From IMG/VR virus record IMGVR_UViG_3300046522_000138, positions 1 to 49,395 of that record: 49,395 bases of DNA. The stretch is one strand, 5' to 3'. Within the stretch, counting starts at the first letter, position 1. Each line of letters opens with the position of its first letter. The DNA is from a virus. This document shows, piece after piece, positions 1 to 49,395 of this stretch. The position numbers were made by a program, and so were the translations under genes. Below the pieces are notes generated by a model. That model was not told where the DNA came from. It saw nothing but the letters and a program-made list of their open reading frames with translations, and searched no databases.

Positions 1-179
1 TGAAGCAGCTTGACACGCTGACAGGCCAGATTGCTGCACTGTTTAAAGTGTACGACAAGGCTAAGTATAGCACGTTTAGTGTAGAGCGTCCAGCGAATGT
101 TAGTCCTGCTATGACTGACGCTGCGTTTAGAGTGGCTGCTGTAAGAGTGCAATACCGACAAGAGCTTGAAGGCTCATAA
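1..179 (+). CDS. C-terminal end of an unidentified virion or tail protein (partial)
   Basis: An open frame with codons starting at base 3 runs in from the left edge and stops at TAA 177-179, giving 58 residues ending in RQELEGS. It contains no recognisable motif. It lies just upstream of the tail tube gene on the same strand, where siphoviruses usually carry a tail terminator or completion protein, but this assignment is only positional. The start lies outside the window. Confidence 0.6.
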   Translation, partial: KQLDTLTGQIAALFKVYDKAKYSTFSVERPANVSPAMTDAAFRVAAVRVQYRQELEGS

Positions 180-181
180 GA

Positions 182-222
182 ATACGGGATAAGCCGTATA
201 ACAAGCATCTTTTGCAAAAGAT
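182..222 (+). promoter_or_regulatory. Two dyads in the leader of the tail tube gene
   Basis: Two inverted repeats sit between the partial gene and the tail tube start. The first has arms ATACGG (182-187) and CCGTAT (194-199) around a 6-base loop. The second is the perfect 16-base palindrome ATCTTTTGCAAAAGAT (207-222). Neither is followed by a T-run, so they do not look like simple terminators. They could be an mRNA-stabilising or processing structure ahead of a highly expressed gene. The function is inferred. Confidence 0.4.
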
Positions 223-245
223 AATTTAATTTAAAGGAAATACAA

Positions 246-710
246 ATGGCTCAATCTTCGGCTATCACTTCGGCCACCACAAAGCTCTATTATTGCTCCA
301 CTCTGCCTACGACATACGACCAAGCTGGATTTACTGCCGCAGGTATGACGTGGATTCCGATTGGTGAAGTTAGCTCGCTCGGAACGTACGGGGGTAAAAG
401 TTCGATTCAAAAACACATCCCTATCGACACCGCTACTGTCGTCAAGCGCGCAGGTAGCGTAGATTATGGTACAATGTCGATCACCGCTGCACGTCACAAA
501 GGTGCTGATATCACCGCTCTGGTTGCTGCATTCAACGCGCGCACGTCGGGCGCATTCAAAGTGGTTCTCCCGACCGCTCTTGGCGACGTCGATTACTTCA
601 CGGGGATTGTCACTTCTTACCAAACTAACGTTGCAAATGCAGATGCTATTCTGCAAAGCAATATCGAAGTCGAACTGGACGGCGCTGTTATTACCGTCTC
701 TGCACCGTAA
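246..710 (+). CDS. Major tail protein (tail tube subunit)
   Basis: This 154-residue protein is a likely tail tube protein, whose hexameric rings would stack into the siphophage tail tube. It starts MAQSSAITSATTKLYY and is rich in Ser, Thr, Ala and Gly with alternating beta-prone segments, as tail tube proteins are. It has a good ribosome site (AAAGGAAA) a few bases before ATG. Its position, ahead of the two chaperone frames and the tape measure gene, is the standard one. A UUCG hairpin terminator follows immediately, consistent with strong separate expression. The assignment rests on context, size and composition rather than a diagnostic motif. Confidence 0.7.
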   Translation: MAQSSAITSATTKLYYCSTLPTTYDQAGFTAAGMTWIPIGEVSSLGTYGGKSSIQKHIPIDTATVVKRAGSVDYGTMSITAARHKGADITALVAAFNARTSGAFKVVLPTALGDVDYFTGIVTSYQTNVANADAILQSNIEVELDGAVITVSAP

Positions 711-715
711 TACAT

Positions 716-735
716 GAGGGCTTCGGCCCTTTCTT
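716..735 (+). terminator. Rho-independent terminator after the tail tube gene
   Basis: The stem AGGGC/GCCCT (717-721 and 726-730) closes a TTCG tetraloop and is followed by TTCTT. It lies within 10 bases of the tail tube stop codon and would separate that gene from the inserted nuclease gene downstream. Confidence 0.7.
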
Positions 736-835
736 GTGGACTAACATTGTGAAGTGCCGTCTACAACGCAACAAGAAGTGTCGGTAAAGCACTTCTTAAG
801 CGTTCTAACCGACTAGAACATTTAAGAAGAATTTT

Positions 836-1783
836 ATGACAAGAAAGAAGACTACAGAAGAGTTTATTAAACAGGCAACATCTGTACATGGTGGCAGGTA
901 TTCTTACAACAATGTTGTGTATGAAGGCAGTAAAGTTAAGGTTTCTATAACTTGTAATGTGCACAAAGAAGACTGGTTGGCGCACCCCAACGACCATCTT
1001 TACGGAAGTGGGTGCCCTAAGTGCGCATTAGCGGCACAAGCAGAAAAGCGACGAAAGAGTCAAAATACAGTTAGAGCGGAAATATATTCTGTCCACGGTG
1101 ACAGATACTCTTACAAAGAGTGCTTAGGTTATATCAACAAGGATACTAAGATAGATATCCATTGTGCCAATCACGGCTGGTTTTCGCAGACAGTACACAA
1201 CCACACTTTCAACAAGGCCGGATGTCCGTCATGTGCGAACGAAGCCACAGGGGCCCGTTGCCGTAAAAATATTGAGGAATTTGTAGAAGATGCTATAGAT
1301 GTGCATGGTGTGTTATACGATTACTCTGCGGTCGACTACAAGGGTGGGCATTGTAAAGTCTGCATATCTTGTAAAAAGCACGGGGAGTTTTGGCAGGAAC
1401 CTTCATCGCATTTGTCAGGAAGAGGCTGTCCCGACTGCACAGAATACGGATTTAAACTTGGTAAAGTTGGCCATTTATATGTACTCCAGAGTGAGGATAT
1501 AGTAAAGATAGGCATTACCAACAACTCCCCTCGCTTTCGTTGCAAAGAAATTTCTCGCGACTCTGGAATGGTGTTCAGAATAGTTAGCGAATATTCATTT
1601 AACACAGGGCAGGCTGCTCTGGATATCGAACAACATATGTTGAAAGAGATGAGGGCGGGCTACACTCAGGTGCAAGAGCGCTTTGGTGGTTCTACAGAAT
1701 GCTTCTACAACGTAGACATCCCTGCACTCCTAAACCGCATCGAAGAATTAATAGCAACACAAACCGCAGCACAAGCTGCATAA
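836..1783 (+). CDS. Homing-type nuclease with three zinc-ribbon repeats and a T5orf172/GIY-YIG-like C-terminus
   Basis: This 315-residue protein has three tandem copies of a module of about 47 residues (near 17-63, 84-131 and 150-196). Each runs VHG...Y.Y...Y...., then a Cys/His pair and a closing GCPxC, as in DUF723-like zinc modules. The C-terminal part (near 208-250) has GHLYVLQS...VKIGITNN, typical of the T5orf172 branch of the GIY-YIG superfamily. Such proteins are usually mobile free-standing endonucleases. It sits alone between the tail tube terminator and the chaperone genes, which are normally adjacent, so it looks like an insertion. Catalytic activity is inferred. Confidence 0.8.
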   Translation: MTRKKTTEEFIKQATSVHGGRYSYNNVVYEGSKVKVSITCNVHKEDWLAHPNDHLYGSGCPKCALAAQAEKRRKSQNTVRAEIYSVHGDRYSYKECLGYINKDTKIDIHCANHGWFSQTVHNHTFNKAGCPSCANEATGARCRKNIEEFVEDAIDVHGVLYDYSAVDYKGGHCKVCISCKKHGEFWQEPSSHLSGRGCPDCTEYGFKLGKVGHLYVLQSEDIVKIGITNNSPRFRCKEISRDSGMVFRIVSEYSFNTGQAALDIEQHMLKEMRAGYTQVQERFGGSTECFYNVDIPALLNRIEELIATQTAAQAA

Positions 1784-1833
1784 CACTAAGAGCAACATAG
1801 CTCTAAATTTTAATAAACTAAAGGAACTCTACC

Positions 1834-2250
1834 ATGACTTTTGAACTTAACTCGCTGGCTCTTGCAGATGAAACCACTTTTCAACTGATTAACCCAAAAA
1901 CAGATATGCCAATTTTCGCCCCGGTTGAAAAGGGCGAAGACCCTGAATCTAAGCCTGTGCAGGTGACTGTCAAGGGGGAAGCTAGTGCAGCATACCGTAA
2001 AGCTGTTGACTCGATGATGAAAAAGGCAGCTAAGCGTGGTAAGCGCGAAGCCACTCCTGACGAGATGCGAGAGCAAAGTGTTGAATTTTTGACGGCCTTG
2101 TCGGTTAAGATCGATAACCTTGTTCTTGACGGAGAGCCGGTTGACAACCCTGAAGCATTCCGCAAGCTGTACTCTAATCCACAATATGATTGGCTGAAGA
2201 AGCAAGTCAATGAGGCAATTGGAGATACATCTGCTTTTTTGAAAGTCTAA
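1834..2250 (+). CDS. Tail assembly chaperone, upstream frame (gpG-like)
   Basis: This 138-residue acidic and helical protein lies between the tail tube and tape measure genes, where lambda has G and T. By analogy it would coat the tape measure protein during tail assembly and not be part of the virion. Near its stop the codons GCT TTT TTG contain the heptamer TTTTTTG in the correct X XXY YYZ phase (2235-2241). This allows a -1 shift into the next frame, which is open from there to 2729. The ribosome site is AAAGGAA before ATG. Confidence 0.75.
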   Translation: MTFELNSLALADETTFQLINPKTDMPIFAPVEKGEDPESKPVQVTVKGEASAAYRKAVDSMMKKAAKRGKREATPDEMREQSVEFLTALSVKIDNLVLDGEPVDNPEAFRKLYSNPQYDWLKKQVNEAIGDTSAFLKV

Positions 2251-2729
2251 GTTCTCTTCTTGTAACTTATGCTAGGCAGTTGGCATGGCTTGGTGCTTCC
2301 GCCGGAAATTCCAAGCACAGTCGCCTAGAACAAATACAAGGTAACGTTCTTAAAGAGCGTGATGAAGATGGCTCTGCCATTGCATGTCCAGCAGAGGTGC
2401 ACTTGCCTGAAGTTCCAAAGGCTTTTGCAAACCTGCTGGACTTTTTCTTTGCATCAGGACAAGCCATGCAGTCGGGTATGGGTTTGCATGGCTTGACGTG
2501 GCAAGAAATTCGCGCATTTAGGGAAGAGAATGAGTTAGATATGACGCTCTACGAGAGAGAAATTCTTAAAAAGATGTCGGACGCTTATTGCTCAGAGTAT
2601 GTTAAGGCTTCAGACCCGAAACGCCCCGCACCATACACTCCAGAAGTGGAAGAAAATGAAGTTGACCAGATTGCTCTAGGTTTGCAATTCATTGAACAGT
2701 TGAAACTCTTAAGACAGAAAAAGGATTGA
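1834..2729 (+). CDS. Tail assembly chaperone frameshift fusion (gpGT-like)
   Basis: The predicted -1 frameshift product is about 298 residues: 136 codons of the upstream chaperone, then 162 codons of the second frame (2241-2726, stop 2727-2729). The second frame alone has only a TTG start at 2280, with no clear ribosome site. This supports its expression through frameshifting rather than by independent initiation. The downstream part is acidic and ends LLRQKKD, one base before the tape measure ATG. In lambda the GT extension contacts the tail tube protein; that role here is by analogy. Confidence 0.75.
2235..2241 (+). promoter_or_regulatory. Programmed -1 ribosomal frameshift site TTTTTTG
   Basis: The heptamer is read T TTT TTG in the zero frame, nine bases before the zero-frame TAA at 2248-2250. 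Slipping back one base gives GAA AGT CTA AGT and continues without a stop into the frame that ends at 2729. Position, phase and outcome match the conserved G-GT frameshift of tailed phages. I did not identify a stimulating pseudoknot. Confidence 0.8.
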
Positions 2730-2730
2730 A

Positions 2731-5700
2731 ATGGCTCTAGAAGCATCTGTACTTACAGTACGTGTGCAGTCGGAAGGAATATCCGATGCTACAAAAGCCC
2801 TCAGCGACCTCGCCAAAGCAGGTGAGAACGCTGAGAAGAAAACCTCTAACATTGGTAGTGGTGCTAAAGCCTCTGCCAAAGCGCAAGTGGATGCTGCCCA
2901 ACAAGCAGCGTCTGCTTACAATGCTATCATCGATATGATGACAGAGAAGTCTAACACGTTCTATCAGAACAAAGTGATGCAGGCTTTCTTAGCTTCTCAA
3001 CAAGAAATCTTTGACGGTATGGCTCTTGCCGATAAGATTATGGCGGTTATCCGGCAAAGTCAAGCAGATCGCGCCGCCTTGCGAGAGAAGGAGCACCAAG
3101 ATATTCTTGAAAAGCAGCAAAAGCAGATGGATGCTGCTGTTGCTGCAAGTGAAAAACAACTTGCTATTCAATATGAGGCTTGGAAAAAACAGCAACAAAT
3201 GGAAGTCAGTGCCCAAGAAAAGGGGGACGCTTTGAATCAGGCCGGACAGCGGGCTATTGAATACAAGAAAATCCAAGATGCCGCAAAAGCTTTGGCTGAC
3301 GAAACCAAACGCTTGGCCGCCGAGGAGGCGAAACTGAGAGCAATTCAGGAAAATCGCCAGTATCAGGAGTATATCGCAAAAGGTAAAGCTGCCGCTGCTG
3401 TCGCGCGCGAACAAGCTGAAGCGTTGGCTGCACAACAGAAGGCCGAGGCACAAGCTAAAGCGGAGGGGGAAGCTTTCGTTGCTGTGCTAAAACGTCAAGC
3501 TGAAACTGTGGGGATGACTACGAAAGAGTTTCGTGAGTACAACGCAGAGCAACTTCGCATGAGGGCTGCGTCTATGGGTGTGAGCCAACAAGTTGAAGGG
3601 TATATCAATACTATCAAAAGCGCAAAAGGTCCGCACGAGTCTTTCAACTTGCTGACAGCCGGTTCAGCACGGGAGTTGATGGTATTGGGGCACGAGTTAA
3701 GCCAAGGCCAGTTTACCCGTTTCTATGGCTCCTTGATTGTGCTTGCAGAGCGTATCAACTTTCTTCCTAGTTTACTGGAAAAGGGTGCTGCCGCAGCAAG
3801 TTCGCTTGGTGTGAGTTTTGGATTGCTTGCAACAGGGGTCGCTGTTGTAGTGGCTGCTATTGCCACTTTGACTGTAGCTATCTTTAAAGGTGCAAGCGAA
3901 CAAAAGCAATTCAACAACGCATTGATTTTGACTGGGAATTATGCGGGTGTGACCGGCGACAGCTTAAACAAGATGGCAGTGGACATTGGCAGATCTGCCG
4001 GGAGCATTGGAGATGCTAAGAAGGTTGTTTTGCAATTGGCAGAGTCGGGAAGATTCACTGCTGAGCAGATTGCGTTTATCGCACCTGCTATCACTGAAGT
4101 CGCACACATCACTGGCAAATCCACTAGCGACATGGTTCAGCAATTTGAGAACTTGGCGACGCTGGCAGTGACATCGACAAGACGGTCTACCGATCAAATC
4201 TCACAACATGTGTTGAAACTTAACGATCAGTACCACTTTTTGACAGCGTCGCAGTTTGAGCAAATTTCAATGCTGGAGAAGCAGGGCGAAGCTCAGGCTT
4301 CTATCAATATGGCAGAAGAGGCGTATGCCGCCAAGCTCAAATCTCGTGCGGAAGAAATTAAAGGGAATTTAGGAACAATCCAAACTGTCTGGATGGATAT
4401 TAAAGAGGCTGCTGGGTCTGCTTGGGATGCAATGCTTGGCATTGGCAAGAAGGTGACACCACAAGACACTATTGACCGTTTGAAGGGTATTTTGGAGACA
4501 ATGGACTCCCGCCCAGCGTGGTTCTCAGGGAGGGATCAAGGGGGTGGTGCTCAGAAGCAGTTTGACGAATCGCGAATGAGGATTGTCCAAGCGCTTACGG
4601 CAGCAGTCATAGAGAAAAATAATGCTGATGCTGAGGCAATCAACAAAGGTAAGGAGCAGCAGGCCCAAACAGCAGGCATGCACGCCATTGCTCGTACAAT
4701 GTCTGTTGAACGTCAAGTTTCTAAAGAGTCTGCACTGGCTCAAGCTCTTGCTGAGCAGAAGGTGAATGACGAGCTTGCTAAGCGAGCTATTGCGATAGAT
4801 AAACTTTCATCTGATGAGAAAATCCGTTCAGACGCTGAAAAAGCTGAAGCGCGATTCACAGACGAAGCTATTGCCAAGCGCAACAAGCTCATCACTGACT
4901 ACTACACAAAGAAGGGGCCAAAACCTCACACAGAAGGTATGTCTGGTTTGGACAAGGAAATCAACGAGATTAACGAGCAGTACGAAGTCCAGAAGCGTGC
5001 AATGGACAATCAAATTAAACTGATTGATTTCAAAAACAAGTATGACCTGATGTCTGACGAGGATGCCCAATCCCAGAAAGAAGATGTTCTAAATAAAGAG
5101 CTTGCCCTTGAAAAAGAGCACTTGGAAAAAGCTATTGCTGAGATTGACAATTTCCATTCCAAAGATGTTCGCCTGATGAATGATGCTGCAAGTAAAAAGG
5201 CAAACATTCAAAAACAACTGAACAAAGTGATGAGTGATATTCAGTTGAAACAAGATCAGAACGCCCTTGTACCCGATGTGAACTTTGCCGCAGAGCAGGT
5301 TAAACAGCAAAAAGAACAAGACAATATCCTTAAGCAGATTGAAAAGCAAACTGCCGCAGTACAGGCACAAGTCACTGCATACAACAATTTGCCGGAAGCA
5401 GTTAAAGCTGTGGGTGTGCGTCAAAAAGAAATGGCGAGTGAAATTGAGCAAGCCAAGATTGATGCATTGCAAGCTGAACGTGATTCTCTGCAAAGCAATG
5501 ACTTGATTGAGCAGGCAATGAATTCTCGCCGTATTAGTCAGATTGATGCTGAGATTGCTGCCCGTCGAAAACTCAAGACATTAGATGTGGCAAAAGAGGG
5601 TAATGACGCAGCTAACAATGCAGCCCTTGGACGATCCGCAGCCCTCACCAAAGTAGCAACAGAGCAAATCCGCATGTGGAAAGACATCGGAAGTGAAATC

Positions 5701-8607
5701 GAGAAATCTCTCAAGAACGCTTTTGGTGCAAGTGGAGAAGCTGCTGGCAAAATGTTCAGGGCGTTCGCAGAAGGACAATCGGACGCAATTAGCCTGACAG
5801 ACAAAGCTCGCGTGATTAGTGAAAACAAATCGCTCAGTGAGACTGAGAAAGAACAGCAACTTAACGATATTCGTATCCAAGGTGCTCAAAACCAAGTTGG
5901 CATGTACGGCAACATGGCCGATGCCGCGAGTCTGTTCTTTGAGAAAGGCTCCACTGGCTACCAAGCAATGATGAAGGCAGCACAAATGCTTCACACTGCT
6001 GAAGTTGCACTGAGTGTCATTAAAGGTGTCAATGCTGTCCTTACTCAAGGTAGTGGCGATCCTTACAGTGCATTCGCTCGTATGGCTGCAATGGCTGCAA
6101 TCGTTGCTGGCTTGGGTGTTGCAATCAGTGGAAGTTTTGGGGGCGGTGGTCCAATGACATCTGCCAATCAGCAGAAGGTTCAAGGCACTGGAACTGTACT
6201 TGGCTCCCCAACCATCGTTGACGGCGTTGATGTCAAACTGGTAGGTGCTAAAAGCGACTCTATTGCAAACTCTCTGAAGATTGCTGAGAAGAATTCTGGA
6301 CTTGGTTTGGTTGTGCAGAACGATATGCTCATGGCTCTGAAGAAGCTGGATTCAAGTATCTCAAGTTTTGCATCACTGGCTGTCAGCCGTTACGATCTCA
6401 GTAATCCCGACATGGACTTGAACAGTAACAACGGTTTGTCGAAAACACTGATGTCGTGGGCGGCTGGTGGAGTGGTAGTCGGCTCCTTGCTTGCAAAAAT
6501 TCCAGTGCTTGGCAACCTATTTGGAAAAGTTGGCACTGCTGTTTTTGGAGGGAAGCAGACGCTTGACGATTCTGGAATTTCTGTTGGTAAAACAAGCCTT
6601 GGTGCTGTTGCTAGCGGAAGCTTGACTGCCCAGTCGTATACCAACATTACTACATCGGGTGGCTGGTTCAAGTCCGACAAGCACGACACACAAACCCAGT
6701 CTCTTGGAGAAGAGTTTAATGCCCAAATAACTAAAGTCGTGTTGAGTATGCAAGACACTCTCAAGGTTGCTGCTAACGGCCTTGGAATGGGCGGCGACGC
6801 ATTCAACGAGAAACTTAAAAGCTTTGTTGTGGACATTGGCAACATCAGCTTTAAGGGAATGACAGGTGACGAGATTCAGAAGACTCTCCAGAACGTATTC
6901 TCCAAGCTTGGCGATGAAATGGCTCAATTCGCATTCTCTGATCTTCAGAAGTATCAGAAGATTGGCGAAGGCTTGATGGAAACTGTGGTGCGAGTTGCTA
7001 ATGACTTGCAGCAAGTGGAGGATGTGTTTGACTCTCTGAGCAAGACAATCCCCAAGGGTGCAGAGGCAATCGCAACGTCTGAACAACTTATCAGCAAATT
7101 TGGCTCTGTAGACAGTCTCACAAAAGGTGTCAAATCCTATATCGATGCCATCTACTCGGACGAAGAGAAATTGGCCCCTGTAGCCAAATCTGTCAATGAC
7201 GCTTTTGCAAAGCTGGGTCTTTCTGGCATTAAAACGAAAGAGCAGTTCAAACAAGTGGTAGACAGTATTGACCTCACAACAAGTGCAGGACAAGAATTGT
7301 TTGTTGCAATGATGAATGCCGCTCCTGCGTTTAGTCGAATGACTGACGCTGCTAAGAAGGCTGCGGAGGATTTGTCTAATAACCTTCTGGCAGATGTTGA
7401 TTTGGCATTTAATGCGCTGTCAAACAACATCTCCAAACAGAAAGACGAGATTTCCAAAGCTGCTGATGCGGCAAAAGAAACGGCTCAGAAGCAACTCGAC
7501 GCAGCAAAAGATACGCAGTCCGCAATTCAAACTGTGTTCGATAGCATTAGCAGTGCATTAAAAAACACTGTGGATGATTCTGCGGCTGTTACAAAAGCAA
7601 AGCGTCAGGAGGCTCAAGCATATATTGCTGTGGCTGTAGCTAGCGCTTCGGCAGGTAATGATGTGTCTAAAATGGGTGGCCTGCAAGACGCACTTGATTC
7701 GTTGTCCAATCCCTCTAAGGACATGTACAGTTCTTATCAAGATTATGCATTCGACCAAGCTAAGACTAACGTAAGCTTGACAAAGCTTCAATCTGCAACT
7801 AAGGGTCAGCTTGACTATGCAAAATTGACAGTAGATAGGTTGAATGATACAATTACAGCAATTGAAGACCAAAAGAATTCTCAGCTTGAATCTCTCGACA
7901 ACATTCTCACGAGTGCTCAAGATCAAATTGATGTTCTCAAAGGTCAATCTTATTCGCTGTTGAGTATCGATCAAGGCATCGCTGCACTCAATAACGCTAT
8001 TCAAAGAGCTTCTGGTAATACGACCATCGCTGGGAATTCGGCGGTTGTTTCTGCATACCAAAGCAGCTTGGGACGTACCCCGGACGCCGCAGGGCTTAAA
8101 TACTGGAACGATCAAATCTCTAACGGGACTTCAGTTTCAGACGTTACTAAAGCGATTTCTGGTTCGTCCGAAGCGGCTATCGAAAAGCTTTATCAAACTC
8201 TCCTGCATCGTTCTGCTGACTCAGGAGGTATGAAGTTCTTCTTAGATGCTCTTGCACACGGCAGTACTCTCAACGACGTTACTAACTCGTTGAAGAATAG
8301 CGCGGAGTATAAGAATCTTCCGTCTTTTGCTGTCGGCACTAACAATCTTCCAGAAGACATGATTGCTCAGCTTCACAAGGGAGAGCGAATTGTTCCTGCT
8401 GCAGATAACGCAGAGTTGCAGCGTAAGCTTGACAAAGCCGACGAGAACTCGGCAACTTCCGCAGAAGTTTCTGCAAAGCTTGACCAGCTTATCTCCATCG
8501 TAAGTGCTGGCGACATTTCCAATGTCAACATTACTCGAGAGCTTGTTAGGATCATCAAGCGATGGGACGCGGATGGACAGCCTGAAACTAGGGATGTGAC
8601 GACTTAG
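2731..8607 (+). CDS. Tail length tape measure protein
   Basis: At 1958 residues this is the largest gene in the window and would set tail length. Long Ala/Gln/Lys/Glu-rich coiled-coil stretches cover roughly residues 1-250 and 600-980. A hydrophobic segment near 359-385 (SFGLLATGVAVVVAAIATL) precedes a lambda gpH-like TMP_2 region (FNNALILTGNYAG onward). Near 1769-1866 are two copies of a DUF4214-like module (SLGRTPDAAGLKYW and LLHRSADSGGMKFF). The protein then ends with the HKGERIVPA motif common at tape measure C-termini. It starts one base after the chaperone fusion and ends before a strong terminator. The DUF4214 pair is unusual in a tape measure protein. Confidence 0.93.
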   Translation: MALEASVLTVRVQSEGISDATKALSDLAKAGENAEKKTSNIGSGAKASAKAQVDAAQQAASAYNAIIDMMTEKSNTFYQNKVMQAFLASQQEIFDGMALADKIMAVIRQSQADRAALREKEHQDILEKQQKQMDAAVAASEKQLAIQYEAWKKQQQMEVSAQEKGDALNQAGQRAIEYKKIQDAAKALADETKRLAAEEAKLRAIQENRQYQEYIAKGKAAAAVAREQAEALAAQQKAEAQAKAEGEAFVAVLKRQAETVGMTTKEFREYNAEQLRMRAASMGVSQQVEGYINTIKSAKGPHESFNLLTAGSARELMVLGHELSQGQFTRFYGSLIVLAERINFLPSLLEKGAAAASSLGVSFGLLATGVAVVVAAIATLTVAIFKGASEQKQFNNALILTGNYAGVTGDSLNKMAVDIGRSAGSIGDAKKVVLQLAESGRFTAEQIAFIAPAITEVAHITGKSTSDMVQQFENLATLAVTSTRRSTDQISQHVLKLNDQYHFLTASQFEQISMLEKQGEAQASINMAEEAYAAKLKSRAEEIKGNLGTIQTVWMDIKEAAGSAWDAMLGIGKKVTPQDTIDRLKGILETMDSRPAWFSGRDQGGGAQKQFDESRMRIVQALTAAVIEKNNADAEAINKGKEQQAQTAGMHAIARTMSVERQVSKESALAQALAEQKVNDELAKRAIAIDKLSSDEKIRSDAEKAEARFTDEAIAKRNKLITDYYTKKGPKPHTEGMSGLDKEINEINEQYEVQKRAMDNQIKLIDFKNKYDLMSDEDAQSQKEDVLNKELALEKEHLEKAIAEIDNFHSKDVRLMNDAASKKANIQKQLNKVMSDIQLKQDQNALVPDVNFAAEQVKQQKEQDNILKQIEKQTAAVQAQVTAYNNLPEAVKAVGVRQKEMASEIEQAKIDALQAERDSLQSNDLIEQAMNSRRISQIDAEIAARRKLKTLDVAKEGNDAANNAALGRSAALTKVATEQIRMWKDIGSEIEKSLKNAFGASGEAAGKMFRAFAEGQSDAISLTDKARVISENKSLSETEKEQQLNDIRIQGAQNQVGMYGNMADAASLFFEKGSTGYQAMMKAAQMLHTAEVALSVIKGVNAVLTQGSGDPYSAFARMAAMAAIVAGLGVAISGSFGGGGPMTSANQQKVQGTGTVLGSPTIVDGVDVKLVGAKSDSIANSLKIAEKNSGLGLVVQNDMLMALKKLDSSISSFASLAVSRYDLSNPDMDLNSNNGLSKTLMSWAAGGVVVGSLLAKIPVLGNLFGKVGTAVFGGKQTLDDSGISVGKTSLGAVASGSLTAQSYTNITTSGGWFKSDKHDTQTQSLGEEFNAQITKVVLSMQDTLKVAANGLGMGGDAFNEKLKSFVVDIGNISFKGMTGDEIQKTLQNVFSKLGDEMAQFAFSDLQKYQKIGEGLMETVVRVANDLQQVEDVFDSLSKTIPKGAEAIATSEQLISKFGSVDSLTKGVKSYIDAIYSDEEKLAPVAKSVNDAFAKLGLSGIKTKEQFKQVVDSIDLTTSAGQELFVAMMNAAPAFSRMTDAAKKAAEDLSNNLLADVDLAFNALSNNISKQKDEISKAADAAKETAQKQLDAAKDTQSAIQTVFDSISSALKNTVDDSAAVTKAKRQEAQAYIAVAVASASAGNDVSKMGGLQDALDSLSNPSKDMYSSYQDYAFDQAKTNVSLTKLQSATKGQLDYAKLTVDRLNDTITAIEDQKNSQLESLDNILTSAQDQIDVLKGQSYSLLSIDQGIAALNNAIQRASGNTTIAGNSAVVSAYQSSLGRTPDAAGLKYWNDQISNGTSVSDVTKAISGSSEAAIEKLYQTLLHRSADSGGMKFFLDALAHGSTLNDVTNSLKNSAEYKNLPSFAVGTNNLPEDMIAQLHKGERIVPAADNAELQRKLDKADENSATSAEVSAKLDQLISIVSAGDISNVNITRELVRIIKRWDADGQPETRDVTT

Positions 8608-8614
8608 CATATCT

Positions 8615-8642
8615 GAAGGGGCTTCGGCCCCTTCTTTTCTTT
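8615..8642 (+). terminator. Strong rho-independent terminator after the tape measure gene
   Basis: GAAGGGGC (8615-8622) pairs perfectly with GCCCCTTC (8627-8634) around a TTCG loop and is followed by TTTTCTTT. It begins eight bases after the tape measure stop codon. Confidence 0.9.
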
Positions 8643-8654
8643 ACAAGGATTATT

Positions 8655-9821
8655 ATGAAAATTGTTAAGCCGTTCGTTGTTAAAAACAGCAATCTGATTA
8701 GCACAACGGTGGCAGAGAACGATGCTCCTGCGTATTCTAACACAACATCGTACACACTCGGCCAAAAAGTTATGGTGCAAAGTGCCCATAAAGTTTACCA
8801 GTCGTTGCGTGGAGGTTCTTCCGCTGTAGTAATTACATTCGCCAGTCCTGCTGTGATTGGTTGGACTGCCCACGGATTAGCCAACGGGACAGCGGTTACG
8901 TTTAGCTCTACCGGGACTTTGCCGGGAGGACTCAGTGCAGCAACTACGTACTATGTCGTAAATGCCAGCACAGACACATTTAACGTTGCGGCAACGCTTA
9001 ATGGTGTACCAATTAATACGACAAACGCGGGTAGCGGCACTTTCACTTGCTACGACACACCAAATATAGGTCATGACCCTGTAACAAGTCCGACTTGGTG
9101 GTTAGATTGTGGAAGTACAAATGTTTGGCGCCCGTTCGATTCTCTTGTGCAGACACAACTGACAGCAAGTGAATACGCATCGTTTGTAGTAAATATCCCT
9201 CAACAACTTGACACTGTTGCTTTGCTAAATCTTACAGAGGGCACCACTCAAGTTATTGTGCAAGTGGACTATCTTGCAGATAGCTCTACAGTGTACTTCA
9301 AGTCTCACTATTTGTACACTGACGAATCCCCTGTCAAAAACTGGTATGAATATTATTTCACAGAGTTTAGGCAGAAGCAAGATTTGATTATTACGGATAT
9401 TCCACCATTCTTGAACGTCAACGTCACAGTTTCGCTCTTAGGAGGTTCGGGAGCAACTGTAGGTGTTGGTGCTGTGATTTATGGCAAAGCTAAAGACATC
9501 TCTAGCGCACAATTAGGTGTTGAGCAAGGAGCGAAGATCAGTATCACAGACTATTCTGTTAAGACTACAGATGACTTTGGCAACTACACAATTACACCTA
9601 GGGCGTTTGCTAAACGAGCTAACTGGGATGTTTGGGTAGATAACACAGATTTGGATTTTGTCTATAACTACCTCTCGTCTATTCGCACTACACCTATTCT
9701 ATATTTAGGCAGTGGTAAGTACAGCACAATGTCTGTTTATGGCTTCTATAAATCTTGGGAGATTGCTGTGCAATACCCAGATGTCAGTGTTTGCACGATG
9801 GAAATTGACGGCCTCACGTAA
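8655..9821 (+). CDS. Minor tail protein with an inserted beta-sandwich domain
   Basis: This 388-residue protein lies directly after the tape measure gene, where distal tail or baseplate-hub proteins are encoded. Residues about 58-130 form a domain with the pattern HGLANGTAVTFSSTG, LPGGLSA.TTYYVV, DTFNVA. It resembles the FCCH-like beta-sandwich often inserted in phage structural proteins. The rest is aromatic-rich (YESPVKNWYEYYFTEF-like). The ribosome site is AAGGA before ATG, just after the terminator hairpin. It may form the tail tip and position the fibres. The exact role is not determined by sequence. Confidence 0.7.
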   Translation: MKIVKPFVVKNSNLISTTVAENDAPAYSNTTSYTLGQKVMVQSAHKVYQSLRGGSSAVVITFASPAVIGWTAHGLANGTAVTFSSTGTLPGGLSAATTYYVVNASTDTFNVAATLNGVPINTTNAGSGTFTCYDTPNIGHDPVTSPTWWLDCGSTNVWRPFDSLVQTQLTASEYASFVVNIPQQLDTVALLNLTEGTTQVIVQVDYLADSSTVYFKSHYLYTDESPVKNWYEYYFTEFRQKQDLIITDIPPFLNVNVTVSLLGGSGATVGVGAVIYGKAKDISSAQLGVEQGAKISITDYSVKTTDDFGNYTITPRAFAKRANWDVWVDNTDLDFVYNYLSSIRTTPILYLGSGKYSTMSVYGFYKSWEIAVQYPDVSVCTMEIDGLT

Positions 9822-9844
9822 GAAATAATTAGGATCATAATAAA

Positions 9845-11908
9845 ATGGCAATTACACCTCTACCAACACCCCCTTCAAGGCAAGACCCTGCAAACTTCTC
9901 CAGCAGGGCAGATGCTTTCTTTGACGCACTCCCACAATTCGCGTCAGAGGTTAATAGTTTGTCCCCTTCTCTGGGTTTCAGAGTGGCGTCTTATACTGAG
10001 TTGCGGGCTGTCACGTCGGATGTACAAGCCATTTATGTTAGCGGGTATCTAGTAACTCGTGCACCAACCGGGGTTGCGGGCATTTTTGTAAGGGATGATG
10101 CCGATACCACATCTGCTGATAACGGTGGCACAATTATTGTCGCTTCAAACGGCGTTAGGTGGAAACGGCAATTCGACGGCATGATGAATGTTCTGTGGTT
10201 TGGCGCGGACCCTTCGTACACTACAAACTCAAGCCCTGCGTTCCAAGCGGCTATCTTAGCGGGCAGTTGGAACGGCACGAGCATATACGTTCCAAACGGA
10301 ACTTATAGGGATCAAGACGGTATTGTCATTGGTACATACAACGGTCAAAATTGCTATAGCGTTCGACTGATTGGTGAGAGCACGCACGGCACTGTAATTC
10401 TTCGTCCTAAGGGCTATAGTTCTGGGCCTATCCTCACTGTCTCCGGCTTCCACAATCTTCCTGAGACAATGACATTGTTGAGTGAGGTCAACGCTGCTGG
10501 TACTGACTACTCAGCATCTCATGGCGTATATATTCGAGGTAACCCCCAAACTGGCACCAACGGGAATGGCACCAAAGAGAACAACTTCAAAAACCTCAAG
10601 ATTATGCGTTGTGGTCTTGGTGTGCAATTGGGCAATTACACGGTTGACGGAGTTGATCCCGATATTGAGACTAACCTGTTACAAGGCATCGAGATCAGCC
10701 AGTGCAACGGCGGCATCTTCTACAACGGACAGAACATCCTGCACAACCATTTGTTTGCCTGCCATATCGTAGATTGCCGTGACTTCCTAATCAAACAAAC
10801 TAGGGGTGGAGATTTCTCGGCGCAGCGATGCTACTTCGGCGGGCTGTTTGACTACTTGACGGGTAACTACAATGTACCGGCAACTGAGAAGATACTAGTA
10901 CAAAACGGCAATGTTTACATGAACGAGTGCCGTTCGGAAGATTGGCAATCTAGTACAGGCAATGCAACGCCACGGTGGGTTGTCAATGTAACGTCCACAG
11001 ATTCCAAGATTATTCACCTTGTGGGTAATACCTTCACCACTCGTGACAACTCTACAACTGAGCCTTGTGTTAATTTGTCTGGGCAAGGGACTGGTGGTAA
11101 TGCCTCCTGTAAAGCAATCCTTGTAGGTAATACGTTCGGCGGCTATGTTGGTATCAATACTATCGACATTTTCTCTGTCGGTAATAGCTATCTTGGCACA
11201 GCGAGTGGTGGCAACGGTGTTGCCGACGGTAAGCTTCGCAGCGCGAATCAGAAGACTCAGAATTTCAGGGAAGTTTATTTTGATTCCAATCAGGACTCTC
11301 AAGTTGGTAATCTGATTATCAAGACTGCCTCCGGTAATATGATTAAGCATGTGCGCTCGGCTGTCGCTGTCAACTCCGAGTGGCTTGGTAACTGGTTCTA
11401 CACAGACCCTGATTCTGGTGGCCTTAGTTGGGCGCGTGGAATGGGTGTTCGGGTTAACAATGCTACAGGTGGCCAAGAGACAGCCTCCCTGATTCGAAGT
11501 GTGCGTAACAACGGCGGATTCTCTTCTGTTGTTGAAACTATCGGCTCTGCGGCTCCGACAGCAGGTACGTGGTCTGTGGGAGATAAGTGCATTAACAACA
11601 GTGCTAGTGTTTCGACAGACTATTGGAAAGTTGTTACGGCAGGCACTCCGGGAACTTGGGTGGCAAACCGCAAACGCGGCTCGTTCACACTTTCAGCAGC
11701 AGCTACTACGACAGTTAACGACACGGACGTGACAGCTACAAGCACAATCATGCTCATGCCTACCAATGCTGCTGCTGCTACGCTTATGGGAAGTGCTAAA
11801 GCGTTGTATATCAGCGCACGTACAGCAGGTACATCGTTTGCTGTCTCTACTGCATCTGCTGCGGCCGCTGCTGGAACAGAAACTTTTGAATATCAGTTGT
11901 GCAACTAA
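9845..11908 (+). CDS. Tail fibre or tailspike, pectate-lyase-like beta-helix
   Basis: This 687-residue protein is probably the main receptor-binding or depolymerase protein. Its N-terminus (MAITPLPTPPSR.DP..FSSRADAF) is a conserved adaptor repeated in the next gene. Near residues 115-165 is WFGADPSYTTNSSPAFQAAI followed by IYVPNGTY, the usual opening of a right-handed beta-helix, and repeated short strands with NTF, GNS and Asn ladders follow to about 430. The C-terminal part is small-residue rich (AAAATL, ASAAAAAGT), typical of trimerising phage spikes. Whether it cleaves a polysaccharide cannot be told from sequence. Confidence 0.85.
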   Translation: MAITPLPTPPSRQDPANFSSRADAFFDALPQFASEVNSLSPSLGFRVASYTELRAVTSDVQAIYVSGYLVTRAPTGVAGIFVRDDADTTSADNGGTIIVASNGVRWKRQFDGMMNVLWFGADPSYTTNSSPAFQAAILAGSWNGTSIYVPNGTYRDQDGIVIGTYNGQNCYSVRLIGESTHGTVILRPKGYSSGPILTVSGFHNLPETMTLLSEVNAAGTDYSASHGVYIRGNPQTGTNGNGTKENNFKNLKIMRCGLGVQLGNYTVDGVDPDIETNLLQGIEISQCNGGIFYNGQNILHNHLFACHIVDCRDFLIKQTRGGDFSAQRCYFGGLFDYLTGNYNVPATEKILVQNGNVYMNECRSEDWQSSTGNATPRWVVNVTSTDSKIIHLVGNTFTTRDNSTTEPCVNLSGQGTGGNASCKAILVGNTFGGYVGINTIDIFSVGNSYLGTASGGNGVADGKLRSANQKTQNFREVYFDSNQDSQVGNLIIKTASGNMIKHVRSAVAVNSEWLGNWFYTDPDSGGLSWARGMGVRVNNATGGQETASLIRSVRNNGGFSSVVETIGSAAPTAGTWSVGDKCINNSASVSTDYWKVVTAGTPGTWVANRKRGSFTLSAAATTTVNDTDVTATSTIMLMPTNAAAATLMGSAKALYISARTAGTSFAVSTASAAAAAGTETFEYQLCN

Positions 11909-11944
11909 TGGTGGCGCATAAACAATACAACAAGGGAATTTGTA

Positions 11945-12928
11945 ATGGCAATTACACCTCTACCGTCGCCTCCAAGTCGGAGTGACCCAACTACGTTTTC
12001 AAGCAAGGCTGATACTTTTCTGTCGGCTTTGCCAACTTTTGCAGTGGAAGCAAATACTCTTGCGGCAGCACTGAACGCAATTGCAGCAGGCGGGGCATTT
12101 GCTATGCAGTACACGTTCGACAGCGCTACAACAAATATTGATCCTGGCATCGGTAAGTTCCGTCTTTCTGGCTCTGTGCAGAATACCTCCGCTGCAATCT
12201 TTATCGACACTACGAGCGCCGACAATGCAGACTACAGTGCTGCGCTTGATAGGTTTGATGCGTCTACCAGTGCAGCAAAAGGCTACCTCATGCTTAAGAA
12301 GGCTGACGATGCTTCAAAGTGGCTGCTGTTCTACGTGACAGGACGTGCTGGAACGTCCGGATACAGGGCTTTTTATATTACGTTTGTTGCTGGGTCTTCC
12401 GCCAGCCCTTTTGCAAATAATAACTCGGTTATTATCCAATACACCCCTAACGGAGATAAGGGGGATATAGGAGCTACGCCCACCTTCCCTTACATTTACG
12501 TGAGAGACGAAAAGACGAGCGGAACAGGGGCAGGTACAGCCAGTAATGGTTCCACTGCGAGGACATTGAACACTGTAAAAGTAAACACAATTACAGGAGC
12601 CTCCCTATCCTCTAATGCAGTGACGCTCCCCGCTGGAACGTACGAATACGTTGGTAGTGTTCCGGGTTATATGGTGAATAACCATCAGGCGCAATTGTGG
12701 AATTCTACAGATGGCACTCAAATAGATGCAGGCACAAGTGAATACGCATCTTCCGCATACAATGCACAGAACAGGTCGATTGTTCGTGGCGCTTTTACCA
12801 TCGCATCAAGCAAGACTATTACTCTTCGACACCTTATTACAAACGGTGGTGCTGGTACATTCGGTCAAGCTGCATCTAACGGCGTCGTAGAAGTTTATGC
12901 TGAATTATGGATTAAGAAGGTGGCTTAA
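11945..12928 (+). CDS. Second tail fibre with the shared N-terminal adaptor
   Basis: The first 40 or so of 327 residues (MAITPLPSPPSRSDPTTFSS) closely match the upstream fibre, so both proteins probably attach to the same tail site. The body differs: a beta-rich middle, a short collagen-like NGDKGDIG stretch near residue 177, and a C-terminal TNF- or lectin-like beta domain (LPAGTYEYVGSVPG, ITLRHLITNGG). The stop TAA shares its last A with the next ATG. It is likely a receptor-binding protein with a distinct specificity. Confidence 0.8.
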   Translation: MAITPLPSPPSRSDPTTFSSKADTFLSALPTFAVEANTLAAALNAIAAGGAFAMQYTFDSATTNIDPGIGKFRLSGSVQNTSAAIFIDTTSADNADYSAALDRFDASTSAAKGYLMLKKADDASKWLLFYVTGRAGTSGYRAFYITFVAGSSASPFANNNSVIIQYTPNGDKGDIGATPTFPYIYVRDEKTSGTGAGTASNGSTARTLNTVKVNTITGASLSSNAVTLPAGTYEYVGSVPGYMVNNHQAQLWNSTDGTQIDAGTSEYASSAYNAQNRSIVRGAFTIASSKTITLRHLITNGGAGTFGQAASNGVVEVYAELWIKKVA

Positions 12929-13371
12929 TGGACGAACAACCAATTCGGTACGTAACGTATCTTGACAATCTTAACCTTGATGGTTGCTATTTTCAAGTGC
13001 CTTTGAAAGAGCACGAGGGAAGGATGATCGAAGTGTCGCAAGAGATTGCAGAGTCTTGGGTGTACTACAAAGTTAATGCTGGCAGGGACGGGGTGGAGTT
13101 TATTCAAGAATCTGTAAACACTTCCCCCGTTGTCCCGCATCAAGTGACGATGCGTCAAGCAAGACTTGCCCTTCTTCAGATTGGCAAACTGAGTGCTGTA
13201 GATGCCTCGATTGATGCACTTCCTAGCCCTGATAAAGAAGTGGCCCGCATCGAGTGGGAGTTTTCTAGCACTGTCGAGCGAAATAGAGACATTACAAATG
13301 CTATCGCATATGCGCTCGGTATGAGTGAACAGGAGTTGGATAGTTTGTTTATCGCAGCGTCTGAACTGTAG
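12928..13371 (+). CDS. Fibre-associated protein with a C-terminal phage helical domain
   Basis: This 147-residue protein is translationally coupled to the preceding fibre gene (TAATG). The C-terminal half (MRQARLALLQIGKLSAVDA, then ARIEWEF...ALGMSEQELDSLF) is a small helical domain often found at the end of proteins encoded beside tail fibres. A fibre chaperone or accessory role is plausible but inferred. Confidence 0.65.
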   Translation: MDEQPIRYVTYLDNLNLDGCYFQVPLKEHEGRMIEVSQEIAESWVYYKVNAGRDGVEFIQESVNTSPVVPHQVTMRQARLALLQIGKLSAVDASIDALPSPDKEVARIEWEFSSTVERNRDITNAIAYALGMSEQELDSLFIAASEL

Positions 13372-13379
13372 AGGGCGGC

Positions 13380-13886
13380 ATGAGATATTTTGAATTTAAG
13401 GAGGTCTGTCAGAGCGGCGATATTATAGCCGTCTCGCACCAGGAGTGGGGAACTATCTCTGACATCGAAAGCCAAATCGTTCGCATGGCTACGGAGTCCG
13501 AATACAGTCATGTAGCTGTGGTTTGGAAAGACAAGAATGGTGAGCCTTATGTTTTGGAGGCCACAGTACCTTCAGTAGGAATACACCCTATTGGGCGTTA
13601 CCTGAAAAACGGTTTTTACTGGATTCAGATGGCAGATAAACCAATGACATCTGAAGAAGAATCTTATGGTTTTGCGCACATTGGAGACTCTTACAGCAAA
13701 ATACAGGCGGTGGAAGGGTTTTTCAACATGCTGGACATCGCACAGGATCGCAAGTGGCAGTGTAGTGAGCTTACCATTTCTATGCGAAGGCTCTCCGGTG
13801 TGGATTTAGGTCCGACAGCCACTCCTGCTGATGTGGTAAGAAAAGCAATGTCGCTAGGGTACACCCTTACGTTTGTTGAGGTGTAA
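13380..13886 (+). CDS. Permuted NlpC/P60-like (YiiX/YaeF type) cysteine amidase
   Basis: This 168-residue protein shows the order expected for a permuted papain-like fold: SGDIIAV (12-18), EYSHVAVV with the candidate catalytic His44, VLEA with Glu60, and WQCSEL with the candidate nucleophile Cys128, followed by TPADVVRKA. Family members act on peptidoglycan peptides or lipids. It follows the fibre genes and precedes the lysis block, so it could help lysis or be a virion-associated cell wall enzyme. The gap to the previous gene is 8 bases. Confidence 0.75.
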   Translation: MRYFEFKEVCQSGDIIAVSHQEWGTISDIESQIVRMATESEYSHVAVVWKDKNGEPYVLEATVPSVGIHPIGRYLKNGFYWIQMADKPMTSEEESYGFAHIGDSYSKIQAVEGFFNMLDIAQDRKWQCSELTISMRRLSGVDLGPTATPADVVRKAMSLGYTLTFVEV

Positions 13887-13889
13887 CAT

Positions 13890-14471
13890 ATGCAGGAGTG
13901 TACCGATTGCAAAACAACCAAAGATTTTTCCCACTTTCGATTTAGGACCGACACAGGCAAGCATAGAACAAGATGCTTGGCATGCGAAAAAGAGTACAAA
14001 AAGCGATGGTGGCAAGAATCTAAACATAATCACGCTGAGCAAAGAAAACACTACGCGGAAGAGAACAGGGAAAAACTTCTTGCACAACGTAAGAAGTTTA
14101 GGGAAGAAAATGCCGAAAAAGTAAGCAGCCAAAAGAAAAGAGCCTGCGCAAAGAACAAAGCGCACTACAGAAAAAGAGGGGCCATTAATGCTGCCAAGCG
14201 GCGTGCTGCTAAACTTCAATCTATTCCTGTGTGGGCAAATTTTGACGCCATTGAAAAATTTTACGAGTCGGCCAGAGGACTTTCTATGCTTCTTGGCGAA
14301 TGGTATCACGTAGATCACATCGTCCCACTCAAGTCTCCATACGTGTGCGGATTGCACTGTGAGCATAACATGCAAATTCTCACCCAGTTTGAAAATTTTA
14401 GCAAAAACAACCGCTGGTGGCCTGACATGTGGGAGCCAGTACCACTAGAGGAAATTACAAATGGATTATAG
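13890..14471 (+). CDS. HNH homing endonuclease with an N-terminal zinc finger
   Basis: This 193-residue protein begins with a Cys4 finger (ECTDC, then RCLAC), continues through a long Lys/Arg/Glu-rich helical linker (about 35-105), and ends with an HNH core YHVDHIVPL...CGLHCEHNMQIL near 143-167. This arrangement is common in free-standing phage homing endonucleases. It overlaps the next gene by 11 bases and sits between the amidase and the lysis genes, as an insertion would. Confidence 0.85.
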   Translation: MQECTDCKTTKDFSHFRFRTDTGKHRTRCLACEKEYKKRWWQESKHNHAEQRKHYAEENREKLLAQRKKFREENAEKVSSQKKRACAKNKAHYRKRGAINAAKRRAAKLQSIPVWANFDAIEKFYESARGLSMLLGEWYHVDHIVPLKSPYVCGLHCEHNMQILTQFENFSKNNRWWPDMWEPVPLEEITNGL

Positions 14472-14745
14472 CGTTGTGGCAGGGCCAATACAAGCCCTTT
14501 TGGGAGCGCTGTGCGCTGTGCTTTGGGCGTCGCTCCAAGAGACTAAGAAAAAGGCTGAACGTGTTGAGAATGATCTGGCGGCTTATCGCGTTCACGTAGC
14601 GGAAACTTACGCCTCTAGTGTAGAACTCAAGGATGCGCTGGCCAGTATCAATAAAACTTTTGAGGCTTATTCTAGTAAGCTTGATATCAGGCTTGATCGC
14701 ATCGAGGCTAAGATTGACAAGAAAGCAGACAAGAAAGAGGGATGA
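14461..14745 (+). CDS. Small membrane coiled-coil protein of the lysis block
   Basis: This 94-residue protein has one hydrophobic N-terminal segment (about 6-24, GPIQALLGALCAVLWAS) followed by a charged heptad-like helix (26-94, ending KKADKKEG). The topology resembles a short inner-membrane spanin or a holin accessory protein. The next gene is the endolysin, one base after its TGA. No matching outer-membrane lipoprotein is clear, so the spanin assignment stays tentative. Confidence 0.6.
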   Translation: MDYSVVAGPIQALLGALCAVLWASLQETKKKAERVENDLAAYRVHVAETYASSVELKDALASINKTFEAYSSKLDIRLDRIEAKIDKKADKKEG

Positions 14746-14746
14746 A

Positions 14747-15154
14747 ATGATTAATTCACGTTCGCTAGATGACTTGACGCCTGCCATGAAGGTCAAGTGT
14801 CAGCAGTTTATTGAGAAGTGTAAGGAAGCTGGTGTAGACGTAATCATCACGTCTACGTACAGGGACTTTGAAAGCCAGAACGCCTTGTATGCGCAGGGTA
14901 GGACAAAGCCGGGGGCGAAGGTGACGAATGCGAAAGCTGGAGAAAGCTTCCACAACTTCCGTGTGGCATTCGACTTCTGCCCAGTTGTTGGTGGCAAAGC
15001 AATGTGGAGTGACATCAAGACGTTCACTAAGTGTGGGGAGATTGGCGAGTCGATTGGCTTGGCTTGGGCTGGCCGGTGGAGCAGCTTCAAGGAATATGCC
15101 CACTTGCAAGAGGCAGGTCACACACTGGAAGAGTTGAGGAAAAATCATGTTTGA
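14747..15154 (+). CDS. Endolysin, L-Ala-D-Glu (M15/VanY family) peptidase
   Basis: This 135-residue zinc peptidase would cut the peptide stem of peptidoglycan at lysis. It has the family motif SFHNFRVAFD with zinc ligands His69 and Asp76, and EYAHLQ with His119 as third ligand. STYRDFESQNALYAQGR is the usual upstream block. The motif Gly between His and Asp is Arg72 here. The ATG at 14747 follows the previous stop by one base and sits at the natural family start; a longer reading would begin inside the upstream gene. Its end overlaps a remnant start codon at 15147. Confidence 0.92.
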   Translation: MINSRSLDDLTPAMKVKCQQFIEKCKEAGVDVIITSTYRDFESQNALYAQGRTKPGAKVTNAKAGESFHNFRVAFDFCPVVGGKAMWSDIKTFTKCGEIGESIGLAWAGRWSSFKEYAHLQEAGHTLEELRKNHV

Positions 15155-15203
15155 AAAGATGAAGGCCTTAGGGGTAAAAGCAATCGAGGTGGTGTGGTGC
15201 TAG
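15147..15203 (+). pseudogene. Orphaned 5' end of the holin gene left by endonuclease insertion
   Basis: ATG at 15147 overlaps the endolysin stop and encodes MFEKMKALGVKAIEVVWC before TAG. The first eight codons match the start of the holin at 15780 (MLEKMKAL) in protein and mostly in DNA; both contain AAGATGAAGGC. The simplest reading is that the holin gene once began here, directly coupled to the endolysin, and was cut off by the GIY-YIG gene. Confidence 0.65.
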
Positions 15204-15817
15204 GAAGCGGTGTCTATCTAATCACAAACAAAATTACTGAGAAGGTTTACATCGGAAGCTCGGTAGACATTCGAAGACGGTGGAATCAGCACAGGTCTTA
15301 TCTCCGCAACAACAAACATCCAAATAAGAAATTGCAAAACTCTTGGAATAAGCACGGCGAAAACGCATTTATTTTTAAGGTGCTATGTTCTGTGGATGAC
15401 CCAAACACCTTGCACGTTTTTGAGCAGTTTTGGATTAATGTCTATGATTCAAAAGATTCAGGGTACAACCTAGCAGAAGTCGCTGGTAGCAACCTAGGCA
15501 TGCGCCATACAGACGAGGCTAAAGCGAAGATATCCGCAGCTTCAAAAGGACGAAAAATGTCTGACGAATGGAAGGCAAAGATTTCGCTTGCTAACAGCTC
15601 ACCGCGTGGCCCCATGTCAGAAGCTACTAAAGAGAAGCTTAGGGCAGCGCACACAGGTAAAAAGCACACAGAAGAAGCTAAGGCGAAGATGCGAGGACGG
15701 AAGTTGTCCGCTGAGACTCTGGCTAAAAGGGCAGCAACACTTGCTTTAAATAAAGCTAAACGACAAGAAGAGGTATCTAGTGTTAGAGAAGATGAAGGCT
15801 CTCTGGAGCCTGTTTAA
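15194..15817 (+). CDS. GIY-YIG homing endonuclease with NUMOD3 repeats
   Basis: This 207-residue protein opens with GVYLITN (6-12) and VYIGSS (19-24), then RRRWNQH and later W.KHGENAF: a complete GIY-YIG nuclease core. The C-terminal half carries several NUMOD3-type DNA-binding repeats (HTDEAKAKISAASKGRKMS, GPMSEATKEKLRAAHTGKK, HTEEAKAKM). The start is GTG at 15194; the frame is open upstream to 15155 but offers no better start. The 3' end overlaps the holin gene by 38 bases. It occupies the space between the endolysin and the holin. Confidence 0.92.
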   Translation: MVLGSGVYLITNKITEKVYIGSSVDIRRRWNQHRSYLRNNKHPNKKLQNSWNKHGENAFIFKVLCSVDDPNTLHVFEQFWINVYDSKDSGYNLAEVAGSNLGMRHTDEAKAKISAASKGRKMSDEWKAKISLANSSPRGPMSEATKEKLRAAHTGKKHTEEAKAKMRGRKLSAETLAKRAATLALNKAKRQEEVSSVREDEGSLEPV

Positions 15818-16238
15818 ACAAGGTGAGTCCGTCGCGGACCCTGCTAAGTGGAAGACTCGGCAGATTACAGTGACGATGCTCGCAGGTCTATTAATGGCTG
15901 TTGTACAACTGGCTAGGGTATTTGGGCATGAGATTCCAATCGATAATGACACAGCGCTGGTTATTGCGGGCGGTATTATTGCCATCTTTAATACTGTTTT
16001 CACAATCACTACAAGCAAACACATCGGATTGCCCTCGACTTCCGTACGAGAAGCCAAACAGACTTTGCGAAGCGTTGAGCAACCGGCCGCAGAAGAATCC
16101 TCCCAAGTGCAAGCTGAAAGCGCACCTGCTGTTGAACGAGGAAGTGATGTCTCAACAATCGATGATGACGTACGTGCCCGAGCAATTGAATGGGCAAGAC
16201 GACATAGCGCAATCAACGGTCTATCGAATGATGCTTGA
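15780..16238 (+). CDS. Probable holin (two transmembrane segments)
   Basis: This 152-residue protein has a short cationic N-terminus, two hydrophobic helices (about 27-46, ITVTMLAGLLMAVVQLARVF, and 58-79, ALVIAGGIIAIFNTVFTITT) and a long polar C-terminal tail. The size and two-helix topology next to an endolysin suggest a holin that permeabilises the inner membrane. The start is GTG at 15780, inside the end of the endonuclease gene. Its first residues repeat the orphan start at 15147. Confidence 0.7.
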   Translation: MLEKMKALWSLFKQGESVADPAKWKTRQITVTMLAGLLMAVVQLARVFGHEIPIDNDTALVIAGGIIAIFNTVFTITTSKHIGLPSTSVREAKQTLRSVEQPAAEESSQVQAESAPAVERGSDVSTIDDDVRARAIEWARRHSAINGLSNDA

Positions 16239-16284
16239 TAGCGTCAAAGGGATTGACGTGTCGCTGTATTGTCGAATAGAATAA
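16147..16284 (+). CDS. Possible small protein overlapping the holin end
   Basis: ATG at 16147 has an AGGAAG ribosome site six to nine bases upstream and opens a 45-residue frame (MSQQSMMTYVPEQLNG to SLYCRIE). It overlaps the holin in another frame and extends 46 bases beyond it, to just before the terminator. There is no recognisable motif. It may be chance. Confidence 0.35.
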   Translation: MSQQSMMTYVPEQLNGQDDIAQSTVYRMMLDSVKGIDVSLYCRIE

Positions 16285-16290
16285 CAAGCG

Positions 16291-16380
16291 TGAACCCCTG
16301 ATCCGGTAATTCACGCTTTCCTTAGCAACTCTTGGTAGAGAGTTCGTTTCGCCCCTTCACGAAAGTGTTGGGGCATTTTT
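16291..16380 (+). terminator. Terminator region between the convergent late and middle gene blocks
   Basis: Two hairpins lie in the 105-base gap between converging genes. One has arms AAGCGTGAA and TTCACGCTT. The other (16351-16374) has GCCCC...CAC GAAA GTG...GGGGC with two internal T-T mismatches, followed by ATTTTTATTT. They probably end plus-strand late transcription and may also act on the minus strand. Confidence 0.65.
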
Positions 16381-16389
16381 ATTTGTTGA

Positions 16390-16686
16390 TTATGCTGCGT
16401 GCTTCAGTGCAGACAGGAATACACCAAGTTTGTTATACGCGGTCACGGCTGCTGCCACCATTGCCGTAATACTGGTGATAAGTGCTTCAAACTTAGGGAA
16501 ATCTGGGTCAATCTGTTGCGCACTTAACGCCGACTGGTTGTAGATGGTTTCAAGCGTGTCGATGACCCACGCCAGTTTCGCTGCACCGTTTCCTGCGCCG
16601 GGGAAGTCAATTTCAGCTTGCTTCACTGCTGCGTTGACAAAAGGCACAAGGCTGAGAATGATGCGACCAGTGATAGAGATGTTCAT
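16390..16686 (-). CDS. Small hydrophobic phage protein of unknown function
   Basis: This 98-residue protein has hydrophobic stretches at both ends (IILSLVPFVNAAV near 9-21, ITAMVAAAVTAYNKLGVFLSAL near 73-94) and an amphipathic middle. Similar small proteins ending in a V.A.N.LG.F motif occur in many phages, often near lysis or tail genes. It is the last gene of the minus-strand block. The function is unknown. Confidence 0.6.
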   Translation of the reverse strand: MNISITGRIILSLVPFVNAAVKQAEIDFPGAGNGAAKLAWVIDTLETIYNQSALSAQQIDPDFPKFEALITSITAMVAAAVTAYNKLGVFLSALKHAA

Positions 16687-16939
16687 GTTAGCTTTCCTTT
16701 AAGTGTGCCTTTCGGCGGTTCGGTAGAGTTGTGCTTCACGGCCATTTAGCTCTTGTTCTGTCAGATTCGGAGGGAAGCACCTTGTTCCGAATCAGCATGT
16801 TTGTAAGTGTATGCCTACATTCCGTTGGTGTCTAGCAATATCTGTGAGAAATCACGACCTATAACAACACCGTATACATAATCTAACGCAATTATTGCAT
16901 TGACAACAGATATTGTCAGTTAATCATCAAGCGAGGATG
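16687..16939. other. Intergenic region with two inverted repeats
   Basis: This gap of about 250 bases upstream of the minus-strand gene at 16390-16686 holds GATTCGGA/TCCGAATC (16764-16771 and 16786-16793, loop 14). It also holds TGACAA-CAGATA-TTGTCA beside the near-palindrome GCAATTATTGC (about 16889-16919). The second group lies just after the stop of the DsbA-like gene in the minus direction and could be a terminator or an operator. No convincing promoter of the TTGACA type is visible here. Confidence 0.4.
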
Positions 16940-17203
16940 TCAGTCGTCAACCGCTTTGCTCAGAGCATCCAGCGTTTCAGCTTCGGCAACGATGTCCTTG
17001 GTGGTGGCTTTGTAGCGACTCTGGAAAAACTTGCGGACAATCTTTTTCTCAAGCTTGGTTGCGTCAGCGGCTTCTTGGACGAGAGCTTTGAAGTCTTCTT
17101 TGTTGGCTTCCACTTCCGCCTGTACGTTAATGGCGCGGCGCAAGAAGCCAGTCAGGTCGTCAGTGTTGAAGGTTGCTTGATCGATGGTAACAGTTTTAGT
17201 CAT
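16940..17203 (-). CDS. Phage DsbA-like DNA-binding/transcription protein
   Basis: This 87-residue all-helical charged protein resembles in length and pattern the T4 DsbA family (double-strand binding, late transcription). It has an early DLTGFLRRA block, a central NKEDFKALVQEAA and the C-terminal acidic helix IVAEAETLDALSKAV. T4 DsbA binds DNA near late promoters. The resemblance is from pattern only. It is preceded by AAGGAGAAAC, a clear ribosome site. Confidence 0.5.
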   Translation of the reverse strand: MTKTVTIDQATFNTDDLTGFLRRAINVQAEVEANKEDFKALVQEAADATKLEKKIVRKFFQSRYKATTKDIVAEAETLDALSKAVDD

Positions 17204-17225
17204 TGTTGTTTCTCCTTAAGATTGA

Positions 17226-17420
17226 TTAGATTGCTACTTCAGCGTAAATTTGGCCGTACGGGGCAAACATCAGATTGAACGTCAGCCCTGCGGACTGGTA
17301 AGCAACTGGGATAAGATGCCCAGCGCCGTTTGTGTCAAACACACGCAGAACAGGCGCCCCAACGTGATAATGAAAGTTCACAGGATCAATCGACTTAACT
17401 GGAACGATCTGGCTATTCAT
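17226..17420 (-). CDS. Hypothetical 64-residue protein
   Basis: A short beta-prone protein (MNSQIVPVKSIDPVNF) without recognised motifs. It overlaps the stop of the upstream gene by ATGA, so it is translationally coupled in the minus-strand operon. Confidence 0.6.
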   Translation of the reverse strand: MNSQIVPVKSIDPVNFHYHVGAPVLRVFDTNGAGHLIPVAYQSAGLTFNLMFAPYGQIYAEVAI

Positions 17421-17647
17421 TGTTTTGCCTTCCGCTGAGCCTTACGAGCAGCACGTTGCGCTTTCAGACGTTGTTTATCCCAATTAATAAACGTGCCGAG
17501 TTCATTGCTGTCATGGAACAGGACGCCACGCTTAAGAGCCTTAACAGCTTTGTTAGCTGCTGCACGGCGTGCTTTGTATTCAGCAAAAGTTTCGCCATCA
17601 CCACGAGTCAGAGTGTTGTAAGCGGTTTGGGTAGTTTGTTCAGTCAT
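17417..17647 (-). CDS. Hypothetical basic helical protein
   Basis: This 76-residue protein has Lys/Arg/Ala-rich ends (FAEYKARRAAANKAVKALKRG and AARKAQRKAKQ), suggesting nucleic acid contact. It is coupled to its neighbours by TAATG and ATGA overlaps. No family is recognised. Confidence 0.6.
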   Translation of the reverse strand: MTEQTTQTAYNTLTRGDGETFAEYKARRAAANKAVKALKRGVLFHDSNELGTFINWDKQRLKAQRAARKAQRKAKQ

Positions 17648-17946
17648 TAAAATCCTCCTTCATATTTATATTCACTAGAATTGATAATCGCCCAAGGGTG
17701 GTCATCAAACCACACGTCGATGAAGATGCGCTGCTTCTCCATGTAATCTTTCTTTGCCTCTAGGTCTGTTGCAAAGAAGCCATGCACTTTGCCATCAAGA
17801 GCTTCATACACAGGGGGCATCATGTTCTCATTACGCCAAGTTACGAGATAAATCTTGTGCCCAGCTTCACGGAACACTTTCAACACTTTGTCCCATGTCT
17901 TGGGATCGCGTGTATAAGTTTCATCGTAGTCGAGTGCAATGTTCAT
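17647..17946 (-). CDS. HAD-superfamily phosphatase-like protein
   Basis: This 99-residue protein begins with the HAD motif I DYDET (Asp6, Asp8, Thr10), has LVTWRN at the motif II position and WFDDHPWAI near the C-terminus, matching the acidic motif IV. It lacks a cap domain, like small phage 5'-nucleotidase-type or unknown HAD proteins. The substrate is unknown; a role in nucleotide salvage would fit the neighbouring reductase genes. Confidence 0.7.
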   Translation of the reverse strand: MNIALDYDETYTRDPKTWDKVLKVFREAGHKIYLVTWRNENMMPPVYEALDGKVHGFFATDLEAKKDYMEKQRIFIDVWFDDHPWAIINSSEYKYEGGF

Positions 17947-18116
17947 CAGTATTTCTCTACAGTTACACTCAAAACAAAACTGTGGCGAATCATCACAACA
18001 CTCGTATCTCGGATAAGCTGCAAATATTTCTCGTCACTATGATCTACAGATAAAATGTCGTAGTATTTCTGCGTACCCTTGTCCTCAAGATTAAATTCCA
18101 CTGTTACGATGCTCAT
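17946..18116 (-). CDS. Hypothetical 56-residue protein
   Basis: The frame MSIVTVEFNLEDKGTQKYYD...VTVEKY begins at 18116 after a strong AGGGAGGG site and ends in TGA, sharing a base with the HAD gene start (TGATG). A consensus promoter lies just upstream (18151-18179). This makes it the first gene of the transcript that runs to 16940. The function is unknown. Confidence 0.65.
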   Translation of the reverse strand: MSIVTVEFNLEDKGTQKYYDILSVDHSDEKYLQLIRDTSVVMIRHSFVLSVTVEKY

Positions 18117-18150
18117 AAACCCTCCCTAGTTGTTTGTTGCGATAGGTAGA

Positions 18151-18179
18151 ATCTTACGCTCATCAGTTCTTCCTGTCAA
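18151..18179 (-). promoter_or_regulatory. Sigma70-like promoter, minus strand
   Basis: On the minus strand TTGACA (18179-18174), a 17-base spacer and TAAGAT (18156-18151). It lies 35 bases before the start at 18116 and immediately after the glutaredoxin stop codon. Confidence 0.8.
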
Positions 18180-18192
18180 CAACTTTCTTACT

Positions 18193-18435
18193 TTATTTTA
18201 AAGCGTCCCACTGTTCGTCGGTAAGCTTAGATAAGCCAGAAAATCCCCCTTGGATAAGAAGCTTGCCGCCCTTGTAAATCTGAGGCATGCTGCGATGACC
18301 TTCTTTCTTAAGAAATTCATAAGCCTCAAAATCCTCGTCAATCTTAACTACTTTGAACGGCACGCCTTTTCGCTCAAGAAGCTTTGAAGCTTGCACACAC
18401 TGAGCACAACCTTCCATAGAATACACAATAATCAT
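18193..18435 (-). CDS. Glutaredoxin
   Basis: This 80-residue thioredoxin-fold protein has the redox motif CAQC (Cys10, Cys13), the cis-proline block SMPQIY and the GGFSGL glutathione-loop motif near the end. It starts 10 bases after the NrdA stop with an AAGGAGAAA site. It most likely re-reduces the C-terminal CxxC of the neighbouring ribonucleotide reductase. Confidence 0.92.
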   Translation of the reverse strand: MIIVYSMEGCAQCVQASKLLERKGVPFKVVKIDEDFEAYEFLKKEGHRSMPQIYKGGKLLIQGGFSGLSKLTDEQWDALK

Positions 18436-18444
18436 AGTTTCTCC

Positions 18445-20187
18445 TTATTGGCAAGACGCGCACTCGCTGCTACTACTAACGACACCCCGAGACGAATACA
18501 CGTAGTACAGGCTAAGAATGTTCTCATTTTCAAAAGCCTCTTGGTGAATCTCTGAAATCACTTTCTCATCAGCGTTACCAGCAAAGAACAAATTTGTGCT
18601 TTGTCCCTGATCGATAAACTTTTGACGTGCAGCAGCCATACGAAGAATGTCTTTCTGATTAATTTCAAAAGCCGTCTTAAACACACGCTTCTCTTCTTCT
18701 GTAAGCCAAGTTACATTCTGGACACTACCTTGACTCTTCACAGTATCCTTGATGCAAGACTCTACGTCAAGACCTTTCTGCTTAATAATGTTGAGCAAGG
18801 TTGGATTAACACGATCAACCTCACCCGCTGCCGTAAGCTGCGTAAAACTCATAGCCACGTCAGGGTTAATGCCCTCGCTGATGCCTCCATAAATAAGCGC
18901 CGTACTCTTTGTTGGAGCCACAGCCATACGGTGTGTGAAACGAACCCCATGCCCCTCGCACCACTCAGGTTCACCAAGTTCTTTTGCAAGCCACTTGGAA
19001 GCATCAAGAGATTGCTCGTCAATCTGCTTGAACGCCTTGATGTTAAACATGTGTGCGTCGATGCCACCAAACTCTAGCATGTTGGCTTGCAGATACGTAT
19101 GGAAGCCACCTGCGCCTAAACCGATAGCACGACCTTTAGCGGTAGAAGCAACAGCCTTTTCCATTCCGCGAATCTTACTTGCCTGTTCAATGAACTCAGA
19201 CACTACACAGTCAAGAAACACAGTGGCAACAAACACAGCGTCAGTATTTTTCCACTCTTCGTACTTCGCCAAGTTCATCCACGACAACACACAAGTGTAT
19301 GTATACTCAGGGCTGGAGTGAAGAAAGATTTCGCTGCAAAGCTGGCTTGCCTTGACTACCAAGCCCAAATCCTTGTACATCTCAGGCCGCTGACGATTCA
19401 CCTTGTCGATAAAGAAGAAATACCCTTTACCGAAGATCATCTTGGCCTTCAGTGCACGCTGGTAACGCTTCACCGCTTCCTTGTTACCTTTTTGGAGCTT
19501 GCTGATAAACTTGTCAGTAATAATCCAACCAATATTAAGATCGTCAGGTTGCTCCTCCAAATACTGCACTACCTCCCAAAAGTCTCCGTGCTGGATATCT
19601 AAGTACCCTGCCCATGCCCCACGTCGGGCTGTGCCTTGAGCCACGTCACGCATGTCTTGCACGAAGTGTTTAATCACAGGGAGCACACCAGAAGCCTTGC
19701 CGCCGACGCTGATTGGACTACCGCGTTTGCGGATACCTGACAAGTCTGAGGCCGTGCCAAAACCTTGCTTAGTCAGGATTGCGATTTCTTTGTATGCGTC
19801 ATAGAACCCTTCAATGCTATCGTCAACAACACTACCAGCACAACTCACAGGGCATCCACGATTCGTCCCCATGTTAGCCAGAATAGGGGTAGAACAAGCT
19901 ACATATCCTTTCCAGAGAACATCGAAGAACTTTTCTGTCCAATACGTTTCGTGTCCGGTGTAGTAGCCCTCGTACTCCACGAAATCATTTGGACCCGACT
20001 TTTTTGGTGCGTGTTTGGCCGCTGTTTTAGCAATGCGATGGAATTGCTCTCGCGGCGTAGATGCTTCATACAGATACTTCTGCTTGAACATTTGGTATCC
20101 TGCTGTAGTCATCCATTCAGGCACATCACCAGTGACTTGTCCTTGCTTGCGCTCTTCGCTCAGTTGTTCGTAAAGATTTTCACTCAT
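18445..20187 (-). CDS. nrdA: Ribonucleoside-diphosphate reductase, large subunit
   Basis: This 580-residue class I alpha subunit reduces NDPs to dNDPs with NrdB. Visible are the redox Cys in GCPVSCAGSVVDDS (about 110-123), the active-site block SQLCSEI (near 283-289), the second redox Cys in TYTCVLSWMNL, the LYY radical-transfer tyrosines and a C-terminal CASC tail for reduction by glutaredoxin. It is shorter than E. coli NrdA (761) and appears to lack the N-terminal ATP cone, so overall dATP inhibition may be lost. The active-site Asn before the thiyl Cys is Gln here. ATGA overlap with nrdB. Confidence 0.95.
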   Translation of the reverse strand: MSENLYEQLSEERKQGQVTGDVPEWMTTAGYQMFKQKYLYEASTPREQFHRIAKTAAKHAPKKSGPNDFVEYEGYYTGHETYWTEKFFDVLWKGYVACSTPILANMGTNRGCPVSCAGSVVDDSIEGFYDAYKEIAILTKQGFGTASDLSGIRKRGSPISVGGKASGVLPVIKHFVQDMRDVAQGTARRGAWAGYLDIQHGDFWEVVQYLEEQPDDLNIGWIITDKFISKLQKGNKEAVKRYQRALKAKMIFGKGYFFFIDKVNRQRPEMYKDLGLVVKASQLCSEIFLHSSPEYTYTCVLSWMNLAKYEEWKNTDAVFVATVFLDCVVSEFIEQASKIRGMEKAVASTAKGRAIGLGAGGFHTYLQANMLEFGGIDAHMFNIKAFKQIDEQSLDASKWLAKELGEPEWCEGHGVRFTHRMAVAPTKSTALIYGGISEGINPDVAMSFTQLTAAGEVDRVNPTLLNIIKQKGLDVESCIKDTVKSQGSVQNVTWLTEEEKRVFKTAFEINQKDILRMAAARQKFIDQGQSTNLFFAGNADEKVISEIHQEAFENENILSLYYVYSSRGVVSSSSECASCQ

Positions 20188-21179
20188 TCAGTTTCCTTGT
20201 TTTGCCATACAAAAGCTTTCTCGTCCCAACCTCGTTGGTATTCCCGACCCACCCCAGTGAAGAAGTCTACTTGTTGATACCCTTGTGCCGACGTGTAGAA
20301 CCACTGTTCAATAGTGTTATCTGCCACCTCAAACGCTGGGTCCACACCAAGTGCATCCATGCAGACATTCACGCGGTGTGCCACGAATGCCTTCATCTGG
20401 CCTGCCGTAATCCCTCGCAGCGAACCCTTCTCAAACAACATATCAACAATACGCTCCTCATGCGTAAGAATTTTCTCAGCGGCTTGCTCAATTTTGCCAA
20501 CTAGGTCATACCAATCTTGCGGCTTCAGTTTAGACTCTTTCACAACTTGCTTGAACAATGCGGCACCTGCTTGTTGGTGTAAGCCCTCGTCAATCAAACT
20601 TTGGTTCAGACCGCGCACCGTGTTGCTGATAAGATTGTTACCGTTGTTCTGGAAGTTCTTAAACATCGCAAAGCTGCTAAACAGCACAGCACCCTCAAGC
20701 ATGCTAAACACAGCAAGGCTGAGTAGATCGTCATCACTGTCAACCAAAGTGTCCAAGAACTTCACGCGATCATTCAACACTGGATCATTCACGTAACTGG
20801 TGTAGAACTCATCCGTGTTTAGTCCAAGCACTTCATTCAGTTTGTTGTAGAAGGGTGCATGAACTGCAAGTTCCATCATTCCAAACACAGAAGCCATACG
20901 TTGAATTTCTGGACGAGGGTACTTGTTCATCACTCGTGTCATCCAGTATTCAGTGCCAACAAAAATCTCATACTTGACAAACAGTTTGAGCGCAGTTGTT
21001 ACGGCATGCCTCTCTGCATCTGTCATGTTAACAAGCATATCCTGCTTGTCCTTCTCAATCGCAATCTCACTGCTAGTCCAGAAGCACTTCTCAAGCTGAG
21101 TGTTTGCAAATTCCACAAACTGAGGGTAGTGAACTACATAACTATCTGTTGGTGTTTTAATTCGTGGTTGTTTACTCAT
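20184..21179 (-). CDS. nrdB: Ribonucleoside-diphosphate reductase, small subunit
   Basis: This 331-residue beta subunit carries the di-metal site and radical Tyr. Candidate ligands are Glu71 or Glu77, Glu103, His107, Glu162, Glu198 and His201 (DEGLH), with Tyr111 in HAPFY. The first ligand pair reads ELAVH (E-x3-H) instead of the usual E-x2-H. The ATG at 21179 is preferred over an upstream GTG because it follows GGAAG at the right distance. It overlaps nrdA by ATGA, forming an nrdB-nrdA-glutaredoxin operon. Confidence 0.93.
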   Translation of the reverse strand: MSKQPRIKTPTDSYVVHYPQFVEFANTQLEKCFWTSSEIAIEKDKQDMLVNMTDAERHAVTTALKLFVKYEIFVGTEYWMTRVMNKYPRPEIQRMASVFGMMELAVHAPFYNKLNEVLGLNTDEFYTSYVNDPVLNDRVKFLDTLVDSDDDLLSLAVFSMLEGAVLFSSFAMFKNFQNNGNNLISNTVRGLNQSLIDEGLHQQAGAALFKQVVKESKLKPQDWYDLVGKIEQAAEKILTHEERIVDMLFEKGSLRGITAGQMKAFVAHRVNVCMDALGVDPAFEVADNTIEQWFYTSAQGYQQVDFFTGVGREYQRGWDEKAFVWQNKETE

Positions 21180-21756
21180 CAGCACTTCCTTCTTTCTTTT
21201 TGTGCACGTGCTTCTTCCTTTTCTTATCGACCGGCTTCGGATTTCGATAATCTTCTAGCGTCTTGTACGATCCGTCATTATTCCGTTGCTCCCCACGAAT
21301 ATGAAACAGAATATCTTCCAATTGTGCAATCTGGTTCGATACACGAATTTCTTCCTCACGATATTCATCATCTTCCCTCGCATGCACATTGTCATCAAGA
21401 GCATGATCCCCACCATATCCCGAGCAACGACTGTTCATCGCATACAATTCTTCGTACAAACTCTTGTCCTGTGACTGCGCAGCCAGCATAACATCTTCGA
21501 GCGTGGAATAAGGACCCTTGATGTGCTCACGAGCAAAGTTGTGCTCACCTGCAAACACATAGCCAATCTTCACTTCATTCGTCAGCGTACGGTGCTGCGA
21601 TGCGTAAATATGTACAGCTTTGTTAATGTCGAAGCCTAGCGCTGCAAGCGTATTGTACACCTTGTCGGCGTGGTCCATGTGGCAGATATCGAATTGATTC
21701 ATACCTGCTAGTGGCTCTGCGAGGAGCAAATCGTACGCACTAATTACTTTAGACAT
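21172..21756 (-). CDS. Hypothetical protein between mazG-like and nrdB genes
   Basis: The 194-residue protein starts MSKVISAYDLLLAEP at 21756 behind a consensus GGAGGT; a longer frame to 21795 would overlap the upstream gene for no reason. It has an acidic His/Asp-rich middle (near 120-140) and ends in a very basic Lys/His/Arg tail (KKRKKHVHKKK). No family is recognised. It belongs to the nucleotide-metabolism operon. Confidence 0.65.
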   Translation of the reverse strand: MSKVISAYDLLLAEPLAGMNQFDICHMDHADKVYNTLAALGFDINKAVHIYASQHRTLTNEVKIGYVFAGEHNFAREHIKGPYSTLEDVMLAAQSQDKSLYEELYAMNSRCSGYGGDHALDDNVHAREDDEYREEEIRVSNQIAQLEDILFHIRGEQRNNDGSYKTLEDYRNPKPVDKKRKKHVHKKKEGSADE

Positions 21757-22237
21757 TCTTACCTCCGAATCGTTCGTTCCAACCAAAAAAGTCATTCGGT
21801 AGGCAGTCCATCAGGTCAACAGATTTAAACCCTGCAGGCTTGCGAATCTTATCGTTATCATCCTTGAGAATGTAGCAGTCATACTCCTTGTTGTATTTAA
21901 CACTCCACTGATTCCAAGTGTACGCATCAAGTTCCGCATTGCTGACATTCTTTGGAAATTTGCTCAAATTGTTATCATTGACAATTTGCAGTGCCTCGTC
22001 AATTTTGAAACCTGCTTTTTCCATCTTTTGCAACAGTCCCACGACAGTTACAAATGCATCGCACGCACCATCTAGAAGCTCTGTTGCGTTTTCACTGCCT
22101 AACGCATAGTCAAGTTCCTCCACCTCTTCCTTGATGATTTTAATTTGCGCTTCGACACTGCTGACATCCACATTTGCAAGGTTGCCTGCAATGTCGTTAA
22201 ACTTATAAACACTGTCGTAATGTTTTTGAATATTCAT
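21749..22237 (-). CDS. MazG-like nucleotide pyrophosphohydrolase
   Basis: This 162-residue protein has the all-alpha NTP pyrophosphatase signature KEEVEEL (36-42) with ELLDGACDAF (53-62), giving the EExxE and ExxD metal-binding helices, and LSKFPKN downstream. Such phage enzymes hydrolyse (d)NTPs or alarmones. Beside ribonucleotide reductase it probably shapes the dNTP pool. The substrate is not predictable. Confidence 0.82.
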   Translation of the reverse strand: MNIQKHYDSVYKFNDIAGNLANVDVSSVEAQIKIIKEEVEELDYALGSENATELLDGACDAFVTVVGLLQKMEKAGFKIDEALQIVNDNNLSKFPKNVSNAELDAYTWNQWSVKYNKEYDCYILKDDNDKIRKPAGFKSVDLMDCLPNDFFGWNERFGGKNV

Positions 22238-22245
22238 TTACTCTC

Positions 22246-22839
22246 CTAGTCCGTAATTTCTACTTCGTATTGCATTAGTGCATTATACGCACGCGGATCA
22301 ATCTTGTCACGCCATTCTTTAGCTATCTCCTTGATGTGTGCCTCTTTTGCAATCTTATACGCATTAAATGCCTGTTCCGCAGTAGGCCACCTGCCAAGAT
22401 GAACCCTTTTCTTTCTTGCGGTCAGGTATGCTTGGTATAACCCCCTATCTTCGTCCCAATACACTCCAATTGGGTTATTTCCACGAGTCCTCTTACAACT
22501 GATAATTAAACTGTTTATCTTGTGAGGGATAAAAATACACGTGTCTGGAGAGTAGATTTTATTCCCTTTGGTTAGGAGGTCTTTGTCCAAATGCCAACCA
22601 TCATCAATACCTGTCTGCCTTACAGCCCAATCTCCGAAGTTTTGAAAATCGTGCCAGCGTTCGTCTACCTCACAACCGCTGTATGTCAGACTGGCCGCAA
22701 CTGCCTTTTCACAGTAGCACCTCTTTAACATATTCAGCCACATGCTATACAGCTTAGTTGCCTTACGGTTTACAGTCAGTGTATGCCGTCTTGGGTAAGA
22801 TGAATAACCTACACCCCAGTTGGTCCTATTTTGCTCCAT
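22246..22839 (-). CDS. Homing-endonuclease-like protein with C-terminal AP2 DNA-binding domain
   Basis: The first part has the pattern YSMWLNMLKRCY, VDERWHDFQNFGDW, HLDKDLL.KGNKIYSPDTC and PHKIN, seen in a family of phage mobile nucleases. The end (GVYWDEDRGLYQAYL...HLGRWPTAEQAFNAY) is an AP2-type DNA-binding domain. The ATG at 22839 gives 197 residues and has GGAG nearby; a longer frame to 22881 would begin inside the metallophosphoesterase gene. It overlaps that gene's last 14 bases. The nuclease call is by family pattern. Confidence 0.75.
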   Translation of the reverse strand: MEQNRTNWGVGYSSYPRRHTLTVNRKATKLYSMWLNMLKRCYCEKAVAASLTYSGCEVDERWHDFQNFGDWAVRQTGIDDGWHLDKDLLTKGNKIYSPDTCIFIPHKINSLIISCKRTRGNNPIGVYWDEDRGLYQAYLTARKKRVHLGRWPTAEQAFNAYKIAKEAHIKEIAKEWRDKIDPRAYNALMQYEVEITD

Positions 22840-23782
22840 ACTCTTGCTCCAACCACTGCATACTAACAAACAGTGGGTCATAACTGCCCTTCTTTACGCG
22901 GTGCTTAACAACTACACCACGCCAATGATGATTACCCTGCTTACCCTTGTAGTGTTCCTCATGCACGTATGCAGCACCACAGACCAAACCCCATTGCTGA
23001 GCACCGCTTGACGGCAGGAATCGCGTGGTAACATCAAGTGTCTGCCTATGGCCCATTGTGAAGCTCTCCCCAATCACTTTAAGCATGTTCTGCGCAGTGC
23101 CCGTCAAGGCACGTCCAGTCATCACGTTAGGAAAGTAGTGGCAATAGTTAATACCGTCGATGTTAATGGGTGTAAGGAACGGGACTACCTCCCAACCAAA
23201 TTCTTCATACTTCAAATCAGACAGGCTTAGAAACCCCTCAAGTTTGGAGTTAGAATTTACATACCTCGTCAACCTATCTTCATGATTGCCCAGTGTAAGA
23301 ACCATGCGCGGCCTGTAAACCTTTTCGCCATTTGCTTTCTGTTGTGCTTGCAAGTCAAAAAGAGGTTGCAGTAACGTTCGCATACCTTTGATGGAGACAT
23401 TGATATCTTCGATAACACGCTTACCTTCAGCAGAGAGTTTTCCTTCGTCCCATTGCGACAACGCTTCAAAATCGCAAAAGTCTCCTAGATGAACGATAAC
23501 CTCTGGCTGCTTTTTTACAATGTACTCTCCGATCCAACGAAGGTAGTCAAGAGAAATACCTGGACGTACTTGGCTGTCAGGAATCACAAGATGGGTAACG
23601 CCCTCATTACTAAAAGATTCCACATTATCCTCCACCTCCGACATAGCCTTATAATACGCCCGCAGATAATCCAAACATGTACTACGAGGGACATTAAGAA
23701 ACTCCGCAATCTCTCTGCGGCTCATCACTCCAGTGTTGCTAAGCTTAACAGCTTGCTCTCTCCAGTCTTGCACGACGCTCAT
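22826..23782 (-). CDS. Metallophosphoesterase with N-terminal helix-turn-helix
   Basis: This 318-residue protein starts with an HTH-like segment (about 19-42, VMSRREIAEFLNVPRSTCLD) and continues with a calcineurin-type phosphoesterase core: IPDSQ (67-71), HLGDFCDF (98-105), LGNHEDR (164-170) and MGHRQ. The first motif has DxQ in place of the usual DxH. Such phage enzymes may act as nucleases or phosphatases. The fusion to an HTH suggests that it acts on DNA. ATGA overlap with the upstream gene. Confidence 0.8.
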   Translation of the reverse strand: MSVVQDWREQAVKLSNTGVMSRREIAEFLNVPRSTCLDYLRAYYKAMSEVEDNVESFSNEGVTHLVIPDSQVRPGISLDYLRWIGEYIVKKQPEVIVHLGDFCDFEALSQWDEGKLSAEGKRVIEDINVSIKGMRTLLQPLFDLQAQQKANGEKVYRPRMVLTLGNHEDRLTRYVNSNSKLEGFLSLSDLKYEEFGWEVVPFLTPINIDGINYCHYFPNVMTGRALTGTAQNMLKVIGESFTMGHRQTLDVTTRFLPSSGAQQWGLVCGAAYVHEEHYKGKQGNHHWRGVVVKHRVKKGSYDPLFVSMQWLEQEYGAK

Positions 23783-24201
23783 ACATTCCCCTTCAGTTTA
23801 TCCAACTCAGCCCTAATACCCTTTGCCTTCGTAACGCTAGGAAGTTCCTCTCCGTTAATCTCAGCAATCTTGTCCAACAGTTCATCCTGACGAGCTTTAT
23901 AGCTCGAAATAAGAATCATCTTGTGAGCCACATCCTGCTCGTTCAGCTTAATAGATTGGTCAAGCTGTGCAACTTGCTCTTTGAAGTCTTTCAGAGTGCG
24001 TTGCTGTTCGGCTGTGAGGGCGGGTTTGTCCTGCATCGCGGGCTGTCGTTGAACAGTGTTGATCCAATTTTCAGGATCAGTATTGATAGGGTACGTTGTA
24101 GTAAAAGGTTTTACGTGTTGCTCGACACAAACATACTCCCTATCCTTCGGATAAACACCGAACCAAGAACCTTCGGCCTCTACGTAAAAATCATATTCCA
24201 T
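23779..24201 (-). CDS. Hypothetical coiled-coil protein
   Basis: This 140-residue protein has an aromatic N-terminus (MEYDFYVEAEGSWFGVYP) followed by a long Gln/Lys/Glu-rich coiled coil (about 63-135). The ATG at 24201 shares its A with the upstream TGA (TGATG). No function is recognised; it may be a partner of the adjacent metallophosphoesterase. Confidence 0.6.
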   Translation of the reverse strand: MEYDFYVEAEGSWFGVYPKDREYVCVEQHVKPFTTTYPINTDPENWINTVQRQPAMQDKPALTAEQQRTLKDFKEQVAQLDQSIKLNEQDVAHKMILISSYKARQDELLDKIAEINGEELPSVTKAKGIRAELDKLKGNV

Positions 24202-24764
24202 CACTTCTCCTTAAGAACGTTAGGATGTGCTGTAAGAATCTCCGTCAAAGCTTCTCTCCTCTGCACATCATTTTTACAATTGTACTTGAATTGTTGAAGC
24301 AATGCAAGAGCTTTTTTCTTGTCTTTCATTAGAGCGATAACATTCTTGTCAATCTTGGCTTCTTCAAAAGACATGCCTGTGTTTTGTGCATGGCTAACAA
24401 CAGAGTGGCACGCAGTACAGAGCGGACGAATGGACTCGTAGTCAATCAGGAACAAGTGCTTCATGTAAGACTCTGCATCAGAAAACTTAGTGAACGTACT
24501 GGAATCGCCACGGTGGTCAATCTGGATGTCAGCTTGCACAGTATCCACTTTGCAGATGTCACAAGTCATACCCCAGCACTCAGGAAATCGCTTAGAACTC
24601 TTCTCGTTAGGATTCTTAATGCGCTTACGAAACTTGTTGATGAACTCAATCTTGATTGGGTGAACTTTCCACCCTTTTCGCAAGACTCCGCGAATCCAGT
24701 TCATGAAAGCTGCCTCAGTTTTCCACGGAGAGCCTTCACACAGCCACGGCTTACGGTCACTCAT
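24201..24764 (-). CDS. HNH-family nuclease-like protein of the replication block
   Basis: The 187-residue protein has a zinc-knuckle HNH core: CDIC (68-71), IQIDHRG (80-86) and PLCTACH (114-120), preceded by a basic region (IEFINKFRKRIKN). Proteins like this are fixed parts of several phage replication clusters rather than obvious homing nucleases. A role in DNA processing or recombination is possible. It overlaps both neighbours by a few bases. Confidence 0.75.
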   Translation of the reverse strand: MSDRKPWLCEGSPWKTEAAFMNWIRGVLRKGWKVHPIKIEFINKFRKRIKNPNEKSSKRFPECWGMTCDICKVDTVQADIQIDHRGDSSTFTKFSDAESYMKHLFLIDYESIRPLCTACHSVVSHAQNTGMSFEEAKIDKNVIALMKDKKKALALLQQFKYNCKNDVQRREALTEILTAHPNVLKEK

Positions 24765-25653
24765 TCAACTGCCCCTTCACTTTCCGAACGATGGAGTCGT
24801 GGTATTCGTCTCCGTTCGGTGCCAGCGTTGTTATGAAACGCGCCAACTCCTCAGCAGACTTTACAGTGACTCGTTCGGACACATCCTCCAACCCGAATGA
24901 TGCAAATGTTTCCACTCTTCCCTTTGTGCGGCACCTTGCAAAGAATGTTTGAACGTTACAGCCGACAGATGCCAGTGCTTGCTTCAGGTTGAGTACTTCC
25001 CCGCTTGGAGTCTTAACATGAAGGCGTCGTGGCTCATGTTGAGTGGTAAGGGCTTTCTCTACGGACCACTCAAGCTTGCCGAGCCTATCCACGAGAATCT
25101 TCTGCGGAATGCCTGTAACGCACTCCCATTCCGCGACGTTCAACGAGACGCCGCAGAACTCTACTTGCTTATTCTGGCTAGTATTGTTGGTCTGTACTTT
25201 TCGACTTGCCCATATGCAATTTGAGGGGCAGTAATCTTTTGTTGTATCCGCTCGCTCGATTTCAGTCTTAACTCCCGTCTGTTGTCCCATGTCTTTGACA
25301 AACTGCTCAAAACCTCTCGATGTTGAGTCAAACCGCCAAGCGGCACAAACTTCAATACCTTTGCCACCATAGTGTTTGAAGTCTTTCCTTTTCGGATCGT
25401 AGCACCGGCGATTCATGTCATAATAAACTTGCCAGAGTGGATGTCCTGAACAGCCGTGAGTCGTAACTCGCTCTCCTGCCATTTCTGCGGCATAACAACC
25501 GCATGATGTGGATTGCCCGTTGAGCAGGCTGTCAACCCTGATGCTCTTTGAATTACCACAGTCGCACAAGCAGTCGTAATAACGTAGCTTTTCCGAACTT
25601 CCACGCACTGTCCACCTCCCAAACTTTTCCCCTGCCACTATATGTTGTGTCAT
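24757..25653 (-). CDS. Zinc-ribbon/HNH-like mobile endonuclease
   Basis: This 298-residue protein has an N-terminal zinc ribbon (CLCDCG at 28-33, SCGCY at 50-54) followed by a mobile-nuclease block: HPLWQVYYDMNRRCYDP, KHYGGKGIEVCAAW, FEQFVKDMG and IERADTTKDYCPSNCIWAS. The C-terminal half may hold NUMOD-like DNA-binding helices (SLNVAEWECVTGIP, LNLKQALASVGCN). The arrangement is typical of phage homing endonucleases. It is coupled by ATGA to the exonuclease gene upstream. Confidence 0.75.
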   Translation of the reverse strand: MTQHIVAGEKFGRWTVRGSSEKLRYYDCLCDCGNSKSIRVDSLLNGQSTSCGCYAAEMAGERVTTHGCSGHPLWQVYYDMNRRCYDPKRKDFKHYGGKGIEVCAAWRFDSTSRGFEQFVKDMGQQTGVKTEIERADTTKDYCPSNCIWASRKVQTNNTSQNKQVEFCGVSLNVAEWECVTGIPQKILVDRLGKLEWSVEKALTTQHEPRRLHVKTPSGEVLNLKQALASVGCNVQTFFARCRTKGRVETFASFGLEDVSERVTVKSAEELARFITTLAPNGDEYHDSIVRKVKGQLNE

Positions 25654-26672
25654 GTCTCAACTCCTAATTTATCCAACACAGCCTTTACATCAGTGGGCTT
25701 TTCCTCCCTAGTCCTCAACAACTTTGCGAGGTTGAAGTTCTCTTGAAGCATATACAGCCAGTCAATTTCAATATCCTCGCCCCTCCAGCCCTTAACAACT
25801 TTCTTACACGGGTAGAGTGTCTTGTAACCTTTTACCAGTGCTTCAAACATCTCCTTATCATTCTTGCATCCGTTGAGCAGCTTATAGCTAGACTTCTCGG
25901 CCCACTTCAAACTGGACGCACTGTTGGCAGCATAATTATCAGCCACATCGTTTGATAAGGTTTGATGGGCCAACCACATGCGCCCACGCCCTTTGACATT
26001 CCCCTTCTCATTTAACTCAAGCCATCCGAATCCTTCGTACGAACAAACATCGCCACCATTATTTGTGTTGTACAGATGTCCAGCACATTGCAAGTAGTCC
26101 TTTTCCGCCATAACAAGAATAAGCTTGTCAGCATCATTGCGGGTTTTCTTCCACTTTTGGTAGGCTGCATAGCTATCAATGCTACAAGCGTCATCAGGCT
26201 CCACTCGTTCCACAATGGTACAGTTGTGTTTCTTGACAACGTGTTCTTTAAGGGCGGCAAGGTGTACAGGGCGGGTAAGACCCTTTCTATTTCCTTTGTA
26301 CTCTAGGATTGTTGCAAGATCGTGACGGAACACTTCGCCCGTACCTGAATAGCCATAGTAGTTCTTGCTTCCCAGCCGCTCACAGTAGCCCTTTACCATG
26401 TTATCAAGGATAAACATGCAATTCTCTAGTGGTTCGGGAGTTTGGATGTCCACAATCTCAAACTCCTCGGGGAGTCTCGGAGAAGTCTTTCCTGCGTTGT
26501 ACTCTGAAAGCCAACCGCCTGCCTTGGCTTTATGATGTCCCCAAAATTCTGTACGAGTGTCGAAGTCGTATTCGTCTCCAGACTGCCGATGAACAGCTTT
26601 GATGCTGCGCTTCTCCCCAACAGCAGATGCTGCAAACAAAATTGGATCAAAGTCGAAAAGTAGTTTTGCCAT
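25650..26672 (-). CDS. 5'-3' exonuclease (FEN/T7 gp6-like)
   Basis: This 340-residue protein would remove RNA primers or resect DNA ends during replication and recombination. It has LLFDFDPILFAA (acidic residues 7 and 9), YKGNRKGLTRP (the FEN arch region), VEPDDACSID and VMAEKDYLQ, the usual acidic metal-binding blocks. The ATG at 26672 follows a perfect AGGAGG; an upstream start would extend into the terminator hairpin between this gene and the SSB-like gene. Confidence 0.85.
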   Translation of the reverse strand: MAKLLFDFDPILFAASAVGEKRSIKAVHRQSGDEYDFDTRTEFWGHHKAKAGGWLSEYNAGKTSPRLPEEFEIVDIQTPEPLENCMFILDNMVKGYCERLGSKNYYGYSGTGEVFRHDLATILEYKGNRKGLTRPVHLAALKEHVVKKHNCTIVERVEPDDACSIDSYAAYQKWKKTRNDADKLILVMAEKDYLQCAGHLYNTNNGGDVCSYEGFGWLELNEKGNVKGRGRMWLAHQTLSNDVADNYAANSASSLKWAEKSSYKLLNGCKNDKEMFEALVKGYKTLYPCKKVVKGWRGEDIEIDWLYMLQENFNLAKLLRTREEKPTDVKAVLDKLGVET

Positions 26673-26684
26673 AATCCTCCTAGT

Positions 26685-26718
26685 AAGAAAGCCCCACAAG
26701 CCCGAAGACTCGTAGGGC
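26685..26718 (-). terminator. Terminator between SSB-like and exonuclease genes
   Basis: On the minus strand, GCCCTACGAGTC (26718-26707), loop TTCG and GGCTTGTGGGGC (26702-26691) pair over 12 bp with three G-U pairs, followed by TTTCTTA. It would limit read-through from the abundant SSB-like gene into the exonuclease gene. Confidence 0.8.
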
Positions 26719-26742
26719 GAATAACTATCTTATGATTCTACA

Positions 26743-27783
26743 TCAAAAAGGAGAATCTTCGAAATCGTCTTCTACAGCCACAGGCTTACTCGGAGCCTTC
26801 GGCTGTGCCACAGGAGCAACAGCTTCACCATCCACACCCGGTTGACCATTCGGATACTTGGCCTTAATCTCGTTCAAATCCTTGTCATTCTCAAGAATCT
26901 TCTGAGCGATTTCCTTAGCCTTAGCAATCAGTTCCTTTTCATCGAAACGTGCCTGCACAGCTTCTTGCATCTTTGAACCGGCATAGTCTTCAGCCAGAAC
27001 GATCTTACGAACATCAGCAATTCGCAGCAGGTCAAACTTAGCAACGCCACCAAGTTCCTCTTTCACGTCGAGCAGGTCTTCATCATCGAAATTGACCGAC
27101 ACAGCACCTACAAGCGCAGCGGGGGGATTCATACCCTTCATCAGCGGCACTGGACTTTTGAGCTTGGTGTTGACAAACGTGTTGCCGTCCTTCTCAGTTT
27201 TCTTGACTTCCACGTTGTACATGAAAGGCTTGCCCAGCAGCAGTTCAATGTTGTTGTGATTAGGATTCTTGTAATCCGCCTTCAACATTACATCCGACAC
27301 TTTCGTGCCATCTTCCATCTTCACAACAGCAGCCACTTTAGCCCACACACTGCTGCCCGGAACAGACCACGGCTTGCCTTTGATATAATTGCCATCAGGA
27401 TCACGAGGTGCAACAGTTGTGAAATTAACACCTTCGCTCATACCCCGGCTAACCGGATGGATGGGCAGACGAATATTCTTCACGCCAATGTCATCACCAT
27501 AGTCGTGATTCTGATTCAGCAAGTCAGCATACACCGCAACACGTTGCTCAAGGTCTTTGCCAGCTTTAGGCCAAATGATTTTATCTTCACCAGTTGCTTT
27601 GTCTTGCTCGCGCTTACCGGCATTATCCTTGGCAAACTTAGGCTGTTTCTTGTGTTGACCGAGATTGACAATCAGGCCAATCTGCACTGCATCCAGACCT
27701 TCTTCCGGTACAATCGGAACATACTCTTTACGTTCAGTGTTTTCCGAAGTGTTTGCTTTGCTGCCAGTTGGTTTGAAACCCAT
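26743..27783 (-). CDS. Single-stranded DNA-binding protein (phage SSB-like)
   Basis: This 346-residue protein ends in an acidic tail, VEDDFEDSPF, like the DDDIPF tail by which bacterial SSBs contact partner proteins. A Pro/Ala-rich linker precedes the tail. The N-terminal part is beta-rich (VQIGLIVNLG, WAKVAAVV, FMYNVEVKK). It has its own hairpin-rich leader and terminator, fitting high expression. The polymerase, exonuclease and helicase genes are in the same block. The OB fold itself cannot be proved by eye. Confidence 0.65.
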   Translation of the reverse strand: MGFKPTGSKANTSENTERKEYVPIVPEEGLDAVQIGLIVNLGQHKKQPKFAKDNAGKREQDKATGEDKIIWPKAGKDLEQRVAVYADLLNQNHDYGDDIGVKNIRLPIHPVSRGMSEGVNFTTVAPRDPDGNYIKGKPWSVPGSSVWAKVAAVVKMEDGTKVSDVMLKADYKNPNHNNIELLLGKPFMYNVEVKKTEKDGNTFVNTKLKSPVPLMKGMNPPAALVGAVSVNFDDEDLLDVKEELGGVAKFDLLRIADVRKIVLAEDYAGSKMQEAVQARFDEKELIAKAKEIAQKILENDKDLNEIKAKYPNGQPGVDGEAVAPVAQPKAPSKPVAVEDDFEDSPF

Positions 27784-27810
27784 GTTTAATTTCCTTTAAA
27801 GTTAAATATT

Positions 27811-27847
27811 GTGTGCGAACACACTCTTATGTGCTAGAGCCAGCACA
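27811..27847 (-). promoter_or_regulatory. Two hairpins in the leader of the SSB-like gene
   Basis: The 103-base gap upstream of the SSB-like gene contains GTGTG-CGAA-CACAC (27811-27824) and TGTGCT-AGAGCC-AGCACA (about 27830-27847). On the minus strand both lie in the 5' leader. Neither is followed by a T-run. They may fold in the mRNA and allow translational control, a role known for other phage SSBs but only inferred here. Confidence 0.4.
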
Positions 27848-27886
27848 GGCTTTGCTTCTTGAGAACGCAGGAACCACGTACAAATC

Positions 27887-28204
27887 TTACACACAGATGT
27901 GGATAATATATCCAACAGACAGAACAATCGTAGACAGAATGAACGACGCTGCAACATATTCTCCAACACTGTCCAAATCTTTGAACTCGACACTCGGCAG
28001 GCCAACAAAGCGAGCCAGCAGCGTAAGGCCCATCACAACAGCAATCCCAACTGGAGGTGCGCCAAACACTACTACAACAAACCACGCCCACAGCATCGTC
28101 AGAACCCAAGCCTTATACACACTAGAGCCAAGGATCAGCAGTGCTTGACCTACCGCAGTTGTCAGCGACTCATCTTTAGTTTTCTTCAACATATTAGTGT
28201 TCAT
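27887..28204 (-). CDS. Integral membrane protein, about three helices
   Basis: This 105-residue protein has hydrophobic spans near 32-48 (AWVLTMLWAWFVVVVF), 50-68 (GIAVVMGLTLLARFVG) and 83-104 (ASFILSTIVLSVGYIIHIC). No family is recognised. The start at 28204 overlaps the upstream gene by 11 bases and follows GGGTGG. Confidence 0.65.
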   Translation of the reverse strand: MNTNMLKKTKDESLTTAVGQALLILGSSVYKAWVLTMLWAWFVVVVFGAPPVGIAVVMGLTLLARFVGLPSVEFKDLDSVGEYVAASFILSTIVLSVGYIIHICV

Positions 28205-28448
28205 ACATCCACCCTTCTTTAAGAATTTTCCAAAGTTCTGACTCTACATCTTCGATAGCCTTATCGTCAAACAAGTTAATGACATCAAACTCATCAATAA
28301 GGATAGAGTCAATTTCAATCTCCCCGTCAAAGCCGGGTTCGTACTCTGTCGCAGAATACGGAGGATAGTAGTAGAACACTACATCCATCGGTACGCCTTT
28401 CAGTGTGATGTTACGTGTTAGCGCGAACGAAGCGTGTTGGTAGCGCAT
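28194..28448 (-). CDS. Hypothetical acidic protein
   Basis: This 84-residue acidic protein has an aromatic patch (VFYYYPPYSATEYEPGFDG) followed by EIEIDSILID, a combination seen in small conserved phage proteins of unknown role. The ribosome site is GAAAGGA. Confidence 0.6.
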   Translation of the reverse strand: MRYQHASFALTRNITLKGVPMDVVFYYYPPYSATEYEPGFDGEIEIDSILIDEFDVINLFDDKAIEDVESELWKILKEGWMYEH

Positions 28449-28528
28449 TTAATCCTTTCTTTAATTTCGTAATAGAGTAGGATGAAGCCAATCTTGATGT
28501 GCATCCATTGGTATTTTAACTCACTCAT
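28418..28528 (-). CDS. Possible 36-residue protein
   Basis: A short frame (MSELKYQWMHIKIGFILLYY...) starts at 28528, overlapping the upstream stop by 8 bases, and overlaps the next gene's start by 31. It would fill the only gap in this otherwise contiguous operon. It contains one short hydrophobic stretch. It may be chance. Confidence 0.25.
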   Translation of the reverse strand: MSELKYQWMHIKIGFILLYYEIKERIKCATNTLRSR

Positions 28529-28730
28529 TCTCCAACTCATCCATCTTGTCACGCAGGCCGTACAGGTTCTCTAGCTCCACATGATGATCTTCTACAAAAG
28601 TCTCATCACGAGAAATCCGCCACTGTAGGTAGGCGATGTTGCTTTCAATTTGCTCTCGTGTCAGGACGACAGGTTGCTCTACAACAGGTACGTCGTCAAT
28701 AACAATTCTATCTTTGTCTTTGTCTTTCAT
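28521..28730 (-). CDS. Hypothetical small charged protein
   Basis: A 69-residue Asp/Glu/Lys-rich helical protein (MKDKDKDRIVIDDVP, then LTREQIESNIAYLQWRISRD). It is coupled by ATGA to the upstream gene, with an AAGGAGGGTGT site that recurs in this genome. The function is unknown. Confidence 0.6.
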   Translation of the reverse strand: MKDKDKDRIVIDDVPVVEQPVVLTREQIESNIAYLQWRISRDETFVEDHHVELENLYGLRDKMDELENE

Positions 28731-29164
28731 ACACCCTCCTTAGTTTCAAGATTCACATTGTACTCTTGTTCTAACAGCTTGTCAACAGAATTCTTATCAT
28801 TTCTTAAGAATTCTTCTTGCGGTGATGCGAGCATTCTGTCTAGCTCACCTAGCATGTTGTTTACAGAGCGCATACTCTTCATCACGCCTTTTGCGTCCTG
28901 TGGTGCGTATCCCTTGCTATGCAGCCAGTCCATCAGCTTGTACGCCTTGGCCCGAAAGTAGTTGAAGCGTTCATCTTTCTTGTAGAGCAAGCCTTTGGGA
29001 AAATCCTCTGGCAAGCTGACGAAGTAGGGAAAGCGAATGCACACGTCCTTGCGCTTCAATGTAATGGCCTCTACTACGGCAGCGGCGAGCTTGCTGTAAT
29101 CATCTGCGGAAGCAGGGTGTGTGGCTGCTCGTACAGTGCTAGAGGGCTTATGCCGGGTTGCCAT
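28727..29164 (-). CDS. Hypothetical phage protein
   Basis: A 145-residue mostly helical protein with a Ser/Thr/Ala N-terminus and a charged C-terminal half (SMRSVNNMLGELDRMLASPQ). It is translationally coupled on both sides (TAATG, ATGA). No motif is recognised. Confidence 0.6.
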   Translation of the reverse strand: MATRHKPSSTVRAATHPASADDYSKLAAAVVEAITLKRKDVCIRFPYFVSLPEDFPKGLLYKKDERFNYFRAKAYKLMDWLHSKGYAPQDAKGVMKSMRSVNNMLGELDRMLASPQEEFLRNDKNSVDKLLEQEYNVNLETKEGV

Positions 29165-29373
29165 TATAGCAAAACAGCCTTCACTGTATAGCCATACTCG
29201 CTTGCTTCTTCCTCGTCCCCAGTGTAATCCTCCAAACTGTAGTAGCTTTCTAGAGTGTAAATCTCCGATGGAAGCTGTGCCTTCTCAGGAGTCTGCCCGT
29301 GATCGCACATGCTATAAACTTCAAGATTGCCGTCGAATTTCTTCAGGTGTTCGATTAATTCAGAAACTTTCAT
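29164..29373 (-). CDS. Small conserved-type protein (VSELIEHLKKFDGNLEVY)
   Basis: This 69-residue protein begins MKVSELIEHLKKFDG followed by a beta strand and an acidic loop. This pattern is seen in many short phage and plasmid proteins of unknown function. TAATG couplings link it to its neighbours. Confidence 0.65.
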   Translation of the reverse strand: MKVSELIEHLKKFDGNLEVYSMCDHGQTPEKAQLPSEIYTLESYYSLEDYTGDEEEASEYGYTVKAVLL

Positions 29374-29471
29374 TATTCCTCCGTTGTGTAATTTCTATTC
29401 GGCACATACTGCCAAGAATGTCCATTCCAAGCAACATCCCGAGCACCCTTATTCGTAAATTTGTTGCGCAT
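29373..29471 (-). CDS. Hypothetical 32-residue protein
   Basis: The likely start is ATG at 29471 (MRNKFTNKGARDVAWNG), preceded by GGAGCAGGA. A longer frame to 29558 would overlap most of the upstream gene. It ends in TAATG with the next gene. It is basic and aromatic, of unknown function. Confidence 0.45.
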   Translation of the reverse strand: MRNKFTNKGARDVAWNGHSWQYVPNRNYTTEE

Positions 29472-29658
29472 TCCTGCTCCGTATGTTTGTAACGTATTCG
29501 TTGTCGAATGCTTCTTGCTCAGCGGCGTCGTAGCCTTGCTCCCATTCGTCTCCTGCACTGTCGCAATCTCCGTTAGTGTGCGGGTTGTTGGTGATGCCGC
29601 GCTGGAACGCGGCGAAGCCTTCGTAGTAGAAGGTGCTGCGGTTGTTACGGTGTTGCAT
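29449..29658 (-). CDS. Small protein resembling ribosome modulation factor
   Basis: This 69-residue protein has the pattern YYEGFAAFQRGITNNP followed by EWEQGYDAAEQEA, like the RMF-type G.....NP....W..GW.. motif found in short phage proteins. Whether it binds ribosomes is unknown. The ribosome site is AAGGA, 10 bases or so before ATG. Confidence 0.6.
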   Translation of the reverse strand: MQHRNNRSTFYYEGFAAFQRGITNNPHTNGDCDSAGDEWEQGYDAAEQEAFDNEYVTNIRSRNAQQIYE

Positions 29659-29674
29659 TTCTGTGCTGTCCTTG

Positions 29675-30253
29675 TTAAGTTCCGTGACGTTCAGTGTACC
29701 CGGCCCCTTGCCGGTTAAGTTCTTCGATCATTTTAGCACGATATTCACATGCTAGGCGGAAAGCTTCGTCGTACCCGTACTTATTTACACTAAAAGACTT
29801 ATTCAATCTTTTGTTCTCAAGACTGTGACACTGAGCCAGCCATCTAGGGTATGCACCATCTCTAAAGTGAACTCCGCAAACACCAGATGAGTTAGATGAC
29901 ATCTTTTTCATGTTTTGGGAATTATGTCTCTCTTTTATGCACCTTAGATTCAAGATGTTGTTATTGAAACCATTACCATCAATGTGATCTACAACGAACC
30001 CCTCAGGTATTTCCCCAACCTCTAAAATCCAAATAACTACGTGTGCAAGAACAAGTTTAGAGCCGTCATAGACAGCATAATAATCTTTCCCGGCGCTGCC
30101 TGTTGGGTCGCCGGCTTTAGCCCTAATCGTTGTTAGTTTACGCCCTGACCGCCAATCTGTTTTTCGTCTCAACCCTGTTGGGCTGGTGGGATCATAATAA
30201 AACAATTCCTCAAGACCTCTTAAGTCTCTATTAAAACTCTTAGTGGATGTCAC
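29675..30253 (-). CDS. HNH homing endonuclease (HNH_3 type) with AP2-like C-terminus
   Basis: The core VVDHIDGNGFNNNILNLRCI...HNSQN (near 87-115) is a classic HNH_3 nuclease with the His-Asn-Asn triad. The following SSGVCGVHFRDGAYPRWLAQ and KSFSVNKYGYDEAFRLAC form an AP2-like DNA-binding part. The GTG at 30253 (192 residues) is favoured because GGAGATAGG precedes it and it overlaps the polymerase stop by only 14 bases; a TTG at 30286 is the alternative. It lies directly after the DNA polymerase gene, a common homing target. Confidence 0.85.
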   Translation of the reverse strand: MTSTKSFNRDLRGLEELFYYDPTSPTGLRRKTDWRSGRKLTTIRAKAGDPTGSAGKDYYAVYDGSKLVLAHVVIWILEVGEIPEGFVVDHIDGNGFNNNILNLRCIKERHNSQNMKKMSSNSSGVCGVHFRDGAYPRWLAQCHSLENKRLNKSFSVNKYGYDEAFRLACEYRAKMIEELNRQGAGYTERHGT

Positions 30254-32180
30254 TGTACCTATCTCCAAAATTAATATCGCACGCAAGCTCCCTATTAAGC
30301 TTAAGTTGATCGTTAACCTTACTCATAGCATCTGCAACAAGCTGCCGGTAGACTTCTTCCTCACCCTCTGGCACTTCGGCAATTAGCTCGTCGTGCATTT
30401 GACCAAGCAGCTTCCACCCCAATCCGCGCTGCTTTGCAAGCTTTTCGCAATGATAAAGCCACAAATCCAACGTATAAGCCCCAGTACCCTGAATCAGCGT
30501 AGAGAACCTGTCCTTATCCGAACGAAGTGAGTACCACATTTTGTTGATCGGGTTAAGCTGCCAATCCCCAAAGTCAGTCTTTTTTACAACCATCATACTA
30601 GCAATCTTAGCAATTGACCAGTTCATTTTGTGGTATGCAGCATGAAGCTTCTTAGCCACAGCCATGCTCACCTTTGCCGTCCGCGCAATCGTTGCCGCCC
30701 CGGCCCCATACTGGCACGCGTAATTTGTACTTTTGCCAACAGCGCGAACCGCATCAATACGTTCAAACTTCTTATCCCCATCTGCCGTGTGTTCGTCTTT
30801 AGGTAACGCTTTGTACTGTGAATACCAATCTGCATCAGCTTGTGTCATCAACCCTGCAATGACAGCGATAGTGTTGTGTGGGTCGAACCCTTTAGTCATC
30901 TGCGACTTGACGTACTCGGGGTCCAGTTTCCACTGGAAGTGATGCTTGAGACGGTCCTCCAACGATGATTCATCCGATCCCAGTAACTTCATTCCAGGGC
31001 GAGCCATCAGCAATCCACGAAGCTGCTCCCCGTACTTCACACGCAAGCTGGGCAGATTCACAATTTCACGATGTTGAACCCTCAGCGTATTGGTAAACCC
31101 TTGCATGCGTGCCGTAAGCTCTCCGTCAATGTGACCCCGCAAGAAACCTTTTACAACACCCAACCTGTGGTTTAGAATGCCGAGACCTGCAATGTGCTCA
31201 ATGCCTGCACACTTCGGGATCAAATCTTTCACACTCTGACAAATTTCACCCCCCTTAAGGTTGATCTGAGGTATGTTCCTGTCAGGTTCACCGTTCTCAC
31301 CACGAATGAACTTGAACGTAATTGGCTCCCAACCCAGTGAATCCAACCAAGATTTAATCTGCGTATGCGATGCAGGATTGCCAACCTTCCAATCCTTTAC
31401 AACTTTGATATCCGCTGTGTGAGATAAATCGAAGCCTGCCTCATGTGTTACCTCCACCCATCGCTTACCGGCTTCAGAAAGCTCTCCATTCTTTTTGTAT
31501 GGTTGTGCAGGACGCTTGCGCACAACATACTCTGGCACCTTTGGCATCACTTGCCGCAGGGCTTCTGTCTTCTCATCAATAGCCTTCTCAAGCTCTATCT
31601 GAAGTGCAATTGCACCCTCCACATCGAGCTTCCAACGATTCTGCTGTTGTTGGCGGAACTCCTCCATCTTCTGCATCAGATACGCAATAATCTTCTTGTG
31701 TGCATCGGGTTCCGTGCCGTACAACACGTTCAGCTTTGCCACTTGGCGCTGCCACAACTTCTTCTGAATCTTGCAGTCTTCCTGCACACGATGGTTGTAC
31801 TCTTCCTGCGTTTGGTTTTCCCAATCTTCAATAACAGGCTTCGGCACACCAAACTCTTCTCCATACTCTGCCAAACCATGTCGCATACGGCTTGGCTCAA
31901 GATACCAGCTAAGCGGTAGGCTGTCGATTAGTTTTACTTTTGAAACATCAAACCCAAGCAACCTAAGAGCTTCCATATCAAATAGGGCTCCATTATGCAT
32001 TACGAGTGTGTGCCCTTCGTTCAGGAAGTCCTGCAACTCCTTGCGCTGATGCCCCTCAAAAAGAATAGTGTGGGGCGTATCAATGTCAATAGCGCAGAAG
32101 TTGTGCAGTTTAGGATTGACCTGCTTCTGCATTTGTTCCAACAATCCTGTCGTTTCAATATCTGCTGCGTAAATCCCCAC
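30240..32180 (-). CDS. DNA polymerase, family A (T7-like) with 3'-5' exonuclease
   Basis: The 646-residue replicative polymerase has a proofreading domain with ADIETTG (Asp7, Glu9), MHNGALFD and YNHRVQED. Its polymerase domain has motif A GSDESSLEDR, motif B RAVGKSTNYACQYGAG and motif C QMHDEL. The O-helix residue that selects sugars is Tyr (KSTNY), as in T7. The start is GTG at 32180 behind AGGAGG. Its length is close to T7 polymerase (704), and an HNH gene follows it. Confidence 0.96.
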   Translation of the reverse strand: MGIYAADIETTGLLEQMQKQVNPKLHNFCAIDIDTPHTILFEGHQRKELQDFLNEGHTLVMHNGALFDMEALRLLGFDVSKVKLIDSLPLSWYLEPSRMRHGLAEYGEEFGVPKPVIEDWENQTQEEYNHRVQEDCKIQKKLWQRQVAKLNVLYGTEPDAHKKIIAYLMQKMEEFRQQQQNRWKLDVEGAIALQIELEKAIDEKTEALRQVMPKVPEYVVRKRPAQPYKKNGELSEAGKRWVEVTHEAGFDLSHTADIKVVKDWKVGNPASHTQIKSWLDSLGWEPITFKFIRGENGEPDRNIPQINLKGGEICQSVKDLIPKCAGIEHIAGLGILNHRLGVVKGFLRGHIDGELTARMQGFTNTLRVQHREIVNLPSLRVKYGEQLRGLLMARPGMKLLGSDESSLEDRLKHHFQWKLDPEYVKSQMTKGFDPHNTIAVIAGLMTQADADWYSQYKALPKDEHTADGDKKFERIDAVRAVGKSTNYACQYGAGAATIARTAKVSMAVAKKLHAAYHKMNWSIAKIASMMVVKKTDFGDWQLNPINKMWYSLRSDKDRFSTLIQGTGAYTLDLWLYHCEKLAKQRGLGWKLLGQMHDELIAEVPEGEEEVYRQLVADAMSKVNDQLKLNRELACDINFGDRYSDIH

Positions 32181-32189
32181 ACAACCTCC

Positions 32190-32246
32190 TTAATCAATAA
32201 TATCCGCCAAGTGCTTCCCAATCTTCGTCAGCAACTCTTGCTCCAT
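32190..32246 (-). CDS. Possible 18-residue leader peptide before the DNA polymerase
   Basis: ATG shares a base with the upstream TGA (TGATG) and opens MEQELLTKIGKHLADIID, ending just before the polymerase AGGAGG site. It fills the gap between two genes exactly. It could be a coupling micro-ORF or a remnant. Confidence 0.3.
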   Translation of the reverse strand: MEQELLTKIGKHLADIID

Positions 32247-32560
32247 CAGCAATCTCTCCAAAACTCTTCCACTTGTAACTCCTTCATATTGTGCAGCTTC
32301 TGGAATGCGCCTTCACAACCCTCTTGTTGGTAATTGTCGTACGCCACATACTCCGGAGCACTGTAGATCGATTCATCGCCGTTCCAATAATAACGTTGAC
32401 CAAACTTTTCCTCTACAACATTGCGCAGACGAGACACTTCCTCTTGGTACACTTTATAGTAGTCGTACCACTCTTGCTTGGACACAGGATGATCGCACAT
32501 ATACAAACCATTTACACCATAGTCGGAGTACTCTCCGCTGCTAAACATGAAATAATACAT
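32246..32560 (-). CDS. Hypothetical Tyr-rich protein
   Basis: This 104-residue protein is notably rich in Tyr, Trp and Glu (MYYFMFSSGEYSDYG, EWYDYYKVYQEEVS). The ATG at 32560 shares a base with the upstream TGA; a GTG three bases earlier is less likely. The function is unknown. Confidence 0.6.
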   Translation of the reverse strand: MYYFMFSSGEYSDYGVNGLYMCDHPVSKQEWYDYYKVYQEEVSRLRNVVEEKFGQRYYWNGDESIYSAPEYVAYDNYQQEGCEGAFQKLHNMKELQVEEFWRDC

Positions 32561-32949
32561 CACTCCTCCGGGTCTTTAAACATCTCTGCGAGTTGATCAT
32601 AACTATACGTCACGCGATAGTCATCCCGTTGTGCAAGCTGTGCAAGTTGAAGCCACTCCGCATCCTCAGCGGCTTGCCAGATTTCGATAGCTTGCTCTCG
32701 CTTTAACTCTTTCTTAAGCGCCTTCTGTACTTTCTCTACAGCAGCAATCTTTTTCTTAAACTTGCGAATGTACGGCGTGTACAACGCTGCATGTCCTGCA
32801 AAGTCGTCTTTCTTTTCAGGGTCGTCCTCAGCATCTGCCAAAGCATTCCAACGCTTCCTCTCGGCTTTCAATTTTGCATACTCTTCATGCAGGCCAGAGA
32901 TGACATTCGCCTGTACACTCAGCAGTGTTTGTAGTTGTGCAGCTCGCAT
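32560..32949 (-). CDS. Hypothetical coiled-coil protein
   Basis: This 129-residue protein is almost entirely helical, with Lys/Glu/Ala heptads from residue 20 to 115. It ends DPEE with TGATG coupling to the next gene. No family is recognised. Confidence 0.6.
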   Translation of the reverse strand: MRAAQLQTLLSVQANVISGLHEEYAKLKAERKRWNALADAEDDPEKKDDFAGHAALYTPYIRKFKKKIAAVEKVQKALKKELKREQAIEIWQAAEDAEWLQLAQLAQRDDYRVTYSYDQLAEMFKDPEE

Positions 32950-32950
32950 A

Positions 32951-33493
32951 TCAAAACTCCTCTACAATTCGTGATTGTTGATTGTCCCACAAATCCCTCA
33001 CTTCGTCAATCCATTCTTGTGGGATGTTACGCTTCGCTTTCAATTCGTGCATAGCAGCGTCTAGAAGCGTGAGCATACGTTGGCGCTCATGTTCGCTGCG
33101 AGCGAGGGGCGGTAGAGGTGCGTACACTTTCTCTTGATGAGCGTGTGCTTCTTCACATCCTGTACACGAGAGCGGATTGCAGCCCTTACAGTAGTTTAGA
33201 GAAGGTTTCGTAGCAGGCTGCTTGAACGGTGTCGCTGGAGACACAAACCACTCAGAAGCCTTCTTCAACTCGTCGCCTACAAGAACGTACTCTTCATTCG
33301 GATGGCCTTTGAAATACTCCGTATCATCCGTCTTCATGATGATACCGTTGTCGTAAGTGAAGAATGCCTTAGCATTGTTGTACACTGCGGCATCACCGAC
33401 GAATTGATAGCCAAGCTTGTGTAAGACGTTGGCAACATGTGTGCGATTGGCGAACGGATCGGATAAAGCAATTTTCATCTTCTGGTAAGTCAT
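32951..33493 (-). CDS. Hypothetical protein with a zinc-binding Cys cluster
   Basis: The 180-residue protein has a compact cluster CKGCNPLSCTGCEEAH near residues 102-117, a likely zinc or metal site, and a helical C-terminus (RMLTLLDAAMHELKA). It starts at 33493 after AGGAGGGAAG and is the first gene behind a promoter with an embedded dyad (33515-33551). It is therefore probably the head of the transcript carrying DNA polymerase. Confidence 0.65.
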   Translation of the reverse strand: MTYQKMKIALSDPFANRTHVANVLHKLGYQFVGDAAVYNNAKAFFTYDNGIIMKTDDTEYFKGHPNEEYVLVGDELKKASEWFVSPATPFKQPATKPSLNYCKGCNPLSCTGCEEAHAHQEKVYAPLPPLARSEHERQRMLTLLDAAMHELKAKRNIPQEWIDEVRDLWDNQQSRIVEEF

Positions 33494-33514
33494 CTTCCCT
33501 CCTTAAGAATGTTG

Positions 33515-33545
33515 GGCACACATTGTAACAACTGTTGTGTGCCCA
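33515..33545. promoter_or_regulatory. Operator-like dyad overlapping the promoter
   Basis: GGGCACACA (33515-33523) and TGTGTGCCC are perfect 9-base arms around 13 bases that include ACAACTGTTGT, itself palindromic. The dyad covers the -10 box and spacer. No T-run follows in either direction, so a protein-binding site is more likely than a terminator, though it also lies just after queC. Confidence 0.5.
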
Positions 33546-33551
33546 TGTCAA
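33522..33551 (-). promoter_or_regulatory. Sigma70-like promoter for the DNA polymerase transcript
   Basis: On the minus strand TTGACA (33551-33546), an 18-base spacer and TACAAT (33527-33522), about 30 bases before the start at 33493. Confidence 0.7.
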
Positions 33552-33560
33552 TTAGAATCG

Positions 33561-34148
33561 TTATAAAGAGTCAAACGCTTTAAGCCTGCCGATACAACTG
33601 GAACATTTTCCACATGCTGTCTCCCCGCCTCTATAACATGTGTAAGTTTCGTCAAAATTAACGCCGAGCGACATTCCGAGCTTAACAATATCAAGCTTAC
33701 TCATATTGATAAACGGTCTCCAAAGGTGGATATTCTTACCTGAGCCTAGACGTAGAGCTTCTTCAAGAGTCTTAAGAAACATTGGGCGGCAATCTGGAAA
33801 ATCTGCTGCATCGCCTGCGTGAGCACCAATTGCAACGCCCTCTGCTCCGATAGTTTCAGCTAGCGCCCATGCGCTAGTAATCATCAAAGTGTTACGACAG
33901 GGCACGATTGGACTTCCTGCCCCACCTAAAAGTTCAGAACTGTTGTTCAAAACGCTCAACAGGTTTAGTGGTAGAATCTTGTGCTCAATGCCAATCTTCG
34001 CTGCCATGCGCTTGGCATACTCCAGTTCAATTTTATGCCGTTGATCGTAATCGAACGACAATGCCACAACATCATGACCTAAAGCACGCAGATGGTGAAG
34101 AAGTACCGTACTGTCTAGTCCGCCCGAAAAAGTTGTTACAATTTTCAT
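33561..34148 (-). CDS. queC: 7-cyano-7-deazaguanine (preQ0) synthase
   Basis: This 195-residue protein converts 7-carboxy-7-deazaguanine to preQ0 with ATP and ammonia. The PP-loop SGGLDS is at 8-13 and the C-terminal zinc site has Cys171, Cys179, Cys182 and Cys185 (CYRGG...CGKCSSC). IVPCRN and GAHAGDAADFPDCR are family blocks. It is standard length, without the glutamine-amidotransferase fusion found in phages that make archaeosine-type bases. The ATG at 34148 is at the family start. It is the last gene of the preQ0 operon. Confidence 0.95.
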   Translation of the reverse strand: MKIVTTFSGGLDSTVLLHHLRALGHDVVALSFDYDQRHKIELEYAKRMAAKIGIEHKILPLNLLSVLNNSSELLGGAGSPIVPCRNTLMITSAWALAETIGAEGVAIGAHAGDAADFPDCRPMFLKTLEEALRLGSGKNIHLWRPFINMSKLDIVKLGMSLGVNFDETYTCYRGGETACGKCSSCIGRLKAFDSL

Positions 34149-34165
34149 GAAATCACCATATTTTA

Positions 34166-34354
34166 TTAGCCGCAAATTCCATCGTAAGGATTGCTGATAT
34201 CTTCTCGGCCACAATTTTTGCACTTGATGCAGTGGAATCCATTTTTATCTGCCTTAGTCATTACCCATTTATGGTTGTTGAATGTGCAACTGCGACAGAT
34301 GAACCAAAGAATTATTGCCGCTATGAAACCTGCAATTGCAAAGTTAATCATCAT
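34166..34354 (-). CDS. Small membrane protein with a zinc-ribbon-like tail, inside the preQ0 operon
   Basis: This 62-residue protein has one N-terminal transmembrane helix (about 2-20, INFAIAGFIAAIILWFIC). A short cytoplasmic tail carries CIKCKNCGRED plus a terminal Cys, resembling a zinc ribbon. It is coupled by ATGA to queD upstream and followed closely by queC. The function is unknown. Confidence 0.6.
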   Translation of the reverse strand: MMINFAIAGFIAAIILWFICRSCTFNNHKWVMTKADKNGFHCIKCKNCGREDISNPYDGICG

Positions 34355-34791
34355 AGCCTCCCATTGTAAATGGCACTGTTTGCCCCATGCTCTTTAACTT
34401 CAACAGATACAAGTCGTACGCAACCTTTTTCGGTAAGCCAAACTTCCACATAATTGTAGATCATCTCGGCAAAAGACTCACAACCAACTCTGTCAACAAC
34501 AACCACATCTGCAATACCACACCTGTGAAGATTTAGGATTTGGTCTTTCATCGGGTCATCTTTAGCCACCAAGAGTTTGTGATCGAAATTATCTTGCAAC
34601 CATTGCTTTACCTCTTTTAAGCCCCCAAAGTCCATCACCCAGCTTTTCTCATCTAAAGAGTCTGCTTCAAACACAAGCTTGACAGCAATCGCGTACCCGT
34701 GCAAGAGATGACAATGGCTGTCTGCCTTCCACTGACGAAATGCGCAGCTAAGCCCCACTTCGTGACCATACGTTTTTGTAGACTGATACAT
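34351..34791 (-). CDS. queD: 6-carboxytetrahydropterin synthase
   Basis: The 146-residue enzyme makes 6-carboxy-tetrahydropterin from dihydroneopterin triphosphate. The catalytic region SHCHLLHGY has Cys27 and His31; DHKLL gives Asp70 and His71. Compared with E. coli QueD, the AAHRL zinc His is Phe (SCAFRQW) and HGH is HGY, so the metal site may use His26 or His28 instead. The ATG at 34791 shares a base with the queE stop (TGATG). Confidence 0.88.
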   Translation of the reverse strand: MYQSTKTYGHEVGLSCAFRQWKADSHCHLLHGYAIAVKLVFEADSLDEKSWVMDFGGLKEVKQWLQDNFDHKLLVAKDDPMKDQILNLHRCGIADVVVVDRVGCESFAEMIYNYVEVWLTEKGCVRLVSVEVKEHGANSAIYNGRL

Positions 34792-35468
34792 CACTCAACA
34801 CCTATAAGTTTGTGAAGTTGTAATTGTAGAGTATATCCGTGTTCCATGCAAGACCTAATACACACTGCAACATTTTTGTTGTTTTCTTCAGTGTCGTAAG
34901 AGTCTTCCGGCTGGATATAAATCTTACGGCCATCACGCACAGGTTTATACACCTTGCTAAGATTTCCTAAAACGTACTTCGGAAGCCCGTCAGTGTCAAC
35001 AAACTTGTGCGACAGTACGTACTTGAAACAGTTTGCACGCTTAGCAAGCTCGCTGTTTACCTTGCTTGTCTTAGGGCTGCATACAATTAATACAGAGTCG
35101 TGCAACATGTCGGAAGGTGGTAATGTACCGTTAGTCTCTACTTGCACGATGTAGTCAAGTGCAACGAGAGTGTTACACAACACTGAGATGTTCTGGCGGA
35201 AAGGCTCTCCGCCAGTAACCACAACAATCTCTGCACTCCCTGACGCTCTTACCTTACGTACCACTTCCAACACATCTTCTTCAATTACACCACTTCCTGT
35301 GTAGGTGGTATCGCAGCCTCTGCATTGCAGATTACACCCTGCCAATCGTACAAATACTGCCCTGTGCCCGCTAAATGGCCCTTCACCCTGAATAGTGTGA
35401 AAGATTGAGTGTACGACGAGCGTGCTCCCATCAGACTTGACTGCCTTTTCGATTGGTTGCGCATTCAT
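34791..35468 (-). CDS. queE: 7-carboxy-7-deazaguanine synthase (radical SAM)
   Basis: The 225-residue radical SAM enzyme converts carboxytetrahydropterin to 7-carboxy-7-deazaguanine. The [4Fe-4S] motif is CNLQCRGC (Cys45, Cys49, Cys52), preceded by FHTIQGEGPFSG, the QueE signature. VVTGGEPFRQ and VQVETNGTLPP are further family blocks. Its ends overlap dpdA-like (ATGA) and queD (TGATG). Confidence 0.95.
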   Translation of the reverse strand: MNAQPIEKAVKSDGSTLVVHSIFHTIQGEGPFSGHRAVFVRLAGCNLQCRGCDTTYTGSGVIEEDVLEVVRKVRASGSAEIVVVTGGEPFRQNISVLCNTLVALDYIVQVETNGTLPPSDMLHDSVLIVCSPKTSKVNSELAKRANCFKYVLSHKFVDTDGLPKYVLGNLSKVYKPVRDGRKIYIQPEDSYDTEENNKNVAVCIRSCMEHGYTLQLQLHKLIGVE

Positions 35469-36202
35469 CGCTCAATCACTCCGTCATCTACAAGAACTTG
35501 CCGATCCCATATAGCAGCCGCCTGAAACGCCTCTACCCTAGCTGCAATCCTCTCGCTGCCCTGCCAACGCTCAACACAAGGATAAATGCCCTTCTTCATA
35601 CACAGGTGTGCGTTCACGGCAGCGTTTGTACTATCTCCACTGTGAAGCGGCAGGTACTTAAACAACTTCGGATCGAGCATGCGCAGCCCATGAACTTTAA
35701 CCGGCATAACACCTCTACTGTCTGTAATAGTGTCCATGAAGTCCGCCATGTAGTTCCACCATTCTTTGCTGCCATTCCTAGGCCACAAGTCAGTAGAGCC
35801 AAACGCAACTTTCTTAAACTTCTTGGCGAGATTAAAGAACCTTTCCACAGGCTCTCCCAAGTGGAAAACAGGAACGCTTACAAAATCACTCTCCCAAGAG
35901 TCGATAAGTGCATCATTTTGCTCTGCTGTACCCATGATTACGTCGGGAATGAGCGCAAAGTCAAACGCAGGATGAGTTGCCAGCGATTCCACCCAAGCTT
36001 GGTACTTAACAACGTCAATCTGCCCTCCAGTGGTCTTCCAGATAGTGAAAGCTCCGTTGTCCAAGCAGAAACTGTCGCAACACTCAAGAACTTCTGCTGT
36101 CTGTCCCGGATGTGCGAATGATATAAGAGCGTTGCGTCCGTTAAGAAATTTAAGGGCGTCATACTTAGTGCCGCCGATTGGTGTTCCGTGATACTTAATC
36201 AA
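35465..36202 (-). CDS. dpdA: DpdA-like DNA guanine transglycosylase (TGT superfamily)
   Basis: This 245-residue protein is the predicted enzyme that swaps guanine for preQ0 in DNA. LDNGAF (47-52), LIPDVIMG (84-91), VAFGSTD and LHSGDST (186-192) fit the base-binding and catalytic Asp blocks of the transglycosylase superfamily. It lies between folE and queE in one operon, as in phages with modified DNA. The start TTG at 36202 has GGAGGA eight bases upstream and overlaps the folE stop by 8 bases; a longer frame reaches 36352 inside folE. Family membership is strong by pattern and context; the product base is inferred. Confidence 0.82.
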   Translation of the reverse strand: MIKYHGTPIGGTKYDALKFLNGRNALISFAHPGQTAEVLECCDSFCLDNGAFTIWKTTGGQIDVVKYQAWVESLATHPAFDFALIPDVIMGTAEQNDALIDSWESDFVSVPVFHLGEPVERFFNLAKKFKKVAFGSTDLWPRNGSKEWWNYMADFMDTITDSRGVMPVKVHGLRMLDPKLFKYLPLHSGDSTNAAVNAHLCMKKGIYPCVERWQGSERIAARVEAFQAAAIWDRQVLVDDGVIER

Positions 36203-36749
36203 ACTTTGATTCCTCCATAAATTCCTTGCGTTTTTGAGAGTCGTTCTTGATGTCTCCACGCAATGCGAAAGTTTTTGTAGATGAGCCCTGCTGACAAACG
36301 CCCCTCGATTCCATACACATGTGCCTAGCTTGAACCGCGACACCGACTCCAACAGGTTTCAAATGAGCTTGTAAAGCATCAGCAATCTGGTTCGTCATAC
36401 GCTCCTGAACTTGAAGCCGTCGTGCGAACATGTCTACAAGCCTCGACAACTTAGAAAGGCCAACAATTTTACCGTTTGGGATGTATGCCACAGTAGCTAC
36501 CCCAAAGAATGGAGCCATATGATGCTCGCAATGGCTGTAGAATGGAATGTTCTTAACAATCACCATCTCGCCCACACCTTCCGCGCCGTCCTCAAATGTT
36601 TTCAAAATATCTGCGGGGTCTTTGTTGTATCCGCTGGCCCACTCGGACCATGCTTTTGCAACTCGACTTGGTGTCTCTTGCAAACCTTCGCGAGAAGGGT
36701 CTTCTCCAATTTCTTGAAGCAGGTTTTTAATAATGTTTTGAATACTCAA
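36195..36749 (-). CDS. folE: GTP cyclohydrolase I
   Basis: The 184-residue enzyme converts GTP to dihydroneopterin triphosphate, the first step towards preQ0. The zinc site is YSHCEHHMAPF (Cys74, His77) with Cys145 in RHMCMESRGV; ETPSRVAKAW and ERMTNQIADAL are family blocks. The start TTG at 36749 follows GGAGGT by three bases; a longer frame begins inside the helicase gene's last codons. Confidence 0.95.
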   Translation of the reverse strand: MSIQNIIKNLLQEIGEDPSREGLQETPSRVAKAWSEWASGYNKDPADILKTFEDGAEGVGEMVIVKNIPFYSHCEHHMAPFFGVATVAYIPNGKIVGLSKLSRLVDMFARRLQVQERMTNQIADALQAHLKPVGVGVAVQARHMCMESRGVCQQGSSTKTFALRGDIKNDSQKRKEFMEESKFD

Positions 36750-36759
36750 AATACCTCCG

Positions 36760-38412
36760 TTAAAATTCGGGCACAACCTGCTCGGTCAGCAGCACTTCCC
36801 ACGTATCTTCATCAATCGAGAACTCATCAGCCACACCAAGATAGCTCCACGGACGATTCTTAAGTACTGTAGTGCGAACATTACCACGGCTTCGATCTGG
36901 AAGAATCTGTGGCTCAAGGCCGATAATGATCCAGCTAAGCTGCTCTAGGGCGGCACTGCCACGCATCATCTCCTTCGTGACCTTTACCCAAAATGGTTGA
37001 TCCTCCTCACCCTTGGGTGGCTTGAAGTCTTGTGCAGCCGTGCGGTTGATGTGCGAAACAGCAAGAATGCCAACGTCGTTAGCAGCACAGAAGGCGGCAA
37101 GCTCAGTCATAACCATGTCAAGTTCCTTCCGCTCGTTGGTAATATCACTACCGCTGATAACAACGCTAAGGTGGTCAAGGATAATATACCCGCACTTCTC
37201 TACAAGATGCATGTGCTTGATCTTAGCCATAAGCTCCGTAATTGGAAGCGAGCCAAAGTGGCCTAGCATAACAACACTATCGTTCTCAACAATCTTATCG
37301 TATGCAGCTTTGATTTCCTCTCGGTTTGCACAGCTAAGAGGGGCATTCTTAAACTTGTTATAGTTCACCTTAAGTTCAGCAGCAACCATACGTTGAAGAG
37401 TCTCTTTGTTGTTCTCTTCAAGGTAAATCATACCGACCCGTTCACCAGCTTGTTGCAAACCACTGCCGATGATACTTGTCACAGTGCTTTTGCCCACACC
37501 TGAAGGTGACGTAACAAGCACAAGCTCACGTTTACGGAAGCCGTGAATCTTGTTCATCAAGCCCGGAAAGCAGTCGATATAAATGCCCTCTTCGCGAGCT
37601 TCGATAAGTTCATCAAAACTGATGTCAGAAGCCTTAACAATCTTTTCTGCACTATAGGCACGCTTCCCAAACTGTACAAGTTTACCAAGCTCATCAGATT
37701 CTCCAGCCTGAAGCATGTCGGAAGCGTCTTTGTGACCACCGGGTGTCGTAAGTGTAAAGAGTTGAATTGCTGAACCAACAAGGGCATTTCCAACAGCTTC
37801 ACGAGCCTCATGACCCTTCATCACCCCCTTTTTCTTCTCTGCTGGTGTGCAATAATCGTCATCAAAGAACATCGTCAGGGATTCGTGACCCATGACAAAT
37901 TCATTGTTATGCAGAAGCGCTTCTACAGCGTTTGCCGTGCCCAGTGGAATGCTCACAACAAATGGTTCAAGTCCTGCGTACTTAGTATTCTTAACGCTGT
38001 CGATGCTACTCTGATAAACGCTAAGAGCATCCCAACCGCCCTCACAGACGATCAGGTTAGTCTTCTTACGTTTTACAGACTCTGCGACATCTTGAAACAG
38101 AAGTTTGTTACCAATAGAAACACTACCTACTGCTGCCCAATGGCCCTTCTCACTCTTGTCAACTGTCCAGTCTTGGCGCATAAAACCTGTAATTTTACCC
38201 TTCTGGTTGTATGAAGGAAAATACACAGCCTCGATAGTCTTGCCATCGGACTGCGACAGGGCTGCACGTACGCCGAATTTCTCACATACTTCACGGCGGA
38301 TGCCCCTCGCCGGAATGTCCACAAACGGGTACTCAAGCACATCTTGTACTTTCTCTTTCGGTACGAATTCAGTCATTTCCTTGTAATCCTTAATTTTTCG
38401 TTCATACCCCAT
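36760..38412 (-). CDS. TOPRIM-DnaB-type replicative helicase (T7 gp4-like, no zinc finger)
   Basis: This 550-residue protein has a TOPRIM primase-type fold (NLIVCEGGWDAL with Glu124; MFFDDDY with Asp184/186) and a RecA-like hexameric helicase domain with Walker A SPSGVGKST (302-310), Walker B YIILDHLS and downstream VSHINR. There is no Cys4 zinc-binding primase finger at the N-terminus, so priming may be weak or done by another protein. The ATG at 38412 shares a base with the upstream TGA. It heads the folE-dpdA-que genes. Confidence 0.9.
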   Translation of the reverse strand: MGYERKIKDYKEMTEFVPKEKVQDVLEYPFVDIPARGIRREVCEKFGVRAALSQSDGKTIEAVYFPSYNQKGKITGFMRQDWTVDKSEKGHWAAVGSVSIGNKLLFQDVAESVKRKKTNLIVCEGGWDALSVYQSSIDSVKNTKYAGLEPFVVSIPLGTANAVEALLHNNEFVMGHESLTMFFDDDYCTPAEKKKGVMKGHEAREAVGNALVGSAIQLFTLTTPGGHKDASDMLQAGESDELGKLVQFGKRAYSAEKIVKASDISFDELIEAREEGIYIDCFPGLMNKIHGFRKRELVLVTSPSGVGKSTVTSIIGSGLQQAGERVGMIYLEENNKETLQRMVAAELKVNYNKFKNAPLSCANREEIKAAYDKIVENDSVVMLGHFGSLPITELMAKIKHMHLVEKCGYIILDHLSVVISGSDITNERKELDMVMTELAAFCAANDVGILAVSHINRTAAQDFKPPKGEEDQPFWVKVTKEMMRGSAALEQLSWIIIGLEPQILPDRSRGNVRTTVLKNRPWSYLGVADEFSIDEDTWEVLLTEQVVPEF

Positions 38413-38621
38413 CACACCTCCTTGTACTTATTTCCACAAGAGATATGTCTTTCTTTTTGCACAGCAACAACATCCATATTGCTGTACCTGAAAGTTATCA
38501 TCTTAAGTTTTTTGTCAAGTTCTGCCATTTCTTGGAAACCAAGAAAAAGGTATAACGGGTCTCGTCCCGTCTCAACAATGTACCCGATTCGCTGCTGTTC
38601 GATCCTTTCGATAATGTTCAT
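38412..38621 (-). CDS. Hypothetical 69-residue protein
   Basis: A small mixed alpha/beta protein (MNIIERIEQQRIGYIVETG) starting at 38621 after AGGGGC, with TGATG coupling to the helicase. A longer frame to 38675 would run into the upstream gene. No motif is recognised. Confidence 0.6.
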   Translation of the reverse strand: MNIIERIEQQRIGYIVETGRDPLYLFLGFQEMAELDKKLKMITFRYSNMDVVAVQKERHISCGNKYKEV

Positions 38622-38628
38622 AGCGCCC

Positions 38629-38784
38629 CTAATTAATCTTACTAATAAACTCGTTAGCGAAGCCATCAATCTCACTCATAAGAGCCTCGCCATCAAACTG
38701 CAACTCCCCGTCCACATCCTCGTAGACGTAGTGCTCACGATTGTCGTAGAGACGCTGCTTTAACTCATTGAACACTTCTTTCAT
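38629..38784 (-). CDS. Hypothetical 51-residue acidic protein
   Basis: The frame MKEVFNELKQRLYDNREHYV...SKIN is acidic, preceded by AAGGAGGTTGT and overlaps the upstream stop by a few bases. It fills the gap between two coupled genes. The function is unknown. Confidence 0.6.
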   Translation of the reverse strand: MKEVFNELKQRLYDNREHYVYEDVDGELQFDGEALMSEIDGFANEFISKIN

Positions 38785-39182
38785 ACAACCTCCTTACGCC
38801 CGTTAGTCAGCGTAACAAATCGCTTTTCCTCTGGAAGATATTCGTTCCAAGTCTTGCTCCACGGGCCACGGAAACTGATCGCCCAAGTTTTGTCTGCCAT
38901 GCCGTGCACTTTGTGCATCCTATCCCGGCTTGTGAAGAATGGCTTGAACGACGGCTTAATAAAGTTCCCATCATAACAGTTTTCAGACAAGCGTACATCT
39001 TCAAACAGCAACCCTTTAATCACCCAACTCCAAGCATTGAATGCGTGGTTGTGGTAGGCTTCTCGGCTACCTTTGTCGAAGCACAGCAGGACGATACTAC
39101 CGAATCGCTTAGTCTCAAAGAGCCAGTAGCCTGTAACATTGGATTCTTGTCCACCATCTTTACTCTTGAAGAACCATTTCAT
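38781..39182 (-). CDS. Cupin-like phage protein
   Basis: This 133-residue beta-rich protein has the metal-binding-like block AYHNHAFNAWSWVIKG (near 42-57) and a later MHKVHG, the spacing of a small cupin barrel. It ends with many aromatic residues (ISFRGPWSKTWNEYLP). The substrate is unknown. It is coupled by ATGA to the upstream gene. Confidence 0.6.
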   Translation of the reverse strand: MKWFFKSKDGGQESNVTGYWLFETKRFGSIVLLCFDKGSREAYHNHAFNAWSWVIKGLLFEDVRLSENCYDGNFIKPSFKPFFTSRDRMHKVHGMADKTWAISFRGPWSKTWNEYLPEEKRFVTLTNGRKEVV

Positions 39183-39343
39183 ACAACCTCCTCAATCTCG
39201 CTAGAATGCAAAATCTGCCAAGTACCTTCGTCATCGACGTACCATGCGTACTCGACAGAGCCATAAGAGTACCCAAGCTTAACAATCGTACCAAGCTTAT
39301 ACAAGTGATCGTCGTGCTCTGCTACGACTTTGTAGGGTTTCAT
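39179..39343 (-). CDS. Hypothetical 54-residue protein
   Basis: The frame MKPYKVVAEHDDHLYKLGTI...EEVV looks like a small SH3-type barrel (GTIVKLGYSYGSVEYAWYVDDEG). It is coupled by ATGA to the cupin-like gene and lies six bases after the SPFH lipoprotein stop. Confidence 0.6.
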   Translation of the reverse strand: MKPYKVVAEHDDHLYKLGTIVKLGYSYGSVEYAWYVDDEGTWQILHSSEIEEVV

Positions 39344-39349
39344 GAATAC

Positions 39350-40141
39350 TCATTTTCCAGTGTTGACAATACCTTTGAAGTCTCGCGGAATTACAATGGT
39401 CTGCACCTTACCTGCTTTAATCGCTTCTGCAATAATCAAATCAGCCTGTGCATTCATGTATTCACGTGCTCCAGCATTCGCATTCAAGGCTGCAATACGC
39501 TCTGCCTCTTTCTTAGCCGTCTGCACTTCCACTTCTTTTGCAGCGTATTCGCTCTTTGCCTTAACAAGATTATCCGCAGCAGCTTTGACAGCAGCAGATG
39601 GTGCAATACTCTTTACCTGAACTTGTGTCACCAGAATGGAGCCGTCCAACTTTTCTTCGTGTAGAGTTGCTTTGACTTGCGCAAGAATTTCCTGCTCAAT
39701 GTCTTGGCGCGCATCGTTCATCTTCATAGCCTCATACTTGCGAGTGACTTTAAACACAGCATTGCGCACAGTGGTTTGCAGGTAGGTGTACATCAGCTCC
39801 ACTTCACCTTGCTCATTCACGAAGTGAAAGCTTCGATTCTTGTTCTTGTACAGATCGCTTACGCTTGCAGGGTTGATGCTGTACACTACTGTGACATCGA
39901 AATCAGACATTGTGGAATTGTCTGCGGCGAGTGGGGTCATATCTTTAACATCCACCGACAGTTCTTTGATTGGGAAGTCAATCATCGAGCCAACAATCGT
40001 CTGATTGAACGTACCTGCTTGGCGCTCACTGTCCTCAATCGTCTTGTCGAAATTTACCCGTAGACCAACCTTGCCAGTGTCAACGACATGACAACCTGCC
40101 AGAGCAAATGCAAGTACAGCAAAACCGATAATCTTTTTCAT
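39350..40141 (-). CDS. SPFH/prohibitin-domain lipoprotein
   Basis: The 263-residue protein has a lipoprotein signal (MKKIIGFAVLAFALAGC, lipidated Cys17). A prohibitin-like SPFH domain follows (TGKVGLRVNFDKT, VVYSINPASVSDLY, YTYLQTTVRNAVFKV, EILAQVKATLHEEKLDGSILVTQV), then an Ala/Glu coiled coil (YAAKEVEVQTAKKEAERIAAL). SPFH proteins form oligomeric membrane rings; phage copies are suspected to affect lysis or superinfection. The ATG at 40141 follows AAGGAGAAAGAG. Confidence 0.85.
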   Translation of the reverse strand: MKKIIGFAVLAFALAGCHVVDTGKVGLRVNFDKTIEDSERQAGTFNQTIVGSMIDFPIKELSVDVKDMTPLAADNSTMSDFDVTVVYSINPASVSDLYKNKNRSFHFVNEQGEVELMYTYLQTTVRNAVFKVTRKYEAMKMNDARQDIEQEILAQVKATLHEEKLDGSILVTQVQVKSIAPSAAVKAAADNLVKAKSEYAAKEVEVQTAKKEAERIAALNANAGAREYMNAQADLIIAEAIKAGKVQTIVIPRDFKGIVNTGK

Positions 40142-40155
40142 CTCTTTCTCCTTAA

Positions 40156-40497
40156 TTAAAGTTTCTTCCATTCTTTGCGAATAACCTTGGCAATTTCAGT
40201 GAAGGATTTACCCTCTAAATCGTTCATGCTCATTAGGTTGAGGTTATAAGTGATGTACCCCTCATCGCTGTTCATACCTGCCCACTCTTGTACTTCAGGA
40301 GGCAGTGCAGACCTCGCTCCGAGGTACACCGACTTGTGCTTCTGCGTATCTGCAATCTCAGGGTGCTCTTGTGCGTGCAGGTTGCACAATACAGCCAAAC
40401 AACAGAATTTGTCCCCTTTGCGGAGACGCCCTTTACCTTGCTTGTACTCGCCGCTATCTAATGCAGCAGCCCATTTACGTGCAATCGATCTTTTCAT
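40156..40497 (-). CDS. Conserved phage protein of unknown function
   Basis: This 113-residue protein begins KWAAALDSGEYKQGKGRL then DKFCCLAVLCNLHA. The KW...L.SG.Y.QGKG.L......CCLGVLC pattern is common in small proteins of many phages, with no known role. The start is just after the hairpin terminator of the upstream cassette. Confidence 0.7.
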   Translation of the reverse strand: MKRSIARKWAAALDSGEYKQGKGRLRKGDKFCCLAVLCNLHAQEHPEIADTQKHKSVYLGARSALPPEVQEWAGMNSDEGYITYNLNLMSMNDLEGKSFTEIAKVIRKEWKKL

Positions 40498-40512
40498 GTT
40501 TTCTCCACAGTT

Positions 40513-40540
40513 GAAACGAAAGAGGGCTTTCGCCCCCTCG
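40513..40540 (-). terminator. Terminator of the secreted-protein cassette
   Basis: On the minus strand GAGGGGGC-GAAA-GCCCTC (one bulged G), followed by TTTCGTTT. It lies seven or so bases after the stop of the gene at 40547. Confidence 0.75.
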
Positions 40541-40546
40541 TCCTAC

Positions 40547-40918
40547 TTAAGCGATGCCACTACCTTCGCTTTTCTTCGATTTACGACGAGCCAGCTTCGT
40601 CACACCAACCAGACTCACCAGACCGAAGCCCAAGCCAGCCATTGCCAGCGAACCCGAATCATCCTCTCCCTGAGGAATAGACACTTTGCCAGCCAGAGCG
40701 TGCGCCGAGACAGACACAGCGCAGCAATTGAGAGTACCTACGCTTGCAGCGACATCTGGCGACGAAACCTCCGACGAATCGACACTTGGTGCGCTTACTT
40801 CGCTGCCGTTGATGTATGGCGAGCTAACATCTTGCGCGACAGCGGAAGCGGATACGTGTTGAGCGAATGCAGAGCCTGCCAGCATGGACAGGAACATAAC
40901 GGCGATAACATTTTTCAT
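40547..40918 (-). CDS. Secreted repeat protein with C-terminal membrane anchor, moron-like cassette
   Basis: The 123-residue protein has a signal peptide (MKNVIAVMFLSMLAGSAFA, cleavage before Gln20) and a Ser/Val-rich repeat region (SSP.ING, SEVSAPSVDS, SEVSSPDVAAS). A Cys pair follows, and then a C-terminal hydrophobic helix (SLAMAGLGFGLVSLVGVTKL) ends in ARRKSKK. The tail resembles a sorting signal of the PEP-CTERM type but lacks the Pro-Glu-Pro box. It has its own promoter and terminator. It may alter the host envelope or block superinfection; this is inference. Confidence 0.75.
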   Translation of the reverse strand: MKNVIAVMFLSMLAGSAFAQHVSASAVAQDVSSPYINGSEVSAPSVDSSEVSSPDVAASVGTLNCCAVSVSAHALAGKVSIPQGEDDSGSLAMAGLGFGLVSLVGVTKLARRKSKKSEGSGIA

Positions 40919-40971
40919 GGTGTTGCCTTTCTTAGTTGTTGTTAAATGTGTGCTTTGTAGGGCACAGAAGA

Positions 40972-41000
40972 AGTATGGCAGAGCTTGAAGGTCTTGTCAA
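40972..41000 (-). promoter_or_regulatory. Sigma70-like promoter of the secreted-protein cassette
   Basis: On the minus strand TTGACA (41000-40995), 17 bases and CATACT (40977-40972), 54 bases before the ATG at 40918. CATACT recurs in other promoters of this genome. Confidence 0.8.
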
Positions 41001-41007
41001 GCAGAAA

Positions 41008-41385
41008 TCACCAAACTTCTGTACGAGTCACAATCCCGTTAAAGTCGTAGAAGCCTGCTGGTTCAGGTGAAGGCTTCTCTTTATAACGAATCCGCGATGC
41101 GATAAGCTTTTTGTCTTGGTCGCTGACGTACTCAGAACAAAATACGTGAGTGAACTGACAGCCTGCCACGTTGGGCCACGCTTCGGAGCCAGCGTCGTAA
41201 AATTTTACAACACCGCCACTCTCGCTCACATATTGGAGCGTAGTGTGTTTGAAGAGGCCACGACGAACAGGTTCAATACACTGAGCCTTCTGCCGCACAC
41301 GAATGTCGAACACTGCTACTCGTGCTGTAGGGTCGTTGTCCGCAATTTGTATGGCTTTTTCGGACACTTGTTCAAAGGTTTTCAT
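41008..41385 (-). CDS. Hypothetical protein after thyX
   Basis: A 125-residue mixed alpha/beta protein (MKTFEQVSEKAIQIADNDP, AVFDIRVRQKAQC). It is coupled by ATGA to the thyX stop. It contains four Cys but no clear motif. The function is unknown. Confidence 0.6.
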   Translation of the reverse strand: MKTFEQVSEKAIQIADNDPTARVAVFDIRVRQKAQCIEPVRRGLFKHTTLQYVSESGGVVKFYDAGSEAWPNVAGCQFTHVFCSEYVSDQDKKLIASRIRYKEKPSPEPAGFYDFNGIVTRTEVW

Positions 41386-42365
41386 TTAGGCACCTTGTAA
41401 TTCTCGCCAGGAATAAGCTTCCTATTCATGATCCAACCACAAAACTGAGCACTCCACAGCTTTCCGTCACGGTCTGCATGACTGATGCCCGGTTCCCAAG
41501 ACTCAGCAAAACCGGGATGATTGACCGCCATTTGGTATCCGTTCGGCTCCTCACCACAAGGCTTCATAGGAGTTGCCTGATGCTGCATAGCACTGGCATG
41601 CTTCCTATCGTCACCAACAAGCTTATCATACACTCGCAAGCATTGCTCAAGGCCATAGTCTACCGCACGGAAGCTGACCGCACCTGTACGGGCAGAGGAC
41701 ACTTTGATAGCCTCTTCCGTGTTTAGAATGATAAGATCGCCTTCTTGCCCCTCTGTGTCAGCAACGAAAAACATTTGTTTGCCCGCGTCATCTCGCATCT
41801 CCTCCACATACGGTAAGTGCCACTCTCCCGGTTGTAGCAGTTGCGGAACACTCTGCTCATGGGCGCGGTACATAGCATTGGCTGCATCTTCGAGGGTTGG
41901 GTCAGCGTCGCTGTGATTCCTCAGCCAATACCAATTTTGCCACTCTGTTGCACTCATCACTCCCTTGATTACTTGATACGCCTCCGTTGGACGATTGAAA
42001 ATTTGCTTGGCATAGCCCGCTTCATAGTACCCCTTGGCGAACTCGCTTGCACTATTCTTAGCCATCTCCCACCACTCTTCTGGTGTGTACATACCCTTGA
42101 TAAGTGCAGCATGTGGGCCGGCATCAATCATACCCTTGTTCGCCTTACCGAAACGTACTGGCTTAGCTGTAAGTTGCAGTTGCATTTTCTCGAAGGGGAT
42201 AGCCCTAGAGCTTGCAGCATTCCGGCAGATCATAGAGTGGGTTAATATTTCCGCCCACACAATACGAGGTACTTCAATTTCAAACGTGGTGAGTCGGTTT
42301 CCTTGCGGACTCACGCTGTCCTTAAGAACCCTAATGACGCTTTCTTTACCTTTTACTTCAATCAT
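41382..42365 (-). CDS. thyX: Flavin-dependent thymidylate synthase
   Basis: This 327-residue enzyme makes dTMP from dUMP with FAD and methylene-tetrahydrofolate. The ThyX motif reads HSMICRNAASSRA (43-55), a variant of RHRxxSxNxxSxR found in phage enzymes; NWYWLRNHSDADPTL and SSARTGAVSFR supply further dUMP and FAD contacts. It is longer than typical bacterial ThyX (about 220-250) because of a C-terminal extension. It supplies thymidine for replication alongside NrdAB. Confidence 0.92.
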   Translation of the reverse strand: MIEVKGKESVIRVLKDSVSPQGNRLTTFEIEVPRIVWAEILTHSMICRNAASSRAIPFEKMQLQLTAKPVRFGKANKGMIDAGPHAALIKGMYTPEEWWEMAKNSASEFAKGYYEAGYAKQIFNRPTEAYQVIKGVMSATEWQNWYWLRNHSDADPTLEDAANAMYRAHEQSVPQLLQPGEWHLPYVEEMRDDAGKQMFFVADTEGQEGDLIILNTEEAIKVSSARTGAVSFRAVDYGLEQCLRVYDKLVGDDRKHASAMQHQATPMKPCGEEPNGYQMAVNHPGFAESWEPGISHADRDGKLWSAQFCGWIMNRKLIPGENYKVPK

Positions 42366-42529
42366 CGCCCCTCCTCAATCTTCTTAGAAATATTCTCCAG
42401 AGCAGCTTGCTCATCTGCTGAAAACAACACAGCACTCCGATAGCTGTTCAGCCAGTCTACAAAGTCTGTTCCTTCGCAATCACCGACGTGCTCCATGTAT
42501 TTCAGCAGAAGTGTTTTATAGTTTATCAT
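42362..42529 (-). CDS. Hypothetical 55-residue protein
   Basis: The frame MINYKTLLLKYMEHVGDCEGTDF...IEEGR is helical and acidic, coupled to thyX by ATGA and starting three bases after the upstream stop. The function is unknown. Confidence 0.6.
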   Translation of the reverse strand: MINYKTLLLKYMEHVGDCEGTDFVDWLNSYRSAVLFSADEQAALENISKKIEEGR

Positions 42530-42531
42530 CC

Positions 42532-42705
42532 TTATTTCTCCTGAATCACCACTTCATGCGTTTTCGCACACTCGCTACAAATCACCTTCCAATCTCCTAA
42601 ACGCAAACCATGTTCAGGATATTCTTGGAAGTCGTAATCGAGATTGCTGTCGTAGAATGTCTTGCAATCGCAAATATCGCACAAGCGGTAGTCTGCTGCT
42701 GCCAT
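42532..42705 (-). CDS. Small zinc-ribbon protein
   Basis: The 57-residue protein has CDIC near 9-12 and CSEC near 43-46, a two-knuckle zinc ribbon with acidic residues between. TAATG coupling links it to the upstream gene. It may bind nucleic acid or protein. Confidence 0.65.
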   Translation of the reverse strand: MAAADYRLCDICDCKTFYDSNLDYDFQEYPEHGLRLGDWKVICSECAKTHEVVIQEK

Positions 42706-42860
42706 TATTCGTCACCTTTCCAAGCCCAATAGTCAGTGCTCGCGTCATCCCAACCGCACCAGTTATCAACACCATGGTTTCGCAGAAAAGCAAGCAGAGC
42801 GCTATCGTCTTGCAGTTGGTCATATTCCTTCTTGCTAATCGTCACGTTTTCTTCAGTCAT
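42705..42860 (-). CDS. Hypothetical 51-residue protein
   Basis: The frame MTEENVTISKKEYDQLQDDSALLAF ends in a Trp/Asp-rich tail (DNWCGWDDASTDYWAWKGDE), a pattern seen in small phage proteins. It is coupled on both sides. Confidence 0.65.
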   Translation of the reverse strand: MTEENVTISKKEYDQLQDDSALLAFLRNHGVDNWCGWDDASTDYWAWKGDE

Positions 42861-43054
42861 CGCATCAATCCTTCCAGTCGAAAATAGGTTTCAGTCAAAT
42901 CGATAATCTCATAATTCTCATTCTCTTCAATATAGAACCTCATATGAAGCTTGAAAGCATTCTTCAAAGCGCCTGTTGAGCACCAAGCCACTTTGGCATT
43001 GAAGGAGACGAATTCGTTTGTCGGCTTGTGTAGAATTGCAAAGATTTTTGTCAT
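42857..43054 (-). CDS. Hypothetical 65-residue protein
   Basis: This small alpha/beta protein (MTKIFAILHKPTNEFVSF) starts at 43054, sharing a base with the upstream TGA. A GTG six bases earlier is less likely. No motif is recognised. Confidence 0.6.
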   Translation of the reverse strand: MTKIFAILHKPTNEFVSFNAKVAWCSTGALKNAFKLHMRFYIEENENYEIIDLTETYFRLEGLMR

Positions 43055-43368
43055 CACCACACCTTCACAGCATACACCACACGTGGCTCAACATCCTTGA
43101 AAATAGCACACCAACGCCCGTATGCATCCATAACATTACTAACCAGTGCATCTGGTTGCTCTCCACCCACTTCAAATCCAACAAACCAATCTTGTCCATT
43201 GTTGCAATTCAGGCACACAATATGCATGCCCAAATGTTGACCACCTTCCGACATATCCGTGATCTGCTCGCTAGTAAGCCAAGTGTGCTCCGACAAGAAG
43301 TCTTCGACGCGCCACTCTGAATCCATCCTGCGACCGATGCCAACGAATGGTTCGTATTCAGTGCTCAT
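43054..43368 (-). CDS. Hypothetical acidic protein
   Basis: The 104-residue protein has a SEHTWLTSEQITDMSEGGQHLG helix and a Cys pair (CLNCNNGQ). The ribosome site is AGGGG before ATG. No family is recognised. Confidence 0.55.
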   Translation of the reverse strand: MSTEYEPFVGIGRRMDSEWRVEDFLSEHTWLTSEQITDMSEGGQHLGMHIVCLNCNNGQDWFVGFEVGGEQPDALVSNVMDAYGRWCAIFKDVEPRVVYAVKVW

Positions 43369-43377
43369 TATATCCCC

Positions 43378-43791
43378 TTAGTTATCTCTACAAAATCTAT
43401 GATGATCCACCACCCTATCGCAACGAAGTCTACGTGCCCACTCTGGCTGTATATCCTTGCGGAAGTAGTACGTGTATTCGCTGCTCAGTACGTGCATAGT
43501 AGATGAGTCTTCCCATTTGGTCAAGAACTTTTTATCATATCTTACGTGACTCAAGCGCATCCCTCGTCGGTAACTGGAAAATTGCCCTTTACGCTTAACA
43601 ATCTTACACGTTCCTACTCCACTACGTCGTGAACGATTTCGAATTACTTGTCGTACTGCCGCAACACCTCTTGTGCTTTCTCCGCGTGCTTCCAGCCAAG
43701 TGATAGATTTCTCACAAGTGTTGTCCTCTGCCTTAGCCTGTGCCCCGCTTGCCAACATCATCGCAAGGAAGAGGGCGCCTGCTGTGCTCAA
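43378..43791 (-). CDS. Secreted cell wall hydrolase, SleB/CwlJ type
   Basis: The 137-residue protein has a signal peptide (MSTAGALFLAMMLASGAQA) and the Hydrolase_2 signature WLEARGEST (32-40, candidate catalytic Glu34), GVAAVRQVIRNRS and KGQFSSY. These enzymes cut peptidoglycan glycan strands. Finding one here, in the replication block and far from the lysis genes, suggests a different role or timing. The start TTG at 43791 overlaps the ligase stop. Confidence 0.82.
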   Translation of the reverse strand: MSTAGALFLAMMLASGAQAKAEDNTCEKSITWLEARGESTRGVAAVRQVIRNRSRRSGVGTCKIVKRKGQFSSYRRGMRLSHVRYDKKFLTKWEDSSTMHVLSSEYTYYFRKDIQPEWARRLRCDRVVDHHRFCRDN

Positions 43792-44681
43792 ATGTCGTCC
43801 TCATCTCGCCACCCCAAGAAGATAGGAAAGCGATAAGAGTCCTTCATACCCACTGCAAAGTATTTGAACTTAGCAAGTTTACCAAGGTACTTTCCCTTGT
43901 TAGCCCACACTTCTTCGCGTCCAGCATCATCGAATCCGCTACCCATTGTGAAGCGAATACCGTCACACTCGCACACAAGAGCACCTAACGTCCCTGCACC
44001 GACCATGCCTTCTTGTGCCTGACTGCGCTGCGTCCGTCCTAGCTCATTGGTCTTGGCTTCGTTAGTATTGGTCATCTTCTCTTCGAAGCCGATCACAACA
44101 GCTTCTGCATCGGAGAAACGCTTGATCTTGCCAATGATGCCCTCTTTGGCTGTGGAGCGGCCTTGTTTGTAGTATCCGTCAAGGCGTCGTACCATTACAC
44201 CCTCATAACCGTTGTGTAGCACACAGTCTTCAAACAACTGGAGCGCTTCTTCACTGTGAATGCGGGACTGTGGTAGGATGTGAACTTGAGTACTGCTTGC
44301 ATGACTGACAATCTCTTCCGCCTTGGAGTAGCGGATTGCATAAATGTCATCAGAAAACACATAGTCAAACACAGCAAGGCGCAGTTCGTACTTACTGAAT
44401 TCAGGCTTCAAATCCGTTGCCATAACAGTTTGTGTTGTTACGTTGAATACGTTAGGCGCGTTCCACGGGCCATACAGAATTTCACCGTCAAGGCCGTTGT
44501 ACTCAGGTTTGCCGAACAATTCTTGTACAGCTTTACTGCGGATTGGCTTCATAGACCGTGAATACACTACGCCATCGATGATGACAACACGGATTCCGTC
44601 TAGTTTGACGCTGGCATACAGCGGGTACTTCAACGTAGAAGTGTCTTCGCAAGTAAATGCGAGCATTGGTTTAAAATTCAT
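43788..44681 (-). CDS. ATP-dependent DNA ligase
   Basis: The 297-residue ligase seals nicks. The nucleotidyl-lysine motif is VKLDGIR (Lys27), then DGEI (65-68), a central FDYVF, EGVMVRR and IGKIKRF. A short OB-type C-terminal part ends WRDEDDI. It is compact like the T7 ligase. ATGA overlap with the upstream gene. Confidence 0.92.
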   Translation of the reverse strand: MNFKPMLAFTCEDTSTLKYPLYASVKLDGIRVVIIDGVVYSRSMKPIRSKAVQELFGKPEYNGLDGEILYGPWNAPNVFNVTTQTVMATDLKPEFSKYELRLAVFDYVFSDDIYAIRYSKAEEIVSHASSTQVHILPQSRIHSEEALQLFEDCVLHNGYEGVMVRRLDGYYKQGRSTAKEGIIGKIKRFSDAEAVVIGFEEKMTNTNEAKTNELGRTQRSQAQEGMVGAGTLGALVCECDGIRFTMGSGFDDAGREEVWANKGKYLGKLAKFKYFAVGMKDSYRFPIFLGWRDEDDI

Positions 44682-44932
44682 CGGTCATCTCTATTGTAAG
44701 GTTTTTGCAAGTTGTGCGAAAGCTCATCCTTTGCACGCTGGCTCTCAGATCGCCAGTCTTCGTATTGATTGTCAAGCCATTTCAACATGCCTTCGAAACG
44801 CTCGCTAGAGAACTTCTTGTACTCTTCTTCGCAAGGTACATCGACACTGTTTGTACGGCTGGCAATGTCGAGAACATCTTTGAAGCTGAAGTATCTCGAC
44901 CAACAATAATCCATTAATTCAATCTTAGTCAT
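44678..44932 (-). CDS. Hypothetical protein, first gene of the minus-strand block
   Basis: The 84-residue acidic helical protein (MTKIELMDYCWSRYFSFKD) starts at 44932 after AAGGAGGGTGT. It is the promoter-proximal gene ahead of the ligase. A longer frame to 44995 runs into the promoter and is rejected. Confidence 0.6.
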   Translation of the reverse strand: MTKIELMDYCWSRYFSFKDVLDIASRTNSVDVPCEEEYKKFSSERFEGMLKWLDNQYEDWRSESQRAKDELSHNLQKPYNRDDR

Positions 44933-44960
44933 ACACCCTCCTTTGTCAAAATATTCGATC

Positions 44961-44989
44961 ATAGTAGACCACGTGCAAGCATCTGTCAA
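44961..44989 (-). promoter_or_regulatory. Sigma70-like promoter, start of the minus-strand block
   Basis: On the minus strand TTGACA (44989-44984), 17 bases and TACTAT (44966-44961), 28 bases before the ATG at 44932. Confidence 0.8.
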
Positions 44990-45032
44990 CAACAATTTTA
45001 GGCTAAGCGAGCTAACATTCTTACGAAGGCTC

Positions 45033-45061
45033 TTGACATGCCCTCTACAGCGTGCTATCCT
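45033..45061 (+). promoter_or_regulatory. Sigma70-like promoter, divergent from the previous one
   Basis: TTGACA (45033-45038), a 17-base spacer and TATCCT (45056-45061), 29 bases before the ATG at 45091. The two -35 boxes are only 43 bases apart, so regulation may be shared. Confidence 0.8.
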
Positions 45062-45090
45062 ACGTACTCACAACAATTTTAGGAGGGTGT

Positions 45091-45564
45091 ATGAAAAATG
45101 AGCAAACGCAGTTTCCACTCAAAGTGAAGTGCATTAATGATGAGTGTTCTTCGCTTCAGTTTGGGGAAATTTACATTGCAGTAACTGAGTACTATGGCTC
45201 AGATTACGTACTGGAAGGAGAGCGCGGAACTTGGGCTAAATCTCGATTTGAAATTGTTCCTGACGAAGCCCCTGTTGCAGAAAAAGAAGTGAAAGAGGAA
45301 TACACAGGAGCATCTGTCAGCTACTATAGTGTCCCTGTGGACATCCCAACCGATCCTAACAAGAAGCCCTACATCGCAGAGTGCAATGACATCATCGAGG
45401 CTCTTGGCATGAACTACGCAGAAGGCAATGCATTTAAGGCCATCTGGCGCTCTTGTGCAGCACGCAAGTTTGGTGTTGCTAAGAAGGGATACGATAACGG
45501 CCTATATGACGCGGAGAAGGTGGTATTTTTTGGTGAGAGAATGGTTGCTATGGCGAAGAAATGA
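45091..45564 (+). CDS. Phage protein with DUF3310-like C-terminus
   Basis: The 157-residue protein begins MKNEQTQFPLKVKCIND with a small beta barrel. Its C-terminal domain ECNDIIEALGMNYAEGNAFKAIWR...LYDAEKVVFFGERM is like the NAFKYLWR-type (SaV/DUF3310) domain found in many phages near nucleotide-metabolism genes. The ATG at 45091 follows AGGAGGGTGT; a longer frame covers the promoter. It is the first plus-strand gene of the early region. Its biochemical role is unknown. Confidence 0.75.
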   Translation: MKNEQTQFPLKVKCINDECSSLQFGEIYIAVTEYYGSDYVLEGERGTWAKSRFEIVPDEAPVAEKEVKEEYTGASVSYYSVPVDIPTDPNKKPYIAECNDIIEALGMNYAEGNAFKAIWRSCAARKFGVAKKGYDNGLYDAEKVVFFGERMVAMAKK

Positions 45565-45591
45565 TTTCTAAATTGTACAAAAAGTCATAAC

Positions 45592-45715
45592 CAGAAATTG
45601 GGTGCTGTTTGGGAATACATGCGCCCTTGGGACCAACGAGGCATATCCTCCGCTCTGCCACTTCTTGGTATCGGAGACGCCCTTCTCAAAATTCTTCCTC
45701 TGAAAATCACGTTTT
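45592..45715 (+). repeat. Diverged non-coding repeat, copy 1
   Basis: It shares TTGGGACCAACGAG (here 45627-45640) and, 60 bases later, CTGAAAATCACGTTTT (45700-45715) with copy 2. AAATTGG, CTGT and GAAT upstream also align with copy 2. Confidence 0.55.
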
Positions 45716-46013
45716 AGCAAACGTACCCCTCTTCTATACATCCCCCTCTCAACAGGCAAAGCTTCGCCATCAGCCCAGCTAAGGCCGCCTTTACATTTCT
45801 CCAGACGATAGAAGCCCCTACCCACGCTATACAGTGTGGCAGCAACTCCAGTTGCAATGTCTCAGGGCAAAGCACTCCCTTTCCCTCATCTAAGAGGGAT
45901 GTTCTCTATATGTCATACTACGCCAATTGGTAGGTGCGCACAGGCGCTTAGCTGGTGTACAGCCTAGTAGTTCTGATAGGGGGATTCCTTTCAAGAGAAG
46001 GAGAGATAAGAAT

Positions 46014-46031
46014 CACAGCATGATTGCTGTG
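46014..46031. repeat. Stem-loop CACAGCA-TGAT-TGCTGTG
   Basis: Perfect 7-base arms and a 4-base loop in the early non-coding region, without a T-run on either side. It could be an operator or an RNA element. Confidence 0.5.
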
Positions 46032-46238
46032 GGAATGTGTTCAAGATAGACCTTACGAGTCCGCTTAGCAAGTGATTATTGAGTGAGAATTGAAATTTTT
46101 GTCAGACTTGTCTTACGAAGGTTTCCTGTTGTCCACAGAACAACTGTTTATGCATACAGCGTTGGACGTTAGAATCTATCGCTTATCATTACTCATGGCA
46201 ATACACAAGGAAAAAGTGAAGATTTTTACGTCAACCTA

Positions 46239-46267
46239 TTGACTGTGTGTGGGTTAAGCCCTATAGT
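46239..46267 (+). promoter_or_regulatory. Sigma70-like promoter with a long leader
   Basis: TTGACT (46239-46244), 17 bases and TATAGT (46262-46267). The start codon is at 46379, so the transcript would carry a leader of about 105 bases. Confidence 0.75.
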
Positions 46268-46378
46268 TCAACTCATCGACGCAGCAGAGACAACAGTTAA
46301 AGCGGCGACAACACTAACTAGGCTGGCATACACAGAGAAGTCAGCAAACCAAACTTACACACTATATAGGAGCTTAAA

Positions 46379-47074
46379 ATGACGAAATCCGTGGTTATCC
46401 GCCTTGCCCCCATCACTTCGGTCCCAATGATTGTGGATGCCCAGTCTTTGAACAACGGAAGGCTGACCGCGATCATGGACGATGGTAACGAGCATGAGAT
46501 TGGCGTTGATTTTTTCCGAGCTTCATACCCTGTCGATCCAACCATCGCACATAAAATTGTGCAAGAGTACGCTAAACAGAAGGGTATTGCACCTACGGAA
46601 TTCTTGGTGCGAAGCCGTCTCCCGAAGACTAACGTTAAGCCACGCAAAACCAACGACAGCGAAGCAACCAGCCTGCAACTTGTGAAGAGTGACAAAGCTG
46701 AACAGCCTAAAGAGGAATCGAAGCATGACAACTTGACTGCTATGGCTCAGGCTCTCCAAGATGCGCACAACAAGCGCAAGGATGACGTGAAGCCGGAGGA
46801 ACAGAAAGCCTCCGCAGACAAGCCGGAAGGCGCTATTGTGAAGCGTTCGCAGGGTGAAAAGAAGCGAGCGTATCAGAAGAAGGACAAAGAGCGTTCAGCA
46901 CGCTCACGCGCTGCATACGAACGCTATGTTAAGGAGATCGCACAAAAAATTGAAGAATCTCCGACAGCTATGCAAGCAGCTGTGCCGGGTCCAGGCGTGA
47001 CGACTGAGCAAGTGAGCGATGCCGAACTTCAGTTTGCTCTGAAGTTGGTAAAGCTTCTCAAAGGCGTCATGTAA
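46379..47074 (+). CDS. Hypothetical early protein, charged and partly disordered
   Basis: The 231-residue protein has a beta-rich N-terminal domain (MTKSVVIRLAPITSVPMIV) and a Lys/Glu/Gln/Ser-rich central region that is probably disordered (about 80-165). A basic helix follows (KKRAYQKKDKERSARSRAAY), and the C-terminal helix ends LKLVKLLKGVM. Basic patches suggest contact with nucleic acid. It has its own promoter and terminator. No family is recognised. Confidence 0.65.
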   Translation: MTKSVVIRLAPITSVPMIVDAQSLNNGRLTAIMDDGNEHEIGVDFFRASYPVDPTIAHKIVQEYAKQKGIAPTEFLVRSRLPKTNVKPRKTNDSEATSLQLVKSDKAEQPKEESKHDNLTAMAQALQDAHNKRKDDVKPEEQKASADKPEGAIVKRSQGEKKRAYQKKDKERSARSRAAYERYVKEIAQKIEESPTAMQAAVPGPGVTTEQVSDAELQFALKLVKLLKGVM

Positions 47075-47100
47075 CTGCACAATTTCCTCGTGAGGCAGCT

Positions 47101-47130
47101 AGGCCACTCTTCGGGGTGGCCTTTTTGTTT
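47101..47130 (+). terminator. Terminator after the early gene
   Basis: AGGCCACTC (47101-47109), loop TTCG and GGGTGGCCT (47114-47122), with one G-U pair, followed by TTTTGTTT. Confidence 0.9.
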
Positions 47131-47146
47131 GTGCTCAATTTTCCCC

Positions 47147-47175
47147 TTGCACTCTTATCCTTCTTACGCTAAGAT
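47147..47175 (+). promoter_or_regulatory. Sigma70-like promoter
   Basis: TTGCAC (47147-47152), 17 bases and TAAGAT (47170-47175), 32 bases before the ATG at 47207. Confidence 0.75.
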
Positions 47176-47206
47176 GATCCTGTCTTAACAAACATACGAG
47201 TGGAAG

Positions 47207-47575
47207 ATGAAACTGACTCCCGCAACGCTTAAAAAGTTCAACGAAGCCCCTATCAAAGTCAGCTTGTGGAATGGCAACTTCAACAAGGCTGTGGTAGAAG
47301 TGGTAAACAATAAAATCAAGTATGTGCTTGAAGTGGAGGACACGCACCCAATCCTTAAGCAGTTCTCTTGTGTCAAAGAAGAGAAAGTGTCTCTGTGGGT
47401 GTGGGGAACAACGCACACTGGATTTCTGGACAATGCGCCACTTGAGGAACTTTCATCAGTGTTACAAAAGATGAGGGAAGCTGTAAAAATGACGGATGAG
47501 TATGCATCTGAGGTTTATGCGAACAACCTTGCATCCTTGACAGAGTTTTACAAAGACTTCTACCCTAATTATTAA
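47207..47575 (+). CDS. Hypothetical early protein
   Basis: A 122-residue protein with a beta-rich first half (IKVSLWNGNFNKAVVEVV, EEKVSLWVWGTTHTG) and a helical second half ending in aromatic residues (FYKDFYPNY). The ribosome site is GGAAG. No family is recognised. Confidence 0.65.
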   Translation: MKLTPATLKKFNEAPIKVSLWNGNFNKAVVEVVNNKIKYVLEVEDTHPILKQFSCVKEEKVSLWVWGTTHTGFLDNAPLEELSSVLQKMREAVKMTDEYASEVYANNLASLTEFYKDFYPNY

Positions 47576-47587
47576 CAAGGAACCAAA

Positions 47588-47836
47588 ATGACAATCAACA
47601 TTGACAAGCTCACCGCTGACATCATGAACATCCCTTGCAAGCGCTCTGACGAATCTTTCCGCGATGTGGATAGCAGGCTGCTTTACAAGGAAGGGCATAG
47701 GGATGCTAGGCATGCGGCTGTTGATGTTTTGCTGGAGTGGTTTAAGCAAGCTGCAATCGTGAGCGCGCCGCGTTGGCACGAAGCTGTTCGCCGCTCCAGC
47801 GCAATTAGGCGATGCGCAGACGCAAGGGGAGAATAA
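47588..47836 (+). CDS. Hypothetical early protein
   Basis: An 82-residue helical protein (MTINIDKLTADIMNIPCKR) with an Arg-rich C-terminus (HEAVRRSSAIRRCADARG). The motif KEGHRDARHAAVDVLLEW resembles a pattern seen in short phage proteins. It is 12 bases after the previous gene with an AAGGAA site, in the same operon. Confidence 0.6.
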   Translation: MTINIDKLTADIMNIPCKRSDESFRDVDSRLLYKEGHRDARHAAVDVLLEWFKQAAIVSAPRWHEAVRRSSAIRRCADARGE

Positions 47837-47853
47837 ATAGGTTCAATAACTGA

Positions 47854-47882
47854 TTGACAACAAGCATCACATATCCCATACT
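47854..47882 (+). promoter_or_regulatory. Sigma70-like promoter
   Basis: TTGACA (47854-47859), 17 bases and CATACT (47877-47882), 34 bases before the ATG at 47917. Confidence 0.8.
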
Positions 47883-47916
47883 GTGCTCACCATAACAAGC
47901 ATAAAGAGGGGATGTG

Positions 47917-48135
47917 ATGTCGGAAATGTCTAGGGACGAAATTACAATTCTAAGCGCTACGGATAAAGAAGTGTACGCTTACATCAAAGCCACATCTATC
48001 GACAACGATTGGCCCTTAGAATTGTACTATAATTCTGTTACGTTCATGTTCGATGCATGGTGGACATTGCCGACAGAGATGGGGTCGGGATATGTTCAAG
48101 CAGCCCGCTACACAAGGGCACAACCGGAGGAATGA
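47917..48135 (+). CDS. Hypothetical early protein
   Basis: A 72-residue protein (MSEMSRDEITILSATDKEV) with an aromatic centre (LYYNSVTFMFDAWWTLP). The ATG at 47917 lies five bases after GAGGGGATGTG. It is first in an operon of short genes. Confidence 0.6.
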   Translation: MSEMSRDEITILSATDKEVYAYIKATSIDNDWPLELYYNSVTFMFDAWWTLPTEMGSGYVQAARYTRAQPEE

Positions 48136-48142
48136 GGGTGTT

Positions 48143-48349
48143 ATGAGGGACGAACTTGGAAGCACTAACAAAGATGCTCCCTTCATCGAAGGCGACTGGA
48201 TTGAAATGTTTGACGAACGCTACTTAGTGCTCAAGAACTACGGCAATCGCGGAAGGGTGAGACTGATAAACACCCAAATGATTATTGATCCGTTTTATTG
48301 GAGCTTTCAAGGCATGGAAGCCCGACGAGTTAAAAGGAATGTGACATGA
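48143..48349 (+). CDS. Hypothetical early protein
   Basis: The 68-residue protein (MRDELGSTNKDAPFIEGDW) has a small SH3-like beta pattern (GDWIEMFDERYLVLKNYGNRGRV). It starts at 48143 after GAGGG; a longer frame from 48053 lies inside the previous gene. ATGA overlap with the next gene. Confidence 0.6.
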   Translation: MRDELGSTNKDAPFIEGDWIEMFDERYLVLKNYGNRGRVRLINTQMIIDPFYWSFQGMEARRVKRNVT

Positions 48350-48531
48350 GCTATACAATTGAGGATGTTATTAATTTTCGTCCGCACATTGTTTTGGAGG
48401 GAGTGGAAGATTCTCTATTTGACATATTAATTAAGCACTACATCTCTGAAGGTGTAGAAGAGCTAGGTGCAAAAAGACTCGCAAGGGCATATATAAATCT
48501 TTTGTTAAAACATTTGGAGGAACGATGCTAA
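48346..48531 (+). CDS. Hypothetical early protein
   Basis: A 61-residue helical protein (MSYTIEDVINFRPHIVL...LLKHLEERC), coupled by ATGA upstream and overlapping the next gene by 7 bases. No motif is recognised. Confidence 0.6.
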   Translation: MSYTIEDVINFRPHIVLEGVEDSLFDILIKHYISEGVEELGAKRLARAYINLLLKHLEERC

Positions 48532-48770
48532 CAGTAAAACACACAGCATACACATTAGTCACGTTGTTTGTGTACGCTTTTGGTATGCTATTGTTGAATC
48601 AAGCCCAGCAACTTAACGATCTTGCAAAGACACTTGCCATTGGCATCATTGCATTCGCTGCATATTTGTCATACGAGTTGATGACTACAAAGGATTATAA
48701 GCTGTCACCAATGCTTTTCTTTGGTGCTGCTGTCTTTACAATGATTGGTGTGATGTGCTTGTACAACTGA
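48525..48770 (+). CDS. Small integral membrane protein, three helices
   Basis: The 81-residue protein has hydrophobic spans at about 7-25, 37-51 and 61-79 (TAYTLVTLFVYAFGMLLL; ALAIGIIAFAAYLSYEL; SPMLFFGAAVFTMIGVMCL). The ribosome site is GGAGG. It may target the host membrane early in infection; this is inference. Confidence 0.65.
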   Translation: MLTVKHTAYTLVTLFVYAFGMLLLNQAQQLNDLAKTLAIGIIAFAAYLSYELMTTKDYKLSPMLFFGAAVFTMIGVMCLYN

Positions 48771-48779
48771 GAGGATGAT

Positions 48780-48917
48780 ATGAAGAAAGCATTTATTTCA
48801 ATTGGGCTGGCGTTTGTAAGTTTTGTTATGTTCTGTGATTTTGCCAACTATGAACATCACTTGAAAGAAAAACGCGCGGAAATTTTGGCGGGAACGAATG
48901 TGGAAACGCAAAGGTGA
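48780..48917 (+). CDS. Possible small secreted or membrane-anchored protein
   Basis: The 45-residue frame MKKAFISIGLAFVSFVMFCD...VETQR has a signal-like hydrophobic N-terminus and a charged tail. It follows the membrane protein gene by 9 bases, with GAGAGGAT as ribosome site. Confidence 0.5.
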   Translation: MKKAFISIGLAFVSFVMFCDFANYEHHLKEKRAEILAGTNVETQR

Positions 48918-48973
48918 TGTGTGCGTATGCACAGAAAGAAATGGTTTTGGAATTTGGTAGGGAATGAGGTGGG

Positions 48974-49095
48974 AAAATTGGCTGTCACACGAGAATCCAC
49001 TACCCTTTGGGACCAACGAGCCCCATTCTACATTTTGGGAAAGTCTCATGAGCCAGCCTTCGGGTTGGCTTTTTCATTTGCTGAAAACACGTTTT
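48974..49095 (+). repeat. Diverged non-coding repeat, copy 2
   Basis: It shares TTGGGACCAACGAG (49007-49020) and, 61 bases later, CTGAAAACACGTTTT (49081-49095) with copy 1. A terminator lies between the two conserved blocks in this copy only. Confidence 0.55.
49051..49076 (+). terminator. Rho-independent terminator
   Basis: AGCCAGCC (49051-49058), loop TTCG and GGTTGGCT (49063-49070), followed by TTTTCATTT. It ends the short-gene operon. Confidence 0.9.
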
Positions 49096-49292
49096 GAGAA
49101 TGCGGGGAGGGGAGGGATTTCTGGATTGCTTATCGTGATAACGAATGTCGTGATAGCGATTCCCACAGTGGGGAATATTGGCGCATGGGTGCTGCCTGTC
49201 TTAGCTGTTCGTCACGCTCTAGAACTGAGTCTATATAGAGCGCACTAAACGCCCTAAATCTCTCTGACTTCGCTTTCTTTGCACATTTGTGC

Positions 49293-49321
49293 TTGACACG
49301 CTTTGGCAACTGGCGCATACT
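49293..49321 (+). promoter_or_regulatory. Sigma70-like promoter
   Basis: TTGACA (49293-49298), 17 bases and CATACT (49316-49321), 71 bases before the start codon at the window edge. Confidence 0.8.
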
Positions 49322-49392
49322 TCATTCATCGGTTGAGCCTAAGCGAAACCAAATCAACACAGCGCACAGGGCGCTTAACAAGGGAGAACAAA

Positions 49393-49395
49393 ATG
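49393..49395 (+). CDS. Start codon of a further gene (partial)
   Basis: The window ends on ATG, preceded by AGGGAGAACAAA, a good ribosome site, and by a promoter. The product lies outside the window. Confidence 0.7.

Follow-up and report, generated by a model that had tools for sequence, protein, structure and literature searches.

A clade-wide phage cassette for an exported, membrane-anchored repeat protein with a probable role at the envelope of the infected cell

Results and Discussion

A stretch of phage DNA taken from IMG/VR as a record of 49,395 bases (referred to here as the window) contains a gene that defines a new protein family, one that is clade-wide and was not filed before. As read from the sequences, the gene is accompanied by a promoter-like site and by hairpins at both ends of its predicted message, all of which are conserved among relatives, and it occupies a fixed locus in a single phage clade. 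Its product combines a signal peptide and a tail held under selection, an anatomy that is well supported by the comparison of alleles, and it probably modifies the infected cell's envelope. The parts of the cassette are as follows, each with its basis in brackets.

40972..41000, minus strand: sigma-70-type promoter, TTGACA-17-CATACT, with the TG of an extended -10 (sequence match; position conserved among alleles)
40949..40966, minus strand: 5' hairpin TGTGC-cctacaaa-GCACA, 18 nt long and beginning 5 nt downstream of the -10, at the predicted start of the mRNA (conserved in alleles with upstream DNA; energy z -3.9 in the window)
40547..40918, minus strand: gene for an exported, membrane-anchored repeat protein of 123 residues (open reading frame, allele comparison, signal peptide and tail analysis)
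40862..40918, minus strand: signal peptide, residues 1-19, predicted cleavage after AFA (A-F/L-A/S-Q in all alleles)
40661..40861, minus strand: disordered, variable Ser/Val/Ala/Pro repeat region with a conserved CC pair, residues 20-86 (AlphaFold2 pLDDT mostly <50, alleles, repeat test)
40571..40660, minus strand: conserved tail, residues 87-116, comprising a DSGS patch, the membrane helix LAMAGLGFGLVSLVGVTK and the basic end ARRKSKK (allele conservation, pN 0.11 vs pS 0.42)
40522..40539, minus strand: terminator hairpin GAGGGGGCGAAAGCCCTC, then TTTCGTTT (GC-rich; equivalent behind all 18 alleles)

A new family of small phage proteins

The open reading frame at 40547-40918 on the minus strand has an ATG start, preceded by AAGAAAGG, and 123 codons, and is surrounded by a long run of minus-strand genes, in line with the long operon of an initial annotation made from the window alone. 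When IMG/VR was scanned with the 123-residue protein, two relatives at 71% identity were obtained; the resulting two-row alignment retrieved four more, and an alignment of the tail only retrieved 24 loci. Together with that of the window, 18 distinct proteins were collected, corresponding to 17 further distinct alleles in IMG/VR phage contigs, several of which are 87-93 kb long. No relatives were found in cultured phages (DNA and protein), plasmids or GTDB species genomes, the last scanned both with the full-length protein and with the tail only, and none above threshold in Pfam, NCBIfam, PHROGs or PDB sequences, bearing in mind that pattern-based scans miss distant relatives and that some collections may lack records very near the window. 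Judged by the primase-helicase, the nearest cultured phages are Pseudaeromonas phage KLEP7 and Pseudomonas phage vB_PsaM_M1, at 64-69%, and both are without the gene. A search of tRNAs for a clue to the host yielded none. The possibility of an artefact or chance open reading frame was rejected, given that the reading frame is conserved and that pN lies much below pS in the tail.

A predicted transcript delimited at both ends

The promoter consists of TTGACA (41000), a spacer of 17 and CATACT (40972), that is, 10 of 12 matches plus a TG before the -10. On a single sequence, this site is not exceptional, as 8 promoter-like sites were found in this stretch vs 7.1 expected in shuffles, and further strong matches exist elsewhere in the window. 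The promoter was taken as real because it is conserved across alleles, and not because of its score in the window. Indeed, in alleles with full upstream DNA, a TTGACA-type box followed, after a spacer, by a -10-like hexamer recurs at a similar distance from the gene, with differing flanking genes; part of the alleles share the CATA(C/A)T form, with others carrying, for example, TAATAT or TATCCT. At another strong promoter of the window (33551-33500, minus strand), an inverted repeat, TGGGCACAC...GTGTGCCCA, extends across the spacer and start around the -10 in an operator-like manner.

The 5' hairpin, absent from the description given in the initial annotation, begins a few bases past the -10 in most alleles with upstream DNA, although in L025 and L028 the automatic choice picked another stem. 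Its stems vary by compensatory changes (GTGCTC/GAGCAC, GCGCTG/CAGCGC and GCACTG/CAGTGC), and nothing comparable follows the window's other strong promoters. In E. coli, mRNA is known to be stabilised by a 5' hairpin (PMC3997798). At the other end, the terminator hairpin is kept behind all 18 distinct alleles, in most cases with a GAAA loop; as its U tract is short, termination may be partial. With a promoter-like site and hairpins at both mRNA ends, the cassette looks built for a discrete, stable and, by extension, abundant message. As such, allele conservation confirms the proposed arrangement of a single gene between a promoter and terminator of its own and, at the sequence level, the view of the cassette as a self-contained unit.

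A shuffled middle between constant ends

The Sec signal peptide (AFA^Q in the window) is kept in each of the 18 alleles, ending in A-(F/L)-(A/S)-Q, which supports the export initially predicted. Behind it lies a repeat region of about 65 residues in the window and roughly 49-72 across the alleles. The Ser/Val/Pro repeats already noted there are real by a shuffling test, the 10-residue repeat QDVSSPYING / SEVSAPSVDS / SEVSSPDVAA standing 3.6 s.d. above shuffles. Across alleles, the middle is assembled from exchangeable pieces (DVSSPYIN / SEVSAPSVD; ASDAKDGRRPAPSLSDCCGVPVSAP; VAASVGTLNCCGVPVSAP; SATATAQDVSAPYIGA), and in many of them shows an internal periodicity of 10, 19 or 22 residues. A CC pair is retained within this otherwise variable part.

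In the tail, all 18 alleles offer an acidic, Ser-containing patch, a helix of the form (A/S)MAGLGFGL(V/F)(S/G)L(V/M)G and an (A/S)RRK basic end, with MAGLGFGL and RRK being invariant; about half continue for several residues past the basic cluster. This conservation, together with a hydropathy of 1.73 over 19 residues in the C-terminal segment, upholds the helix and basic end as the likely anchor. Over all pairs, the 24-residue helix-and-basic block gave pS 0.42 and pN 0.11, as compared to pS 0.46 and pN 0.28 for the signal peptide. Because pN is far below pS in that block, the tail is held by selection on the protein. Hence, by allele comparison, strong purifying selection maintains the helix and tail, and the middle is shuffled. 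AlphaFold2, run with 2 and with 18 sequences, returned two helices with disorder between them at low confidence (mean pLDDT 48 and 51, respectively). The acidic residues before the helix and the Arg/Lys residues after it point to an outside-to-inside orientation by the positive-inside rule.

A near-invariant helix (MAGLGFGL in 18 of 18 alleles) next to a free ectodomain, expressed from a host-type promoter, is also what would be seen were the protein to block a host inner-membrane function, such as secretion, stress sensing or a transporter, early in infection, the conserved helix being the binding part. Such a blocker would have no known counterpart or target, and this explanation is considered rather unlikely.

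A constant gene at the head of an exchanged region

The cassette lies in a region of replication and nucleotide genes. In every locus with enough upstream DNA, it stands behind a thymidylate synthase gene, this being of a 327-aa Thy1-like type, a 217-235-aa ThyX type or a gene whose identity to the ThyX type is only 22-31%. Between the synthase and the cassette are found an HNH gene in L001 and L021 and a 125-aa open reading frame in the window and L023. The synthase itself (41382-42365, minus strand, in the window; L001-L035) swaps between the Thy1-like and ThyX types among close relatives. The ribonucleotide reductase large chain likewise drew attention: in G039 (G039:C1:46033-48759) and G040 (G040:C1:79877-82603), two homologous parts form one 909-aa frame with a split near residue 284 that looks intein-like, and in G018 the same split point separates parts lying in separate frames.

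The cassette is followed by a PHROG 18067 gene, which is optional, and further downstream, in most loci, by varying genes for exported proteins or lipoproteins, the set including two SPFH types, two small lipoproteins, secreted proteins of 119 and 98 aa and an exported TPR-like protein. The locus of the cassette is the same throughout, even where the synthase and downstream genes are swapped. By gene content, then, the downstream stretch is exchanged and envelope-directed, and the cassette is its constant head. In the window, the cassette is adjoined by an SPFH/Band_7 lipoprotein gene (39350-40141, minus strand; L017, L029), replaced in relatives by the second SPFH type or by small lipoproteins. 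The PHROG 18067 gene (L001:2391-2732) is interrupted by an in-frame stop in L001 and L002. Unusual cargo is seen in a cupin-type protein (38781-39182, minus strand), which matches a PHROG named cysteine dioxygenase (E 1.4e-22).

An exported SleB-type wall hydrolase is encoded 2.5 kb upstream of the cassette and recurs upstream in many loci. Together with a single helix whose small residues could allow it to oligomerise, this neighbor calls to mind a lysis or lysis-timing protein (spanin-, antiholin- or pinholin-like) working with the hydrolase. Such a role is judged improbable, as the cassette has its own terminated transcript and a host-type promoter, the protein matches no lysis family and the hydrolase gene is not adjacent. 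A one-piece spanin was rejected, no lipobox being present.

Distribution and the question of a moron

A profile search located the gene in 16 of 48 records. In a tree drawn from one short tail protein, 10 carriers and a single non-carrier (G002, the record of L005) formed one clade with support of 100/100, and all other non-carriers fell outside. Since 10 of the 11 members carry the gene and the remaining non-carriers lie outside, the ancestor of the clade probably had it, with loss or replacement in one lineage. In L004-L006, the cassette is missing and the SPFH lipoprotein gene comes directly after the synthase gene; between these two, L005 has a TTGACA box and a 5' hairpin unlike that of the cassette, the promoter position being as in the cassette. 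Two records, G034 and G037, encode identical 148-aa tail proteins and have different alleles and repeat regions, from which it appears that the cassette or its middle recombines; as the allele changes independently of the 148-aa protein, the repeat region is not keyed to it.

A moron, in the usual sense, is a sporadic autonomous insertion. The cassette was initially described as moron-like, and this stands in so far as it is a self-contained unit, with a promoter and terminator recognizable at the sequence level, that is absent from G002 and from all outer relatives searched. It does not stand with respect to sporadic insertion at varying sites, given the fixed locus and the presence in 10 of 11 clade members. 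On this distribution, the cassette is a stable clade gene. Near-universal presence within the clade could also suggest a minor virion or membrane-assembly protein. However, such an assignment seems very improbable for a product with a signal peptide, encoded in a replication and nucleotide region under its own promoter and missing from clade member G002 and all outer relatives searched.

Comparison with C-terminal sorting signals and other known systems

PEP-CTERM, GlyGly-CTERM and LPXTG tails share a motif-helix-basic layout at the protein end (PMC1569441, PMC3237569). The likeness to a surface-sorting tail drawn in the initial annotation survives as regards this layout; it fails for motif and curated score. 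Like PEP-CTERM/exosortase substrates (TIGR02595), the 123-residue protein has a signal peptide, a low-complexity middle without homologues and a C-terminal helix followed by a basic cluster near the end. Unlike them, its helix is longer, with ~20 residues to the Arg pair vs 14 described, and it is phage-encoded, with one per genome. No Pro-Glu-Pro precedes the helix in any of the 18 alleles, and six alleles compared with the NCBIfam PEP-CTERM model at E up to 10 gave no match. As with GlyGly-CTERM/rhombosortase substrates (TIGR03501), a motif-helix-basic end sits on an exported protein; here, however, an acidic/Ser patch, [ED][DN]S.S, takes the place of GlyGly, several alleles exceed the 0-5 residues allowed after the basic cluster, and the phages have no rhomboid. 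For LPXTG/sortase substrates, no motif was seen and the best score was 14.3 bits vs 15.9 needed. The WGxxGxxG family (NF041742) also comprises small proteins made up of a signal peptide, spacer and C-terminal helix, and most alleles scanned gave a full-length match to it that stayed sub-threshold (best E 0.00015; 22.3 bits vs 35 needed) and lacked the WGxxGxxG motif.

Nonetheless, the tail might be a true sorting signal, with a host exosortase- or rhomboid-like enzyme cutting at the helix after export and handing the repeats on to the surface or exopolymer, by which the phage would change the exterior of the cell. In favor of this are the layout, a tail more conserved than the other parts of the protein and weak sub-threshold matches to PVV-CTERM (best E 0.0023), the WGxxGxxG family and LPXTG. 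This reading is unlikely, given that neither a PEP nor a GlyGly motif is present, that all matches fall below curated cut-offs, that only one protein per phage bears the tail, that the pattern-based GTDB scan found no relative and that about half the alleles extend beyond the basic cluster. Furthermore, 13 phage records contain no exosortase or rhomboid gene, on which ground a phage-borne sorting enzyme was rejected. It would be more improbable still that the clade encodes a substrate of an undescribed host C-terminal sorting enzyme, recognized via [ED][DN]S.SLAMAGLGFGL[VF][SG]LVGV[ST]KLARRK, and coats infected cells with a shuffled repeat protein. A literature search found no paper on phage-encoded tails of the PEP-CTERM type.

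The general layout of signal peptide, acidic part, helix and basic end is shared with inovirus major coat proteins, to one Pfam model of which (Phage_coatGP8) a single allele gave a chance-level match (E 0.66); unlike these, the 123-residue protein comes from a tailed phage and has a variable repeat ectodomain. P22 SieA and T4 Imm and Sp are, like it, phage-encoded envelope proteins, with action expected at the inner membrane or periplasm, although no sequence similarity to them was detected. In architecture, SieA and Imm differ from the cleaved signal and tail anchor predicted here.

A probable envelope role

Several lines of evidence fit an envelope role, namely the 17 further alleles, in which the N- and C-terminal parts recur, the conserved promoter and hairpins, the low pN (0.11) relative to pS (0.42) in the tail, the exported protein and lipoprotein genes directly downstream in most loci, and the exported wall hydrolase upstream in many. 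The envelope address, likely strong expression, free ectodomain and fixed helix would suit bulk action at the inner membrane. It is thus tentatively proposed, on sequence grounds, that the product of the cassette is made early and in abundance, resides in the inner membrane and modifies the infected cell's envelope, most likely blocking superinfection.

In this proposal, the cassette would serve as a stand-alone expression unit in a clade of tailed phages of roughly 88 kb. From it, the sigma-70 RNA polymerase of the host would generate one short mRNA, protected by the 5' hairpin and ended by the hairpin terminator, and such a discrete, protected message could yield much protein from one gene. 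The protein would be exported by the Sec route, with the signal peptide being cut after AFA, and the C-terminal helix and Arg/Lys end would lodge it in the inner membrane, so that ~65 disordered residues protrude into the periplasm. In this position, the protein may coat or block inner-membrane sites, so altering the envelope. The likeliest benefit, as a guess, would be that DNA entry by later-arriving related phages is blocked.

Superinfection exclusion is a well-known job of such phage envelope proteins, which belong to many families, such that similarity to any one is not required. The 123-residue protein indeed has none to a known exclusion family, Pfam and PHROGs, searched at E up to 1, having given nothing above chance level. 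One known exclusion protein, P22 SieA, acts in the inner membrane against DNA delivery (PMC10883804). For the present protein, exclusion is the leading guess, held at clearly less than even confidence. Against it count the lack of similarity to known exclusion proteins and the independence of the alleles from at least one tail protein, as seen in G034 and G037; moreover, the helix might owe its near-invariance to some quite different partner. The initial annotation, which had proposed host-cell modification such as superinfection exclusion, is accordingly supported in part, having been right in observation and half right in interpretation.

The products of this cassette form a family of small envelope proteins of phages, not filed before, in which a constant membrane tail is joined to a module-shuffled part, periplasmic in the predicted topology. 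Their transcript is insulated at its 5' and its 3' end, and this analysis found no cultured phage close to the clade. Were the protein to exclude other phages, this would be a new type of exclusion; were a host enzyme to cut the tail, a phage would be exploiting a bacterial sorting route, which is rare.
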